Origin: Polyporus tsugae | Taxonomy: Eukaryota; Basidiomycota; Agaricomycetes; Polyporales; Polyporaceae | NCBI GenBank assembly: GCA_024305745.1 | Contig: JAHRBS010000013.1 | Span: 806,001 to 870,000, forward strand | Length of the DNA stretch: 64,000 bases | Direction of reading: 5' to 3' | Shown: in pieces, positions 1-64,000 of the stretch | Layout of the letters: every line of letters starts with the position of its first letter | How positions within the stretch are numbered: position 1 is the first letter of the stretch | The notes under the pieces: model-generated | What the model saw: only the letters and a program-made list of their open reading frames with translations | What the model was told of the DNA's origin: nothing | Database searches by the model: none | Translations under genes and position numbers: made by a program

Positions 1-250
1 TGCACGGATGGTTCAACGCGCGCCCTGAAAGACCGTCTGCTGCCCCGGTTGCGGGATCTGCGGAGACTGCTGTTCGGACTGCGGGTCTTGCCAGCACTAC
101 TTCCCCGGTCCTATGGAGGCTGCCTATGCTGCCGGCGAGTGTCTTATGATCTCCTGGTCGTTGACAACCGACAATGGCTTACGGTTACTACGGCAAGGGT
201 TTGGTCTCCAGGAAGAAGAGAATGAGCGCAGCGACCCGGCGGTTGTCACC
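1..250 (+). pseudogene. Decayed 3' end of a CxxC-repeat gene
   Basis: This is the truncated, degenerate copy of the last two exons of the Cys-rich gene at 8415-9911. Around bases 37-90 it reads CCPGCGICGDCCSDCG, nearly the same as the end of exon 7 in that gene. Upstream, a Cys codon has become TGA (GCG CCC TGA AAG against GCG ACC TGC AAG) and the next Cys is Val. After SDCGSC the Cys codons are lost (QHYFPG) and the frame shifts. The expected donor GTGAGTGTC is GCGAGTGTC. The terminal exon is still recognisable as GKGLVSRKKR near 190-225 (KGLASRKKQ in the intact gene) but its stop is gone. The copy starts outside the window, so its 5' part cannot be judged. Confidence 0.75.
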
Positions 251-300
251 TCCCCTACGCAGACGATTGATATGAACCTTTCGCGGGGAGGGAGGACGGT

Positions 301-817
301 TATATAGCGCCGAACGGGCAGGCGCGCAGAACCCGCGCCCCCTAGACCGTTGCCAATCTGGTTGAATTCGAAAACGGTGTAGCCTTATCGGTTACGCGTA
401 TACTCAGTACTAATACTATTGCATCCATTGGCACGTCCCCACTATCTTCCTCGTCTACAGTACAGTAATCATTCAACATCTCGCAAGACGGAATTATCTC
501 CCCCGGCGCTGGTTAAATATGACAACATTCGAATGGGCAAAGGGTCGCAGAATGACGGTTAACAAGGAGATCGGAAATTCCAAGACGCGTACTATGCAGT
601 CACTGGCAAGAAAATGAAGGGCTAAATCCCAATCGCTGCGCTACGGGGCACCAGGGGCGAGAGAGCGTGGGTACTAGTTGAAAGGGATCAGCGTTCGCAA
701 TGTTAGCCGTGCGGGGATACAGTTTGCAAGTTGGTTACCGTCCACCACTGGCGGCCGGCGCCCGTCAGGGTCCCGGGCAGGTTCGTATCGAGGCAAGAAC
801 ACGGCCGAGTCTTCCTT
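301..817. other. Intergenic, no gene seen
   Basis: The pseudogene fragment lies on the left and the convergent membrane protein gene ends at 818. No convincing reading frame or repeat was seen. Confidence 0.5.
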
Positions 818-2326
818 TTACAATTCAGGTGCGCCACGGTACGAGCTCTGTTTCGTGACACCGCCACCAGGATAGCCATCGCTGGAGATGCCATTGACGG
901 CCCCAACGGAGGCGTGGTCCATGGAGGCTGGCAGGTAGCCGCTGGAAGCTTGTACTGCAGGCCCACTGGCATAGGGATCATAGGCGGGGAAGGTACTCGG
1001 GTCATTAGGGTCCTGAACAGTGAGTGCGGACATACAGTAGCGTGGTCAGCTCGGAGACAGACTCGGCGACGGTTCGGCGTGTGGCAGGAATGACATACAT
1101 AGAGCCTGTGGTTCGACACCGACGTCACAGGCGACTTCTCCCAGGCCCGCGCGCTGGTGCTGTAGTTCGTGTATGGCGAATCCGGCTGCTGGCCGTGCTT
1201 GCCGCCTGGTGCAGAGTCCGAGTCCGAGCGACGGTACCGCAGGATGAAGAACACCGCGATGCTGATCAGAGCGAGGCCAGCGATACCGCCGATGACTCCA
1301 CCGACGATCGGCCCAGCGTTGGACGTCTTCTTGGAGCTCGAACTGGAATCACCGCCAGTCGCAGTGGGTGCACCAATAACCCCGTCCGTCCCTGTCTGAG
1401 AGAGTGTCGGGATGCTGACGATCGAGGAGGAGGTCTGGCTTGCGGCGGCTGGCGCGGTCGACTCGGGGAGATCTAACGATACGAAGAAAGGTCAGTACAC
1501 GATGTATTCCGACGAAACATTTCTCATTACCCTGCGCAGCTACAGCTTGCGCCGCTGCAGGATCAAAAGTATTGTTGACCTGCAGAATGAGAGTGAGCAG
1601 AGAAGCCACGCTACACGGTAGACTCGCAACTTACTCTGACGTCAAGATACGCCCAGGCCGGAATGGCGGTGCCGGAAGGAATGTTCTCAGGGTACCTTGG
1701 AGAGGTACGTAAGACAAGGTAAGTCGGGATTCGGGAATGCGTTGTATACACTTCACTTCTGTATATAAGTGGCCGAGCAGTTTTGGGAATAGAGGAACCA
1801 TCTGTTCGCCACCAGGTCAGCCTGAGGATCAAGTAGTAACATCGGCGGGAAGAGGATAAGGTACGCACGGCACGATGTCGTTCGCCCCACCCTGGCACGT
1901 CGCGCACGCAGCGATGGTCGAGAACAGAACGGTGTTGCATCGACAGGGCGTCGCGCTTTCGGTGGTGTTCAGTGGCGTGTTGTAGTGGAATCCAGGGGTT
2001 AGTGGGAAGACGAAGGAATCTAGGTATCGAAGTGAGGCAGGATGAGGATGCCGAGCGCCTTACGAGGTCACTTGGGACATACCAGATGGGGAGCTGCACG
2101 GGGTGAAGAGCCAGGACGAGACCAGGCACGGACTCTGACCCTTGGAGTTGGTCATCTAGTCGCAGAGATTGAATGAGCCTGGCATCGCGTAACGGTGATG
2201 TGGAGAGAGGCTTACCCAGTCGAACCCGCTGTTGCAGGTGGCATTGGTGCCCTGTGCGGCAGCTCCTGGGATGCGGGACACGAGCAACATCGTACTAATG
2301 AAGGGGACAAGGAGGAGGCCAGACAT
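818..2326 (-). CDS. Secreted-domain single-pass membrane protein, unknown role
   Basis: Eight exons (2216-2326, 2083-2155, 1865-2019, 1757-1821, 1635-1695, 1531-1579, 1099-1472, 818-1012) join in frame to about 360 residues. The start MSGLLLVPFISTMLLVSR opens a signal peptide. An extracellular domain of roughly 150 residues follows, with Cys clusters (SPCLVSSWLFTPCSSPS, TPCRCNTVLFSTIAACATCQ) and the block IPSGTAIPAWAYLDV. Next come a Ser/Thr/Ala-rich stalk, a Gly-rich transmembrane helix (GGVIGGIAGLALISIAVFF) near residues 225-250, a basic stop-transfer RYRR, and a cytoplasmic tail with RLYDPNDPSTFP. The tail joins across an intron exactly at LY|DPND. Proteins of this build are common in Agaricomycetes and uncharacterised. 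A surface sensor or adhesion role is only a guess. An in-frame ATG at 2371 is a less likely start because it would precede the signal peptide with basic residues. Confidence 0.85.
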
Positions 2327-3712
2327 GGTGGTGGCAGCGCGGGAAGAGCGACGGGGACGAGGCTCCAGCAAGACAGATGGTATATTGCATATATGAGCAC
2401 TGGGAGGCTGCGTTAGCCTGAAGGAGCCGAGGCAAGACCGTCCATGATCGTTTCAGAAGGGGCCCATGCGAGAGGTGGCACCTTGCCACTGGGACAGGCT
2501 GTACTGCCCACGAATCACAGGGAAAGCAGCGCGCAGTCTGCCCAGCGTGTGATTTTTTAACCAGAGTCGTCCCCAAAGACGCACTCACATGGAGTCCCCG
2601 ACGACGGTAGTTCTTGCCATGTTGGGAAAGGACATAATGAGAGAACACGGAGGCTTGAGATGAGCCGGGTACGGTAGAGGTCACTGGTGGGGAGCGAGCC
2701 GCGCCTCTGGGGATGTGGGATGGGCATATATTTAAGCACAAAGCATGTGAGAGTACGTACTCCACCATCTGGTTCTCCTTGATAGATTTGGGCCTTCTCG
2801 AAGTCGGGAGTTACGAATACTGGCACAGCAACTTTCGGCACTTTGAAGGGGCCTGAGCCTCGGAATACATCGAGGCATTCATGGGGCCGAAGTGGACAAT
2901 AGTCGAATGCAGACGCACAGACTGAGATGCTGTAGAAGGTGTGCGTAATACTGTATCTGTAGTGCGAGTCGAAGTGCGCACGATAAGCTGCGAGCAGTGA
3001 GGTAATCGGGACGTGAGATGGGCGGTAAGATCGACCCCAATGCCGACATACCTGTTGAGCGGACGACGTTTCGTGTATTCCTCGCCCTGAATACCTCTTC
3101 CTCTGCCGTTGGCATGTCAATAATAGCTTCCATGCTTGATGAACTGGGGATCCCGGTGAGTTTCGTCGAATGATAGTGGGATAGATCAGGCCCCCACATA
3201 GCATATGCGCATGGGTGCAAGCCTTGAGCTTGCTGAGGGAGCTACTTAGGACAGTGCACCACTGCGATCATCCCGCGCCAAGACGGGATCCCGCGGACCG
3301 GGAGGCGCCTATATCTCAAAGGTGACTTCAAGCTCCAGTCAAGCTCCAGTCTAGATCTCCAGACTCGACTTCCGAGACGTCCTTGAGGAGGACAAGTCCC
3401 ACTTTCTTCAGCCTCAGGACATGCTTACCTCGACTTCGATATGCCATCGTAGCATCAATTGGTACGTCCTGTGTCGCACCGTCAGCGGTATGGCTGGCAA
3501 CGTCACGAGCGAACGTAATAAACCACTGGCAAAAGTTGTGGTAGTAGTAGTAACTTGTACCGTATGTAGTACGACGAACGCGGTGAGTCCCAAGGATCTC
3601 GATCACTAGGACCTACTTATCTGCGGTTCGGACGGTCGGAGAGACAAAACATCAAGGGCACACACGAGGCCTATTAAGATACGTGACCTCTGGACCTCCT
3701 TCGAGTCCTGCA
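2327..3712. other. Intergenic with possible minus-strand exon fragments
   Basis: No complete gene was assembled. Two stretches on the minus strand look more coding than their surroundings. About 3055-3145 reads MEAIIDMPTAEEEVFRAR and then NTRNVVRS before a GTATGT donor. About 2770-2880 reads PKVAVPVFVTPDFEKAQ. They could be exons of an unrecognised small gene or a relic. Around 3330-3356 an 11-bp unit CAAGCTCCAGT is repeated in tandem. Confidence 0.25.
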
Positions 3713-5258
3713 TCACTTCGTCAACCACGGCAAGACGACTTCAACCCAAGCCTTGGGCTGGTCGCACATCGGCAGATGTCCAGCCCCATCCACAGCGCGG
3801 AACACTACGTCAAGGCTGCCCACGTCGCTCGCCAGCTTCGCAAGCCTGTCCGGAAGCACACCATCGGCCGACCCAGCGACGAGGAGCGTCGGCTTCGACC
3901 TCAGCTTCTCGACCAGACCCTGCGCGACGAGGTCGTAGTCCTGCAGTGCCCGCGCACCCTTCTCGAACCCACTGAGGTTCGTCGACGCCACCATGTGGTG
4001 CACGCGCCCGCGCACCGCGTCCGATATGGCAGAGCCGGGCCCGAACCAACGCGACACGGTGGCGTCTGCGAGTTTCGACATCCCCTCGGCGCGTGCGAGC
4101 GCGATGCGCTCCTCCCAGGCCGCCTTGTTGGTCTCCGGCGACGCAGGCTGCGTGTCGCACGCGACGATGCGGGCGGCGCGGTCCCCATGCCTGAGCGCAA
4201 ACGCGAGCGCGGTCGCGCCGCCCTGGCTCGCTCCGATGACGGCGTGCGCCTGCGCGATGCCGAAATGGTCGAGGATGTGGGCGACGTCGTCCGCGAGGCT
4301 CTCGATTGTGCATGGCGAGGAGTGGACGCGGCTCCTTCCGTGTCCGCGCTGGTCGTACGCGAGCACGTTGTAGTGAGCGGAGAGCGCGGGCTGCACGGCG
4401 TCCCACATGGTGAGGTTCGTGAGGAGGGAGTTAACGAGGACGATCCACGGGGCTTGCATGTCGCGGAAGTAAACTTTCGTCGTGATGATGGCGCCGTCGG
4501 GAAGTCGAATGCGACCTAGGTCGGCGCTAGGGGATGGAGGATTGGGCGAGAAGCGAAACGAAGTCAGCGGTAGTGAAGATGGCGCCAGTCCTGGTACGGG
4601 ACATGGTATGTCGGCGCGGTCGTCGACGTCGAGCGCGACAAGGAAACGGCTGGTCATGTTGTACGTCGCGCATGTGGCCACCGCTTCAACTACCTTGCGG
4701 TCTAAAGAAGCTTCGTCTTGCCCAATTCCCGCGACGAAAAAGGCTGTACGCATGAGCACGAAGGTGCTATTCTGTATGTGTACGTTCGACGTCATTTCGT
4801 CGGCCAGGTGAAGAACCGCGACCTGTGCGGCCGACAGTCCACTGGGCCCGACAGATGTGGTTCGGATGTCAGGGAGCGGGAGAGGCGTCTGGATGTCCCC
4901 GACTCGAGGGATCTGCTCAGCCGTTACGCCGGCAGCCCTAGCGAGTTCCTCGTGATGAACCCATATGAAAGAGGCTTTGTTGCGAGCAGCCACCCGTAAG
5001 ATCTACACGAGATGTACCCGATGAGCGGTACCGTCACTAGATCTCTGCTCTATTACTTACTATGAGCTCGCGAAGGTCGTCTTCCAATGTACTTCCCGTC
5101 CTGACGGCCCCGAGAAGTTTTGACCACCCCGCGGCGATCGGAGGTGCGTGGAGGAGAGTCCGGTCGAGCGGGAGGAGACCGCTAGGACCCCGTCGCGCCC
5201 TTATCTCGTCTGCGATCGACCCAGGTACGTCTTGAGGGACATACGGCACTCGAGGCAT
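3713..5258 (-). CDS. CMD/AhpD-like domain fused to enol-lactonase-like hydrolase
   Basis: Two exons (5061-5258 and 3713-5002) are separated by a 58-nt intron and encode about 495 residues. Residues 1-190 resemble the carboxymuconolactone decarboxylase/AhpD-like fold (MPRVPYVPQDVPGSIAD, PLDRTLLHAPPIAAGW, LRELI|ILRVAARNKASF). Residues about 230-495 form an alpha/beta hydrolase closest in pattern to 3-oxoadipate enol-lactonase (PcaD): VLAYDQRGHGRS, nucleophile elbow GASQGG, acid residue in VAGSADGVLP, and catalytic His in GAGHLPMCDQP. The likely role is ring-cleavage product or lactone turnover in aromatic catabolism, which fits a wood-decay fungus. The substrate is not determinable here. The start is the ATG opening the canonical CMD N-terminus. 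A Pro/Ser-rich linker joins the domains and could hide an in-frame intron. Confidence 0.85.
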
Positions 5259-5604
5259 TCGGGCGACTGCAACTTGAAGACTACGCTGGCTGTGGATGTG
5301 GAAGGTGGGTCAGCAATTGAGTAGGGTTCAGAGAGCGTTCACGGGTGAAAAGTCCGATCCGCACCAGCGTAAATATGAATGTCGTGAGAAGACTGCGGTG
5401 GAAAGACTGCGGTGGAAAGACGTTCCTCAAATGGGTCGTCGAGGGGCACACATGACACAACCGCGGGTCGCGTGCATCCAGCTGCACACCAAACCTGAAA
5501 TGTTGGAATGCCGCGCAGGTTCACCATAAATGGAGAATAAATACAGTGTAATGACAGGCGTAAGACCACCCGGACAGCCAGCGTCCGGTCCCGATGTGGT
5601 GCGC
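5259..5604. other. Intergenic
   Basis: This lies between two minus-strand genes. A 15-bp direct duplication (GACTGCGGTGGAAA) sits at about 5391-5420. No gene was seen. Confidence 0.4.
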
Positions 5605-6015
5605 TCAGAACTTGCCCTTGTCCGTCCAAATGCCAGCTATAAGAGACGAGCATCAGTACACATACGAAAGAGACCGCACGAAGACGTACCATAGTTTCCG
5701 GGGATGTCCTTGTGCGAGTAATTGCTCGCAGTCCAGAGGTGGCGGTCTGGGCCATTCGGTGAGCCCTCTACATATGGCGGCTGCCAAAACTGAGAAACGT
5801 GACTTGACCTTCTGGTTGGGCTTGTAAGCAGTGTTGGCGTTCCATGAAGCGACCCCAGAGCATTTACCCGATCCGTGGGTGGGTTTGGTGCCTTGGCTGG
5901 TGGTGGTGGTAGACCTGCGGGTCGTAGTGGACCTGTTCGCCTCGACATCCCCTACAGCGGCCAGCGCAACGGCGGCAATGAAGAGGACCCGCGTGATGCT
6001 AGTAGACAGAGCCAT
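5605..6015 (-). CDS. Small secreted protein with CBM5/12-type module
   Basis: The start ATG at 6015 opens a signal peptide (MALSTSITRVLFIAAVALAA). A Ser/Thr/Arg linker and one carbohydrate-binding module of the chitin-binding CBM5/12 type follow. CSGVASWNANTAYKPNQ comes before an intron, LWTASNYSHKDIPGN after it, and GIWTDKGK plus stop in a third exon (intron at NY|AG). Aromatic Trp residues expected on the binding face are present. The terminal Cys of the module is replaced by Phe (GKF-stop), so the usual disulphide partner is missing or shifted. The first intron boundary (about 43 nt, weak GTCAAG donor) is uncertain. An in-frame upstream ATG at 6057 is less likely. The probable role is binding chitin or another wall glycan outside the cell. 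No catalytic domain is present. Confidence 0.75.
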
Positions 6016-8283
6016 GATATCCGAAGAGAATATGTGGGAGTGTCGGTGGCAGCGCAAGGCTGTAGTCGGAGGAGACCGCTTCGGGCGGGTGGATGTGACG
6101 ATGTCTCGAAGGCGCGCAACGTCCTTGTTATACCCCGCCGAACGGTAAGGATTAGAATCCGTCCACGAAGGACCTCAAAGCACAAGAGCCAGAACTCCGT
6201 CTAGGCACACGTGCAGAACGTGCAGAACGAAAGGCGTTCCATGTGGCCGCTACTAGATTCTCACAAGCGAACTGACCCGCACAGGAGGGCTGACGATGGC
6301 ATCATGACCTGAGGACCTTGGGTTAGCATGGGTTGGTTGGGAAGACGGAAGGACAAGCTATAAGTATAGTATATGCAAGATGCAAGATTTTGCAGGAGAA
6401 CAGGTCCCGTCGCACTGCGAGATTCAATTACGTCAAATACGACCTCCTGCCACCGGTGAGGGACGCACGCACCTGCTTCCTGAACCACGTCCTCCCACAG
6501 ACACTGCACCGTCGAGAACGTTCAGCCACGCTGGGCCGTACGACCTGACCGAGGACATCAGGCACTTGTCTTACACAGTCTCCCTCCCCTTGCGTATCCT
6601 TGAGTAATTGATCATACACATGTGGCTAGTCAGGATGAGCGTTGGCTACACGTCATGCTTTTCGGCGGTGTGCGTGTCCAGGATGAGCTGCCCCTTGACC
6701 TACGAGAAGTCCTAGTGGGGCGGAGGCCTTCGCCGAGGTGCTCGAGCGGGAGTTGGGGGTTACGCCTCGTTCTTCCATGGGGAACGCTAACCGTATTTCA
6801 TGGGTAACATCAAACCCTTGGCCTGAGGCCTCGTTGGTGGCGCAACGAAAAGGTGTTGGAAACGCTGGGACGTGCGCGTGAGGCCTTGATCATGAGGAAG
6901 TGACTCATTCCGAAGATGCCTAGAGCTGCGTAACTAGGCGAGTATCGTTAACTAATGTGCGACTGTCTTAGGAATCATGACATACCTCAGTCAATCCGAT
7001 ATTCAATCATATTGTTCAAAGCGTTGGTGACTGGGAGGGACTGACGACGGCGGGTCAAGGAGACTGGATAAGCGCCCCTCGGGAGCGATCGGGTGGGACG
7101 CGGGAACGACCGCGATCGAGATCGGGAGGTATGGGACCTGAATTCAACGGTGCCAGTGATCTAGGCCCACTGCTTGTTCAAGTTCAAGTTGAACGTAGCA
7201 ACTCGAAAGAGTACGTAAACACTCTGTCTTGGTACGGAATTAACTGAAGGTAAGCTATGTTTAAAGGGGAGAGTGTGTACTGAGTTAGTGTCGGTTTCAG
7301 ACAACCAACCGTGCACATCGGAAGTCCCAGTTTAGTGCGTCACCGTCTACTACTTTGTAGGGGAGAAGCTGGAGACGGAGGAGCCGCGTGCATCCGGGGT
7401 CGAGATCTGTGCAGGTTACCTCACCGACCGCGTCGAGCTGAAGGATATCCTCCATGACGCAGGCGTCCCGATTAGTACCGTACGTACTCTAGAAATCGGA
7501 ACTCTTTCCCTTGGAACAGGAAGCGTACGTGAAGGACCTAATCTCGAGCGGGTGGGCTATCCCAGGGGACGGGCCTGCGGGTGATGGTATGTTCTCCTAC
7601 TGCACGCGACCGCCTGACAATGACCACTCTAGGAACACGACATACGCGATTTCAAAAGGAAGGCCAGAACGGCGTACTTCACTTCATCGACATTAACCGG
7701 TTCCCCACATTGCCCGCAGGATGGGCGGCGTTCCCAACCCGATGACCAACCTCGACCGGTCACCACGTCAGTGCCGGCGACGCGCGAATGAGATGCAGAA
7801 CCAACGCCGCAACATCTCGCCGACGCGGGGTAGGGCCCGTGTCGCGCCACATGGTTGCGGTGACCTGCGCGTGCACCCATCCCGAAATGACCCTTCAAGC
7901 AACAGCATCGGGTCGGTGTACTTCAATAACGTCCGATTGCTCTCTCTGCATCGCACTCGGCTCGTGGGCAGAGCACACCGACTACGCTTCCTACTCGCGG
8001 TACGTACGGCATATGGACGGTGTTCCCTTCCCCGACTTGTCATTTGATAACGACACGCCGCAGCGTGGTTCTTACCAGTCACATCCCTTCCGGGAAAATA
8101 TTCGCACTGTGACTGCAGTGTGAACTGAACAGTGCGGTCTGGCTTGGACGGTATGCCAATGTCGGACAGCGCGGCTGACATGTTGCGTCCATGGGGTGAA
8201 CCGTCAAATGCCCGGACACCGTCCTGGCGACCAAGGGAGAGGCGCAGAGTGCAGAGTGTCGTACCAGTACGTCACCACTCCAA
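6016..8283. other. Long intergenic stretch with one coding-like fragment
   Basis: No complete gene was found. On the plus strand about 7361-7480 reads an open, protein-like frame (EICAGYLTDRVELKDILHD), and 7514-7590 reads LEQEAYVKDLISSGWAIPG. Together they look like two exons, or decayed pieces, of an unrecognised gene. A further coding-like run is at 6640-6760 (DERWLHVMLFGGVRVQDE). Flanking frames are broken, so a relic is more likely than an expressed gene. Confidence 0.25.
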
Positions 8284-8414
8284 CCCATATATGTCTTCTC
8301 AAGATACAGTCGGGCGGCCATGGCATATAAAGGATCGTACTGGGAGGTGGCCTATCCTCACTCAACACCCAAGTCTCACCTACTACAACTTACTTACAAC
8401 TTGCAATTCGCAAC
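8284..8414 (+). promoter_or_regulatory. Conserved promoter block of the Cys-rich family
   Basis: TATAAA lies at 8326-8331, about 89 bp upstream of the ATG. The block CCCATATATGTCTT (from 8284) with GATACAGTCG (8303-8312) and CATATAAAGGATCGT (8324 onward) recurs almost unchanged, inverted, upstream of the gene starting at 20795. In part it recurs upstream of 10915. This similarity extends well beyond a generic TATA box. Confidence 0.75.
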
Positions 8415-9911
8415 ATGGGGTATGTTGATTTTACCCGGCTCTCCAAACATTCGAGACTGACACTGATCGACGACTATGCAGGATCCTAGTTTCATTTGTA
8501 GCCATCGGCGCCACGGCGATCACTTGGAGCGTGGGGAGCATCGCGTACGTTGTTTCCAACAGCTCTCTCAAAGTTCGAGACTGATACTAATGATGGACGA
8601 TTATGCAGGGATCTACTGTCCGCTCTCCTACGTACGTCATTAGTCTTGATGGACTCAGGGTGAACGAACATGGCTGAAATACGTCTTCGTATAGCTATCC
8701 TGAAGTGGTTGGTGGCCAACTGTGGTTCCGTGATCTCTGGCGTCTCGGGATATCCCCAGTGCCTCTTGGATGGTATGTAATAGACGTCGCATTCGGGCCT
8801 ATGTCTACAGTTTTGATGTCGTCTTCGCAGCGGTTGTCAACTGCGCAGGCGTGATCCTCCCGTGCTTGGAATGTAACTGTTCGGGTTGCGACTCCTGCAA
8901 GGACTGCTGCTCGAGCTGCCAGTCTTGCGAGAGCTGCTGCTCCAGTTGCAAGTCGTGCAGTGACTGCTGTCCGAACGGCTGCGAGGCCTGGTGCAAGAAC
9001 TGCTGCTCCAGCTGCGGCTCTTGCCCAAGCAGCTGTTCGGATTGCGCGTCGTGCAAGGACTGCTGCTCTAGTTGCGGCTCCTGCCCGGCCGGCTGCTCGG
9101 ATTGCGACGCCTGCAAGTCCTGCTGTTCGGGTTCGAGTTGCGGCTCCTGTGGAAGCTGCCCGTGTGGCGGGTGAGTCGTCTCTCGTGATGCCCTGATTGT
9201 TGGAAACGGAAGGATCGCTCACCATTCTCAAAGGAGCAAGACCTCGTTCGGCGCCGAGCCGACCTCGGGGAACTGCGACGACTGCTGTGCCGGCTGCTTG
9301 TCCCAGATCTGCCAGAACTGTTGTTCGGCTTGCGGGACCTGCTCCAAGTGCTGCACAGACTGCGCCAAGTGCATGAGCTGCTGCCCCGGGTGCGGGACCT
9401 GCGGCGATGGCTGCTCGGATTGCGGGATCTGCTCGGACTGCTGCCCGACCTGCGATATCTGCGCCGGCTGCCCGTGCTGCAAGTGAGTGTTTCGCGGTGC
9501 CACGGCTGTTGCCCAACGGAAGATAGCTTACCATTTCCAAAGGAGCACCGGCAAGGCCTTCGGGAACCCCACTCCCACTCCCACTCCGTCCCCGTCCTGC
9601 CCCGACTGCTGTGTGAATTGCGGCGCTGACACATGCGCCAACTGCTGTGCAGTCTGCGGGTCCTGCTCCAACTTCTGTGAAGATTGCGCGACCTGCAAGA
9701 CCTGCTGCCCCGGTTGCGGCACCTGCGGCGACTGCTGCTCGGATTGCGGGATCTGCAAGGACTGCTGCCCCAGTAGCGGCTTGTGTGGATGCTGCCCGTG
9801 CTGCGGGTGAGTGTCTTGTGGTGCCTGATCGTTGACGACGCTCGGAGGATAACCTATCGTTCTCACAGGAGCTCCAGCAAGGGCCTGGCCTCCAGGAAGA
9901 AGCAGGACTGA
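8415..9911 (+). CDS. Membrane-anchored CxxC-array protein, exon-duplicated
   Basis: Eight exons (8415-8419, 8482-8544, 8609-8631, 8695-8772, 8831-9170, 9234-9482, 9543-9806, 9869-9911) join without a frame break to 354 residues. The N-terminus MGILVSFVAIGA is a myristoylation-type start (Gly2, Ser6) followed by hydrophobic segments to about residue 60. Residues about 60-340 carry some 90 Cys in CxxC spacing (for example SCKDCCSSCGSCPS) with almost no aromatic residues or His. Exons 6 and 7 are clear duplicates (both contain CCPGCGTCGD and SDCGIC) and begin with related linkers (SKTSFG, STGKAFG). The last exon gives SSSKGLASRKKQD, a basic tail. All array exons start and end in the same phase. 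I do not recognise a named family. Metal binding, palmitoylation or a disulphide mesh are inferences. Confidence 0.8.
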
Positions 9912-10819
9912 GAAGTCTCCGGATTCTTGACGACAACTGACCGTATTTCTTGGAAGTGACTCGCGATATGGACGATTCAAGGCTGATACTGCTCCTTCTC
10001 GGATATGCATATATGTATTCATGACACTGGACTGTCACATACCCCTGGTGATCGGAATAACATCGTTGGACTTTTGAATTACGTGACAGGTTCGGAGAGG
10101 TATCGAAGGTGACCATGAACGGTATTTCCAGGTGAAGGGGAAAACCGTGCGAAGGCACGCCCATAGAACAGCGGAGTATCGTGGCGGACTCCAACTGGGG
10201 CGACTTCTCGCGCCTGACCATTGCAGGGTATAGCAGTATGGTCGCGCACGTGTTTACGGTAGATATCTCTTCAAGCTGGAGTCGTGGATGGTGTTGATGG
10301 CGAGGCATTCGGAGATTCACCCGTGGCTGGAGCCTGAGGAGCCCCGGTACACGTGCTAGATATCAACGTATATCGACGGCGACGGGCATACGTAGCCTAT
10401 GCATGGACGTACCCATGTTTTCCATGCTGCGCCTGACCATGTCCAAATTGAGAGGACAAGCCCTCTTGGCCGAGAGGATTAACATTGCGTGGTCATTCTT
10501 CAATCACTGATTGTGCAGCAGCGTACGTACGCGCATGTTCTCGATTCGCCCTTCTCCCAGTCATGTACGGACCACATCGAAATAGTCTCATCCTTCAGGA
10601 ACGATACGCACGATTCTTAGGAGTCACCTCCCTTCCGCCACATACGCGCAATGTGATTCCAGAATGTGTGTGTTCGGGCTTCGAGGACATGCCGGAGTGA
10701 GTGCCTGGATGACGTGACGCTATGTGTCCAATAAACTGAGTGGTGCACCGACGAAAGCACGGAGCCCGTCCTGGTGACAAAGAACGAGTATCTTCCTAGT
10801 CGTGCGTCCCTTGGACGTC
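9912..10819. other. Intergenic
   Basis: No gene was seen on either strand. The long open frame running on the minus strand from 8695 to 10320 is the mirror of the Cys codon array. Confidence 0.45.
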
Positions 10820-10914
10820 CTCACGATGCAGTCGTGTGGTCAAAGCATATAAGAAATTGCATTGGGTAAGGGTTAGCCCACACTCACTGCACCCGGCGGT
10901 TCTCTTCTTGCGAC
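10820..10914 (+). promoter_or_regulatory. Promoter block, Cys-rich family member
   Basis: GATGCAGTCGTGTG at about 10825-10838 and CATATAA at about 10846-10852 match, in order and spacing, the blocks upstream of the starts at 8415 and 20795. TATA to ATG is about 67 bp. Confidence 0.65.
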
Positions 10915-11330
10915 ATGGGGTATGTCGATTCCGGCTCAGCTTCCATGGGTTCGAGTACTGATCGTCGACTATCCAGGATCCTGCTATCCACCGTATTAGG
11001 CACGTCGTTGATTTCAATGAAAGCCAGTCCAACAGACACGGCTGACATGCGTCTCCGTCCAGGTCTACTGGTGTGCCTGTTGTCAGCCGTCGGCGGCTTG
11101 CTTTCCGGCCTTGTGGGACTCCTCACATTCATCTTGGCAGGTGTGTAGCCAACGTTTCATATCGCGCCGTCGCTGAAGGTTTAACAACGTTTCCGCAGCG
11201 GTTGTATATATTTTAGGACGGCTCCTCTCCTGCTTAACCTGCGGAATGTGTCCATGTTGTGGGTGAGCATATTGTAGTGTGCTGTGTGTGTCGAGGACGC
11301 AAGCTGACTGACCTTCCTAGGGGACTATGA
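10915..11330 (+). CDS. Short membrane-anchored member of the Cys-rich family
   Basis: By comparison with its paralogues the exons are 10915-10919, 10977-10999, 11063-11140, 11199-11262 and 11321-11330, giving 59 residues. MGILLSTVLGLL carries Gly2/Ser6 as in the paralogues. A hydrophobic, Gly-spaced segment (LLSAVGGLLSGLVGLL) follows, and the end is SCLTCGMCPCCGGL. The 5-, 23- and 78-nt exons are exactly the lengths of the matching exons at 8415-8772. The second intron would use a GC donor (GCACGT) where the paralogue has GTACGT. It is 63 nt, so retention keeps the frame and adds 21 residues. The protein resembles small fungal proteins ending in a SCLTCG cluster and may be the ancestral form, without the array. 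Confidence 0.7.
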
Positions 11331-12426
11331 GCGAGGGGCTCTGGGAGCACCTGAGAGTTCCCGGAGCCCTGAAGACAACACCCACTGGGTACAGGCTGGC
11401 GATCTGGACAGTTCACGTTAGTTCCGCTGCTTCGATACGTGTTCATCACACTGGATTGTATACCCTTTATGATCGGAATGGCATTATGGGCTCTTGAATG
11501 AGGTAGGATCCTTGGGGATAACGCGCGGAAGAACGCCAAGGGGCTAGGACACCTAACTGCCCAGGAGCTACAGTCTATACCCTCACATTCCGTAGCGCTC
11601 ACCAAAGTGTGCTATTGAATGGAGGAGCCAGGATACGCCTTCATCGTGTGGACTTCAGTTCGCCCAGAGATAATAGCACAGAAATGGTCTTGTGAAATGC
11701 GATGGTGTGTGGCGAGAAATTTATGAATTTATGAATTGTCGGAATACTTCATATACGCTACAAACCGTCTGAACGACATGCTGCAGCAATATACTACGTG
11801 GCGATGGACATGTACACTGCCCAAGATGCAAACGGGACGACACGTTACTCACCTATAAAGTTCTCTCCCCAAAACAAATGTTGCACACAATCTTGGGTAG
11901 TCATGCGCTACAGCTCCCTACGACCAGGTTACCACAACGCGAATCATCCGGAAGATAGAAATATTGGTACTCAACGGAAGGCACGCTAACGATTACGGAT
12001 GTTGCCGCACAAACTCCTTTGGAGCAGAACAGAATCCCTGTAAGTTGCTTCCTTGCCACGCATGGCGCGGTAACATGATCTTTGGTGATAAAACGCTCGA
12101 TAAACATGCAACTCACAACGCAAAGCGTCTACTCCATCCACCCGCGTTCCGGTTGTCTTCGGATCGACCGCAATCCTCCGCCATGCGCGCCGGACGTAGG
12201 AAAGGGAAGGTTTGAGAGCTCGAGAGCAGTATAAGTAGACATATGGCCACAGAACGAACTTGTGTACATCTTAGTGGAAAACATATCGATACTACGCAAA
12301 CGTACCTGCCCCAAGCATGAGAGGCATCACCTCCGCCCTTGTGTATTCCCGAACTCCGAGTACGAGGCTGAGTCCAAGAAGACATCGGAAGCGCATAAGC
12401 GGATGAGTAATGAACTGGCTTCGTCT
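11331..12426. other. Intergenic
   Basis: AT-richer sequence between the small Cys protein gene and the 3' end of the convergent RBM25 gene. No gene or repeat was recognised. Confidence 0.45.
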
Positions 12427-15273
12427 TTAGTCGACCATCATCTTCTCCGTGTGAAGGCCTTCTCCGTACGCCATACTCTCGAAGAAGATCTGTCGCCATA
12501 TGCTGATGACGAACTCGGCGGCTTCCTCTTCGAGAACCTGAGGGCAACAAAAAGTTAGCAGAAAGTTTAAACGGAGGAAAGCTTGGGTTAGACAAGGATG
12601 ATGCAATAGGACACGCACCGGCTCGAGACCCTCGATGAGCTTGTGAGGTCCCTTGTGATCTTTCAAGTGTTCTAGGACGAACATAACGAGGTCGTCGTCC
12701 TCCAGTTCGCCAAGGTACTTGGTCATCTGGCGTTTGACGAGGGGTTCGAGCTTGCGGTCGATCATATTCTGTGCTCCGAGTAAGTGACGGAAGGACGAGC
12801 GAGGACCATGATGCACTCACGTCTGAAACACCGTCCCACCGAACCTTGCTCTTGAACAACGTCTCCTTGTCGCGTGGCACCTCCCCCCGGATCTTTTCGA
12901 GTCTCTCCTTCGCCTTTTCCCCACCTTCGGCCAGATCGAGCTTCGGCATTGGCACCTTCCGCTTCCTGATCGCTTCTTCTTCTTCCTCCTCCTGGCCGAA
13001 CACGGCCGCCTTCTCCTTCGGGGCACCCTCCTTCTGCCCTGTCTGAGCGAGCGACACGCTGAGCTTGACGGGCGCACCATCGTCGAGGAGCATCCCCGCT
13101 TTGCGCTGCTCCTCCTGCAGCGCCTGCATCTCGTCCATCTGTCGTGCGAGGAACGCCTCCGACTCCCGCCGCAGGTTGTCCGCCTCCCGCTCCTCATACA
13201 ACCGCGACTCCTCGTCCGCCGCTTGCTCGGTTGCCAGCCGCCGCGTTCGCAGGCTCCGCCACCGTGCACGGTCGGTGTAGAACGGCTCGTCGCTCTCGTC
13301 GTCGTCCCAGACGTCCAGGCGTGCGCGCATCTCTACCCGATCTCGCTCCTCCGCCTCCTTCATTGCACGCTCCCGGGCGATCGCCCGCTCAAGCGCCTGT
13401 ATGCGCGTGCGCTCACGAGGTTCATATCGACGTTCTCGCTGGAAGATGGTGAGTCCTGGAAATCATCATCGCATTCTCCAACGCAAACACTCACGTCTCT
13501 GTACGAGTTCTCCTCATCTCGTCTCCGAGCCTCCCTCCTCTCCTGCTCCAGCTCCTCGTCCGTCTTCCCGGGCCGCACATTCGTCTGTCTGTCCGAGCTC
13601 GGCGTCCGGCCCCCCTCATCCGCCTTGACGAAGCCGACGGGCTTGCTGTACCCCTGCACACCCATTCCGAATCCCTTGGCACCATTGGGAGACTCCGGCT
13701 GGCCCTGCGCCTGGGGCTTGCCCCACTCCCGCACCTTGGGACCCGACGGTGCGGCGAGGACGTTCGGCATCTGCTCGCGCACGTCGCGCATCTTCTCCCG
13801 CTCGCGCTTCGCCGCCCGCTCGCGGAACTGCGCGATCTCGGTCATCACCAGACCGCGTTGGGTCTCGGGCAGGTCGGCTTCCTGCAGATCGTGCAGATGC
13901 GGGGGGATAACGTACTTCTCCCTGTCCAAGAGTCCGCTGCTGGCCGCTTCCGCCGACTTCTTGTTGATGTCGCCGACTAGCACGTCCACCTTCACCTGCG
14001 CCTGGCGCTGCGCCTCGTCGTCCGCCTGATGGGGGTCAGTGCGTTTAGACACCGTTCTATAAATAAGGGCTACGGAATGGCGACACGACCCATGCACACT
14101 GCCACCGGAGACGTATTTGTGAAACACCGTGTCCCATCCCGAGCATATTGTGACGGCCAACGACGACGAAGGTACCAATTGTGTTAGGGGCTGATTACAT
14201 GTCATGATATGCATGTAATCAGCGTATAACGCGTTTCAGCGCCCCACAATTCCCAAGTTATGGCCAATAATCACCATGCAACGACACCAGAGGCATGGAC
14301 TTGTGGGACACCATGTTACATCTTATATCAATCGTGGCCTTTGGCCACTTGGGACAGAGGTGCTGCTTTCCGTCTCAGGCTTGTCGCATGCTGGTTACAT
14401 GTGATAATATGGATGTAACAAGCATGTAAAGCGATTTCTGCGATCCATTGAAAACGCGATTACCATGGGACGTTAGGCAAAACCGCTATCAAATGTGGCC
14501 TTCACGATGCGACACGGTGCCCCACAGGTCCATGCCCCCGGTGCGATGGGACAAGGTTTTTCACACGTCGACGCCTCCGGTGTCCCGCCGAGGGCGTATA
14601 CCACCCCTTTCAAGACTGCAAAGACAAACCTCGCATGCCCTGCTCGGTGTGGTATACGCCTCGGGGGAATATGGCATATCATCACCCGGAGGCAAGCGTC
14701 TACGAGATAGAGTAGGACCACGTACGTCCGTCCGCATTTTCTGCGCTGAGTATGCATCCAGGAACATCTTCGTCCGCTCGTCTGCTTTGACCTGAGATGG
14801 TGGGGATCAACGCGGCACTCGGACAGGATGTAAGGGGGCGGACTCACGAGCAGCTTCTTGTTTACGCATCCATCCTCCAACGCCGGCAACTCCACGTTGT
14901 TCAGGAGGGCCATTGCCCGCAGAGCGCTGTCAGGGTCTTGGAACTCTGCGAATCCGAAGCCCTGGGGCTTGTTTGCGGGAGTGATAAGTCGCTTGAAGGA
15001 CGTGATAGGACCGCATGCCTGCCCCAGCTTCAATATCGCACGATGTCGGTCAATGCAACGGACTGTACGCACCTTGAGCAGCTCATTCAAGAATGAATCC
15101 GTAATTCCACCAGATATCGAGCCAATGAAGAGCGTTGTCGGCTTCGGCTGTGGCGGTACGAAGGCCGGAGGATGCTGCATTTGTTGTTGCGCTGCGAGAG
15201 CCGAAATTGAGGGACCCTGGCCATACGATTGCATAGGAGGACGGAGACCAAGTCCTAACCGATTTTGCTGCAT
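12427..15273 (-). CDS. RBM25: RBM25-type splicing factor (RRM, RE-rich, PWI)
   Basis: The protein opens with a Gln/Pro-rich leader and an RRM (TTLFIGSISGGITDSFLNEL, then GFGFAEFQDPDSALRAM) split by a short intron after LLK. The middle is rich in Arg/Glu (RERRYEPRERTRIQALER, DADNLRRESEAFLARQ-like blocks) with DDDESDEPFYTDR. The C-terminus is a PWI domain (DRKLEPLVKRQMTKYLGEL, VLEEEAAEFVISIWRQIF). This RRM-RE-PWI order defines RBM25, a U1 snRNP-associated nuclear factor that promotes 5' splice-site use. Introns are short except one of 700 nt (14026-14725) filled with inverted and direct repeats. Junctions checked by frame include VSD|NMIDRK and GLEP|VLEEE. The start is the ATG at 15273, and the stop follows HTEKMMVD. 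Confidence 0.9.
14091..14665. repeat. Inverted/direct repeat cluster inside an RBM25 intron
   Basis: Two hairpin units of about 34 nt lie exactly 200 bp apart (14190-14223 and 14390-14423). The first has a perfect 12-bp stem, GCTGATTACATG with CATGTAATCAGC, and similarity between copies continues some 20 bp downstream. Around them are longer inverted arms: 14101-14138 pairs with 14541-14583 (CACCGGAG, GTCCCATC), and 14292-14322 pairs with 14506-14537 (GGCATGGAC, TGTGGG). A further pair is CGTATACCAC near 14595 with GTGGTATACG near 14650. No transposase frame is present. The pattern suits nested MITE-like non-autonomous elements. Confidence 0.65.
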
Positions 15274-15955
15274 ATTCGACGTCGTGATGTGGGAGAGAGT
15301 ACAGGGAGGTTATGGTAGGAGGCAAGATGCTGGGAACGGCGGCGGCTGCTTGGCGGAAGTGGTGAATTATGTCGGAGATTAGGAAAGACGGGTAACGCAT
15401 GAATCTCCGCTTCAAGAATAGTACTCCGACATTTTTAAAGCCCAGGCATCACCTCCAAATTTGAGTGCATATACTCACCCTCCAAAAAACAACTCCGGGC
15501 TCCGACTCCTCCTGAAACCTCCCCGCTAGCGAACCCACACATGCAAACCAACTTTGGATGTCTGGGGAAGTGGGGAAAGGTGCGGACCGCCGCGATCTCA
15601 TACCAATTTCGCTGACCCCCTGTCGATTGGAGTTTGTAGCAAAACATAGGCACATAGAGCGGGCTCAGTGTGCTCTACCCGTTGCGCAAGGTTTATGGCT
15701 GGTTCATGGTGTCAAGGTTGCTCAGTTGTCCAACTTCACCCACCGGATGGAGTGAAAGTGGGTTCCTGAACGACGTCGGGAGAGTGCTGTGCTCCATCCG
15801 CTACTTGGCCCCTCTTGGCCGGCATACGATGGTCAGCAGACCAGCCGCAGCGAAGGTTCCGAAACGGAGGAGATCGCCAGCGGGCCCACGGATTCCCAAG
15901 AGCATCATGAGGTGATGGAAGTGAAAATAGCCGGTGCGCGTCCATCAATTCCGCG
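15274..15955. other. Divergent intergenic region
   Basis: This separates the divergent RBM25 and trehalase genes. No extra gene was seen. Confidence 0.4.
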
Positions 15956-15956
15956 C

Positions 15957-15966
15957 GAGTATATAA
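15957..15966 (+). promoter_or_regulatory. TATA box of the trehalase gene
   Basis: GAGTATATAACATC lies about 75 bp upstream of the ATG at 16037, the usual distance in this window. Confidence 0.5.
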
Positions 15967-16036
15967 CATCTATACCTTCCCTCACATCGACCGACTCGAC
16001 TTTGCACTCGACTCGATCGCCGTTCGGACTGGCAGC

Positions 16037-18878
16037 ATGGTACATTGGTCGGTTCTTGCTCTTTCTTCTGGGCTTCTTCACGGTGCTGTGCGCGCTCTGC
16101 CTCAAGCCTCGGTCAGTAGCGCGACCGCACCGTCCGTCACGTTCTCGACCGCTGTTGCAAGCCCCAGTGCGCCGCTTTCCTCGGCCCTCCCCTCCCAAGT
16201 CGCCTTGCCTCCCAAGCAGGCGTGGTGCCCGAGCGAAATCTTTTGTGCCGGAGAGGTATGTTCCTTGTCCCCTGACGTCAGTGGCGCCGAAATGCAGGAA
16301 GCTGATCGGATGGCCATTGACCGGCCCAGGTGTTACAAACAGTCAACCTTGCTGCCGCATATGCCGACCCCAAGACTTTCGTCGACAAACCCACTTCCAA
16401 ATCTTCTCAAGAGGTCTTGTCTGCATTCGATGCGATCAGCAACACAACTGGCACAGAAGGTGACATCGTGAACTTTATCGACAACAACTTCCGTGGAGAG
16501 GGTCTCGAGCTCGAGGCTGTTGCGCTCGCGAACTTCAACGACAACCCCACCTCCTTAACCAACATCTCCGATCCACTTGTCAAGGCGTTCTCGCAGACCG
16601 TCCATGGGTACTGGAAGCAGCTCGCTCGAAACACCAATCAGAGCGCGCTCTGTCCAGAGGGTACACAGTCAGGGTCCTGCGAGAGCACTCTCATTCCTCT
16701 CAATCACACCTTCGTCGTTCCTGGCGGTCGATTCCGTGAGCAGTGTACGTACGCTCGTCCTTCATTGAATTTATACAGAACTCATACCATCATACAAAGA
16801 CTACTGGGATTCCTACTGGATTGTGCAAGGTCTTATCAAGTCTGGGCTCTACGATGTCGTGAAGGAGACGCTCGAGAACTTCATGGACGAGCTCCAGAAC
16901 TTCGGCTTCATCCCCAACGGCGGCCGCATCTATTGTATGTGCCTCATGGGCGCGCGCATCACCCCCGTACTTACGTCATTTCACAGATCTCAACCGTTCC
17001 CAGCCTCCTCTCTTCATTCACGTAAGTGCGGCGCCGACGTCCAGTGTCTAGCCCTCTCGTTAAAGGACAGTCATGTTCCTGGATGGTCTCAGCGTTCCCT
17101 CGACGAGCGTGGAAGGGCGGTTGAGCGGGGCCGAGTCAGGACTCTCCTGGAACATGACGCTCATTTGACGAGAAGGATTCCATGTGCCGCCGGTCGTCTT
17201 GCATGATATGGAGATGACTGAAACGCCGTTTTGACAGATGCTCTCCGACTATGTTGCGGCCACAAATGACACCTCCGTTCTGGATCGAGGTCTGCCCCTT
17301 GCTGAGAAGGAGCTCGCGTGGTGGGCAACGCACCGCACGGTCAACGTCACGAGCCCCTTCACGAACGCGACTTATGCAATGGCACGATACGCAGTCAACA
17401 ACACTGCGCCACGCCCGGAGTCTTACCTGACTGGTAAGTGTGCATCTGTCTGTTGTGCATGTGAGCGTCTCGCTGACTGTCATTGAAGACTACCTCACTG
17501 CGAACGACCCGACGTTGTCCCCTCTCACTGAGGACGAGCGCTCGAATCTCTACGCCGAGCTCGCGTCTGGTGCCGAGTCCGGCTGGGACTACTCGTCGCG
17601 CTGGGCCAAAGAGCCCTTTGCGGCGACCGCGACGAGCCAGAACCCGATCCTGCGCTCGCTCAACATCCGGAGCATTATCCCCGTCTGCCTGAATAGCATC
17701 CTCTACAAGGCGCATGGCCTCCTTGTTGATCTCTACGACACGCAAAACAACGCGAGCGCGGCCAAGACGCACGAAGATGCAGCCAGTCGCATCCGCACTG
17801 GTATCCTCGACCTTCTGTGGGATGGGGAGAAGCTCGCATTCTACGACTTCAACCTGACCGCGAACGCGCGCAGCACGATCTTCTCCGCTGCGACGTTCTA
17901 CCCTCTCTGGAACGGGATCGTCCCCGACGAAATCGTCGCGTCGAGTCAGAACGCGTTCGGGTTCTTCGCCTCACTCAACATGGTGCTCAACCGCTACAAC
18001 GGCACCTTCCCCGTCACGTTCCTCGAGACGGGTCTGCAATGGTACGCGTCCCGTCATGCTGAGACGTCATGGGATCATGTGTTCTAACTTATCTTTGGAC
18101 TTTTCAGGGATGCCCCCAACGCTTGGCCCCCGCACCAGTACGTTGCGCTCGAGGCGCTCCGTGCGCTTCCTTCGAACGTCTCTGGGGGTGCGCTTCCGAC
18201 GCCCAACGGCGACCAATCGACGTACAACCTGATCCCCGCCAACCAGATCGGCATCGCCGAGGACGCGCTCCCCGTCCAGGCCGTCGCGGGCGGGAAGAAC
18301 GCGAGCAGGACGGGGTCTGCGGCCGACATCAACAAGCTCGATGGCACTGTCGTCAACGGAGGCAACAAGACGGACGGCGAGGGCTGGGCGGCGGCGCTGC
18401 AGCGTGAGCTTGCGAACCGCTACCTCGCGAGTGCGCTGTGCAGCTGGCACGCGACGGGCGGAGAAATCCAGGGTCTCCTCCCCAGGCTGTCGGACAAGGA
18501 GCTGAACGTCACGCAGAGCGTGAACAACACCGGAAACGTGAGCGTGCCTTGCTCCCGTCCGTGTAACGCGTCTGGCTTACTGTATCCGTTCGCGTCCTGT
18601 AGATGTTCGAAAAGTTCTCGATCTCCGATATCGATTCTGCGGGCCGCGGTGGAGAGTACACCGTCCAGGCCGGGTTCGGGTGGACGAACGGCGCGGCGCT
18701 CTGGGTAGCGAGCACCTACGGCGACAAGCTCGTAGCGCCGCAGTGCCCTGACCTCCTTGCGAACGCCGCAGCGACGACGGGCGGTAGTGGCGGCGGCAAG
18801 AACGCTGCTTCGAGCGTGCGCGCCACCCCTGTCATTGCTGGCGCTCTCGCGCTGTTCGCTGCATTGATGGTGCTCTGA
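16037..18878 (+). CDS. GH37 trehalase, GPI-anchored type
   Basis: Eight exons (16037-16255, 16330-16744, 16800-16934, 16987-17021, 17238-17433, 17489-18041, 18108-18537, 18603-18878) splice in frame. The product hydrolyses trehalose to two glucose. A signal peptide (MVHWSVLALSSGLLHGAVRA) precedes the GH37 domain. The two family signatures are present: PGGRFREQYYWDSYW (split at Q|Y by an intron) and LQWDAPNAWPPHQ (split at W). A late GRGGEYTVQAGFGWTNG block is also typical. Many N-glycosylation sites and a C-terminal Gly/Ser stretch followed by a hydrophobic tail (VIAGALALFAALMVL) indicate a GPI-anchored, outer-surface enzyme rather than the cytosolic neutral form. The 216-nt intron at 17022-17237 is longer than the rest and holds a short inverted repeat (GTCATGTTCC with GGAACATGAC). 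Confidence 0.92.
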
Positions 18879-19395
18879 CGTACGGGCGCATGAGTCCATG
18901 ATGCTGTAACTGACGATGTTTACGATGAATTGTGCGATTGGACGACGACGATGATGAAGGAAGGTGTAGGAAAAGTAGTACGACATCCTGAGTACTTATA
19001 CCTATATCCCTTTTCTTGGTGATCTAATGGAACTAAGGCTATCAGCGCCGCTTCAGATCCCTTCCTCGGCCACGGCCCTCATGTTTGACGTTTCGGCCTG
19101 TGAAGTGTGATACAGTTCTGTACACGCTTGGTTTTGGGACATTGCAGATCGCAGTACGCCCTAAGTACATTTGGGTAACGCAGCTCCGACGTCAAATTCA
19201 CCACTTCCAGATTCACGCGCGTCAAACCGTAGTTACCTGCGATATCTCTCTAGTACAGTTAAAAGTCCATGGTCATCACAAAGGGTATATAGCATGAATA
19301 CATAGTCAAGAAGGAGCGTAATCAACTGGAATCATCCATATCGCAAGTCAATACCAAGAAAAATAAGGCGTTGTCTTCAAGAGCTCGGGGAACCC
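18879..19395. other. Convergent intergenic region
   Basis: This lies between the 3' ends of the trehalase and the minus-strand Cys-array gene. No gene was seen. Confidence 0.4.
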
Positions 19396-20795
19396 TCAGC
19401 TCTTCGCGGAGTCCTCCTCGGCGCTACTCTGGAAGGGCCGGTCAATCGTCGCTCGTCATCAACAACTTGAACTATAGCGCTACGAGACACTCACCAGCAG
19501 CATGGGCAGCATCCAGAGGACTTGGACCCGCAGCCGGATGACGTGGACCCACAGCCCGAGCAGGAGTTGTTGCAGGACCCGCAACCGGAACAGCCGTTCT
19601 TGCAGGCCCCGCAAAGGTCTGTGCAGTTACTGCAACAGTCCCCGCAGGTCCCGCAGCAGTCCTTGCACGACCCGCAGCTGCAAGGGCAGGAGCCGCACAG
19701 GTCGGTGCAGTTCTTGCAGCAGTCGGTGCAGGACCCGCAACTCGGGCAGGACTTGCAGCAGTTGCCGCAGGACCCACAAACGTCGGTGCAGTTCTTGCAA
19801 CAGCTACCGCAGGATCCGCAAGCTTCGGTGCAGTTCTTGCAGCAGTCGGTGCAGGATCCGCAGCTAGCCGTGCAGGTCTTGCAGCAGGACTCGCAGGAGG
19901 CGCAACTGGTGGGGCACGACTTGCAACAGTCGTCGCAAGACCCGCAGATGTCGGTGCAGTTCTTGCAACAGTCCGTGCAGGACCCACAGCTAGGGCAGGA
20001 CTTGCAGCAGTCCGTGCAGGACCCGCAGCTAGGGCAGGACTTGCAACAGTCTGTGCACGACCCGCAGCTGGGGCAGGACTTGCAACAGTCGCTACAAGAC
20101 CCGCAAGCGTCCGTGCAGTCCTTCAAGCAGTCCGTGCACGACCCACAGCTGGGACACGACTTGCAACAGTCCGTGCACGACCCACAGCTGGAACACGACT
20201 TGCAACAGTCGGTGCAGGACCCACAGCTAGGGCAGGACTTGCAGCAGTCCGCGCAGGACCCGCAGCTAGGGCAGGACTTGCAACAGTCGCTACAAGACCC
20301 GCAAGCGTTCGTGCAGTCCTTCCAGCAGTCGCTGCATGACCCGCATGACCCGCATGACCCGCAACTGGGACAGGACTTGCAACAGTCGCTGCAAGAGGGG
20401 CAGGACCCGCAGCCTGAACAGGAGGGGCATGAACAAGAGGGACAGGACCCGCAGCCTGAACAGGAGGGACAGGAACAAGAGGGACAGGATCCACAGGACC
20501 CACAGGACCCACAGTTACAGGACCCACAGGCCCCGCATGGTCCACACGGATCCGAGCAGCATTCGCAGAATAGGACCGAGACGAGCGATCCGAGGAAGGA
20601 AAGCAAGGCGCCGACTCCTTGCAACAGGTAGCCCAACGCATCTGTAGGAAGATATACTCAGCGCCATGTCCATTCGACTTCCGTCCACTGGCACTGAACC
20701 CTATTCGGACGTACTGAGCAGGTTCGAAAGTAGGGCACTACATGATCGTTGGTCAGTATCAGTCTCGAGCCAGATAAGAAATCGACGTACCCCAT
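19396..20795 (-). CDS. Membrane-anchored CxxC-array protein with 39-bp tandem repeats
   Basis: Exons are 20791-20795 (ATGGG), 20715-20737 (23 nt), 19495-20641 and a short last exon ending at 19396. The product has about 400 residues. The N-terminus MGALLSNLLNALGYLLQGVG has Gly2/Ser6 and continues hydrophobic (ALLSFLGSLVSVLF) to about residue 42. The rest is a Cys array, about one third Cys, dominated by a 13-residue unit such as CCKSCPSCGSCTD encoded by a 39-bp repeat. The array ends CCPCC at a GTGAGTGTC donor, the same phase and sequence as in the paralogue at 8415. The last acceptor is ambiguous (CAG or CAGAG): the latter gives the tail SAEEDSAKS, the former an immediate stop. An internal ATG at 20636 would skip the myristoylation start and is less likely. 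No function is established. Confidence 0.8.
19540..20520 (-). repeat. Tandem 39-bp coding repeat array
   Basis: Units close to GTGCAGGACCCGCAGCTAGG plus 19 further bases (plus-strand reading) follow each other through much of the exon, with spacer variants. Some neighbouring units are almost identical (for example around 19981-20040 and 20215-20275), which points to recent unit gain by unequal exchange or slippage. Near 20336 a 9-bp unit CCGCATGAC is repeated three times. Confidence 0.8.
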
Positions 20796-20935
20796 GTTGC
20801 AAATCGGAGTAAGAGATGAAGATGAAAGGCGTGCGTTGGATGAGGATTGGCTCCTTCCCGCGACGGTCCTTTATATGTTATGGACACACGACTGCATCCT
20901 GACAAGACATATATGGGTCCAGGTGAGGTGCCAGG
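20796..20935 (-). promoter_or_regulatory. Promoter block, Cys-rich family member
   Basis: On the minus strand CCCATATATGTCTTGTCAGG, GATGCAGTCGTGTG and CATATAAAGGACCGT precede the ATG. TATAAA is at 20870-20875, about 75 bp upstream. The block matches the one at 8284-8340 over some 60 bp although the genes are 11 kb apart and inverted. Confidence 0.75.
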
Positions 20936-22732
20936 AGAAAGCTCCTCTGCTACCCTCGGTGGCTGCCAAGGCGGGGGCCGCGTCTTCGGGGGGGGCACTC
21001 ACCGCGAAGCTTATTGGACGCGCGTATGACGTTCTCCGCACTATGTCCTGGAAGCCTGGGCATATACATATACTGCAATCACATCGCGAATATTTGCCGG
21101 AAGGGATGTGACGGGCAACATCATCACGCGCGTGGTTACAGAAGACTTGGGAGGCCGACGGGAGAGCGACCAATGCATGCGTTGCTGCTCGAGTAGTGAG
21201 CCTAGTCAGCGTGCTCTGCGCATGAACTTAGTGCGATGGGAGAAATGCACCTATCTATGAACATGTATTGAGGAACAACCAGGCAATGCTCAGGCCTTAG
21301 TCCTCTGGATCTAGACAGAACCGAATGGAGCCGATCTTACCGGCACCGAGTCCCGGGTGACCAGATGCATTTCTCCATCGTGAGGTACTCGCGTAATCTG
21401 TTGTGTCTGCCACGCACCACGAAGCCCCAGGGTCAGAGACGTAGCTATACCGGCAGCAAGGCAGCGGATGGCTCACAGATCGACCAATGACCATGGGTCG
21501 AAGATATTCAGTCCAGGCTCCTTGACTTCGCAGCTGGAGGCTGCGAGTTTGAGCTTTGAAGGTTCCGTCAGGTTCTGGCAGCGCCCTTGCTGCGGCACGC
21601 ACTCGTGTTGCACGGTGAACGCATACTTCCTATGTTTTGGAACCTGAGACATGTCTGGCGGGACGAAGGGGTGAGCTCCGAGTCCAAGGGCGTTGTCATC
21701 TGGGTTGCAGACATACCATTTTGGTCTGATTCTGCCATCTCGCTGGCCGTCGCGACTATGGTTCTCTCGAACTCTTCACGGTAGTCAAGCTCTCTTTCTT
21801 TGCACTAGCAGCCGGTATCTATAGTAGGACGCATTGAAAACCGCCGACCGTCGCTTATGATGGCAGCCTACGTCCGACTCTTCCTGAACGTGGACAAGAT
21901 GTGTCAGAAAAATGTATGCGGACCATTCGATGTAGAACCAGACTCACGATAAGTGACGAGGGGTATTCGAATTCCAGTGCTGGGGTGTTTAAGTAGGAAC
22001 CTGAGGTCCTCGGAGAAGGCCCGGGACGGCCGTTGTATCGGACCGTCAAAGGGTGTCACGCCATCCGTGACTGTTGTCAAGGCGGCGAAGGTCACCGTAA
22101 CGCCTTTCGTCATTCAGGCGCTGAACGGTTCTGCCAGGGCCCCGGCATGTTCGTTTCTTCCTTCCATTGGTTGTTTCGTCATGAACATACGTTCGATGTC
22201 CAAGTACAATTTCACCACGTGCGAGCATCATGCTTGTGCATGAATCGGAGCCAACAAGAAACCACATATACTAGTGGTACGTGGCATCTCGTGCGTATCT
22301 TCAAGTTCGTGTTATCCAGTTCTAAGATACCTTTGCAGCCCACCAGTGCTCTTTCTGATGGTCGAAACCATATGTATTTCAAAACACAACACTTGTTGTC
22401 ATCTAAAAAACCTTGTCCACCTGTCGTCCAACCTTTTGCATGACGTTCTGGATCGGCAAGCACTAAGCGTTTTGCACCCTCCGAGCTAAAGCTACTCCAG
22501 AGTCCATGACACAACATAGACTCTGCGCGCATCACTGTCAGTGATTCAATGCGGCTGCGTTCCACCTGATTGCCGCCTGTATAGGTCGCGGGCAAGTACG
22601 GCCGCCCTCCACAGCCTCTTGTCCACCAACCTCTTTAAACGTCCCCACTCAATCAGCGACGCACAACACGAGTGCTCTAGCACTTACTTGCTCACGCCTG
22701 CACAGATCATCCCTGGAAGCAAGTTCGCAGCG
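20936..22732. other. Intergenic, no gene seen
   Basis: About 1.8 kb with no frame that could be assembled into a gene and no clear repeat. Confidence 0.4.
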
Positions 22733-24356
22733 ATGATTCCCGTGATCGGTGCCGCCCTGTTTCAAGCCGCAACGGCGGTCGCTGCCGCAAGGCTGCCAAA
22801 TAATGTTATTTTGCGCCTTGACCACGTATGTTGCTGTTCCTACTTTCCAAGACTACTGATTCCTGACTTCGTCTCTAGGGGTTCTGGCTCACTGAGTTTG
22901 CCGTTGACCGACAGAACTTCAACGTGCGTGCGCATATATCCACCTAAACTCACGCCACGGCGACGCTTACCCGCCTCTCTGGGCTATACAGCTAACCCTC
23001 GACACCGGAAGCTTCGCCGTCCTCATATCGGAGGGGCTCTACAAGCCTACGCCCGCCTCGAACTCGACCAACCAGGGCGAGTTCATTCAATTCAACGGCG
23101 CAAGCGAGGACGGCACTGCCCCCGCGTCGGTGAGTCGCGGCTTGCCAGTCCACCTCATGGTTCTCGAGCGTGCTCATGGGAAATATGCGCATTCATTGAC
23201 AGGAATCCATCACCTTCGTCCACGATGACGTAACATACGACGGCGTCAACCTCAAGGACTTTCTCGTGGGGAATATCACCGACGGCGACCCAATCCCCGC
23301 AGACGGGTATGTATAAACCCCAGTTTCGCTTGAGAAGAGAGCTCAAATGTCGGTCGCCCTTGCAGCGTTCTTGGCTTTAGCCCGCCGGCGTCCGATATAA
23401 CCGACCCCAACGACCCGACGTTCCTTGCGGGCCAGTCGCTCGTGCAGGCGATATGTGACCAGGAGCGGAGTGCGTACTCCCGCCGTGGCTGTTGGCCCTA
23501 ACATCGCGTGTCTGCTGACCGGATTGTGCGGCAGTCTCCCCATGTGAGTTCGGCGTCGGGCTCAAGACGGACGGGACTGGCACGCTTGCATTCGGGCCCC
23601 TTGGTATGGTTTCATCACTTCTCTACAGATCGGCGGTGATGACCTCGCGGACGTTCGCTGTAGAACGGTGCAAGATCAAGGGCAACCTCACGACACTCCC
23701 GACGCTCTCTGTGAGTTTCCACTTCCCCTTTCTGCCGACACCGAACGATGCTGACTGAGACCGGGTCACCTGGGCATTGTTAGAATGACGCGTGGTGGGT
23801 GACGAACAAGACCGAGGCCGATTCCCCAATCCTGGTCGTAGATGACAAGCAAATCACGCACATCGAGCCGATCTGTACGTCTTCGACTTCTGTGTGACTG
23901 TGCTGACACTGAACGGCGTCCGACAGTCGATAGCGGCACACCAAACGTTATTGGCCCTCTCGAGACCGTGCGCTCCGTTCTTCAGTCAGTCGGATACAAG
24001 ATCATCGAGAACATCGACGCTAACAACATCACCACCATCTTTGTGCGTCTCTGTTTTGTTTCGCCTTGCACCTGAGACCGGGTCACCTGAGCTTGCAATA
24101 GGGAACGTATGACTGCGCGCGCAAACCCGCGCGCTTCGGCTTCAGCTTCCCCCCGAGCACGGACGTGTACTACGTCGACCTCGGCGCAAACGTGCTGAAC
24201 CGGACGGCGGATGGGAAGACGTGCACGGCGAACATCCTCGGAACATCGATACTAGACGGGCCGGTTTGGCAGATCGGGCAGACGTGGTTCCAGGGGCGGT
24301 ACGTGCAGCACAACTTGAACGCTAGCACGATCGCGTTCGCAGACCTCGCCGACTGA
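22733..24356 (+). CDS. Divergent pepsin-like (A1) aspartic protease
   Basis: About ten short exons. The first (22733-22825) encodes MIPVIGAALFQAATAVAAAR, a likely secretion signal. The first catalytic loop reads LTLDTGSFAVLI in exon 3, where most pepsins have DTGSSDLW. The flap region is FNGASEDGTA, with Phe where Tyr75 normally sits. The second catalytic loop is FDSGTPNVIG, rebuilt across an intron at I|FDSGT. The C-terminus ends TSILDGPVWQIGQTWFQG and then ASTIAFADLAD. Both catalytic Asp are kept, so activity is possible, but the propeptide is very short or absent. A possible intron at 23604-23662 is uncertain because the frame also reads through without a stop. Substrate and location (probably secreted) are inferred from the family. 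Confidence 0.8.
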
Positions 24357-24444
24357 AGCAGCCGTGGGTGGCCAGGCATCGCTGGGAGTGTACAGTAGTA
24401 ATATATATTCTTCTTGGAACGCAGAGAATACATTTTGAATGCGG

Positions 24445-27151
24445 TCAGACTTCCTGCTCGTACACGTCCCACTCCCCATAGGCATCGTCCTTCTCCGCCT
24501 CCTCCTCCACATCATCCTCGCCCTCCGCGTCCACCTCATCGTCGCCCTCGTGCACATCCGCGAGCCCCTTTCCAGATGGAGGCATCGCAGTGGTACCCAG
24601 CACAAGACTCGCGGAACGCGACTTAGACTTGGCGTGTGGCACTTGGCCGACACCTCCGCCGCCCTCCTCGACGATGAGCATGCCCTCCCCGTCGCTCTTG
24701 TCATCGATAGTATACAGGCCCCCATCGTCGTCCTTGTCTTCTTCGGTTCCCGGGAGCTGGTAGGACGGCCCTTCGTCCGTGAAGAGGTCCTTGAGCGCGT
24801 TGTAGTTGATCCGCTTGCTGTACTTCGGGTTCTTCTTGATGAGATTACGCACGGACTCCGCCGCTGTGCTCCCATGGGGTGTCGACGCGTCGCGGGGCTT
24901 GTTGTTCGTTTTCCGTCGCTGTTGCCACGAGCAGATACGAGTGAGTCCAAAGAAGACGAAGAAGGCAGAGCACATGTAGGAATATATCCGCCACCCGAAA
25001 TCAACATGTACAAACACGGATTTGAAGGTGGCGGAAAAGTGCCGGAGCGGGATACGAACCTTGCGCGTCTTTTTATCCTTTTCCTGTCCCTCCTGCTGTT
25101 CCGCCTTCGCTGTTCGGTACCGTTCAGCGACCGCGCATACAAAGCTACGCATTGCAAAAGGACACCAATATCTTACTCACCTGCAATGGCTTCTAGATAG
25201 TCCTTGTTCATCTCAACCCACACGCGTTCCTTGATGTGCACCTCTTCCTCTGTGAGGATGAAGCAGTCGAGCTCGTCTTCGTCGAGCCCAAGTAGCTCGT
25301 CGTCGCCTGTGTAATGCGCCAGTCGTCGCTGTTCGGCCTCATCCAGCGCAGAGTTGAGGAGCGAGCTCTGTGCGTTCTCGAGGAAGTCGGTAACTTCTTG
25401 GGTGACCGCCGCGTCCATTGTCTCCTCTATGGGAGATGGTTCGCGCACGGGCATCGCCAGAGCTTTGTCAGGGAGCGCATCACCGTCCGCGTGCGGTTGA
25501 GGAGCCGTGGGAGCTAGCGATTGGGGCTGCGACTGCTCTGGCGGATTAACTAACGTGAGGTCGGGTTCGAGCAGTGAAGGGTCTACCAGAGGAGGTCCCA
25601 TAGGCTGAGGATGTCCCATCTGCGGAGGATGTCCCATCTGCGGAGGATGTCCCATCTGCGGAGGATGTGGCATGTCGAACTGGAGCTCTTCACCTTCCTC
25701 TGGGAGGAACAGCGGCAAGGGCTGGCTCGTACCGACAAGGATACCTTGGTTCAGAAGAGTCGGGTCAAGCGACGGGAGGAATGGTGGTGGATGCTGCGCG
25801 CAGGGGCCTGCGCCGTCGAGCTGCGCGTACTGGGCAGCGTCCGGTATCTCCTCCTCCTCCTCCTCCTCGTCGCTCTCGCCGCGCTTCCGTTTCTTCCGCT
25901 TCCCTTTGCCTTTGCCTTTGCCTTTCGCCTTCACGTTCTCGTCGGGGTCCACGCCCCCGTTCTCCGCGATCAGTCGCTCCCGCTCCTCCTTCTCCTTCCC
26001 CTTCGTGTACGCCGGCGGGTCCATCTCGTCCTCGAGCCACACGTTCCGGAAGTCCGCAAGCGTGAGCGCACCGCTCGGTGTCTTCCGGAACTCCTCCAGC
26101 CGCTTCTTCAGCGTCGTGTCCGCGATCTTCACCACCTGTACGATCTCCGCGACACTCCGCCGGAAGTTGTTCATGCGCGCGGCCAGCAGCAGACACGCGC
26201 CGCAGATGCCCGCCGGTCGCCGCCCTTTCGTCATCCAGTCGCGGTCGAAACGCTGCACGAGGCGGACGGCGTCCATGGCGACTTGGTGCGTCTCCTCGCC
26301 GAACTCGAGGAGCGCGGCGAAGCGGGAGATGTAGTGCGAGGGGTCAACGAGGGGCAGCCGGAGGTTCAGGGTTTGCACGAGCTGGAGGTAGGTGTGGCCC
26401 AGTTCGAAGACGTTCACCTGAGACGGGAGTGTCAGTCGAGGGGGGAAAGGTAGCATACAAGGACATGACATACCTGGAGTAGGTCCGAGAAGTCAATAAG
26501 CATATAGTTCCTCGTCTCCTTCTGTCTGCACGCGACGTATAGGCACACGGCCACGACGTTCATGCTCTTCCTGCCCTTCGTGAACTTGTGCTCGACCGCG
26601 AGGGTGTACAGTCGCGTCGCGGCGAGACAGACAATTTCCGACAACCTCAGCGCGGTCGCAACCTGCTGTATCTTGCGACTTGCTGCGTCCGAATTGCCGT
26701 TAGGGAGCACATACAGCAGGACGAGGGCGCTTGACTCACCGTTAGCAATGGTCTGCTCTCTGCTCTCCGTGTTGCCCCTGTTCCCAAACATCCCACCCAT
26801 CCGTGCGCGTGCTGGGACATGTTAGCATGGTATCTCGCGTGGTCTGGGACGGAATAGAGACGTACTTGCGCCTTGGGCAACGAAACTCCCCTGCACCATC
26901 GCCGCGCCCGTGCTCGTTTCCCCGAACGTCACCTATCCTCATACATGTCGTCAACGCATAGAAACTGAGAGAAGAATCGCTACGCACCTCATTCACGATC
27001 GTGTTCTCCTCCACCACCGTCCCGCACTGCACGCAAAACCCGTTTCCCGCAGCGGCATCGTACTCGATGACCGTCCCCCCGCAATCCGTACACACAGTCT
27101 GCGCAGCGTCAGAGGCTTGTGATCACTCACACAGCGAGTCGTGCTCACCAT
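24445..27151 (-). CDS. BRF1: TFIIIB subunit BRF1
   Basis: Eight exons: 27149-27151 (ATG only), 26988-27098, 26866-26932, 26740-26811, 26474-26682, 25181-26417, 25060-25109 and 24445-24917. The protein starts with a TFIIB-type zinc ribbon (VCTDCGGTVIEY, FCVQCGTVVEENTIVNE). Two cyclin-fold repeats follow (KIQQVATALRLSEIVCLAAT, TKGRKSMNVVAVCLYVACR; then RRPAGICGACLLLAARMNN). A Lys/Glu-rich linker has KGKGKGKGKRKKRKRGES and an acidic run. The C-terminal BRF1 homology block contains ALKDLFTDEG. It recruits TBP and RNA polymerase III to tRNA and 5S genes. Oddities: a coding first exon of one codon (ATG|GTGAGC), and an 18-bp tandem repeat encoding GHPPQM at about 25606-25670. Confidence 0.93.
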
Positions 27152-28172
27152 GAGTGGTCTAGGAATATAGAGACAAATAGATACAGATAAGTCAAGGGGT
27201 GATGATCATTGGGAGGCCCGACGCCGATGAGCAGTGCAGGCGGCGGCGGCAGCGGCGACTTTATCTAATCGTGGGAACTTCTCTGAATAGTAGATCAGCG
27301 GGCCACACTCATTATGATATTCTATCAAAAATACGGTCAACCGACTCGAGCCGAGTACAGAGCATACACACAACGGTCGGAGCACCACTGGGGGTTATTT
27401 CTGCGACCATCTTAAAGGAAATTCACTCCTCACAGCCAGGATAGTGTGCCTCACGTATTAGGCCCCCGAATGTCATTTGGATATCTCGTCGACCGTAATC
27501 ATGTGTCGTAACAGGGCACACCCAGGCTGCTCTAGTCTCGCGCAAACATATCTCGAAATTGGTACTCGCCGCTCGAGAAGCCGCTCGAGGTGCCCCAGGC
27601 CGCAAAAGAGAAGTACTGGTGTGATGTCTGCAACCGGACGGACTAGAACGGCGGGTGTAAGTAGCGGTAAATGTTAGCTGCTTCCCTGGCCTTGCCCCGC
27701 CGTTCGAATCTGCCGCTCTGCCGCCAATGTTGAAATATCTCTGACAACCAACCTGGAAGGAGACAGGTCGGTCACCAGCATCGAACGATAGGCCGTGGAA
27801 CACGAGTTAGACCACCTGCCATGCTTTAAAGCCCGACGGAAGATACTCATACCGCACCCTTTCTCCCCCAAACCGTCTTGGATATCCAGATCATCCACAC
27901 CGGACCTTCTTGTCATCTTCGTCAGATATCGAAGATTGATCATCATCTTTAGCACCGAGCACACTTGATCATTGGCGCCATTGTCGGCTCGAAGCACTCT
28001 GCGGCTGGAGTTGTTGAGAACAGGATCTAAATCTAGGTGGCATTAGGGCATTCATAAGTTACTTGCATACATGTACACCTTGCAGGTCGTGCGTCGTAGA
28101 AAATCCGCGAGTCCCATCAAGCATTACCAAGGAAGGCAGGCTGAGATATACGTCGGTCGGCATGACCGATCG
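27152..28172. other. Intergenic, no gene seen
   Basis: This lies between the BRF1 start and the 3' end of the Msp1 gene. No assembled gene. The Leu/Arg-rich open frames near 27430-28000 lack splice or family support. Confidence 0.4.
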
Positions 28173-29726
28173 TCAGTCGACGGGCAGCATGCTCGCCCCG
28201 TCCAGCTCAAAGAAGTCGTCCAGCATCAGTGGACGCAACTTGAAGCCCTACAGCAGATACAATAGACTTAGTCGATGATAGTAAGGAGGCACCCGATGCG
28301 GGGATGACGCACCTCGTTCTGAGACTGCGCGAGCTTCTCGTGGTCGCCGTCTGCTTGCCGCATGAACTCCCGCATAGGCCGCATCGCGGCGTTTCGACAG
28401 AGTTCCTTAAGGTCGGACCCTGAGAGGCCCTCGGATTGCTCCGCGAGTATCCGGATGGAGAAACCTTCTTCCAGCAGTGTATCCTTGAGCATCTGGATAT
28501 ACGCGTCAGCGACGTCGGCCGTATAGAGCACAAGAACGCAAGGGAGGACGCAAGGGAGGGCACAAGGGAGGACGCACAAGGGTCAAGATCTTTTGCCTCT
28601 GCTCAACGTCGGGAAGGCCAATAGAAAAGCGCTTTGGCATGCGCCGGAGGATCGCAGAGTCGATGTCGTTGGGTCGGTTCGTCGCACCCAGAACCAATAT
28701 CCGGTCAGTGCTCGACGTCAGACCGTCCCACAAGCTGGATATCCAGACCCCGTTCAGTCAACGACGGGTCATATAAGTCAAGGAGCGGAGACGTATGGGG
28801 ATGAGGACGCACGTCATGAACTCCGCCTTCATCATTCCCGTCACTTCGTGGTCTCCCTTCGTCCTCTCCCGCAGGAACGAGTCGATCTCGTCAATGAAAA
28901 CGATACTTGGCTGCGCCTTGCGCGCAAGCGAGAACAGGCCCGCAACGAGCTTATTCGACTCCCCATACCACTTGTTCGTGAGGACTGACGCGGCGATATT
29001 GATGAATGTCGCGCCGGACTCTTTGGCTAGCGCCTTCGCGAGCATCGTCTTGCCGCATCCGGGAGGGCCGAAGAGTAGGACGCCTTTCGGGGCGCCGAGG
29101 AGAGCGGAGGACGAGAAGAGGTTGGGGTACAGGAGGGGGTAGATGACGGATTCACGAAGGGAGGAGATGATGGGGTCAAGGCCGCCGATGTCTTGAAGGC
29201 GTAGGTAGAGGTAAGGGGCCAGGTAGGGAAAGACGGAGGATGGGGTAGGCGTACCGGAGAAACGGACCTCAATATCGTCTGGGTGAATGATCTCGGAGGC
29301 AATTTGGCCTGAGCAGACATTAGGTAGGGACGACGCAAAAGGGCGCGAGGGACGTACTCTCATATTCATCCATTTGTAAGTCCTTATGCCCTAGATTCTC
29401 CAAGGCCTTCAAACTCTTCTGTTTGACCTCCTTGCGGTCGGCAGGTGATAAGGAGTCCATCACCCACTATTCCGTTCCGAAGGTGAGTATCCGCATGCAC
29501 ATACTTTTCGACGAAGAAACGCACTCTTAGTGTGTAATACAAAGCTACCTTCCGTGCACATTTAGCCATCCTCTATACAGAGATAGTATACCACGTACTT
29601 GAGAAGCAGCGAAGATGGCCACTACGGGGTGGAGGACGCATTAGCTCGGGGGGTTCTCTCCGGTGATGTTCTGACGAAATCCTCACCATCGAAGATGGCT
29701 CGCTTGGTGGACGCTGTGAGTGCCAT
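28173..29726 (-). CDS. MSP1: Msp1/ATAD1 outer-membrane AAA ATPase
   Basis: The start was rebuilt from small 5' exons: ATG at 29726 (exon 29687-29726) gives [13 protein letters not shown], then [15 protein letters not shown] and [14 protein letters not shown], each joined in phase. This supplies the N-terminal membrane helix expected for Msp1. The AAA core follows: [20 protein letters not shown], Walker A GPPGCGKT, pore-loop neighbourhood [10 protein letters not shown], Walker [10 protein letters not shown], sensor [10 protein letters not shown], and arginine-finger region ILRRMPKRF. The C-terminal helices contain [17 protein letters not shown] and [12 protein letters not shown] before the stop. 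Msp1 extracts mislocalised tail-anchored proteins from mitochondrial and peroxisomal membranes. The intron after KILTL is built of a purine/pyrimidine-biased tandem repeat near 28535-28585. Confidence 0.9.
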
Positions 29727-30627
29727 ACCCAGACCGTTCTATGCGAGTTCAGAGAGTATGAAAATGTGGCCGCCAGTCCTGCGGTAGCCTGGATAGGAGA
29801 GGGTAGTCGAAGTCGAGTCGAGGTAGTAGAGACAACGCTGCTCATGCAATGAGAAGCGCCAGGAATTACGTTGACGCCCATTTTCCGTTTCTTCGGCGTC
29901 CCAGCATGTCCCCCGCCAGCTAAGTATGTATCATAAAGCCATGCCACTGCCAGGCCTTGACGTTGACCAAGACCCCCTTCCTCCCGTCATCGTGACACCC
30001 CCCTTTCATACCTCCCTGTAGGCTGCAGGTCAACTGCAGGTGGGACTCGTCTGCCGTTTCAAAGTCTCGCAGAAGCTCCTGGAGCACATCGGCGATCGTT
30101 GGTTATTGGAAGGCGCACCATGGCGGTTGCTTTGGCTAGTACATCATCCTCAAGGTTGCCCTGGGAAGTCAAGCTTATGAAGTCAACTTCAACTTCCTGT
30201 CGGATACAAAGCGACGTTGGGGTCGTCCATTTCACAGGCTCATCGAAATTCGAAGAGACAATGGCTCTATGCGTCCGCGGGATGCTTCACAGTTAACGGG
30301 GTTGATACGGTGCGCCTCCGTTCTGCTGGTCACATTCCATGCATATCCCGCTGCTCGATGTTGCTGATGAGCGAGTGTTTGCTTTTCGACAGTTTTAACT
30401 TTGGGATATCCGACTACAGAAGTCTCATGGCTGTGCTACTATCCGGATATCTGAGATTCTGAGGCACGTTGGGCGTCCATAAGATATCCATTCCGCCTCG
30501 CGCCAATATGTAGCCGCCGCAGAGCAACGATGTGCTGCTGTTTGGTTTGATCGCTTGTCTGGCTTTACTGGTCACCGACGCTCGATTCTGGATATCTCGC
30601 GACTACCGTTCTCAAATATGCGAAGAC
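29727..30627. other. Divergent intergenic region
   Basis: Between the Msp1 start and the TATA box of the next gene. No gene was seen. Confidence 0.4.
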
Positions 30628-30640
30628 TCATATAAAACGC
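30628..30640 (+). promoter_or_regulatory. TATA box
   Basis: CTCATATAAAACGC lies about 80 bp upstream of the ATG at 30714, consistent with the other genes here. Confidence 0.5.
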
Positions 30641-30713
30641 ACAACAGGGGATTCGTTCTATTATACTCGGGCCTCCGTTTCTAGTCCAATCTCCAACGGC
30701 TCTTCTCTCTGAA

Positions 30714-31374
30714 ATGGCGAACGATTCCTCCCCCTCCCAGATCTACTCATTCGGTGGCAACTTGAACGAGACAATCAACAATACGAGTTGTCCGTCTTTG
30801 GAGACCGACTACACAATATATTGCAAAGTTGCGTTGATTTTTTGTGAGTTCTTCCTGCCGTCGATCTTTTGGAATAGGATATATATCCCTCATATTCCCA
30901 GTGTTTTTGGTGGCCAGCGCCTTCATATCGGGCTTCGCCGCGTTGGCGAGTTCCATCAGGTCGCTTGCACAAGTGGCAGGGGAACACCGCTGTCACGTCT
31001 GTCACTCTCATCCACAAGACGTGGAGGCGCGCCCCTCCCCAAGTCTTATCGACGAGTTTGAAATTCGCGACCAGGCTCTGGAGGGCGGTCCAACCAGGGA
31101 AGCGCCGCCGCGGGCGGCGGAATCGTCGGACCACGACCTTGGAAGTGACATCCCCTCCCCGTCTAGCACCCGTCATCTGTCATCACCGCCGTCTCGGGAA
31201 AAGAAAGCTCGCAAGATGTGGAAGAAGGTGCAGACCGCGATGTCCAATGGCGGCTGGGCCGCGCACACCATGAACGCCGTTGTAGTTGCTACTAGCTGCT
31301 TGCTCGGCGGTCCTCCCTCCTTGCAGGTCGATTGCAGCCTACCCGCCCCGGCGACAGAATCAAGAAGATCATAA
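30714..31374 (+). CDS. Small single-pass membrane protein, unknown
   Basis: Exon 1 (about 30714-30840) encodes MANDSSPSQIYSFGGNLNET and continues with N-glycosylation sites (NETINNTS) to the start of a hydrophobic stretch. A GTGAGT donor and a CCCAG acceptor then join VALIF to LFLVASAFISGFAALASS, completing one transmembrane helix. The following tail has CHVCHSHPQD, an acidic/Pro-rich middle and a basic amphipathic run KKARKMWKKVQ before the stop. There is no signal peptide, so the N-terminus is probably outside (signal-anchor topology, inferred). I recognise no family. The 3' end could be spliced further. About 200 residues. Confidence 0.55.
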
Positions 31375-32373
31375 TGACCTGTTACGATTTACTAACAAGA
31401 GTCATCACCGGTCAGTGTATATCTTATCTCACCGCCGTGGACCGTCCGCTGACAGCGGTGCAATGGCATATAGTTCCGTTCTAGTTTCCTGTCTATACGC
31501 ATATACTCACCCCCCCTCCGTGCGCGCCAGTGATTTACCCTTCTTGGCTGGTCATGCATTCATGTTCCGCGGTCCCACCACACGACGACTTTTATGCTAC
31601 TAACACTTACATACCGATGTCCGGCTCCGCCATAGAACTATGACCCTGCATCCCGCTACTGCTATGTACTACCCACCCCACTCTTGATGTCAACGGCACT
31701 GCTACCACTGGGAGAGTAGGAGGCTTACGTTACCACTTTCTGTTTTTGTAGGGGATGTGTTGACTTGGGATTTGGAAGTGGAAGATACAAACCCGCACTA
31801 TAGATACATGCGCGATTAGCGTCGGATGACGGCTTGCCCAGAAGTGCGCGTTGCCGAATGGATCCCTGGTCTACATCTGTTTATTTACATGGCTATCATG
31901 GTACCAGAGCAGGATCATGGTACGATATGATATGGCGTTGTCAAAGTGTGGCAAGGAATTTCATACTTGAACTGAGCTACATAGTCGTAATGGATTGGCA
32001 AGGTGCCGCCCTGCTGAAATAGAGGATGGAACCGATGGCAGTTGAGCTTCAAGTTGGTACCAGAAATTCCTTGCAACGTAGCAATGCAGAAATGTTTTGT
32101 TTGTTTGCCTAGGAATAACCCGGGTTATGACATGCCGGCAGACAGTAGCATTGAAGATGTCGATTTCAACGATCAAGACATGCATATAATAAGTATTTAC
32201 ATGGTACAACAGCGGCTCTCCGCGGAGGTGTAACGGCACCGTAAGCGTACAAGTTAACCCAGCATACACATTCAAGTTACTCGTACTCGTACACCGCAAG
32301 GCTAACAACGGTCTTGAGACATCGGAATACGAAAATCAGTCCACGACATGGCAGACTACAGACGTCCGACAGA
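31375..32373. other. Convergent intergenic region
   Basis: AT-rich sequence between convergent genes. Nothing recognised. Confidence 0.4.
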
Positions 32374-33653
32374 CTACAAGCTCAACGGCTCCATCGAATC
32401 GTACTCGTCCGTCACGGTGTGCAGACTGACGCTATCCAGCTCCGACGAGCCGTCGTCCCCGTCCGACTCGTTGGCGATGACGAACACATCGTCGTCATCG
32501 TCACGATCGACCAGGGTGACCACGCTCGCCAGCGCAGCCCGGATGTCCGGCATGTCCCAGCTCCCGATCTCCCCGTCGATCTCCTCGCTCAGGCGTGAGA
32601 CGATGGGCGAGACGAGCGAAACGAGCGGCGCGCCCGCGCGAGCACTAGCACCCGCGCGTGTCAGGGTCGCAGGGTTGCTTCCGAGTCCGTTAGACCGCAT
32701 AGGCACTTCGGGGAGATACGCGGGGGGAGGGGGGTAGAGCGGCGGTGGCGTGCGGGGGGTGTCGTTGAGCCACCTAACGGTGATGGGCGAGTATGGGGCG
32801 TAGGGATACTCGCGCTCGTTGGGAGACCACGGGGAGACCATGGCTTCGGGCGGGCGCTCGGTGGGGCAGACGGCCTGGTTCGACCAGTCTGAGTATGAGG
32901 TGTCGTCGAGCTTCTTATATTGACGGCGGCTGGTGGGTGTACTGGCGGAGAACAAGGTGGTGGAGGATCCAGGGGTGCTAGAAGGACTGGATCCAAACTG
33001 GAAGACGCGACCCATACGCTTGCGCGTGGGGGTCATCATAGGCGAGGGAGTGGTGGGGTAGCGCTGCTTGCCATCGGACTTCAGTAGCTCGGTGTTGAGT
33101 CGCAGGGCACGGAGCCCTTTGCGTTCGAGAAGGGTGGGCTTCGACTGAGAAGGGGATGGGGTTTCCCGTCCACCGGAGGAGTCCCGGGGTGCGAAAGGTA
33201 GAAGAAGAGCGCGGAAAGTCCTCCGGCCGTCTTTGAAATCCTGAGGCGAGACGGGCCTCTTTTCAGAAGAGCTCGGCGTGCTGTTGGCGGGAGCGGACTT
33301 CGGTTTGGACAATCCAAATAAGTTAGAGAAAGTGAGAAAAGAGTGTGTTGGTTTTGAACGAGTGTGGGTGTTTTTCGCGGCGGGCGAGGCATTGCGCGGG
33401 ACTCGACGTACGGCGGCGCGCTTCTTCCTATGCGGACAGGCGATCAACTGGTAACTGAGGACTATGGTGAACAGACACACTGGTCACAGTGGCGTGGCAA
33501 TCAGACAGGACTGTCAGGACGACAAACGAGGAGAACACCAGGCCAAAACTTACGTATGCCAAGAACCATCCCCACGACGGTCTTCGTGCCCACGCTCGGG
33601 GAGGCTATTTCGGTACCATTGCCAGCATCTGACGTCCGCGGTACGACGGGCAT
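32374..33653 (-). CDS. Single-pass membrane protein with twin PPxY motifs
   Basis: Exon 1 from the ATG at 33653 encodes MPVVPRTSDAGNGTEIASPS and joins, at GI|LLSYQ, a second exon that runs to the stop at 32374. The join creates a hydrophobic helix (TVVGMVLGILLSYQLIAC) followed at once by basic HRKKRAAVRR, giving a short lumenal or extracellular N-terminus and a long cytoplasmic tail. The tail of some 340 residues is rich in Ser, Pro and Arg, carries PPPLY and PPPPAY (two PPxY sites) near 32705-32750, and ends in an acidic Asp/Glu segment (DRDDDDDVFVIANESDGDD). PPxY motifs bind WW domains of Rsp5/Nedd4 ubiquitin ligases, so a trafficking adaptor role is plausible but inferred. No named family recognised. 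Confidence 0.65.
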
Positions 33654-34823
33654 GTCGTCTTAGCGAAGGGGACGAGGATTACGCCGTCATGCGGGGGAGG
33701 GGGCGACAGAGCCAGGCGCCTGCGGGGGAAACTTATAAACGGTGAGTCGGATGCGGATTTAGAGCGGCTGGCGAGCGCAGTCCCTCAACGTTCGCAGATT
33801 ATGCTAACTGACCTTCCTAGCATTCAGTGCCCGCTTAGGTTGCCGCAGAAGTATGATGATCAACTGTTTGAGTAGTTGCATTTGAGGCTCGAACGACTGT
33901 TCGCCAAGTACAGGCTCGACCGGAGAGTATTATTTGATGACAGCGCGATGCCAATTCTTCGGTGTCAAGCTGTCACTGTGGAGCGTTCGTGCATATAACT
34001 GAAATGAAAGCAACATGCCCCCGCATCTGTTTGAATGAACTTGCCGACACTGAGATCAGGATCGAATGTTCTTGTATAGGAAAGTCTTCGAGGAGGGAGC
34101 CTCCCACGACGAAGATGAAAGACGTCATGGGCCCTGATGGACCCGTCATCCCAGCTGGATGAATGGAGTCTTGGTGATCTCTCCGTATCCCTTCGGAGGA
34201 AAACGGAACAACTCACAACAGAAGAATTCGAATCGCTTCGGCGTTTGAGACGTTTTGAGGAAAGGTTCGCCGCTTGCGAAGAGGGTTGGTGGGAAGGCTA
34301 TTCTGTAGGATCAACTTGGGCGATGAGCCCCGTTAGCACCGACTCGTCATCTGAGCAACCCAGGCACTTGTGCGCAACCTGTGTTGTCGTGACTCGTGAG
34401 CCAGTGCGGCGAAGTTCTTGATGGAACGTCGGCCCGAAAGGCGATGTCTCCTCGACGTAGCTCTTACGTAGCGGGCCTCGAGGCACGAGTATACACAGAG
34501 ACGAGGATGGGTTAAACACGTCTAGAAAGTAAAACAGAAGAAAGAAGGCGCATCGCATGCCGCACTGGCATACTCGGTCAGAATGAAGGCTATACTGTTG
34601 GACGCATGCTGTGTCGGCGCATGGAGCGTATGGCTGCAGATGGAGCATGGGGTATAAGGAAAAGGGAAGTCAGGGCAACTAAGCCATCGTTGCCCACACG
34701 CCACACCCACGCCACCCTCTCTCACTGTCGCAGTCCCCTCCCCCTCCCTTCCAAGCTCCCTTCACTATCGCTGGAAAGGGTGAACCAAAATGTTGCAGAA
34801 CGGCACTCCTAGGGCTTCAGATC
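33654..34823. other. Intergenic with one small open frame
   Basis: Apart from the 94-codon plus-strand frame at 34137-34421 listed separately, no gene was seen. Confidence 0.35.
34137..34421 (+). CDS. Possible small protein, 94 residues
   Basis: An open frame beginning MDPSSQLDEWSLGDLSVSLR. It has an amphipathic, charge-rich middle (TTEEFESLRRLRRFEERFA) and the end SEQPRHLCATCVVVTREP. Composition looks coding, and the opposite strand offers nothing better. No homologue is recognised, no promoter is obvious, and it may be an exon of a larger gene starting near 33960. Confidence 0.35.
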   Translation: MDPSSQLDEWSLGDLSVSLRRKTEQLTTEEFESLRRLRRFEERFAACEEGWWEGYSVGSTWAMSPVSTDSSSEQPRHLCATCVVVTREPVRRSS

Positions 34824-35379
34824 TCAGAAACTACGGCTGGCTGTCCGTCTGTCTCCAGCAGCTGAGCCCGGGATAGGAGGCGAGATCGGAGAGTGTGTTA
34901 TACCCCCGTGGTCGCCGACGGACGCTTCATAGGAAGGGGGATGCTCGTACGCCTGACCGTATGGAGGAGGAACGGTCAGGTGCGCACGCGCGTTGCGTGA
35001 ATGTAGGTCCGCGGATGGGGAGGCGAAATTCAACGACCTCAGAATATGGTCCGTGCGCACATGCAAGGGGAGGGTAGAGGCAACAGGCCCATCCACGAAA
35101 GTGGAGCGCAGGTCGCGGAATGTGCGGAAGAAATCGCTTCTATGGTCGGGGTTTGGTGAAGAGGGATTTGCCGAGGCGCGACATAAGTTGGCGTAATACA
35201 AACAGCCCACAATGAGCAGTATGAAGATGCCTGCGCGGTACAAATTAGATGATGTCGGGGAGGGAGAAAGAACTTTGTGCACACCTACCTCCGAAGAGAA
35301 CGCCGCCGACGATAGTAGGCGTAGTCGATCGGAAGGGAGGAGAAATAATCAAAGAGGCGACAGGCTTTGGGCGAGCCAT
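34824..35379 (-). CDS. Small single-pass membrane protein with twin PPxY motifs
   Basis: The ATG at 35379 opens MARPKPVASLIISPPFRSTT. The exon ends at a GTAGGT donor and joins a CGCGCAG acceptor in phase, so VGGVLFG continues as GIFILLIVGCLYYANLC, one transmembrane helix. The cytoplasmic tail of about 120 residues includes DFFRTFRDLRSTFVDGP and PPPYGQAYEHPPSYEAS, that is two PPxY sites 10 residues apart, and ends RRTASRSF. The build (short N-terminus, one helix, paired PY motifs) is that of membrane adaptors for Rsp5-type ubiquitin ligases. The role is inferred. The neighbouring gene at 32374 has the same architecture without obvious sequence identity. Confidence 0.7.
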
Positions 35380-36534
35380 GATGCAGGCGTCAACCGGGGG
35401 ACTTGAAGACGAGGGAAGGGGATTTAGGCTGGACAAAGCCTCGAGACTTTTGTAGGCGATGACCTGGCCATGGTACAGCCATGCGTGACCGTCACACGAA
35501 TATTCGAACCCGAACTGGGGCGCACGTACTAAGTTTCTAGAACGTTGGTGTATGGTTTTCGGCAACAGTTGACCACATAGAACACGCTCGCTTTCTGACT
35601 CTGCGGTGTCTTGCTCACACGAAGTAAGCCGTTAGGATCGACGATTGCATCGACATAGGAGCAGGACGAGTGAAGCAGTGACAAGGATCGACTGTGGGCA
35701 GTATGTCAAAACTATTGGACACCGGATAGAAGAGTAGAAATTACGAACATGAACCGGAAATTTAGAGTATCTGCTGATGTTTTAGCCATGGATGCGGCAG
35801 AGCATGCAAGCCCATTTCGTTTTGGGACCTAGGGTCCACATGTGACGGGCAGCACAGCGAGGCCGAATGTTCTCTAACAGCCAGGATCAACGCACGGTCT
35901 AAAAAGTTATCTACCGTTGGCCACACACACACCTTCTTTCATACAACGCCTTTGCTTAGCTCAAGGCGTGGGAGGGTCAAGGTAGTGGAGCCTTCTCGAG
36001 ATCTTGTCCGTTCGTACGCCGACCGAACCCACCCATGCCTCAATTCTGCCGTTCAGAGGCAACCCCAACCCGAAATGAGGACATTGTATAGAATATGTAG
36101 AAAACGAGAGAGAGAGCGTGGTGTTGGATGAAGGTGCGTGAAAGCTGAGGATTGTGCTGGTGATGGTTATCGTCAAGCACTGGCAGTTGGATGGTAAGCG
36201 CCGAAAATTCATGACTTTGCCACGTGGCACACTCGAGCTCAGCCAATCAGAACAAGGACCGTCGAGCGCTGTCGCTGCCAGTGCTACTGCTACTGCAAAT
36301 GCAGACCCGTAACAAGTGGCAAGCATTAGCAGGTGCAACTATATTGAGAGGTAGAGATAATAAAACTGTGTATGACGGGAGGAAGAATGGTCGGGAAGAT
36401 AAAGATAGTTGGAGAAAAGATAGCGATACATGAATCGGACAGCAAACTTGAAACCAAGGAACCAACGGGGTATAGTGGTGAGGACACGCCTACTGAACAA
36501 ACTACGGAGCTTCTGGCGGGCTAGAGGACGAGAT
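35380..36534. other. Intergenic
   Basis: Upstream of the PPxY gene and downstream of the Tag1-like gene. It contains a short GA run near 36108. No gene was seen. Confidence 0.4.
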
Positions 36535-39500
36535 CTATGGGTTAAGGTGGATGGGGACATCGAGTGCCGTGAGGTGCAACCAAGGGATCGTGTACACGCC
36601 GATCCTATTCGAGTTGAGGATCAGACTCGGCGGCTCGCCGTCTCAACCCAACAAAGCAGAAAATGCTACTCACTTGACTGTAGCTACCGTGAACACATCG
36701 ACAGTTTTGGCACCGAGAAGCCCTATCGATCCCAGTGCGCCTTGTGTGAGGCGTACGTTGTTGATATTCCCACTGTTGGCGGTGGAGTGCGGGGGTACGA
36801 CGAAGTTGTTGAACGCGTGTTCGAAATGAACATAAGTTTCGCCATCCGAGCCAGAGTCGGCCTGAGCGAATGCGATCTCAATCTCCGTGTCCAGCGGGTT
36901 CGAAATCTACATTTCGCGTAAAGGTACTACTACATCAGAGAACGTTCAGTCAAGAAGTGAATGGACATACATCGAAGTCAACCGATATCGTGCTCGTGGC
37001 CAAGGCGGTGCCAATATCGACATACGCGTTAACTTTGGTCACAAAGGGAGGGAAATTCAAGCCTAGAACATGCGATATTAGGAAATGAGGAGGAGAGGAG
37101 CTTGGGGGGACTATGCACGCACCCTTCAAACCCGTCGTGATCTCCACGCCTTCCAGTGCGGGGACCAGTGACGCGAACGGAGAGCTATTCACATCGCCCT
37201 TGGTAGTGAGCTCTAGCTCCTTGCTCGATTGAAGGAAGTCCGTGATGAACGATTGAGCAATGGTGTCGTTCGCATCCTTTGGCGCGTAGCGGAACTCCGT
37301 AGGGACGACATTGCTGCCAGGCTGAAGACTGAGAGGGTCGAGAACAGCGCGACCAAGCATAACGCCCTGGTAGTACACTGGGAACTCGACGCCAATCGTC
37401 TCGAGGGAGATATTTGACGGGTTGTTCAGCGTGGTGGTCAGTGACGCCTTAACGAACGGCCCGTTCTCGTCCTGCCCGCTCCCAGAAATAGCGAACTTGT
37501 TCAATGAGGCACCGTGGTCGAAGGAATTGAGACCCTTCATGGTGGTCGAGACATCGATGGGGATGCCTGAAATCGGAACATCGCCAATGGAAGTACGAGC
37601 GACAACATCTGCTGAGCCTTTCAGGTGAAGCTCGGCGTTCGGTGTCGTGGAAACGGCTTTGAAAAACTGAGAGAAAGCATCGTCGTTCAAGGAGCGGAGG
37701 GATTGATTTTCAAATGAGAGAACTAGCGGCGCCACATTGCCCGTGGAGACGCCGCCATTGACCGCAGTCTGCGGCAGAACGAGCTTGTACGAATAACTCA
37801 GTCCCCGAATGAATTGAACGAACGTTTCAGGTGTACATACCTCAGCAGCGTCAACGTCTTGAGTAGCCAGCGTGATGTTCTCGCTACTCTGGACCACTTG
37901 CAAAGAGAATCCGAATGGGTTCTTGTACTGTACCGACACATACTTCGAACTCGCGGCCGGCGCGAAGGCTTCGCTCTGTTCCGTCATGGCAAGCTCGAAG
38001 TCAGATATGTCGATTGATTGGATGACCTGGTACGTCATCAGCGTTGCGCTCAGACGGCGATGTGACAACGCAGTCGCACCTCAAGTTTCTGCCCGGGGAG
38101 GATGACGTCCAAACTCAGCGACCGGAATGCAGCGCTCAACCATGCCACGGAGGTATTGGACCCGGTCGGCTGCACCGAGTCGCCTCGAATGGAGATTGTT
38201 TGGTTCTGGGACTGTAGGAAATTGGTGAACAGTCCGCCCATGACGGCTAAGTCAGCGCCGGTTTTGGGAGTGATCCGACCGGACAAGTGCGCATCTGTCG
38301 TGCTTTGAGGCGCAAGTTGCAGGTCGGTGCTGGACAGTGCTAGACAATTTGAAGTGTCACAAGAGGGTTCTATCAAAGGGAAATATAGCTACTTACGACC
38401 GAGGGTGGTTCCCTTGAAGGATGCTTGGAAGGTTACGGTGCCAAGGTCGATACCAAGATCTGCCGTAGACGGAATGAGGGAATCTGTCTCGATGTGAATG
38501 CCTCCAGCTGGATCGTCGGATGGCAACTGAAAGTTGCTAATCGCCACCCCCGGAAGGTTGTTGAACGCCTTGAATGAGACGTTCTTGCTGAGTGAGACAC
38601 CATGGAATACCGTGCCGAGCGCGGTCACGCGGACAGTATTCGTCGAGATGGTCCAGTCGAAGTCTGGGTTGTGCAAGAGGAAAGTAGCAAACTGAGTAAA
38701 CCCGTCCAAATTCGTGATCGTGAGATGCGCATTAGTCTCGTAGTCGGGAGTGCCATCGTTGGCGGCAATGCAGACTGGGGGAAGCGAGATCGTCGCGATG
38801 TCGTGGCCCTGCCAATTGACGTTCACGGGTTCGGGGAGCGCTATCTGGGCATCGAATGGACCTGCACTAGTGAGGGCTCCTCTCAATGACAGGTCGAAAC
38901 CCTCGTTCGAGATGTTCCTGTAGGGCAATTAGACAACGACGCACTTTAGCACCCTGCACGAAAAGTCTTACGTGATATTAGCTTGACTGAAGCTGAGATT
39001 AGCCTCGTCGACGAGCTGTTGGACGATGGGTGGTGCAACAGCCCCGACAAGATAGAGGGCTGTGTTGTCCGTCTAGAAGCCAATTCAATCGGCGGGACTT
39101 CAAATCGTACGCGACAGAACTTACGATAGCTGGGACATTGCTCTGCGTGAAGGAGAGATCTGTTGGGTCTAACGAACATGTGAGTATTGAGAACTAATGC
39201 AGAATGAGAATGTGTGCGAACAGTCGTCAATCTTCACAGAACTGTTTACAGCCAATGTTACTTCGAGGTTCTTCAGTGAGTTCAAGATCGCGCCATTGAC
39301 ATCGAATTGGTGGCCGCTGAGGGTGGAGGGGAGTGTAAGACGCATTACTGAAACGCTGTACGGGTGTGCGTACCTGACGCACGAGGGCGCACCGGTGTCC
39401 ACAGTGACATTGATCTTGGATGCGTTTAGAGTGATTATGGATGGAAGAGGTAGGACGCTAGTGTACTCACGGGACTATGTGCGCCGGAACTCCGAAGAGC

Positions 39501-42500
39501 GTCTTGTAACAAAGCTGGCAAAGGGCCTAAGTCGACATGGTTGCTTTGAGCAGCGGTGGTTAGGAACTCAATGATCGAGGTGGGATCTATATTCATGCTG
39601 AACGGAAGAGCTGGTGATGTCACGTTGGCATGACCGTCGGCATGAATTGGGTCGCTCGACCGGTCGATGTTGTTGATCTTGCCAAGCGTGAGATTTCCGT
39701 AGGTCGCTGTCGCACTGATCTCCAGAAGGTTGATGCTCGCTGTGAATGGGTTAGCCAGCGCGAAGGACGCCTGAGCGAGACCACTCTGAGCAACGTTGGT
39801 CGGAAAGACGAGCGACGTGGAAGAGATGAGAGTCTTTCCGATGCCTGGAATGTTGACAGGGGAAAGCATGATCTTGGACATTGCAAGTTGGAGGGACTGG
39901 ATCGAGGTCGAATCAGTCGAACCTTGAATAAAGGTGACCGAGGTGCGATCTTGCAAGAAGTTCTCCAGAAGCGCCTGTCCGGTGGCGACTGCGCTCCCGT
40001 GAGGTTGATAGTGAACATCTGTTTCTATTCAGCTGGTAACGCACCCGATTCAACTCTGATCATCTACTTACCAAGGGCGTAAGTCTGGTTCCCAGGTAGG
40101 ATGACAAGATCGCTCTGTAGACAAGTCAATTTGCAATGTAAGCGTTCAAAATTGTGCCGAACGCACCAGATCAGCCTCGCCAATGACGTCGTTCCTGCTC
40201 CTCCTTAGCAGAAGCAACCAAGTACAGGGATGGGTACACTCACTGGAAGACCAAATCGAAAGAGGTGTCCCCAGTGCCAAGGGTGATATTGCTCGGGTTG
40301 AACAATGACGAGTTGACCTTGATGAGCAAGTAATCAGGGAACCCATGGTGGACATCTAGAGCCGTGACGACCTTCGGCTTTGTGCTCAGGCCTTGCAAAC
40401 CAGCGATTACGGTCTGCACGTTCAACTGGATGTCCGTGAGGTTGAGCACTCCGACAGCAGTTTCCACATCCGCATCCACAGCGCCCTTCAGGAGCAGTGT
40501 CGCGTTGCTCGTAGTCGCGGCGTCTGCAAGGAACTGTTCGAAAGTACCATCCTGCCCGGAGAAGGCGATAAATGGGACGTCAGAGAACTTGAGATGGATG
40601 ATACGCTGGTCAACATCGGTGGTGCATGGACCCTTCGGTACGGCAAGCTGAGCAAAATCAGTGCCACCTGATCCCGCGGTGAGGTTCTGCCCGACGGCAA
40701 CGATGTTGATAGGGAAGCCGAAAGGGAGGGTGAAGGCGGCCGTGATATCGTTACTGCTCATGGAGGGATTAAATGCAGTCGCCTCGGTGAAGCGGAGGTC
40801 CAGTTCATTTAAGTCGACAGATTTGATAACGTCCAGTGTGCCTTCGTTGGGGAGGACGGTTTGAACACGGAGTGCTTTGATCCCTTCCGTGAGCCAGGTG
40901 GCCTGACGGAGAAACCTGCTCGGATGGCAAACAAATATCAGATAATGCTGCACTCACGTCAGAGGGTCCTGCTACGATTCCTTGAACTACGATGTTACTG
41001 TTTCGCCCGTGTACGAAACCATTGAATAGAGCAGACACGGCATCCAAACCTGCTTGAGAAGTCTGCGGAATAAGGCGTCCAGAGAGCGGAAGGGCGACTG
41101 TAGACAATGGCAAAAGATCGAGAGGAGACGACGCCGAAACTGTTCCGAGATTTGCATCCTTGAAAAAAGTCTGAAACGCAATTGTTGAAACCGATATGCC
41201 AATTTGTGAAGGCTATAGAGTAAAATATCGTCCGCAAAGATTTACACTCAAGGAAGAAAACCATCACTCACGTTTGTCACTGTAGTGTTGAGCGTGAGGT
41301 GGATACCGCCGTCAGGGTCATTGCTGGGGAGGTCGAACCCGTTGATCTTGACTCCGCCATTCAGGTTGTTCATACCCTTGAGGGCGACCTCCTTTCCAGG
41401 AAGGGATATACCGGGAACAGAGATACCTTCACATAGGATCAGAAATATTCACTTGTTCTACGACACCCACGCTCACCAAGTGCAGAAACTAGACAGAGCA
41501 TTCAGCATGCGCCGGATATTTGCAGTATGATGTTAATCTTACCTGACAGATTGCTCCCAGATATGACCCAGTCGACCGAGTCTTGCAATACTAAGGTCTT
41601 CGTGAACTCGGCCAGATGACCGGCGTCCGTGACTTTTACAGCAGCGTCGACCTGGAATGTCGCCCCAAGGTTCCCAGCGACGCTGATGGGAGGCATCGCG
41701 ATATTTCCGAACGAGCTCCCATTCCACTGCACGTCTAGTCCCGTTGGGAAGGTTATGTTCGCATCGACTACAAGTACACCATTGAGTTGAAACCAAATAA
41801 GTGCATCTATAGGATAACTCACAAGGACCTGCATTCGTGACTGAGCCCTGAAGAGCGGCCGTGAACGAGTCCTGCTTCACGTCTTTGATAAGGACCTTCT
41901 CGATCCCCAAGACCGCTCCAGAAATTATCCTCCGGACTATGGGCTGTGCGATAATTGGGAGAAGCAGGTTGAGGCTCTTGTCGGTTTTAACGGAGACATT
42001 GTGCTGGGTAAAGGTGAGGGTCGTGGGATATTCGCCTGCCAGCGCCGTCGGCGTTAGCGAGTGATCTGCCGATGTCCGTAGGAAAGCGCGTAATTACACA
42101 CCGATGGTAACACCTGCTTGCAGGTCCACGTCTGAGACAAGCCTTGTGAACGCCTTGTCGACGTACGTAGGAAGGTCGAACCCGCTACGAGGAAAGGAGT
42201 TAATCTGAACGACCAGCGAAGTTACAAAAAAGAACGACGTACGTGAAGATATCATCGCGTCTGTCTACCGAGCGTGCCACTGTGTTGACATTGTCCAAGT
42301 AGTGGTACCCTCCAAGCTCGACGATCGTGTCCAGTTGTTGAGTTCCAAGTCCCGCATCGACGGCACATATTCGCGTCACAGTCAGCAATGCCTCCGGGTC
42401 CAGGTTTAGATCGAGGTCGAGTGCCGGGGACTCGGTTGTCGAGTTCCCCTTCGACGAGAAGGCGATCGGCGTGTCAATCATGCCGATGGGTATGCTATGA

Positions 42501-45118
42501 AAGCTGACGTTTGATTTGACATGCGTTATCGCGAGATCTGCGGTGAATGGGTTCAAGAGCGAAACGGTGGCATGGGCTATGTTATTCTGGTGCCCGGTCG
42601 TCTCGAGGACTATGATGCATGCGCGCGGCCGCATTGTTAACAAACACTCTCGAGATACCTAAATAAAAACGCTCACCTGTGAGCGAAGAAGTGTGAATAA
42701 GATTGGTCTTGAGAGCAGGGAGGCTGGCACTGATGTTGAGACTCTGGAAGGCAGCGATGAGAGACTCGATCTGCGTGCTTTGGGTATAACCAGACACAGA
42801 AACCTCCACATCTGCTCCGATGCATTAATCTCTTCGAATGATTCAAAATTGCTGCCTGCCTTACCCGTTCCACCGACGAAGTCATCAAGTGTTTGGATCC
42901 CTTGTGGCGTATCGTTCGGCTGCGGAGGGTTGGTTAGTAAGTTGGTAACTGATGTCGAATGTATTCTTACTGTGAAGTTCCCCTGAGCAGAAAGCGTGTT
43001 GTTACCCCGTTGAAGCGTCATGTTCGGTATTAACACTGTGCCCAAAAATGCACCCCCACGAACGAGTTGCAGACCTATTACAGTATCAGGTCCCTCGATT
43101 AGTTGATCGTCGGATCGCGTACTTACTGAGGTCGCCGGTCGAAAGTTCGAGGTTGGAAGGGTTGTGAATGTTGACTAAAACAGTATCCCGGTTAGTGCCT
43201 ACCTCGAACGACAAGGAAAGATGGGCACTTACCGGGTATATTGATATGGATAGCCTTAGTAGAACCCCCAACAACGTCGACATTCCCTATCTCAACGAGC
43301 GACTTCAAGCCCTGAAGACCGCTCAAGCCAGACGTCACGTTGAACTTGATCTGATCGAGGGTGAGCTGCCCAATACTCGTGTTCGCGATGGCACGTGCAC
43401 TTCCCTCCAGTTGGAATGGGAGCGCCACGCTGCTTACGACGTCACGGGCTATAATGCAAGTCAACCTTTGAGAAGCTGGGAAGTCCGGTGGCTACTCACT
43501 GAATGCGGAGAATACGGGATGGTTCGCGTTCGGAACGTCCAGCGGCGTGCTATCGAGGGTGATATTCACAGTACCCCACGTACAGGTAGAGTTGAGGACG
43601 CCGATCTGGCTCACGGACGCGCTTGGAGGCTATTGTCCAGCCAATCAATATTGATCGTTTGTTCAAAATAGGTGACGTACCGCAGAGAGGCCACCGACGA
43701 CGCTACCGCCACTCGTGATATTGAACGCGTTCGCAAGCTCGCCGATCGCAATGCGGAACCCGAAAGGCAGCTCAAGATCCGCTTGAAGAGATCGCGAACT
43801 GACTATCGGGGCCCAAGGGTTCTGCTCGTTGAATGCAAGGGCCATGTCTCCGATGCTGATGCGCCTGATCGGATTGATCGGCTCAGGTGGGCTGAACGGG
43901 ACTTGCAGCTCGAGCGAAGTGAGCCCGTATGTGAGCCAAGAGACCGCGCTCCCACCGTCCTGGAATGCGGACCTTCCCTTCGCGACGACCTTAGGATCGC
44001 CAGAGTTGAGATACTCCGTGAACAGCTCGGACACCTTGGCGAGACTGTCAGAGCTGTGCTGGGGGACGAGCGTGCCGTGGAGGGTGATGTTGTTTCCGCC
44101 TGCTTCGACCGTGGTGTTGACACCGCTCCCAGTCCCGAGATAAAGCCCGTTGTACGACAGGTCGAAGGAAACGGTCCCGAGGTCGATGCTGAATGGGCTG
44201 GGGTTATGAATCCCCGTCACAGCAACGAACTCGATCCCTCCGCCTCCTGAGGTGTCCCTTGGGAGCTGCAAGTCGACGAGGGTGATGTTGTCCTGGAAGT
44301 TATTCATGCCGCTGAGAACGACGTCCTTCTGGAAGTTAAGGTTGTGCGCGCTCAAGAACGTGAGAGCGCGGACGTCGACCTTCTTGCTCGTCAGGTGCCA
44401 AGTGAAGCTCGGCTGTGTGATCAGCGCGGAGGAGAACAGCGAGAAGGCAGCCTCGTCGTCGATGGTGAAGTGGACTGTCTCATTGATGTAGGCGCGTTTG
44501 TTCTTGACGACCAGTGGCTCGAGGAAGATGGACCCAAGGTGCACTTGGCCACCAGTGCTGTTCGTCCATGCAACAGATATGGGTTCGTTGAACTTCACCG
44601 TCGCAGGAAGTATGCCGCCATGCGAGACCCAAGCCTCAAGCGACAAGTCGAACCTGCATAATAGTCCCGTCATCAACTTCCATCTATTAAGCATTGAGTG
44701 ACACTCACGAGTTGTTCGTGGGGTTTGTGAGGCTCGCGTCGTCGATGTTAAGCACCGCGGCGTTGACGATCCGCTGCGCTATAGCGTGGGTGACAGGATA
44801 GAGGAGAATGAACAGCACAACGATGCTGAGAAGCGCGACAACAATGTTCATGATGATGAACCACCTCCGCTTGTAGATCGGGACCTTCGGCTCGCTCGGG
44901 ATAGCCTTCCGCGAAGCTTCGTACTGTGCCTCTCCGCTTGTGTTATCTGCGAGAGTCGGTCCGGTGGTTCCATCTGGGCTGAAGCGCGAGATAAGGGCAG
45001 AAATGCGAATGGATGTCGAAGTGAGTCTTGAGTAGAGTGTGTTTGGAAGAGCGGCGGACACTCTAGAGGGTGTCGCAGAGACATCTTCGTCCACATCTAA
45101 GGGTACATCGTGAGCCAT
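36535..45118 (-). CDS. Giant Tag1-like (DUF3712) vacuolar membrane protein
   Basis: A chain of many exons runs from the ATG at 45118 (MAHDVPLDVDEDVSATPS) to the stop at 36535. Total length is of the order of 2,300 residues. The N-terminal cytoplasmic part ends in YKRRWFIIMNIVVALLSIVV, the single transmembrane helix, and everything after it is predicted lumenal. Three successive modules of about 2.5-3 kb follow, each opening with a related block: SFDLSLEAWVSHGGILPATV (about 44650), DSFTAALQGSVTNAGP (about 41870), SFDLSLRGALTSAGPFDAQI (about 38900). Each contains LEA-14-like beta domains (for example GIHNPSPFSIDLGTVSFDL). The last exon joins VATVK to IGVYTIPWLHLTALDVP. Yeast Tag1, a vacuolar protein needed to end autophagy, has this layout. 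Orthology is likely but not proven. Individual small introns were not all fixed. Confidence 0.8.
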
Positions 45119-48013
45119 GGTTGGGGAGCGTTATTCAAGGTGCAGGGTAAACGGAGGGGGCGACAAAACGCCGGACAGGTACCCTTTAGGCAGAGCTCTA
45201 AGGCGACGGAAGGGAGGAGGAAAGATAGATAGAGACGTGCACTCACCGTTTTGGCCTTAATGAACGTCCACCACCCACACGTTGCTTAGTATAATGCACA
45301 GGTGTCTGGTCCGGCGAACCCACCATTCCATTCATCGACGTCGAAAAGACGATGGCATCTGTCTGTGGATGCGGTACAAAGTACGTGCTTGGTCGAGCGC
45401 CGCCACCGGAGACGCCCTGCGAAAGCTTCTGAGCGACCGGGTGAGCAGATGCGCCACGATGGGCGACTGCAGGAAGTTGCTGAGAACCGAACAGTCCCTG
45501 AAAGAGGCATCGGCTTCCCGACAGTCAAGTATTCATCCAATGCGAAGACCTGCGCACCACGTATGTTCTTATATCCTCCTGCCCTTGCTCAGAGTGGAAT
45601 AGCATCGTGTATGTCTCCCAAATACTAACCCAGTAAGCGACCGAGAAAAGAAGGATATATCAGAGCACGGACACACCTAATTCTTTCTCGAACGGCTTTC
45701 ATTTGGTCTTCATATTAGGCTCCAGAGCCACATGGGCGCATCGGATGCCAGCTTTATGTAGCCGGGGTATTCGATTGATATCCATGGACCAACAAGGTTG
45801 TGTTAAGTCGGAATTGAAACGAAGAGGAAGCCTGGTGCAACGCAGGTGGAGAAGTAAAGAGGGCGGTGCAAGCTTGGAATGGAAGCTCAAACTTATCAGG
45901 CAAATGGTTTGACCCCTGCTTCGAGGTCAACTTGCATGGGAGATGGAGAGTTCGTCGCCTGTTTGAGGCTCTGTATACAATTCATTCTGTTGTCCAAGCG
46001 TAACTACGTGGCCGCACCCATCAGTTTATCGCGGCCTCAAGATATCCTGTTGGAAGGGACGTACGGCTGAATAGACAGATTCGGCCTGCACCACCCAACA
46101 AATGGTCAGAATAAGCCTACCAATCGCCGGCGAGGCCTAGACCAGTTCACAGTCCCCGCGAAGATTTCCGAATCCCCGCGGCGATCCCTGTACGCAGTGT
46201 CTGCCCCGACATCCTCCGAGTACGGCAGTCCCAGCACACCGTGCGGGGCCGCGTCTGGCCGCGTGCTCCAAAGCCCAGATCTGGTCTCGACTGCAGGATC
46301 TCGAGGGCCTGCCAAGTCCCGACGAATGACCTAAACATGCGAGCCGGCCAGATAAGCTTCGCAGGGGAAACTCACCGTCATGATCTCCCCCAGCTGCCCC
46401 GGATTGCTCCGACCCAGACCACGGAAGACATACGGGCTCATCGCAAGAGCCTATGGTACGGCGACCGCGGCGATTGCCTAGTGCTCGCCACTCTCACGAG
46501 GTTCCCGAGCGCAGCCCTTACGGCCGTCCCCTCCGCGGTTTGAAGCTTGCCCATATTGGACTGCATACCGGCAGGCGATCTCGGCCCCGGTCTCGCCAGC
46601 GTCGATGAGACCTCAGGCCTCAGGCCTCAGGGGGGAAATGGCCCATGCCCTTGGCGCGACAGTTCGGTAGGTTACGATCCCGCGAGAGATCGGGCCCAGG
46701 CGCCTTGCTCTGTGAACGTGGACGAGCATTCAACATGCGATGTGCGGGGAGAAGGACGTTGCTGGGCGCTCACGCTCACGCCATTCCCTCATTCCGTGCG
46801 CTGGGGCATACTCGCGGATCTTGACGACAGTCTAAGCTTCACTCAATCGGGTCAATGTCAATCCTATAATGTATGGAACACGGGCTTACTGATTGAATAT
46901 CAGAGATCATGGGGCGCGAGAGTCTGCCAGCGAACAGATTGCAAGGTGTTATGGACATCCACTCGTTTCGAGTTGGACTCTTCAACTACGACTCGTTGGA
47001 AAAGGAGACGCCTGCATCGGGTCGCGCGCTGCTAAAGTGAAAAGACTATCGCTGCATGGAATGCATGGAGGTTACGTACGCACGTAGTCACATTCTCTCC
47101 ATAAGGAAGTAGTATATTAGACAGCGAGTGACTTCACCGGGACCGGTGAACATCCATTCGGGGAATATCTGGGCCAATCCCAGTGTGATATTGGAAGGCA
47201 AGTAATGAGGTTATTTGCATTTGTGACACGATAGACGTCAACGATCAAGATCGGCTACTATAGACGGCGCAATAACCGTGAGGGAGTCAAGGGATGGGGC
47301 GAATCAAGGCCACGGGTACTCAAGTACTCATGAGCTAGCCTTCACCTATGCGGAAGTGAATAAGTAGCCGTCCAATGTCATCACTTTCGGGGACCACTGG
47401 ACAGCTCACCTTCATAGCAGAACCTGTAGGACGAGCCATATGAGGCCAAACACTCCCAGTGTCTCAAGGTTTATCCTACACGGAGGATGCCTTCCATTCA
47501 AAACAAAACTCAACTGTATCTACTCACCTATCGCGAAACAAAAACCAGCATCCATACACCCTCCTGTGCGACGTGACGGCAACAAATATATTAGAGATGT
47601 ACCTAAGACAGAAAATTTCCCGATAGAGTTGTCCTGAACCCCCGGCCCGTCTTCTCCACGTTGGAGGTCGAGAGAAGAAGACATAAGGGCGCTGAGACGT
47701 CCGAGTTGATCTTGACGCGGCTTGACACTCGAACAACCGCGTAGAGCATTGCAGTTATGAGCAACATGGGGAAAAGCGTAGCCGCGTCGCCGCACGAAGA
47801 AGAGTTGAGGGAACGCTGCAGTCGAGACTATATGCGCGGAGCGTGTGAAGTTTAGGGCAGGGCGCCGCCCTTGACTTCGGCCCCGGCGCCATTGTGCCAG
47901 AGGCTAGAGCCCGCTTGCTCAGTCTTGCTGGCTTATCCTCTCCTCTGTGCTTTAGGCAACCTATGTCGGTCTCCCTTGTCTTCGTATCATTATTTCGTGC
48001 TGTATCTTGATCA
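45119..48013. other. Long intergenic region, no gene seen
   Basis: 2.9 kb between the divergent Tag1-like and WDR7-like genes. It includes a threefold 7-bp repeat CCTCAGG at about 46613-46633 and GC-rich open frames at 46100-46550 on both strands that match nothing recognised and may be transposon debris. Confidence 0.35.
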
Positions 48014-51000
48014 ATGTCTTCGAAGCCGGAGTCCTCTCTTACTGTCCCGGTCACTTTCTCGAACATCCCAACACATGCGAACCAGAGAACGCAGAAGGGA
48101 CCTGTTGACTTGGTTCAGGAAAGTTTCACATCTGCTTCACTGTCATGTGTAATGTATTGGGACTCTCGCAACCCCATTGCACCCTCTGGAAGCAAACCCG
48201 ACTCCATACCAGCTGAAGGTCTTGCCTTGGGTTGTAGAGATGGCTCGGTCTTCGTCTTGCGGTCGACTGAACAGCCAGGTGCCGCCGTGCCCTCTGTCTC
48301 CATCCCCTCCGAGCCTGTATCGTCGCCCACTGGCACACGACGCTATCTCGGCCTCGGTCGTCCCACCTCGCGCTCCGCCTCCCCGTCGTCCACCAAGTCT
48401 TCCTTATCTCCTTTCCACGTCACCCGCTCTCGCATTGTCTCCGCCGTCTCCAACGAGCAAGTCGAAGCCCCCAAGAACTACGTCGACTTCGACGAGGAGC
48501 AAGAGAAGCTCAGAGGGTTGCTCAAAGGCAAGGGCCACGGCGACAGGCGCCCCTCCACTTCTAGACCTCGTGTCGAGAAGGAGTCTGTCCTCGAGAAAAC
48601 TGTTCAAAGCACCTCCAATCCGGGGAGCAGTCTTCGCAAAGATGATACCCTGAGTTATCTCTCGAACGCCCTCTCACCCACTGCCTCGACGCTGTCCTTG
48701 TCACTCTCTAGTCCTCCTTCGCCAACCCTGCCAGCCCCATCTCCGGAACCCAGTTCCCCTACTTCTCTCAGCCTTCGCTGTCATATTTTCCCTCCATATT
48801 CTGGATCAGGGCATGCGATATCGTCTCTGAAACTACACGAAAGCGGCCGATACATTTCGTGCCTGAATACAAGTGGGTGAGCCTTCGTCTTACTCTCATC
48901 CTTCGCCGTGGTTGCTGATAGCCATGTCAGTGGACTTTCTGTCCATTCAACGCTGGACGGTGCTTGTGTAGCTTCAACCACGATCGAAGCTCGATTCAAG
49001 TCGACGGCGCTTGGCGGGAAGGTTCAGCTCGTCCACGCGATGCTTTGGGTTTGGAAGGCATTGCTTGTAGCTGCATCCGCAGAGGTGCGCCGGCTAGCCT
49101 CTGGTATGATTATTCTGCTGATTTTCCGGACTTCCATGTACATAAAACATAGTCAATTATCCTCTTTGCTTGTGCTTCTCCCGATGAGTTCTATCCTGCC
49201 GGTCAACTCAACGACCCTGGTGCCGGAGACTCGGACAATTATTCGCTGCTCGTCGCGTATGAACTGTCTCTAGGAGGGGAGACTCAAAGCGGGGAGACTA
49301 AGCTCAATTACCTCGCGGATTGGACGATAGACGGTCCCGTTAACTCGATAGGCTTGCGTGCAGAAGACGATCGTGAGTTCCATCTTGACTGAGATTGGAA
49401 CCAACTTACCAACGGGATATGTAGATTCGTTGACGCTCTTTCATACTAACTCCTCGGGCCATCTCATCTCGCGCTCTGTTCGCATCAACGACCCTCTTCC
49501 CGCGCCCCCAACCCTCCCGGAATCACATTCTTCTTCACATTTACCCCTCCCTAATCCATTCAAGGTCCTCAAGTCCCTGTCTACAGACCACATCCCAGAC
49601 ACCGAGAAAGATAATGATAATGTAATCGAGCGCATACAGTTAGCGGACGAGATCGACCATGGCGAGATCGGCCTGTCCGCTCCAGTGCTCGGCTTGCGAG
49701 CCGGTGCCGGCGGAGAGGACGTTCGGCTCTGCGCTTGGTCCTCCAACGAGCTGCGGGTGCGTCGTTTCACCCGCCACCCTCTCCCGTCTGCTAATAACCT
49801 TTCCAGGTGCTCAGCTGGTCCAAGGCGGGACTCGAGCATTCGCCAGTAGCCTCGATCGCCGACGTCCAAGACATACGATGGACAGATCACGACTTGTTCT
49901 CCGTGCTTTTCCTGGTGCGTCCCCCCACGGTGAACCCCGAAAGTTAAGTTTAGGTCCGAGGATCCGCATTACAGGACCGAACCGAGATCCACCGCGTTAT
50001 CTTCACGCCTGAGAACGACCAAGGCCATCGCCTCGCGTGCGTCATCCACACGCGGTCTCTAGGTCAACCTAATTACTGAATTGCTCTTCCTCCCACAGAG
50101 CGCGGAAGATCCTAACCGCGCCGTTGACGCCGGGTGACGCCGCTGCACTCACACCCCGGGGCACCGTCTCTACCCACGTCAAGCATGGGACCCGGAGGGT
50201 ACACTTCAGGGCGCACGACGCTTCCGCGGATGACCCGAAACTGCAGACGCGGACGCTGTGGAAGGGCCGACCTGAGCGTTCTCCGTCGTCCAGCGCGCCT
50301 GTGGACGTGGAGCGCCGAATCACCGCCATGCTGCCGCTCGAGCTCGAACTCGTGGTAGTAGGTTTCTGTAAGTCTCTGCTTTGATATTGCTGCGATACGT
50401 GTGCGTTGTGAACAGGTAACTCATGTCCATGCGACAACTCACGTCCCAGCCGACGGACGCGTTTGCCGCTCGTCGCTGCTCGATTTGGCGCGAGGCACGT
50501 TGACAAGCGACGCAGTGCTGATGTCGGACATGCCGCTTCCGTCGCGTATTATCGCCATGGACTCCGTGGAGAATCGGCGCACCGGCGAACGCCTCCTGGT
50601 TGGCGGAGCGGAGGACGGGACACTCGGGATTTGGTCGCTTGCGTGAGCGTGGTCCCGCTAAATGTTATGTTCCCCGCTGATCGCTGACGGACGTGGATCT
50701 GCCCCTGCTTTTGTACGACAGCACGCTCAAGCTGCTCGCGCGGTGGACGGTTTTCATCAGTCCGCTCGCCCACGTGGTTTCGCTGCATGACGAGAAGGTT
50801 GGGAGATTGTGCGGCTGCGTGCTCTGCATCTCGCAAGACGGGACGATCGCTGTCATTGCGCTTGACGGGTACCAGTTGTATGTGACGTTCATCTCGCCTT
50901 GTCGAGCATCGCTGATGTCCGGAGCAGTGTGTATCTGGTCCCCGCTTCTGCAGCGCCTCTACAGCGGGTATGTCTCAGAGAAGACAACTTGATGTTGGTG

Positions 51001-53179
51001 TATGGGGATGGTCGCGCGAGATTATGGAACACGCGTTCGAGAGAGTTCTGGAGGTCGATGAGTACAGAAAAGGCGGAAGAAATGATGCAAGAAGGGGAAT
51101 GGTTGCATTGGTATGGGTGGCATACTCGACTAAATGACTAACCACTGACGTCGTCTAGGGCTCTGTTGAACCCTTCGGAAAGAAGAGACGTCCTTGGTAC
51201 GCCTTCACTGTATGATTCTCCGGATGCGGGTGAGCTCTTGGTCTGCGAATGAGGTATAGAAACGATCATTTACGCGCTTCTTTAGCATCTACTCTCTTCA
51301 TCGACATTTCTACACTGCTGCGTCAGTTCTCTTCGAGTGCTGCGCTGACCAGCACGAACGGACCCTTGACTACAAAAGCCCGGCTGGAACATGCGCGTGC
51401 CCTGCTTTCACTGCTGCTGACATTCGGTGTTAGCGAAGGCATCGACAATATCTGCAGAGAAGGTCTAGGACTCTTAGTTGCGCCACAATCCGTGACCGTC
51501 AACTTTGCGGGTGCGAACAGTCTATCTTTACTCCCTCAGCCCTCACCTGCAAGCTGCTGGGCCATATCCCCCGACGTTTCTGCTGATAGAGCCTTGGCTA
51601 TCATCTCGATATTGCAGTTCTTCATGCAGTTTGAAGGTCTGTTATTGATCCCCACCTGCATTACTAATCACTCATGTTTCTTAGATCTCGTTCAGGATGC
51701 CAGTACTGTCATGGCGTTCTACGGAACATCAGTGGGGCAACTGGTCACTGACTCATATCAGGCGCCGAGTCTACCACGCCTTGGCCGGCACCTCCTGCAA
51801 GCCTCGTGTACGTTGCCGAACACTCCTACGCTAACAGCTCGTTGAAACGTGTACCACAGCCGCGGAGGAACGACAAGCCGCGCGACTGCTGTTCGATGCT
51901 GGCGTGGCGCGCTTGTCTGACCTGGAGACAACGGCCATCGTCGAAGAGTGGCAGCAACATCGTCCGTATTGTTCCTGGTCGCCTATTTCTCCTCGTTTCT
52001 CACTTCAGATATAGTTCCAGCTCTCCAAATTGAGAAGCACCGAGACTCCATCCAGAGTGCCTTGGCGCTATGTGTGTGTGGCTTTATTGCGGTCGAGAAG
52101 TACAGTCTATTACCCACGAGGTAGGCGCGTATGATGACGTCCTGTGTGTCTGGATCCTGACCTGTGCCTAGTACTCTTACCGACATTGCGAAGTCGATCG
52201 CTGGATACCTGCACGACGAGACGTCCCCGCATCGGTCCCTAGCTATTGATCTCTGCTCGCGCGGGTTCCAAGTGTGGCAACAGTATGTCGATGCCGTCGA
52301 GATGCTCCGTGCGCTCTTCACTCTTGCGACAACGACCAAGAAGGAAGCGATTGCCGTCCCCAACATCGGTGTCCAGGCCCGCTCGGCGGTTCTCCAGATC
52401 GCGGCGAGCAACACGCCACTGTTCATCACGACGCTGGCCATCGACATCCTCCACCCACGCAGCGTGCAGCATCGCAAGTCTGTCATGCAACTCGTTATCT
52501 TCATCATCCGTAAGAAGCCGCTTGTATTGTACAGCAATCTCCCCCGCCTGGTGGAGGCGATTGTCAAGTCGTTGGACCCCAACTCGAATGCGACCCGGGA
52601 AGCCGTATTGGACTCCGCGACGGAAATCCTTAGTCACATAGTCCAGACGTGCGTTCTATACACAACGAGGAGATGCGTTGAACTTACTTTTTACCTATGA
52701 ACAGCTTCCCCACGGTCGACTTCCACATGGGTACCCAACGGTTAGCAGTCGGGACCAGCGAGGGGGCGGTAGTGATGTACGACCTCAAGACTGCCACGCG
52801 CCTCTACGTTCTTGAAAGACACAAGAAACGCACGACTGCGTGCAGTTTCTCGCCTGACGGGCGTCGCCTCGTGACGATGTCGTTGGAGGAATCGGATGTA
52901 CTGGTCTGGAAAGTCGGTTCTAGCTTCACCAGCTTCTTCATGCCTGGAGTTCCTCCCCGTCAAGGGCACAGCGGGTCCGAGCCGTTCAAGACGCTTAACT
53001 TCAACATAGGAGCCGCCGGTGCGTGCTAAGTCAAGCAAGGTGTTGATTCTAGGCTGATTGTGACCATGACAGCACACATGAGCTTGGAGGATACTCTAAC
53101 GGACGTGCGATTCGAGTGGGCAGGAGAACGAAGCGTAAAGCTCATGATCAAGGACAGTACCTTGACCTTCAGTACATGA
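48014..53179 (+). CDS. WDR7/Rabconnectin-3-beta-like WD40 protein
   Basis: The first exon (48014 to about 48876) starts MSSKPESSLTVPVTFSN and contains a WD-type strand (EGLALGCRDGSVFVLRS) followed by a long Ser/Pro-rich insert. Further exons give beta-propeller pieces: RLLVGGAEDGTLGIWSL (about 50600) and LMLVYGDGRARLWNTRSREF (about 51000). The C-terminal half is helical (SRGFQVWQQYVDAVEMLRAL, VQARSAVLQIAASN), followed by two closing WD repeats (LAVGTSEGAVVMYDL, TTACSFSPDGRRLVTM) and the stop after LMIKDSTLTFST. This order of propeller, helical solenoid and propeller is that of WDR7, the beta subunit of Rabconnectin-3/RAVE-like complexes that act in V-ATPase assembly. Exon limits between 48.9 and 52.1 kb are only partly resolved. 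Confidence 0.8.
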
Positions 53180-54534
53180 TGATGTTGCGCGGCGGAGGCG
53201 TAGGACACATGCTATGACAATTCGGGCCCGCCCATCATCCATCGTACTCGTGCGTTGCTCGTGCGTTCTGACGTGTGGGCCAGGGACCATCGCGGCTTCA
53301 ACGTGGATCCCGCGCGCGAACCATTGGTTAGGCTCAATGTCGTCTTTCAGGGACGCGGCGAATACACGCGAGGCATGCCTCGTTTCGGGGCGCGAAACAT
53401 AAGTCGAGATGAAACATGGAGCATGTACGCAAGGCGGTCCAGGCGAGTAGTTCCGTTATGGTTAATCGGAACCTCCACATGCTCAGCCATTCAATCGCGC
53501 ATCTCAGATCTCGCCGAGAAGGGACCAAGAGCCGCCCTATGCCCTCGAGAAATCTCAGGAAATCTCACGCGCCGTGTTCCGGAAGAACGGGGAAGGAGAC
53601 TGTGCCAGCCAGCGAGCGCGGCTCGGATGCAGACGCGTTTCCTTGTCTACAGCGTTGAGGAGTCGAACCGCTTAACGCGTCCGTCCTGCTGCCCTCACGC
53701 TTCGGTCCGTCATCGTTCTGACCCGCCCTTAAGCGTACGTGCCGATGTTTGTCCAAAAATCATCTCCGCCCTGCGGACGTCTCGGCATTCCCAGGCGTCG
53801 AGAACATATCCAATTGACTGGCCAATAATAGCTCGCCCGCGGGGTACTGCGCTTGAGGCCACTCGTTACAGTCAAGATCATTGCAAACCTTGGCCTGGTG
53901 TGATCTTGACAGACCTCCGCCATTCAGAACATTCCAAGCCCCTCGGTGCAACTCACCGAGTTTCTCCGGCCCTATCCGCTCCTGGCGTCCATATGGCCGT
54001 GGCAATCTACGCTCCCGCACATCCTCTATGACGATACCACAGTCAAACGTGAAGGTTGGTATCTCGAGGCTAACTGAGGGATCTCAGATCCTTGCCTCAT
54101 CCGGAAATGCCCGTACATATCCTGCGGTGAGTGGGAAATTCATTCATTTTGCTAAATACGAGTTTCACTCACCGCGCAGGCATGACACTGCTAAAGGAGG
54201 ATGTCGACGTTTGTGTCGACCACGGCCACGTCAAGGGGGCTACTGCGGAGTTTGGTAGGATGTGGCCCAGCGGCTGGAGACTGCACAGACGATCTCGCAA
54301 GTCCTCGGTCGCCGAGAAGCCGTACACACGAACGTGAGATGTAACGCGTTCTTCGGACTCGCGAGACGGGTGCACAAGCGGACAGCTCGGAAGCGTGCTG
54401 GGATACATATATCGAGTGCGTCTTGGTGTAGCAAAACCCGGACCCCCAGGTCGTTCCTGGAGAACGCAGTGTATCATCACCAGTATACCCCTTAATTATT
54501 GCGCCACCCCGTTCTCGCCATCCTGCTCCACGCT
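53180..54534. other. Intergenic, no gene seen
   Basis: About 1.35 kb. No frame could be supported. ACATATATCGAG near 54403 could serve as the TATA element of the kinase that follows. Confidence 0.4.
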
Positions 54535-55920
54535 ATGTCGACCGCCGCCGCCGCCGCCATGCCCGACCTTACAGGGTGCACCGTAGATGGGCGCTTTCGC
54601 CTCACTCGCATGTTGGGATCTGGTACCTACGGCGTCGTTTACGAAGCCATCGACACTCGTGCCTCCGCTTCTGGCGCCCCTGCCTCCCGCGCGATCAAGA
54701 TCACCCGGAAAGCAGATCGGAAGAAGCACGAACTCGCCGCCGCCCGCCGGGAAATCGGCCTCCACGGCCTCGTCTCCAACCACCCCAACGTCGTCACGGT
54801 TCACGATGCATACGAAGACGACAACTACTTCTACCTCGTCATGGACTTCTGCAAAGGAGGCGATCTCTTCGAACCGATCTGCCGGCAGGTGTACGTCGGC
54901 AACGATGCCCTGGTCCGGAGGGCGTTCCTTTCCCTCATCGACGCTGTCGAGGCCTGCCATAGCCTCCGGATATACCATCGCGATCTCAAGCCCGAAAACA
55001 TCCTAGTCAGCGACGACCGCTCCCAGGTTTATCTCGCGGACTTTGGTCTAGCGACCAACCAACCTATCGTTCAGGAGTTCTATTGCGGCACCGCGGCCTA
55101 CATGAGTCCTGGTGAGCAATCTATCATAGGAAACGTCGCATTGGATACGAAGCTCATGTTTTTCACAGAATGCATCGGACATTTGTCGGGTTTCCGACCA
55201 TACTATACCGGATTCAGCGACATCTGGTCCCTCGGCGTCATCCTAGTCAACATGATTAGCGGACGCAACCCATGGGAGAAGGCGACGCTCACCGATCCCT
55301 GCTTCGTCCAGTACGTGGAGAACCCCGACTTCCTGTACGACGCACTCTCCATCTCCGAGGGCGTCAACGACATCCTCCGGCACATATTCCTCCTCAACCC
55401 CCTCGCGCGGCTGTCCCTCCAACAGCTCCGCATCGCCATCCTCCGGTTAGACACCTTCTTCCGACACGAGGATGAGCTCTCCGTCGTCGAGTCGTACGCC
55501 CGCGCGCCAGCACCAACATTCGGCGAGGAGCGAGCTCCCGCCGCACCCTCCCGGCCCGTCAGCGCCAGCCGCCCATCGAACGCGGTCTCGCCACAGTCGC
55601 GTAGCGATTTGTCCCGACCACCCGTTCGCCCGACAGCCGAGCAGCGTCCTCCGGGTCTTTCGTGCCTACCTTCGTTGGGGGGCGAGGGGCACTCCACTGG
55701 CTCGCAGTCCACTGTCGAGTCCACCGGGTCCGTCGCGTCAACACAGGAGAGCAGCATGGTCGTTACTCCAGAAAACTCCACGGTTGGGGTTGTGCTCCCG
55801 GGGGAGAAGGAGGCCATCGCGGCCGAGGACAGGATACGACTAGTAGAAGATACCAAGGTGCCCGTCGCGGAGTTTCTGTTTCCGCGGTTGGACCTGAACG
55901 TTCGGCATGACAACCCATGA
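54535..55920 (+). CDS. Ser/Thr protein kinase, Ran1/Sks1-like
   Basis: Two exons (54535-55111 and 55169-55920) around a 57-nt intron that would keep the frame if retained. The start chosen is MSTAAAAAMPDLTG. The kinase domain fills residues about 15-300: Gly loop LGSGTYGVVYEA, VAIK-type Lys in RAIKITRK, catalytic loop YHRDLKPENIL, DFG in LADFGLAT, and APE-region replaced by SPE after splicing (TAAYMSPE). FSDIWSLGVILVNMISG and NPWEKA are typical of the Ran1/Pat1 and Sks1/Vhs1 group of fungal kinases, which regulate nutrient response or meiosis. The tail is Ser/Pro-rich and carries SSMVVTPENSTVGVV, a motif shared with the second kinase downstream. The role beyond kinase activity is inferred. 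Confidence 0.88.
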   Translation: MSTAAAAAMPDLTGCTVDGRFRLTRMLGSGTYGVVYEAIDTRASASGAPASRAIKITRKADRKKHELAAARREIGLHGLVSNHPNVVTVHDAYEDDNYFYLVMDFCKGGDLFEPICRQVYVGNDALVRRAFLSLIDAVEACHSLRIYHRDLKPENILVSDDRSQVYLADFGLATNQPIVQEFYCGTAAYMSPGEQSIIGNVALDTKLMFFTECIGHLSGFRPYYTGFSDIWSLGVILVNMISGRNPWEKATLTDPCFVQYVENPDFLYDALSISEGVNDILRHIFLLNPLARLSLQQLRIAILRLDTFFRHEDELSVVESYARAPAPTFGEERAPAAPSRPVSASRPSNAVSPQSRSDLSRPPVRPTAEQRPPGLSCLPSLGGEGHSTGSQSTVESTGSVASTQESSMVVTPENSTVGVVLPGEKEAIAAEDRIRLVEDTKVPVAEFLFPRLDLNVRHDNP

Positions 55921-58859
55921 CATGACTCTCGATATTATGACGTGAACGAGGACTATTAGAAGCAACGCCGATCTGTATGATGTAAATAGTAGCAGCGCTG
56001 TGCGTGTGTACATAGTTAGTTATCTTTGGTTTGGCTTCTCTGGGACATTGTTGTTTAACGTTTAACTAGCGTAGACATGTACGATTTGGGTTCAATGAAG
56101 CTTGCTTCGAGTTTGGGTGCCGAATATTCTATGCCAGCAACAATGGAGCGCTGTCCGCGATCGGAATCAGAACTGCCGAGCGCAGCACACTGCACCCCCT
56201 CCCTACTTAAGCCACCCTCGCTTCGCCACCCTCAACCAGTCCATGCGCATCGCTGGCCGCTCCACTGGCCGACGCCGCTCAGCGCATTGTATTGTATTAC
56301 TAGAGCCTTCCGCCCACGCTGCCGTACGTACGGTACCTCTTCCGAGTCCGTCCTATGACGTATTAACTGCGAAGGGCCCGGGTATTGGCCGGCCTATCCA
56401 TTCAAGATTTGAGCCATGGATTTCCAGAAAATAAACCCCAGGGTGAACGGTGGTGAATATGTCCCATAGTAGCTTTGCAACTACGAGTCGCCGAGTGCAA
56501 CTAAGGGCCGCCGCCGGGTGCCAAGCGCTGACCGGGATCCTCACCTAAATATGGTAACCTAGACGCGCAAGGGCTGCGACGTGGCAGGCCCGGGCCACCT
56601 CAGAGTCAGCCAAGTTACTTGTCGACAACCGCCATCGCCTCTCGTATCTACTAATGATTGTCTCTCATGTCTCGAAGTTCAGAACGTTTAAGACTTGCGT
56701 TGTTGACTCGTGTCTAGCCCTCCAATGTCGACGCTTCTACGACTTGCCAGCCGCTTCAAACTCAGTATGTTCTTGAAGACTCGGATGTCCTCGACCATTG
56801 GCCGGGTATGATCGTCAGGAAGAGTAGGACTCAAATGCGTCGGGAAAGAGCCCCCAAATCGATGAACATCCTTTCTGGGCTTCCTCTTCCAACACGTACG
56901 TATCGATGCAATCTTGAGTGTCTTAATATGAACGAGGAGTCCGGGAGACTGATTGACCACATGCAGGTTTCAAAGTCAACCAGCCCGGACTAGGCGTCAA
57001 CGAGCGGTGTCGGCTCTGGCCAATTTAGAGACTTGAACTCATTCCCGCGTCTCATCCGTCTAAACGGACCATTTCAGCGCTGGAGAGAGTGCCCCAACTC
57101 TCGGCTGTCACGCCCATCCAGCCGTCCGCGGGATTACTGGCACGGCATGAATCGATAGCTGGTTCGTCGCTTCTGAGCTCAGGCTCCTAGCCATATTGGT
57201 GGCTCGTTCTGATAGCGACAAATGCACTTGGACAGTTGTCGAGAGTCCGCGACGAGCTTTTCCGGCTCATCCCTATCTCACCAATTAGCTTGTCGTGCGT
57301 ATCCTCTGGCACAACCTGGACCCTCTTCCCTTTCCCTACCCTCTTTTCTGCATTTGTGAAGGTGGAGGGAACACGAGAGGGGTAGTCAACGATCTTCCTC
57401 TGCTTATCTTCCACGATGCGTTTGTAAGTAAAATTTTCCTCCATATGACATGATCTGTGGTGCACGATACATATACGGACGCTAACGGCCTAGTGACAGA
57501 GCGCATGGACATGCGTACCTTGTACGTGTGGACTTCCGAAAGGAGCATGCCTTACGGGAGCAAGGTCCCCTACCTGGGGAGTTCCTCTCCACTCATTTCT
57601 CAAAACACCAACACATATGGTTTGCCTCAGGACCAAGTCTAGCTGGAATGGAAGGACTGCGCCGGCTATCCACTCTTCACCGCAGGATCCGCACCGCGCG
57701 ACCTCATTTTCAAGCCCCCTCGTATTTCTGTCTTTCGGACTCCTCGATGGCTCAGGTCTCCTGCATCGCGACTAAGACGCGCGCCATACCTTGAAGGTCT
57801 CGGCGAAAACACCCCCGAATCAGCGCAGTTTCCGACCTCCCGTGGATTTGGCGGATTTTCCGCCCGCCCGCTTACTCACGGTCGATCCAGTGAAGGTTTA
57901 CCATCCGTGACAGGCTTGTCTGACACATGAGGTCCGTCTTGCTTGTTTGGCTAAGGATTCGGCGACCTCTCAAGCTTTGCACCTCCACTTTCGCGGCCAC
58001 GCATCGTGCGCCGCCTCTGCGATCTTACTGCGTCATCCGCTCTCCCCGTGCTCTATGATCCATGGGGATGTATATGGCCTTTTTATTCGCATCAGAACCT
58101 CCCCTGCACTTGAGAAGCATAGCCGTCGAGTCCTTCATGTCCTTGCAGGAGCAGCTCGCTACAAGCAAGTTTCGATACCCTTGGGCCCGCGATTATGGCA
58201 AGTCGGCTCGGACGGCTCCGGCTGATGCGGCCCGGTCTTGCCGAAACTATCAGCGACTCTCGATGTGCGCGGCCACTCTTCAAGCAGGGTGTCCGTCTCC
58301 TTGAACCGACCTTGGGGATATAGCTGCGTTGTCGAAGAGGTGGACGCGCGGAGCGAGGTCCTCCTTCAAGTTTTCCGACCTCAGCCTTCCGGAACTCGAT
58401 TACAAGCTATATATATATAAGCTTCGAAACTTCAAGATACTACCTCGCCTCCGCACGGACGACCTGAGGCCTTCTGTGTGCCTGCCACACGTCTGTTGCA
58501 ATTCAGCCTGACGCGGGGCGGGGAGACTGGCCCCGCTGTGTCTCGGGCTTGGCTGGAGTGCCAGATGGGGAACCGTTTCAAAGTCAAGAGTGACGTCTCC
58601 AAGAGAACGCACCACAAACCCTGTCCTCCCTGGTCGGTTCTGAAGTTTTGCGGGTCCGGTTGGTCGCGATCCGTGGAGGCCTTCGTTAACCGACAGATTT
58701 ACCTTCGCCAGTGGGACTGGTTCGCGCTCTTTGTGTATTCTCTCTGGGCCCGATCACAATTCGGGCGCGTCGCATTCGGAATGCACTCTCGGGTATGGTC
58801 TTAGCGGGATGTCGATCGCGGTTGATACCACTGGAGAGACACGTCGTGGAGCGAGGGTC
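55921..58859. other. Long intergenic region between paralogous kinases
   Basis: 2.9 kb without an assembled gene. The GC-rich sense-like frame at 58062-58304 (MAFLFASEPPLHLRSIAVES-type) has no family match or supporting splice sites. Mobile-element remnants are possible but not shown. Confidence 0.35.
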
Positions 58860-58880
58860 TCCCTGAGGTATAAAAGGGGT
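58860..58880 (+). promoter_or_regulatory. TATA box of the second kinase
   Basis: GAGGTATAAAAGGGG lies about 110 bp upstream of the ATG at 58979. Confidence 0.5.
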
Positions 58881-58978
58881 GCGATTTTCGACGTAAGTCC
58901 CCCACCTACCACCCGCCGTCCCTCGTTAATTCAACATCCCTAAACACCATTCATCACAGTGCAGTACCATTCGTTATA

Positions 58979-60453
58979 ATGCCTCCCTCTGCCGATTCCG
59001 GCGTCCCAGACTGCACCGGTAAACTCCTCAACGGCCGGTACAAGCTCATGCATGTGATCGGCTCTGGCACCTTCGGAGTCGTCTACCAGGCCATCGACGA
59101 GAGAATTCAGGCAGACGACGACGACTCCCGCTCTGTCGCCGTCAAAGTCGTCTCCAAGTCCAACAAAAAGCTCCGTGACTCCTCTCACCTCCGCCTCGAG
59201 ATCGCCCTCCACAAGCGCGCCTCGCTGCTTCCGCGTGTCGTCACCCTCCGCGCGGCGCTCGAGGACGAGCAACTCTCTTTCCTCATCATGGACCTGTGTC
59301 GGGGTGGCAGTCTTGGGCAGCACATTCAGAAAAACGGACCCTTCACCGACGAGCAGCGTCTCCGGACGACTTTCCTCGGCATTGTCGACGCGGTGTGCGA
59401 CTTGCACGGGGCAGGGATCTACCACCGAGACCTCAAGCCCGGGAACATCCTGCTCAGCGAGGATGGGACGGAGGTGTTCCTCGGTGATTTTGGGCTGGCA
59501 AGTCGGAGCGAGTGCTACAACTACCTCGCCGGTACGCGGGCGTTCATGCCGCCAGGTGAGTCCCCCAAGTCCATCGCGTTTCGGTCTTCCAAGTCCCCCG
59601 CGTGGCAGTTGACACTCACCCGACGCTCCGGCTACTATCCACCCCCCACACAGAGCTGCTCCACCCGAAATTCAACACACGCCCGAGCTCCGCGCACAGC
59701 GACATCTGGGCCCTCGGCATCGTCCTGCTCAGCATGCTCAGCGGCCGCGTCCCGTGGCCGACCGCGTCGCTGTCCGAGCCCGCCTACGTCAATTTCGTCC
59801 GCGACCCGCGCCACCTCCTCGACCACTTCCCGATCTCCCCGGGCCTGAACAGAATCCTCCGGCGGACGCTCCGCGTGAACCCGGCGATCCGCATGCGTCT
59901 GCCCGACGTACGGCGGGCGATTGCCGAGCTCGACTCGCTGTTGCGCGAGATGCCGGAGGCGGAGGCGGATATCGGCGATGAGCGTTTGTGTCACGGTGCG
60001 GGTGTTGTCCCTGACGACGGCCATCGCCAAACCGACGGGAAGCCCAGCGGGGCGGCAGAGGATGCGTTGGCCGGGAACGGGAACAAGCCAGTGACACAGG
60101 GCGCGAGCCAGTGGGACGAGCCTAACAAGGAGATGATGAGGTCGACGGTGCAGTCCGAGATGGACATGGTGGCGGCGCGGCAGGCGAGGCAGGAGGCGAT
60201 TAGGCAGCAGCACGTGCAGGCGTGCGCAGCCGCCGCGGCGCTCGCGTGCTCAAGCAGCCTCGACTTCAGCCCGAACACGGCGACGAAGGCGGCGCGGAAG
60301 AGCAGCGCGGGGAGCAGGGGGAGCTCGTCGGGGAAGAGCAGCACGATGGCGGTGACGCCGGAGGACAGCGACGTTGTGATCGAGAAGAGGGATATCGGGG
60401 AGCGGATGAGAGAGATCGTGTCGAGGGTGAGGTTCAAGTTTCGCCAGCGGTGA
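58979..60453 (+). CDS. Ser/Thr protein kinase, paralogue of the upstream kinase
   Basis: Two exons (58979-59555 and 59654-60453). The intron sits at the same codon (PG|E) as in the kinase at 54535, so both derive from one duplicated gene. The Gly loop is IGSGTFGVVYQA, the Lys VAVKVVSK, the catalytic loop YHRDLKPGNILL (Gly where the paralogue has Glu), and the DFG is GDFGLAS. After the splice the activation segment reads AFMPPELLHP, then HSDIWALGIVLLSMLSGRVP. The C-terminal extension of some 170 residues has an Ala/Gln-rich helix, a Ser/Gly stretch, and STMAVTPEDSDVVIEK, matching the tail motif of the paralogue, and ends in a basic RVRFKFRQR. Ran1/Sks1-like by pattern. Target unknown. Confidence 0.87.
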
Positions 60454-60824
60454 TCGCGGACTCGGATTGGAACGGACTTGGATTAGAACGGACTTGGATT
60501 GGAAAGGACACGACGTTGCGGGCACCGTCATGTATGTGTGTCATGGACAATCCGATTGTATAAGAACTCGTTTTTGTAATCTAGAATCTGTGAACGTATA
60601 CGTACACGGTGCGTGCACCGTCATATGTGTAGGCCATGGACAGTGTAGTTGTGTAGACAACGTTTAGTATCCGAGTATACATGCGTGAAAGCTTCTCGCG
60701 AGGAAACATCCGAAGCCGTCATTGTGACATTGACGAGGGATAAGAACGATCCGTCTAATAATACAAGGTATATTCCAATCATAAAGTCGTCATAGCATCT
60801 GTAAAGCCCAGGGAGAAAAAAACA
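60454..60824. other. Convergent intergenic region
   Basis: A 10-12 bp unit (ATTGGAACGGACTTGG / ATTAGAACGGACTTGG / ATTGGAAAGGACACG) is repeated just after the kinase stop at about 60465-60512. No gene. Confidence 0.4.
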
Positions 60825-63283
60825 TCATAGTGGATATTCAAACGAAAGCTGGGTTATGAAATTCATAGCGTCGACGCGATAGTCGTCGTTGGAGATCTTC
60901 AGCGCGTTTATCGTAAGGACGTCGTAGAACTCGAGCATCTGAGGCGACTCGGTCGTGTACTGGGGCCACGCGATGCCCGTGTCGCCGTTGGGGTCGAGGT
61001 TGTTGACGAAGTTGACGAGGTAGTCTGCCATATCGCCCCCGCCGTACACGTTGAGGATGTCCGTTACGTGTGCCTGTGATGAAGACGCGTAAATATGTGG
61101 TGGGGTTCGGGACGCAAGCAGCACGGGACATACCGCGCCGAGGATGGGAGTTGCCTTGAGACGTTTGTTGACTTGTGGCCGAGCGCCTCAGTTGAATGGG
61201 AAACATCCCAAAACGAAGAGCGTCACTCACTAAAGGACCACGCCGGCTGCTTGTCTGCCCTGCTCTGGAGGAAGAACCTGCGAGGTGCCTGGAAGACCAA
61301 GTCGCCTTGTATGGAAGCGAGCCTCTTGAACTCCGGTGTTACCGCATTCAGGAGGCCCGTGTCGAACGGAGAACCCTGGGTGATGTCCGCAGGGTATAGC
61401 TCGAGGATTTGATCAAGCTCGCTACTGGAGATTCCCGATATGTAGTTGCTTGAGAGGTAGTTGCGAACCTCCGCCTCAGTTCTAGGGCAGTATCTGTCAG
61501 TCAATGGTATCCTCATATGCATATGCACGGTGAGTACCTACGTTATATTGATTAACGCAAGGGAGAACAACGTTCCTTCATCGTCGCAGTCCTGTAAGCA
61601 ATGGAAGTCGGCGAGTGTGCCAGAAGCGCAAAATTATGGTCACTTACGCCAGTAACAAATGGAATGTTTGCAACACTGCCTTGTTGGACGAGCTTCTGAG
61701 GAGTGTCAACTAGGAACTTTCCATCCACCCGGGGGAGCCAAGCAACCCTAAGTGACTACGCGCATGCAATGGATCAATCACTGCCTTTCCCACACAGAAC
61801 AGCGCATACACCCACCTGCGGAGCGAAAAGACCAGGTGAGCTATTCACAGCCTGCTGGAGCGTAGCATACGGCACCTCCCTCAAGCACTGAAGGGTATCC
61901 GCAGCGCCGGAACACCCAGCCGCCTTGACGAGTGCGTTGTAGTAGCTTTGGCCGTTACTGATGTCGCCGACGGGGATCGGAGACCCGGATTGCATGAACG
62001 CGCCGCGGAATAGCCCTTCAGTGTTGCCGCCGTTGGTGAGCATGTGCAGGGCAACAGAGATGGCACCGGCGCTCTCGCCCCAGCTACCAGAGACGATCAA
62101 CAGCCACACACCGCTGACGGGAGGAGGGAAGCGTACATCGTAACCTTAGAGGGGTCGCCTCCGAAAGTAGAGATATACTTCTGTACCCAGCGGAGGGCCA
62201 GTCGTTCTGAGCACGACTCATGTCAAGATGACCGGCGACATACGGGGGGAAGCGACGAGACTCACGGTCTTGCAGGCCTAGGTTGCCGACGCCAGCATCC
62301 TTGACTTCTTGGCTGGCGAGGAAGCCATAAGCTGGAATCGCTGTCAGCGTCAAGAGAATATTGGAAGGTACGGGATACTCCACTCGCCTGAAACTCTGCA
62401 ATAATGTCTTAGTGTATGCGTTACATGTTATTGCAAATGGAACATACCGGTAGTTCATGCTAACATAGACGACAGGCTCCCCAAGCTCGATCGACTTCTT
62501 CACGATCACATTTCCGTCGTAACTACCAGATCTTGAGATAAAGTTCTGGGGAGACTTTGGAAAGGGAGACTTACATATCCGGGCCGCCGATCTCAAAGCC
62601 GCCTTCATGTCCACACCTCAGTACCTCACCGAAAGCTGCCGAAACGTCATGAGACTCACCCCCAAATATCCACTGCGCGCGAAGTGAATGTCAATACGGA
62701 AACATGTGAATATGGATGGCGCTACTCACCACGGCGACCGGTAGGTTCGCACCAGCCTTGGTGCCGGCGGGCACAATAACGTTAAGCGAGAGACCTTCGG
62801 ACGACAAATACATCAGGACAGGATGGGCATATGACCACACCAGGTGAGAGCTCACAGTCCTCAGCCGACGGCGTGATGACGCCGTAGGCGGTGTTCACGA
62901 ACCAGTCGGCCACGTCTCCCACCAGACCAGGGATCAGCGGGAAGTCGAAGGACTGCTGGGGACACGCAGCCCCGTAGCTCGTCACAGTCTGGGTCCCGTT
63001 GTACGCATCGACTGCCACCGGCAAGTTGAACCGCAGGTTTCCAATCCTAGCCCATTCACATATCAGCGTCAGGAGGCATGCAGAGAGAGCGAGGAACGAC
63101 ATACGGGGGCTTTCCATACGGGATACCGAGGAACCTGTTCGTCGTACCGTCCGATGAGCCCACAAATGAGCCTTGATCGAGCTGCACGGTCGGCGACGCG
63201 CGTTTCTCGACCTCCAGAGGGAACCCGAGGGCAGCCCCGGCGAAGAGCGACAAGAGGGAGAGGGAAGGCAACCGGGAGAACAT
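60825..63283 (-). CDS. Secreted type-B carboxylesterase/lipase
   Basis: Around ten exons from the ATG at 63283 to the stop at 60825. The signal peptide is MFSRLPSLSLLSLFAGAALG, followed by a KR processing-like site. Family blocks in order: FLGIPYGKPP, CPQQSFDFPLIPG, AEDC with LSLNVIVPAGT, oxyanion-hole WIFGGGFEIGG, LALRWVQKYI, nucleophile elbow WGESAGAISVALHML, TDCDDEGTLFSLALIN holding the acid, and AHVTDILNVYGGGD holding the His. All triad positions are present. Fungal enzymes of this group (Candida rugosa lipase-like or sterol/feruloyl-type esterases) are secreted and hydrolyse lipid or sterol esters. The exact substrate is not readable. Introns are 50-60 nt. Confidence 0.9.
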
Positions 63284-64000
63284 CTCGTACTCGTGCCACG
63301 AAGAGGCCCGTTAGGAGCGAGAGTACCCAAAGGCAGACGATGGCGCGACGCCGGGAAAGGACGGCAAGTTCGACGCGGACGAGCTCGAGGTGCGCCTACC
63401 CGTCCCTCGCCTTTATTTATCCGCGACGCGACCAGAGGCGGCTCGGTATGTCGTACGTTGGATGTCTGACGAGAGGGGGTGGGATGTCTGAGTATGATAA
63501 CTTGGCGGGCCGCAGCGAATGTGGTGAGAAGAAGATACCGGGTATTGCTTGGGTGTCGCCCATCCTCAGCTCTCTCCGTGGCCCAGTGGGGGCTTGCTTG
63601 ACCCTCGGGACCGGGGAGAGAGACTGACAGGAACACCGGGGATCGCATCGGACTTGAGCCCGGATGCCACATGATGTCCCGTCCACGAGGGTGCGCTCAG
63701 CATGACCTCCGCGAGGCGCGGTAAGATGACGACAATGTCGAGGTGCCAAGGCGGGGAAGAGAAGTGCGGGTTGAGCTGGGTTGAGTGCGGGGTAAATTTA
63801 GTTCGAAGAACTGTGATGGCGATTCGTGATTGATCTTCCTCCGCAGCGTGTTTCTCTGTCAGTGACTCAGTGTCATAAGGGGTTCTTTGGTTGTTTTCTG
63901 GGAATACGTTCGTCATGCCAACTTTGTCAAGTACCGCCGGTAGAGTGTGCATGAGAACGCAAATGCAGGTGATTGTCCGCAGCGAGAAGGTACCGTGTAC
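63284..64000. other. Intergenic to window end
   Basis: Upstream region of the esterase. On the minus strand an ATAAATAAAGG element near 63410-63420, about 130 bp from the ATG, may be its TATA box. No gene was seen. Confidence 0.4.

Follow-up and report, generated by a model that had tools for sequence, protein, structure and literature searches.

Three genes and the relic of a fourth, belonging to a family of proteins with dense cysteine arrays, lie in the window (the whole 64,000-nt stretch of DNA that was analysed), as the initial annotation had claimed (Table 1). The family is larger than that: two array genes, D and E, are located outside the window on the same contig, ~7 kb and ~94 kb upstream. 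So far, the family has been seen in one Ganoderma-type genome only. At the coordinates of the initial annotation, A, B and C splice coherently in models made from the DNA, and the spliced models contain the N-termini ascribed to them, MGILVS (A), MGILLS (B) and MGALLS (C). All five genes begin with an exon of 5 nt, contain one of 23 nt and share promoter blocks, and their products begin with M[G/A]xL[L/V]S followed by a hydrophobic segment. The predicted gene structure is shown by homology within the family, and A‒E are probably transcribed and spliced in this manner. For annotation, the lesson is that a clustered gene family can stay hidden behind first exons of 5 and 23 nt.

Table 1 Features of the array gene family in the window.
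Feature	Position	Strand	Description	Basis
Gene A	8415..9911	+	354 aa, 94 Cys, ends RKKQD	spliced model, homology to D and E
A exons	8415-8419, 8482-8544, 8609-8631, 8695-8772, 8831-9170, 9234-9482, 9543-9806, 9869-9911	+		spliced model
A promoter block	8088..8104	+	TTCCG...ATATTCG; begins 327 nt upstream of ATG	five-gene promoter alignment
A TATA-like box	8325..8330	+	at -90	
Gene B	10915..11330	+	59 aa, 6 Cys, short paralog	spliced model, N-terminal alignment
B exons	10915-10919, 10977-10999, 11063-11140, 11199-11262, 11321-11330	+		spliced model
B promoter block	10633..10648	+	degenerate form of that of A; at -282	promoter alignment
Gene C	20795-19396	-	401 aa, 129 Cys; many 13-residue units in its array	spliced model
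C exons	20795-20791, 20737-20715, 20641-19495, 19426-19396	-	last acceptor uncertain	spliced model
C promoter block	21086..21104 (contig C2:827086-827104)	-		exact match to family pattern
Relic of array gene	1..182	+	alignment to D runs from ~90 bases left of window	Cys-rich frame, blastn to D

In the model of gene A, the seven introns are all GT-AG and 58‒64 nt long. The 63-nt exon at 8482‒8544 is private to A and is the source of its MGILVS; when it is skipped, the frame is kept and the resulting MGDLLSALL aligns with the paralogs. Gene B encodes MGILLS, the hydrophobic segment and CxxCxxCPCCGGL, its second intron has to be GC-AG, and its stop codon comes, as judged by eye, earlier in the alignment than those of the related genes. 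Gene B is perhaps decaying. In C, an alternative reading of the last intron, made by eye, gives 128 Cys. E starts with MAALLS and thus carries Ala2, unlike the MG of A‒D. The relic matches the DNA of gene D by blastn (72.5% across 211 columns, with further, shorter matches); its reading frame is broken in places, and its tail is recognizable by eye to ~230.

In all five genes, an ATATA[A/G] box precedes the start codon with no other ATG in between. A 19-bp promoter pattern, searched with at most one mismatch, occurs at four places in the genome, against none for the reversed pattern as a control. It is exact upstream of C, D and E and has one mismatch at the fourth place, on contig C9; it misses A, whose site has a 1-bp insertion, and B, whose site has several changes. 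A regulon was considered, and none emerged from these genome-wide matches.

Composition and conservation of the arrays

Cys accounts for 24‒32% of A, C, D and E, which are 235‒401 residues long and contain 94, 129, 65 and 63 Cys, respectively, mainly in CxxC and CC. The arrays described earlier are present in A and C; B has none. Each array protein has 51‒117 Cys in CxxC, 28‒41 in CC and 4‒13 in CxC. The arrays contain 1‒4 aromatic residues and no His; for A and C, with four and one aromatics, this agrees with the previous description. The commonest run in A, D and E is CxxCxxCxxC (10 residues, four Cys), the C array consists mostly of five-Cys and three-Cys runs, and the runs frequently abut as CC. 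Counted with overlaps, CxxCxxCxxC appears 12, 28, 8 and 8 times in A, C, D and E, against shuffle means of 0.17‒0.39 (mean/maximum of 2000 shuffles: 0.29/5 in A and 0.39/6 in C). In A, D and E, the arrays have grown through homologous exons; in C, growth was by 39-bp units, the spacing of its DNA repeats. Structure prediction of the C array with AlphaFold2 gave a mean pLDDT of 46, too low to be informative.

Among A, D and E, Cys columns are better conserved (A-D 52/56, A-E 47/57, D-E 47/57) than non-Cys columns (85/128, 45/122 and 47/126), although the former values are possibly inflated by an alignment anchored on Cys. The dN/dS ratios are 0.35 (A-D), 0.55 (A-E) and 0.38 (D-E). Since introns are about as alike (58‒75% identity) as exons (62‒84%), and since the A-D substitutions show a mild third-position bias (37, 31 and 45 by codon position), the signal of selection on the protein is moderate.

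Relation to known proteins

A family that combines CxxC/CC arrays with a hydrophobic, membrane-seeking front is supported, and no characterised family was matched in the searches made, in keeping with the earlier view of an undescribed family. The queries of the protein database were D and the ORF containing the C array only. Among 5.77 billion proteins, 430 shared words with D, and none of these candidates reached E ≤ 0.01. With the C-array ORF, three of the 7995 candidates scored, from a capped list, reached E ≤ 10 (best E 0.7), namely a protein with a TM-like stretch and a CxxC array, a zinc-ribbon protein and a Ser/Cys repeat protein; on inspection, we judged them to be convergent Cys repeats. 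The database is clustered at 90%, so that nearer Ganoderma members may hide within a cluster, and it misses unannotated genes. As a database control, the neighbouring trehalase had 2652 of 7994 scored proteins at E ≤ 1e-50, and the top match among the best 120 listed was from G. sinense (91% identical), annotated polypore proteins being present. In a sensitivity control with phmmer at equal database size, A, D and E were interlinked at E values of 7.5e-70 to 9.7e-24; C was linked to none of them, its score being removed by the composition correction. The absence of matches therefore carries fair weight for proteins that resemble A, D or E and have a suitable length, and little for those that resemble C; this control bears on scoring, not on the selection of candidates by shared words. 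Pfam gave no family at E ≤ 1 for A, C, D and E, ferredoxin families included, and none of the open-licence papers searched was recognised as describing the family.

When one mismatch was allowed, a start-site pattern matched 18 places in the genome. A, B and C match it exactly and E with one mismatch; the 3-kb loci of the remaining 14 have no CxxC array, three of them containing unrelated Cys-rich frames. This pattern misses D. Of the eight places that match an exon-end pattern, seven fall within A, C, D and E; the eighth, on contig C15, has no array. Protein searches of the genome gave seven matches for an A exon, all within A, D and E, and the C locus alone, twice, for the C array. Considering these searches together, five genes are a lower bound.

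Metallothioneins are described as containing about 15‒30% Cys and few aromatics (PMC12097635, in the part available). A, C, D and E resemble them in Cys share, in low aromatic content and in the use of CxC, CxxC and CC, but depart from the hydrophilic, low-molecular-weight type in length and, like B, in the hydrophobic N-terminus. The heptaCys, Neurospora-type and TmMT 7-Cys signatures each gave no match in the five proteins. We rejected filing the family under metallothioneins because the fungal signatures (CxC dominance, heptaCys) are absent. The initial argument that CxxC spacing speaks against a metallothionein holds for the fungal CxC and heptaCys types, but not generally, since the Paramecium Cd-metallothionein PMCd1 is built from CX2C motifs, according to the passages available (PMC12097635).

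In the accessible passages on Tremella mesenterica TmMT and Cryptococcus neoformans CnMT1/2, long metallothioneins are said to have grown by modular amplification; these proteins are also long, Cys-rich, modular and repeat-amplified arrays, and the TmMT gene likewise has short exons and short introns (PMC4755600). However, 48 of the 57 Cys of TmMT are in CxC, combined with a 7-Cys unit that has no match here, and the hydrophobic N-terminus and dilysine tail, both found in the present family, go unmentioned in those passages (PMC4755600). The Agaricomycete heptaCys metallothioneins (for example, AcMT1/2) come from the same fungal class and have ~50-bp introns and an internal duplication, but in the text available they reach at most 59 aa, and their C-x4-C-x-C-x2,3-C-x-C-x4-C-x-C motif is absent from all five proteins (PMC12508003). 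PMCd1, with CxxC, and the Tetrahymena subfamily 7a, with most Cys in CC or CCC clusters and tentatively named Cd/Zn-thioneins by its authors, resemble the present family in length and in repeated modules, and the 7a genes also have a nearly private common promoter motif (PMC12097635, PMC1808422, both in part). They differ in being ciliate, described as hydrophilic and built from another module (PMC12097635, PMC1808422), and the present analysis shows no homology with them.

N-terminus, C-terminal tails and possible role

The N-terminal hydrophobic segment spans ~25‒45 residues with few charges, and its best 19-residue hydropathy (1.86‒2.48) lies inside the first 41 residues in all five proteins. 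Lys and Arg are absent from residues 1‒27 in the five models; exon-skipped A has Lys at 13. The tails of A, D and E conform to KKxD (RKKQD, KKKRD and RKKTD, with Lys at -3 and -4), a form of the dilysine (KKXX) signal for retrieval to the ER; this conservation is among three related sequences only, and a KKXX tail is missing in B and C. Such tails are known to be meaningful in the cytosol only.

We tentatively propose, at somewhat less than an even chance, that the proteins are membrane-attached, metallothionein-like thiol arrays that face the cytosol, favour divalent metals and, in A, D and E, are recycled through KKxD. The topology, location, metal binding and metal preference are all inferred. 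The hydrophobic segment would anchor the protein to an internal membrane, and the array would lie in the reducing cytosol. Runs of the CxxCxxCxxC type could form tetrathiolate sites, and the array would have a stronger buffering effect on the soft divalent metals Zn and Cd than on Cu(I). COPI would bring A, D and E back to the ER or early Golgi by way of KKxD.

Other readings of the same features appear less probable. The proteins could be secreted or wall-bound, disulfide-rich structural proteins with cross-links like those of keratin-associated proteins. The N-terminus would then act as signal peptide or as type II anchor and place the array in the lumen, where disulfides would compete with metal. 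A hydrophobic N-terminus fits ER targeting, Ser, Gly and Cys are abundant in the arrays, and C has six N-x-S/T sequons. However, A and E have one sequon each and B and D none, the hydrophobic stretch exceeds the usual length of a signal peptide and lacks the early Lys/Arg except in exon-skipped A, and the KKxD tails point to the cytosol, so that we consider secretion unlikely. Still less probable is a lipid-anchored scaffold, in which Gly2 is myristoylated, many Cys are S-acylated and the array lies along the membrane. Cys do adjoin the hydrophobic segment, and Gly2 with a small residue 6 fits the N-myristoylation pattern (PROSITE) in A, B, C and D. This pattern fails in E, which has Ala2, and in the others Gly2 arises from ATGGG|GT, which is preferred both around start codons and at splice donors and so favours Gly2 by itself; the N-myristoylation reading is therefore weak, and the N-myristoyl anchor proposed earlier does not stand as a family trait. 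Moreover, myristoylation substrates typically carry a hydrophilic linker at residues 7‒17, which are hydrophobic here, and 60‒130 regular Cys are far above known S-acylated strings.

The arrays themselves allow two further explanations. A low-complexity TGC/CTG repeat expansion yielding a functionless array would fit the 39-bp tandem copies and long antisense ORFs of the repeat-like DNA at C, the apparent decay of B and the relic, and introns conserved about as much as exons. We regard it as very unlikely in view of dN/dS below 1, the stronger conservation of Cys in three pairs, and the introns, promoter blocks and tails common to the genes. A polynuclear iron-sulfur or other redox array made of CxxCxxC triads seems the most remote: CxxCxxCxxxCP occurs 5, 9, 4 and 2 times in A, C, D and E, and the count in C is above all 2000 Cys-fixed shuffles, but C is a tandem repeat whose copies are not independent, the counts in A, D and E are reached by 76, 164 and 1038 of 2000 shuffles, and Pfam gave no family, as described above.

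Returning to the proposed cytosolic metal-binding array, we consider it possible, but on the doubtful side, that the family represents a new class: a natural metal store with ~60‒130 Cys, tethered to the ER/Golgi by the hydrophobic N-terminus, tuned to divalent metals by its CxxC runs, with a private promoter element and KKxD recycling in three members, and restricted to a Ganoderma lineage. If true, it would be a second, non-CxC route to long metal-binding arrays in fungi and would offer a candidate molecule through which a genus of medicinal mushrooms handles metals. It would also be a natural counterpart to engineered membrane-tethered metallothioneins. Plant metallothioneins tethered by myristoyl-GFP in yeast, as described in the passages available, place a thiol-rich protein on the cytosolic membrane face, as proposed here, and differ in being engineered, located at the plasma membrane and held by a lipid anchor (PMC5451056).

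Members and anatomy of the gene family

The three genes of the initial annotation (A, B and C) are real and each gives a spliced model; the relic proposed beside them matches gene D. A search of the genome (43.2 Mb, 18 contigs) with exon-end and start-site patterns revealed two additional genes, D and E, which share the contig with A-C but lie beyond the window. The whole family spans ~116 kb of the contig.

Features of the family and its surroundings (positions in the window, or in contig JAHRBS010000013.1 where marked "contig"; residue and Cys counts of A-E are from predicted spliced models)
Feature	Position	Strand	Description
Gene A	8415-9911	+	354 aa, 94 Cys
Gene B	10915-11330	+	59 aa, 6 Cys
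Gene C	20795-19396	-	401 aa, 129 Cys
Gene D	contig 799,029-800,066	+	235 aa, 65 Cys
Gene E	contig 711,798-710,678	-	260 aa, 63 Cys
Relic	window left edge, begins left of window		matches gene D DNA at 72.5% in 211 alignment columns, with shorter pieces in addition
GH37 trehalase gene	15950-18878		between B and C; PF01204 on two exon ORFs
ORF antisense to A Cys array	8695-10362	-	555 aa, Ala- and Gln-rich
ORF antisense to C Cys array	19471-20631	+	386 aa, Ala- and Gln-rich

Each of the five genes opens with a coding exon of 5 nt (ATGGG; ATGGC in E). After an intron of 53-72 nt comes an exon whose length is invariably 23 nt, with an extra 63-nt exon between the two exons in gene A only. Without this exon, the frame of A is kept and the protein starts with MGDLLSALL, which aligns with MGILLSTVL (B), MGALLSNLL (C), MGALLSAVL (D), and MAALLSALL (E). 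The previously noted MGILVS start of A, which comes from this skippable, A-only exon, is thus either an innovation of gene A or the start of one isoform out of two. In every gene, an ATATA[A/G] box lies at -68 to -93 relative to the start ATG and no other ATG intervenes between them, which speaks against internal translation starts. A, D, and E have homologous exons in the two final positions of the array, which are 249-267 nt long and end in CPCC in five of six cases (WPCC in one, in E). Gene C differs in having a single exon of 1147 nt, in which units of 39 bp (13 residues) occur many times.

Upstream blocks and conservation of the arrays

The upstream regions of the five genes align in common blocks, including a TATA-like box. 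The block TCAC..TTCCGG..ATATTCG..GTGA begins at -282 to -327 in the five genes and is degenerate in B. B, C and E share a second block, TCCAATAA, which takes the form TCCAACAG in D and is not kept in A, where CCAAT is located elsewhere, at -259. Pairwise blastn of the 485-nt upstream regions gave a best E <= 2e-4 in seven of ten pairs, the weakest being A-D and B-E (only 0.002) and B-D (0.34). Throughout the genome, the 19-bp promoter core is found exactly upstream of C, D, and E, and otherwise at one place on another contig with one mismatch. Tetrahymena subfamily 7a metallothionein genes are likewise reported to have a nearly private motif upstream (PMC1808422), which makes co-regulation plausible.

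A comparison among A, D, and E of the tail together with the two final array exons gives dN/dS values of 0.35 (A-D), 0.55 (A-E), and 0.38 (D-E). Of the Cys columns, 52/56 (A-D), 47/57 (A-E), and 47/57 (D-E) are conserved, compared with 85/128, 45/122, and 47/126 of the non-Cys columns, respectively, an excess to which the Cys-anchored alignment may contribute. CxxCxxCxxC strings number 12 (A), 28 (C), 8 (D), and 8 (E) versus shuffle means of 0.17-0.39. Homologous introns are 58-75% identical, about the same as exons (62-84%), and A-D substitutions at codon positions 1, 2, and 3 (37, 31, and 45) are only mildly biased. The arrays look like selected protein, with the intron identity, the mildness of the codon-position bias, and the Cys anchoring counting against this reading. 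The ORFs antisense to the A and C arrays are probably a side effect of repeated TGC codons.

Protein ends and proposed metal preference

All five proteins have an N-terminal segment, lying in residues 1-41, whose 19-residue hydropathy mean peaks between 1.86 and 2.48. The Gly2 initially noted in A, B, and C is also present in D but not in E, which has Ala2; an Ala2 protein cannot be N-myristoylated. With exon 1 being ATGGG|GT, start-codon and donor-site preferences by themselves favour Gly at position 2, which makes Gly2 poor evidence for lipid anchoring. The predicted C-termini are RKKQD (A), KKKRD (D), and RKKTD (E), with Lys at -3 and -4 as in the dilysine retrieval form (KKXX). B and C lack this form; the last-intron acceptor of C is uncertain, and by eye no reading yields KKXX.

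We propose that the array would be attached to a membrane on its cytosolic face and act like a metallothionein with divalent metals preferred. The metallothionein-like action is tentative, at slightly less than an even chance; among the rival readings, a wall protein that is secreted and rich in disulfides is the strongest. Filing the family under metallothioneins was rejected because the proteins show none of the fungal metallothionein Cys patterns tested and lack the hydrophilic character of metallothioneins. Cys residues in CxxC account for 79/94 (A), 117/129 (C), 51/65 (D), and 51/63 (E), with 10, 13, 11, and 4 in CxC, respectively. In the long Tremella mesenterica metallothionein, a Cu-thionein, 48/57 Cys are in CxC (PMC4755600), while ciliate proteins built on CC and CxxC are Cd-thioneins or have been given that name tentatively (PMC1808422, PMC12097635). 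From this Cys-motif analogy, a divalent-metal preference is favoured. At 3-4 Cys per divalent ion, the arithmetic putative capacity could be ~23-31 ions for A and 32-43 for C. Designed membrane tethering of metallothioneins raised metal accumulation in yeast (PMC5451056).

Relatives and neighbouring features

Searched against Pfam, A, C, D, and E matched no family at E<=1, and solved structures searched with D up to E 1 gave a sole match at 0.38. The protein database yielded no D homolog at E<=0.01, and the best match to the C ORF among 7995 candidates scored had E 0.7. At the same database size, control paralogs resembling A/D/E (~42-52% identity) reach E ~1e-24, and C-like ones do not score. 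Annotated polypore proteins are present in the same database, as the trehalase query showed (among the matches listed, 91% identity in Ganoderma sinense, 83% in Dichomitus squalens, lower in other polypores). By these trehalase identities, the host belongs to Ganoderma or is very closely related to it. Since the A/D/E-type control scores and polypores are covered, yet the searches with D and the C ORF gave no significant relative, the family appears to be lineage-restricted or else unannotated elsewhere. P0001, a 413-aa JGI-sourced protein with PF16472 (DUF5050), has a TM-like stretch followed by a ~50-residue CxxC array; this layout is that of the family, and with E only 0.7, it is probably convergent.

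The trehalase has an N-terminal signal-like segment and a C-terminal hydrophobic segment, GPI-like by eye. A short CPICGG repeat occurs in one frame at 25579-25701 (+), and an ORF at 14476-15309 (-) carries an RRM domain (PF00076, E 4.8e-6).
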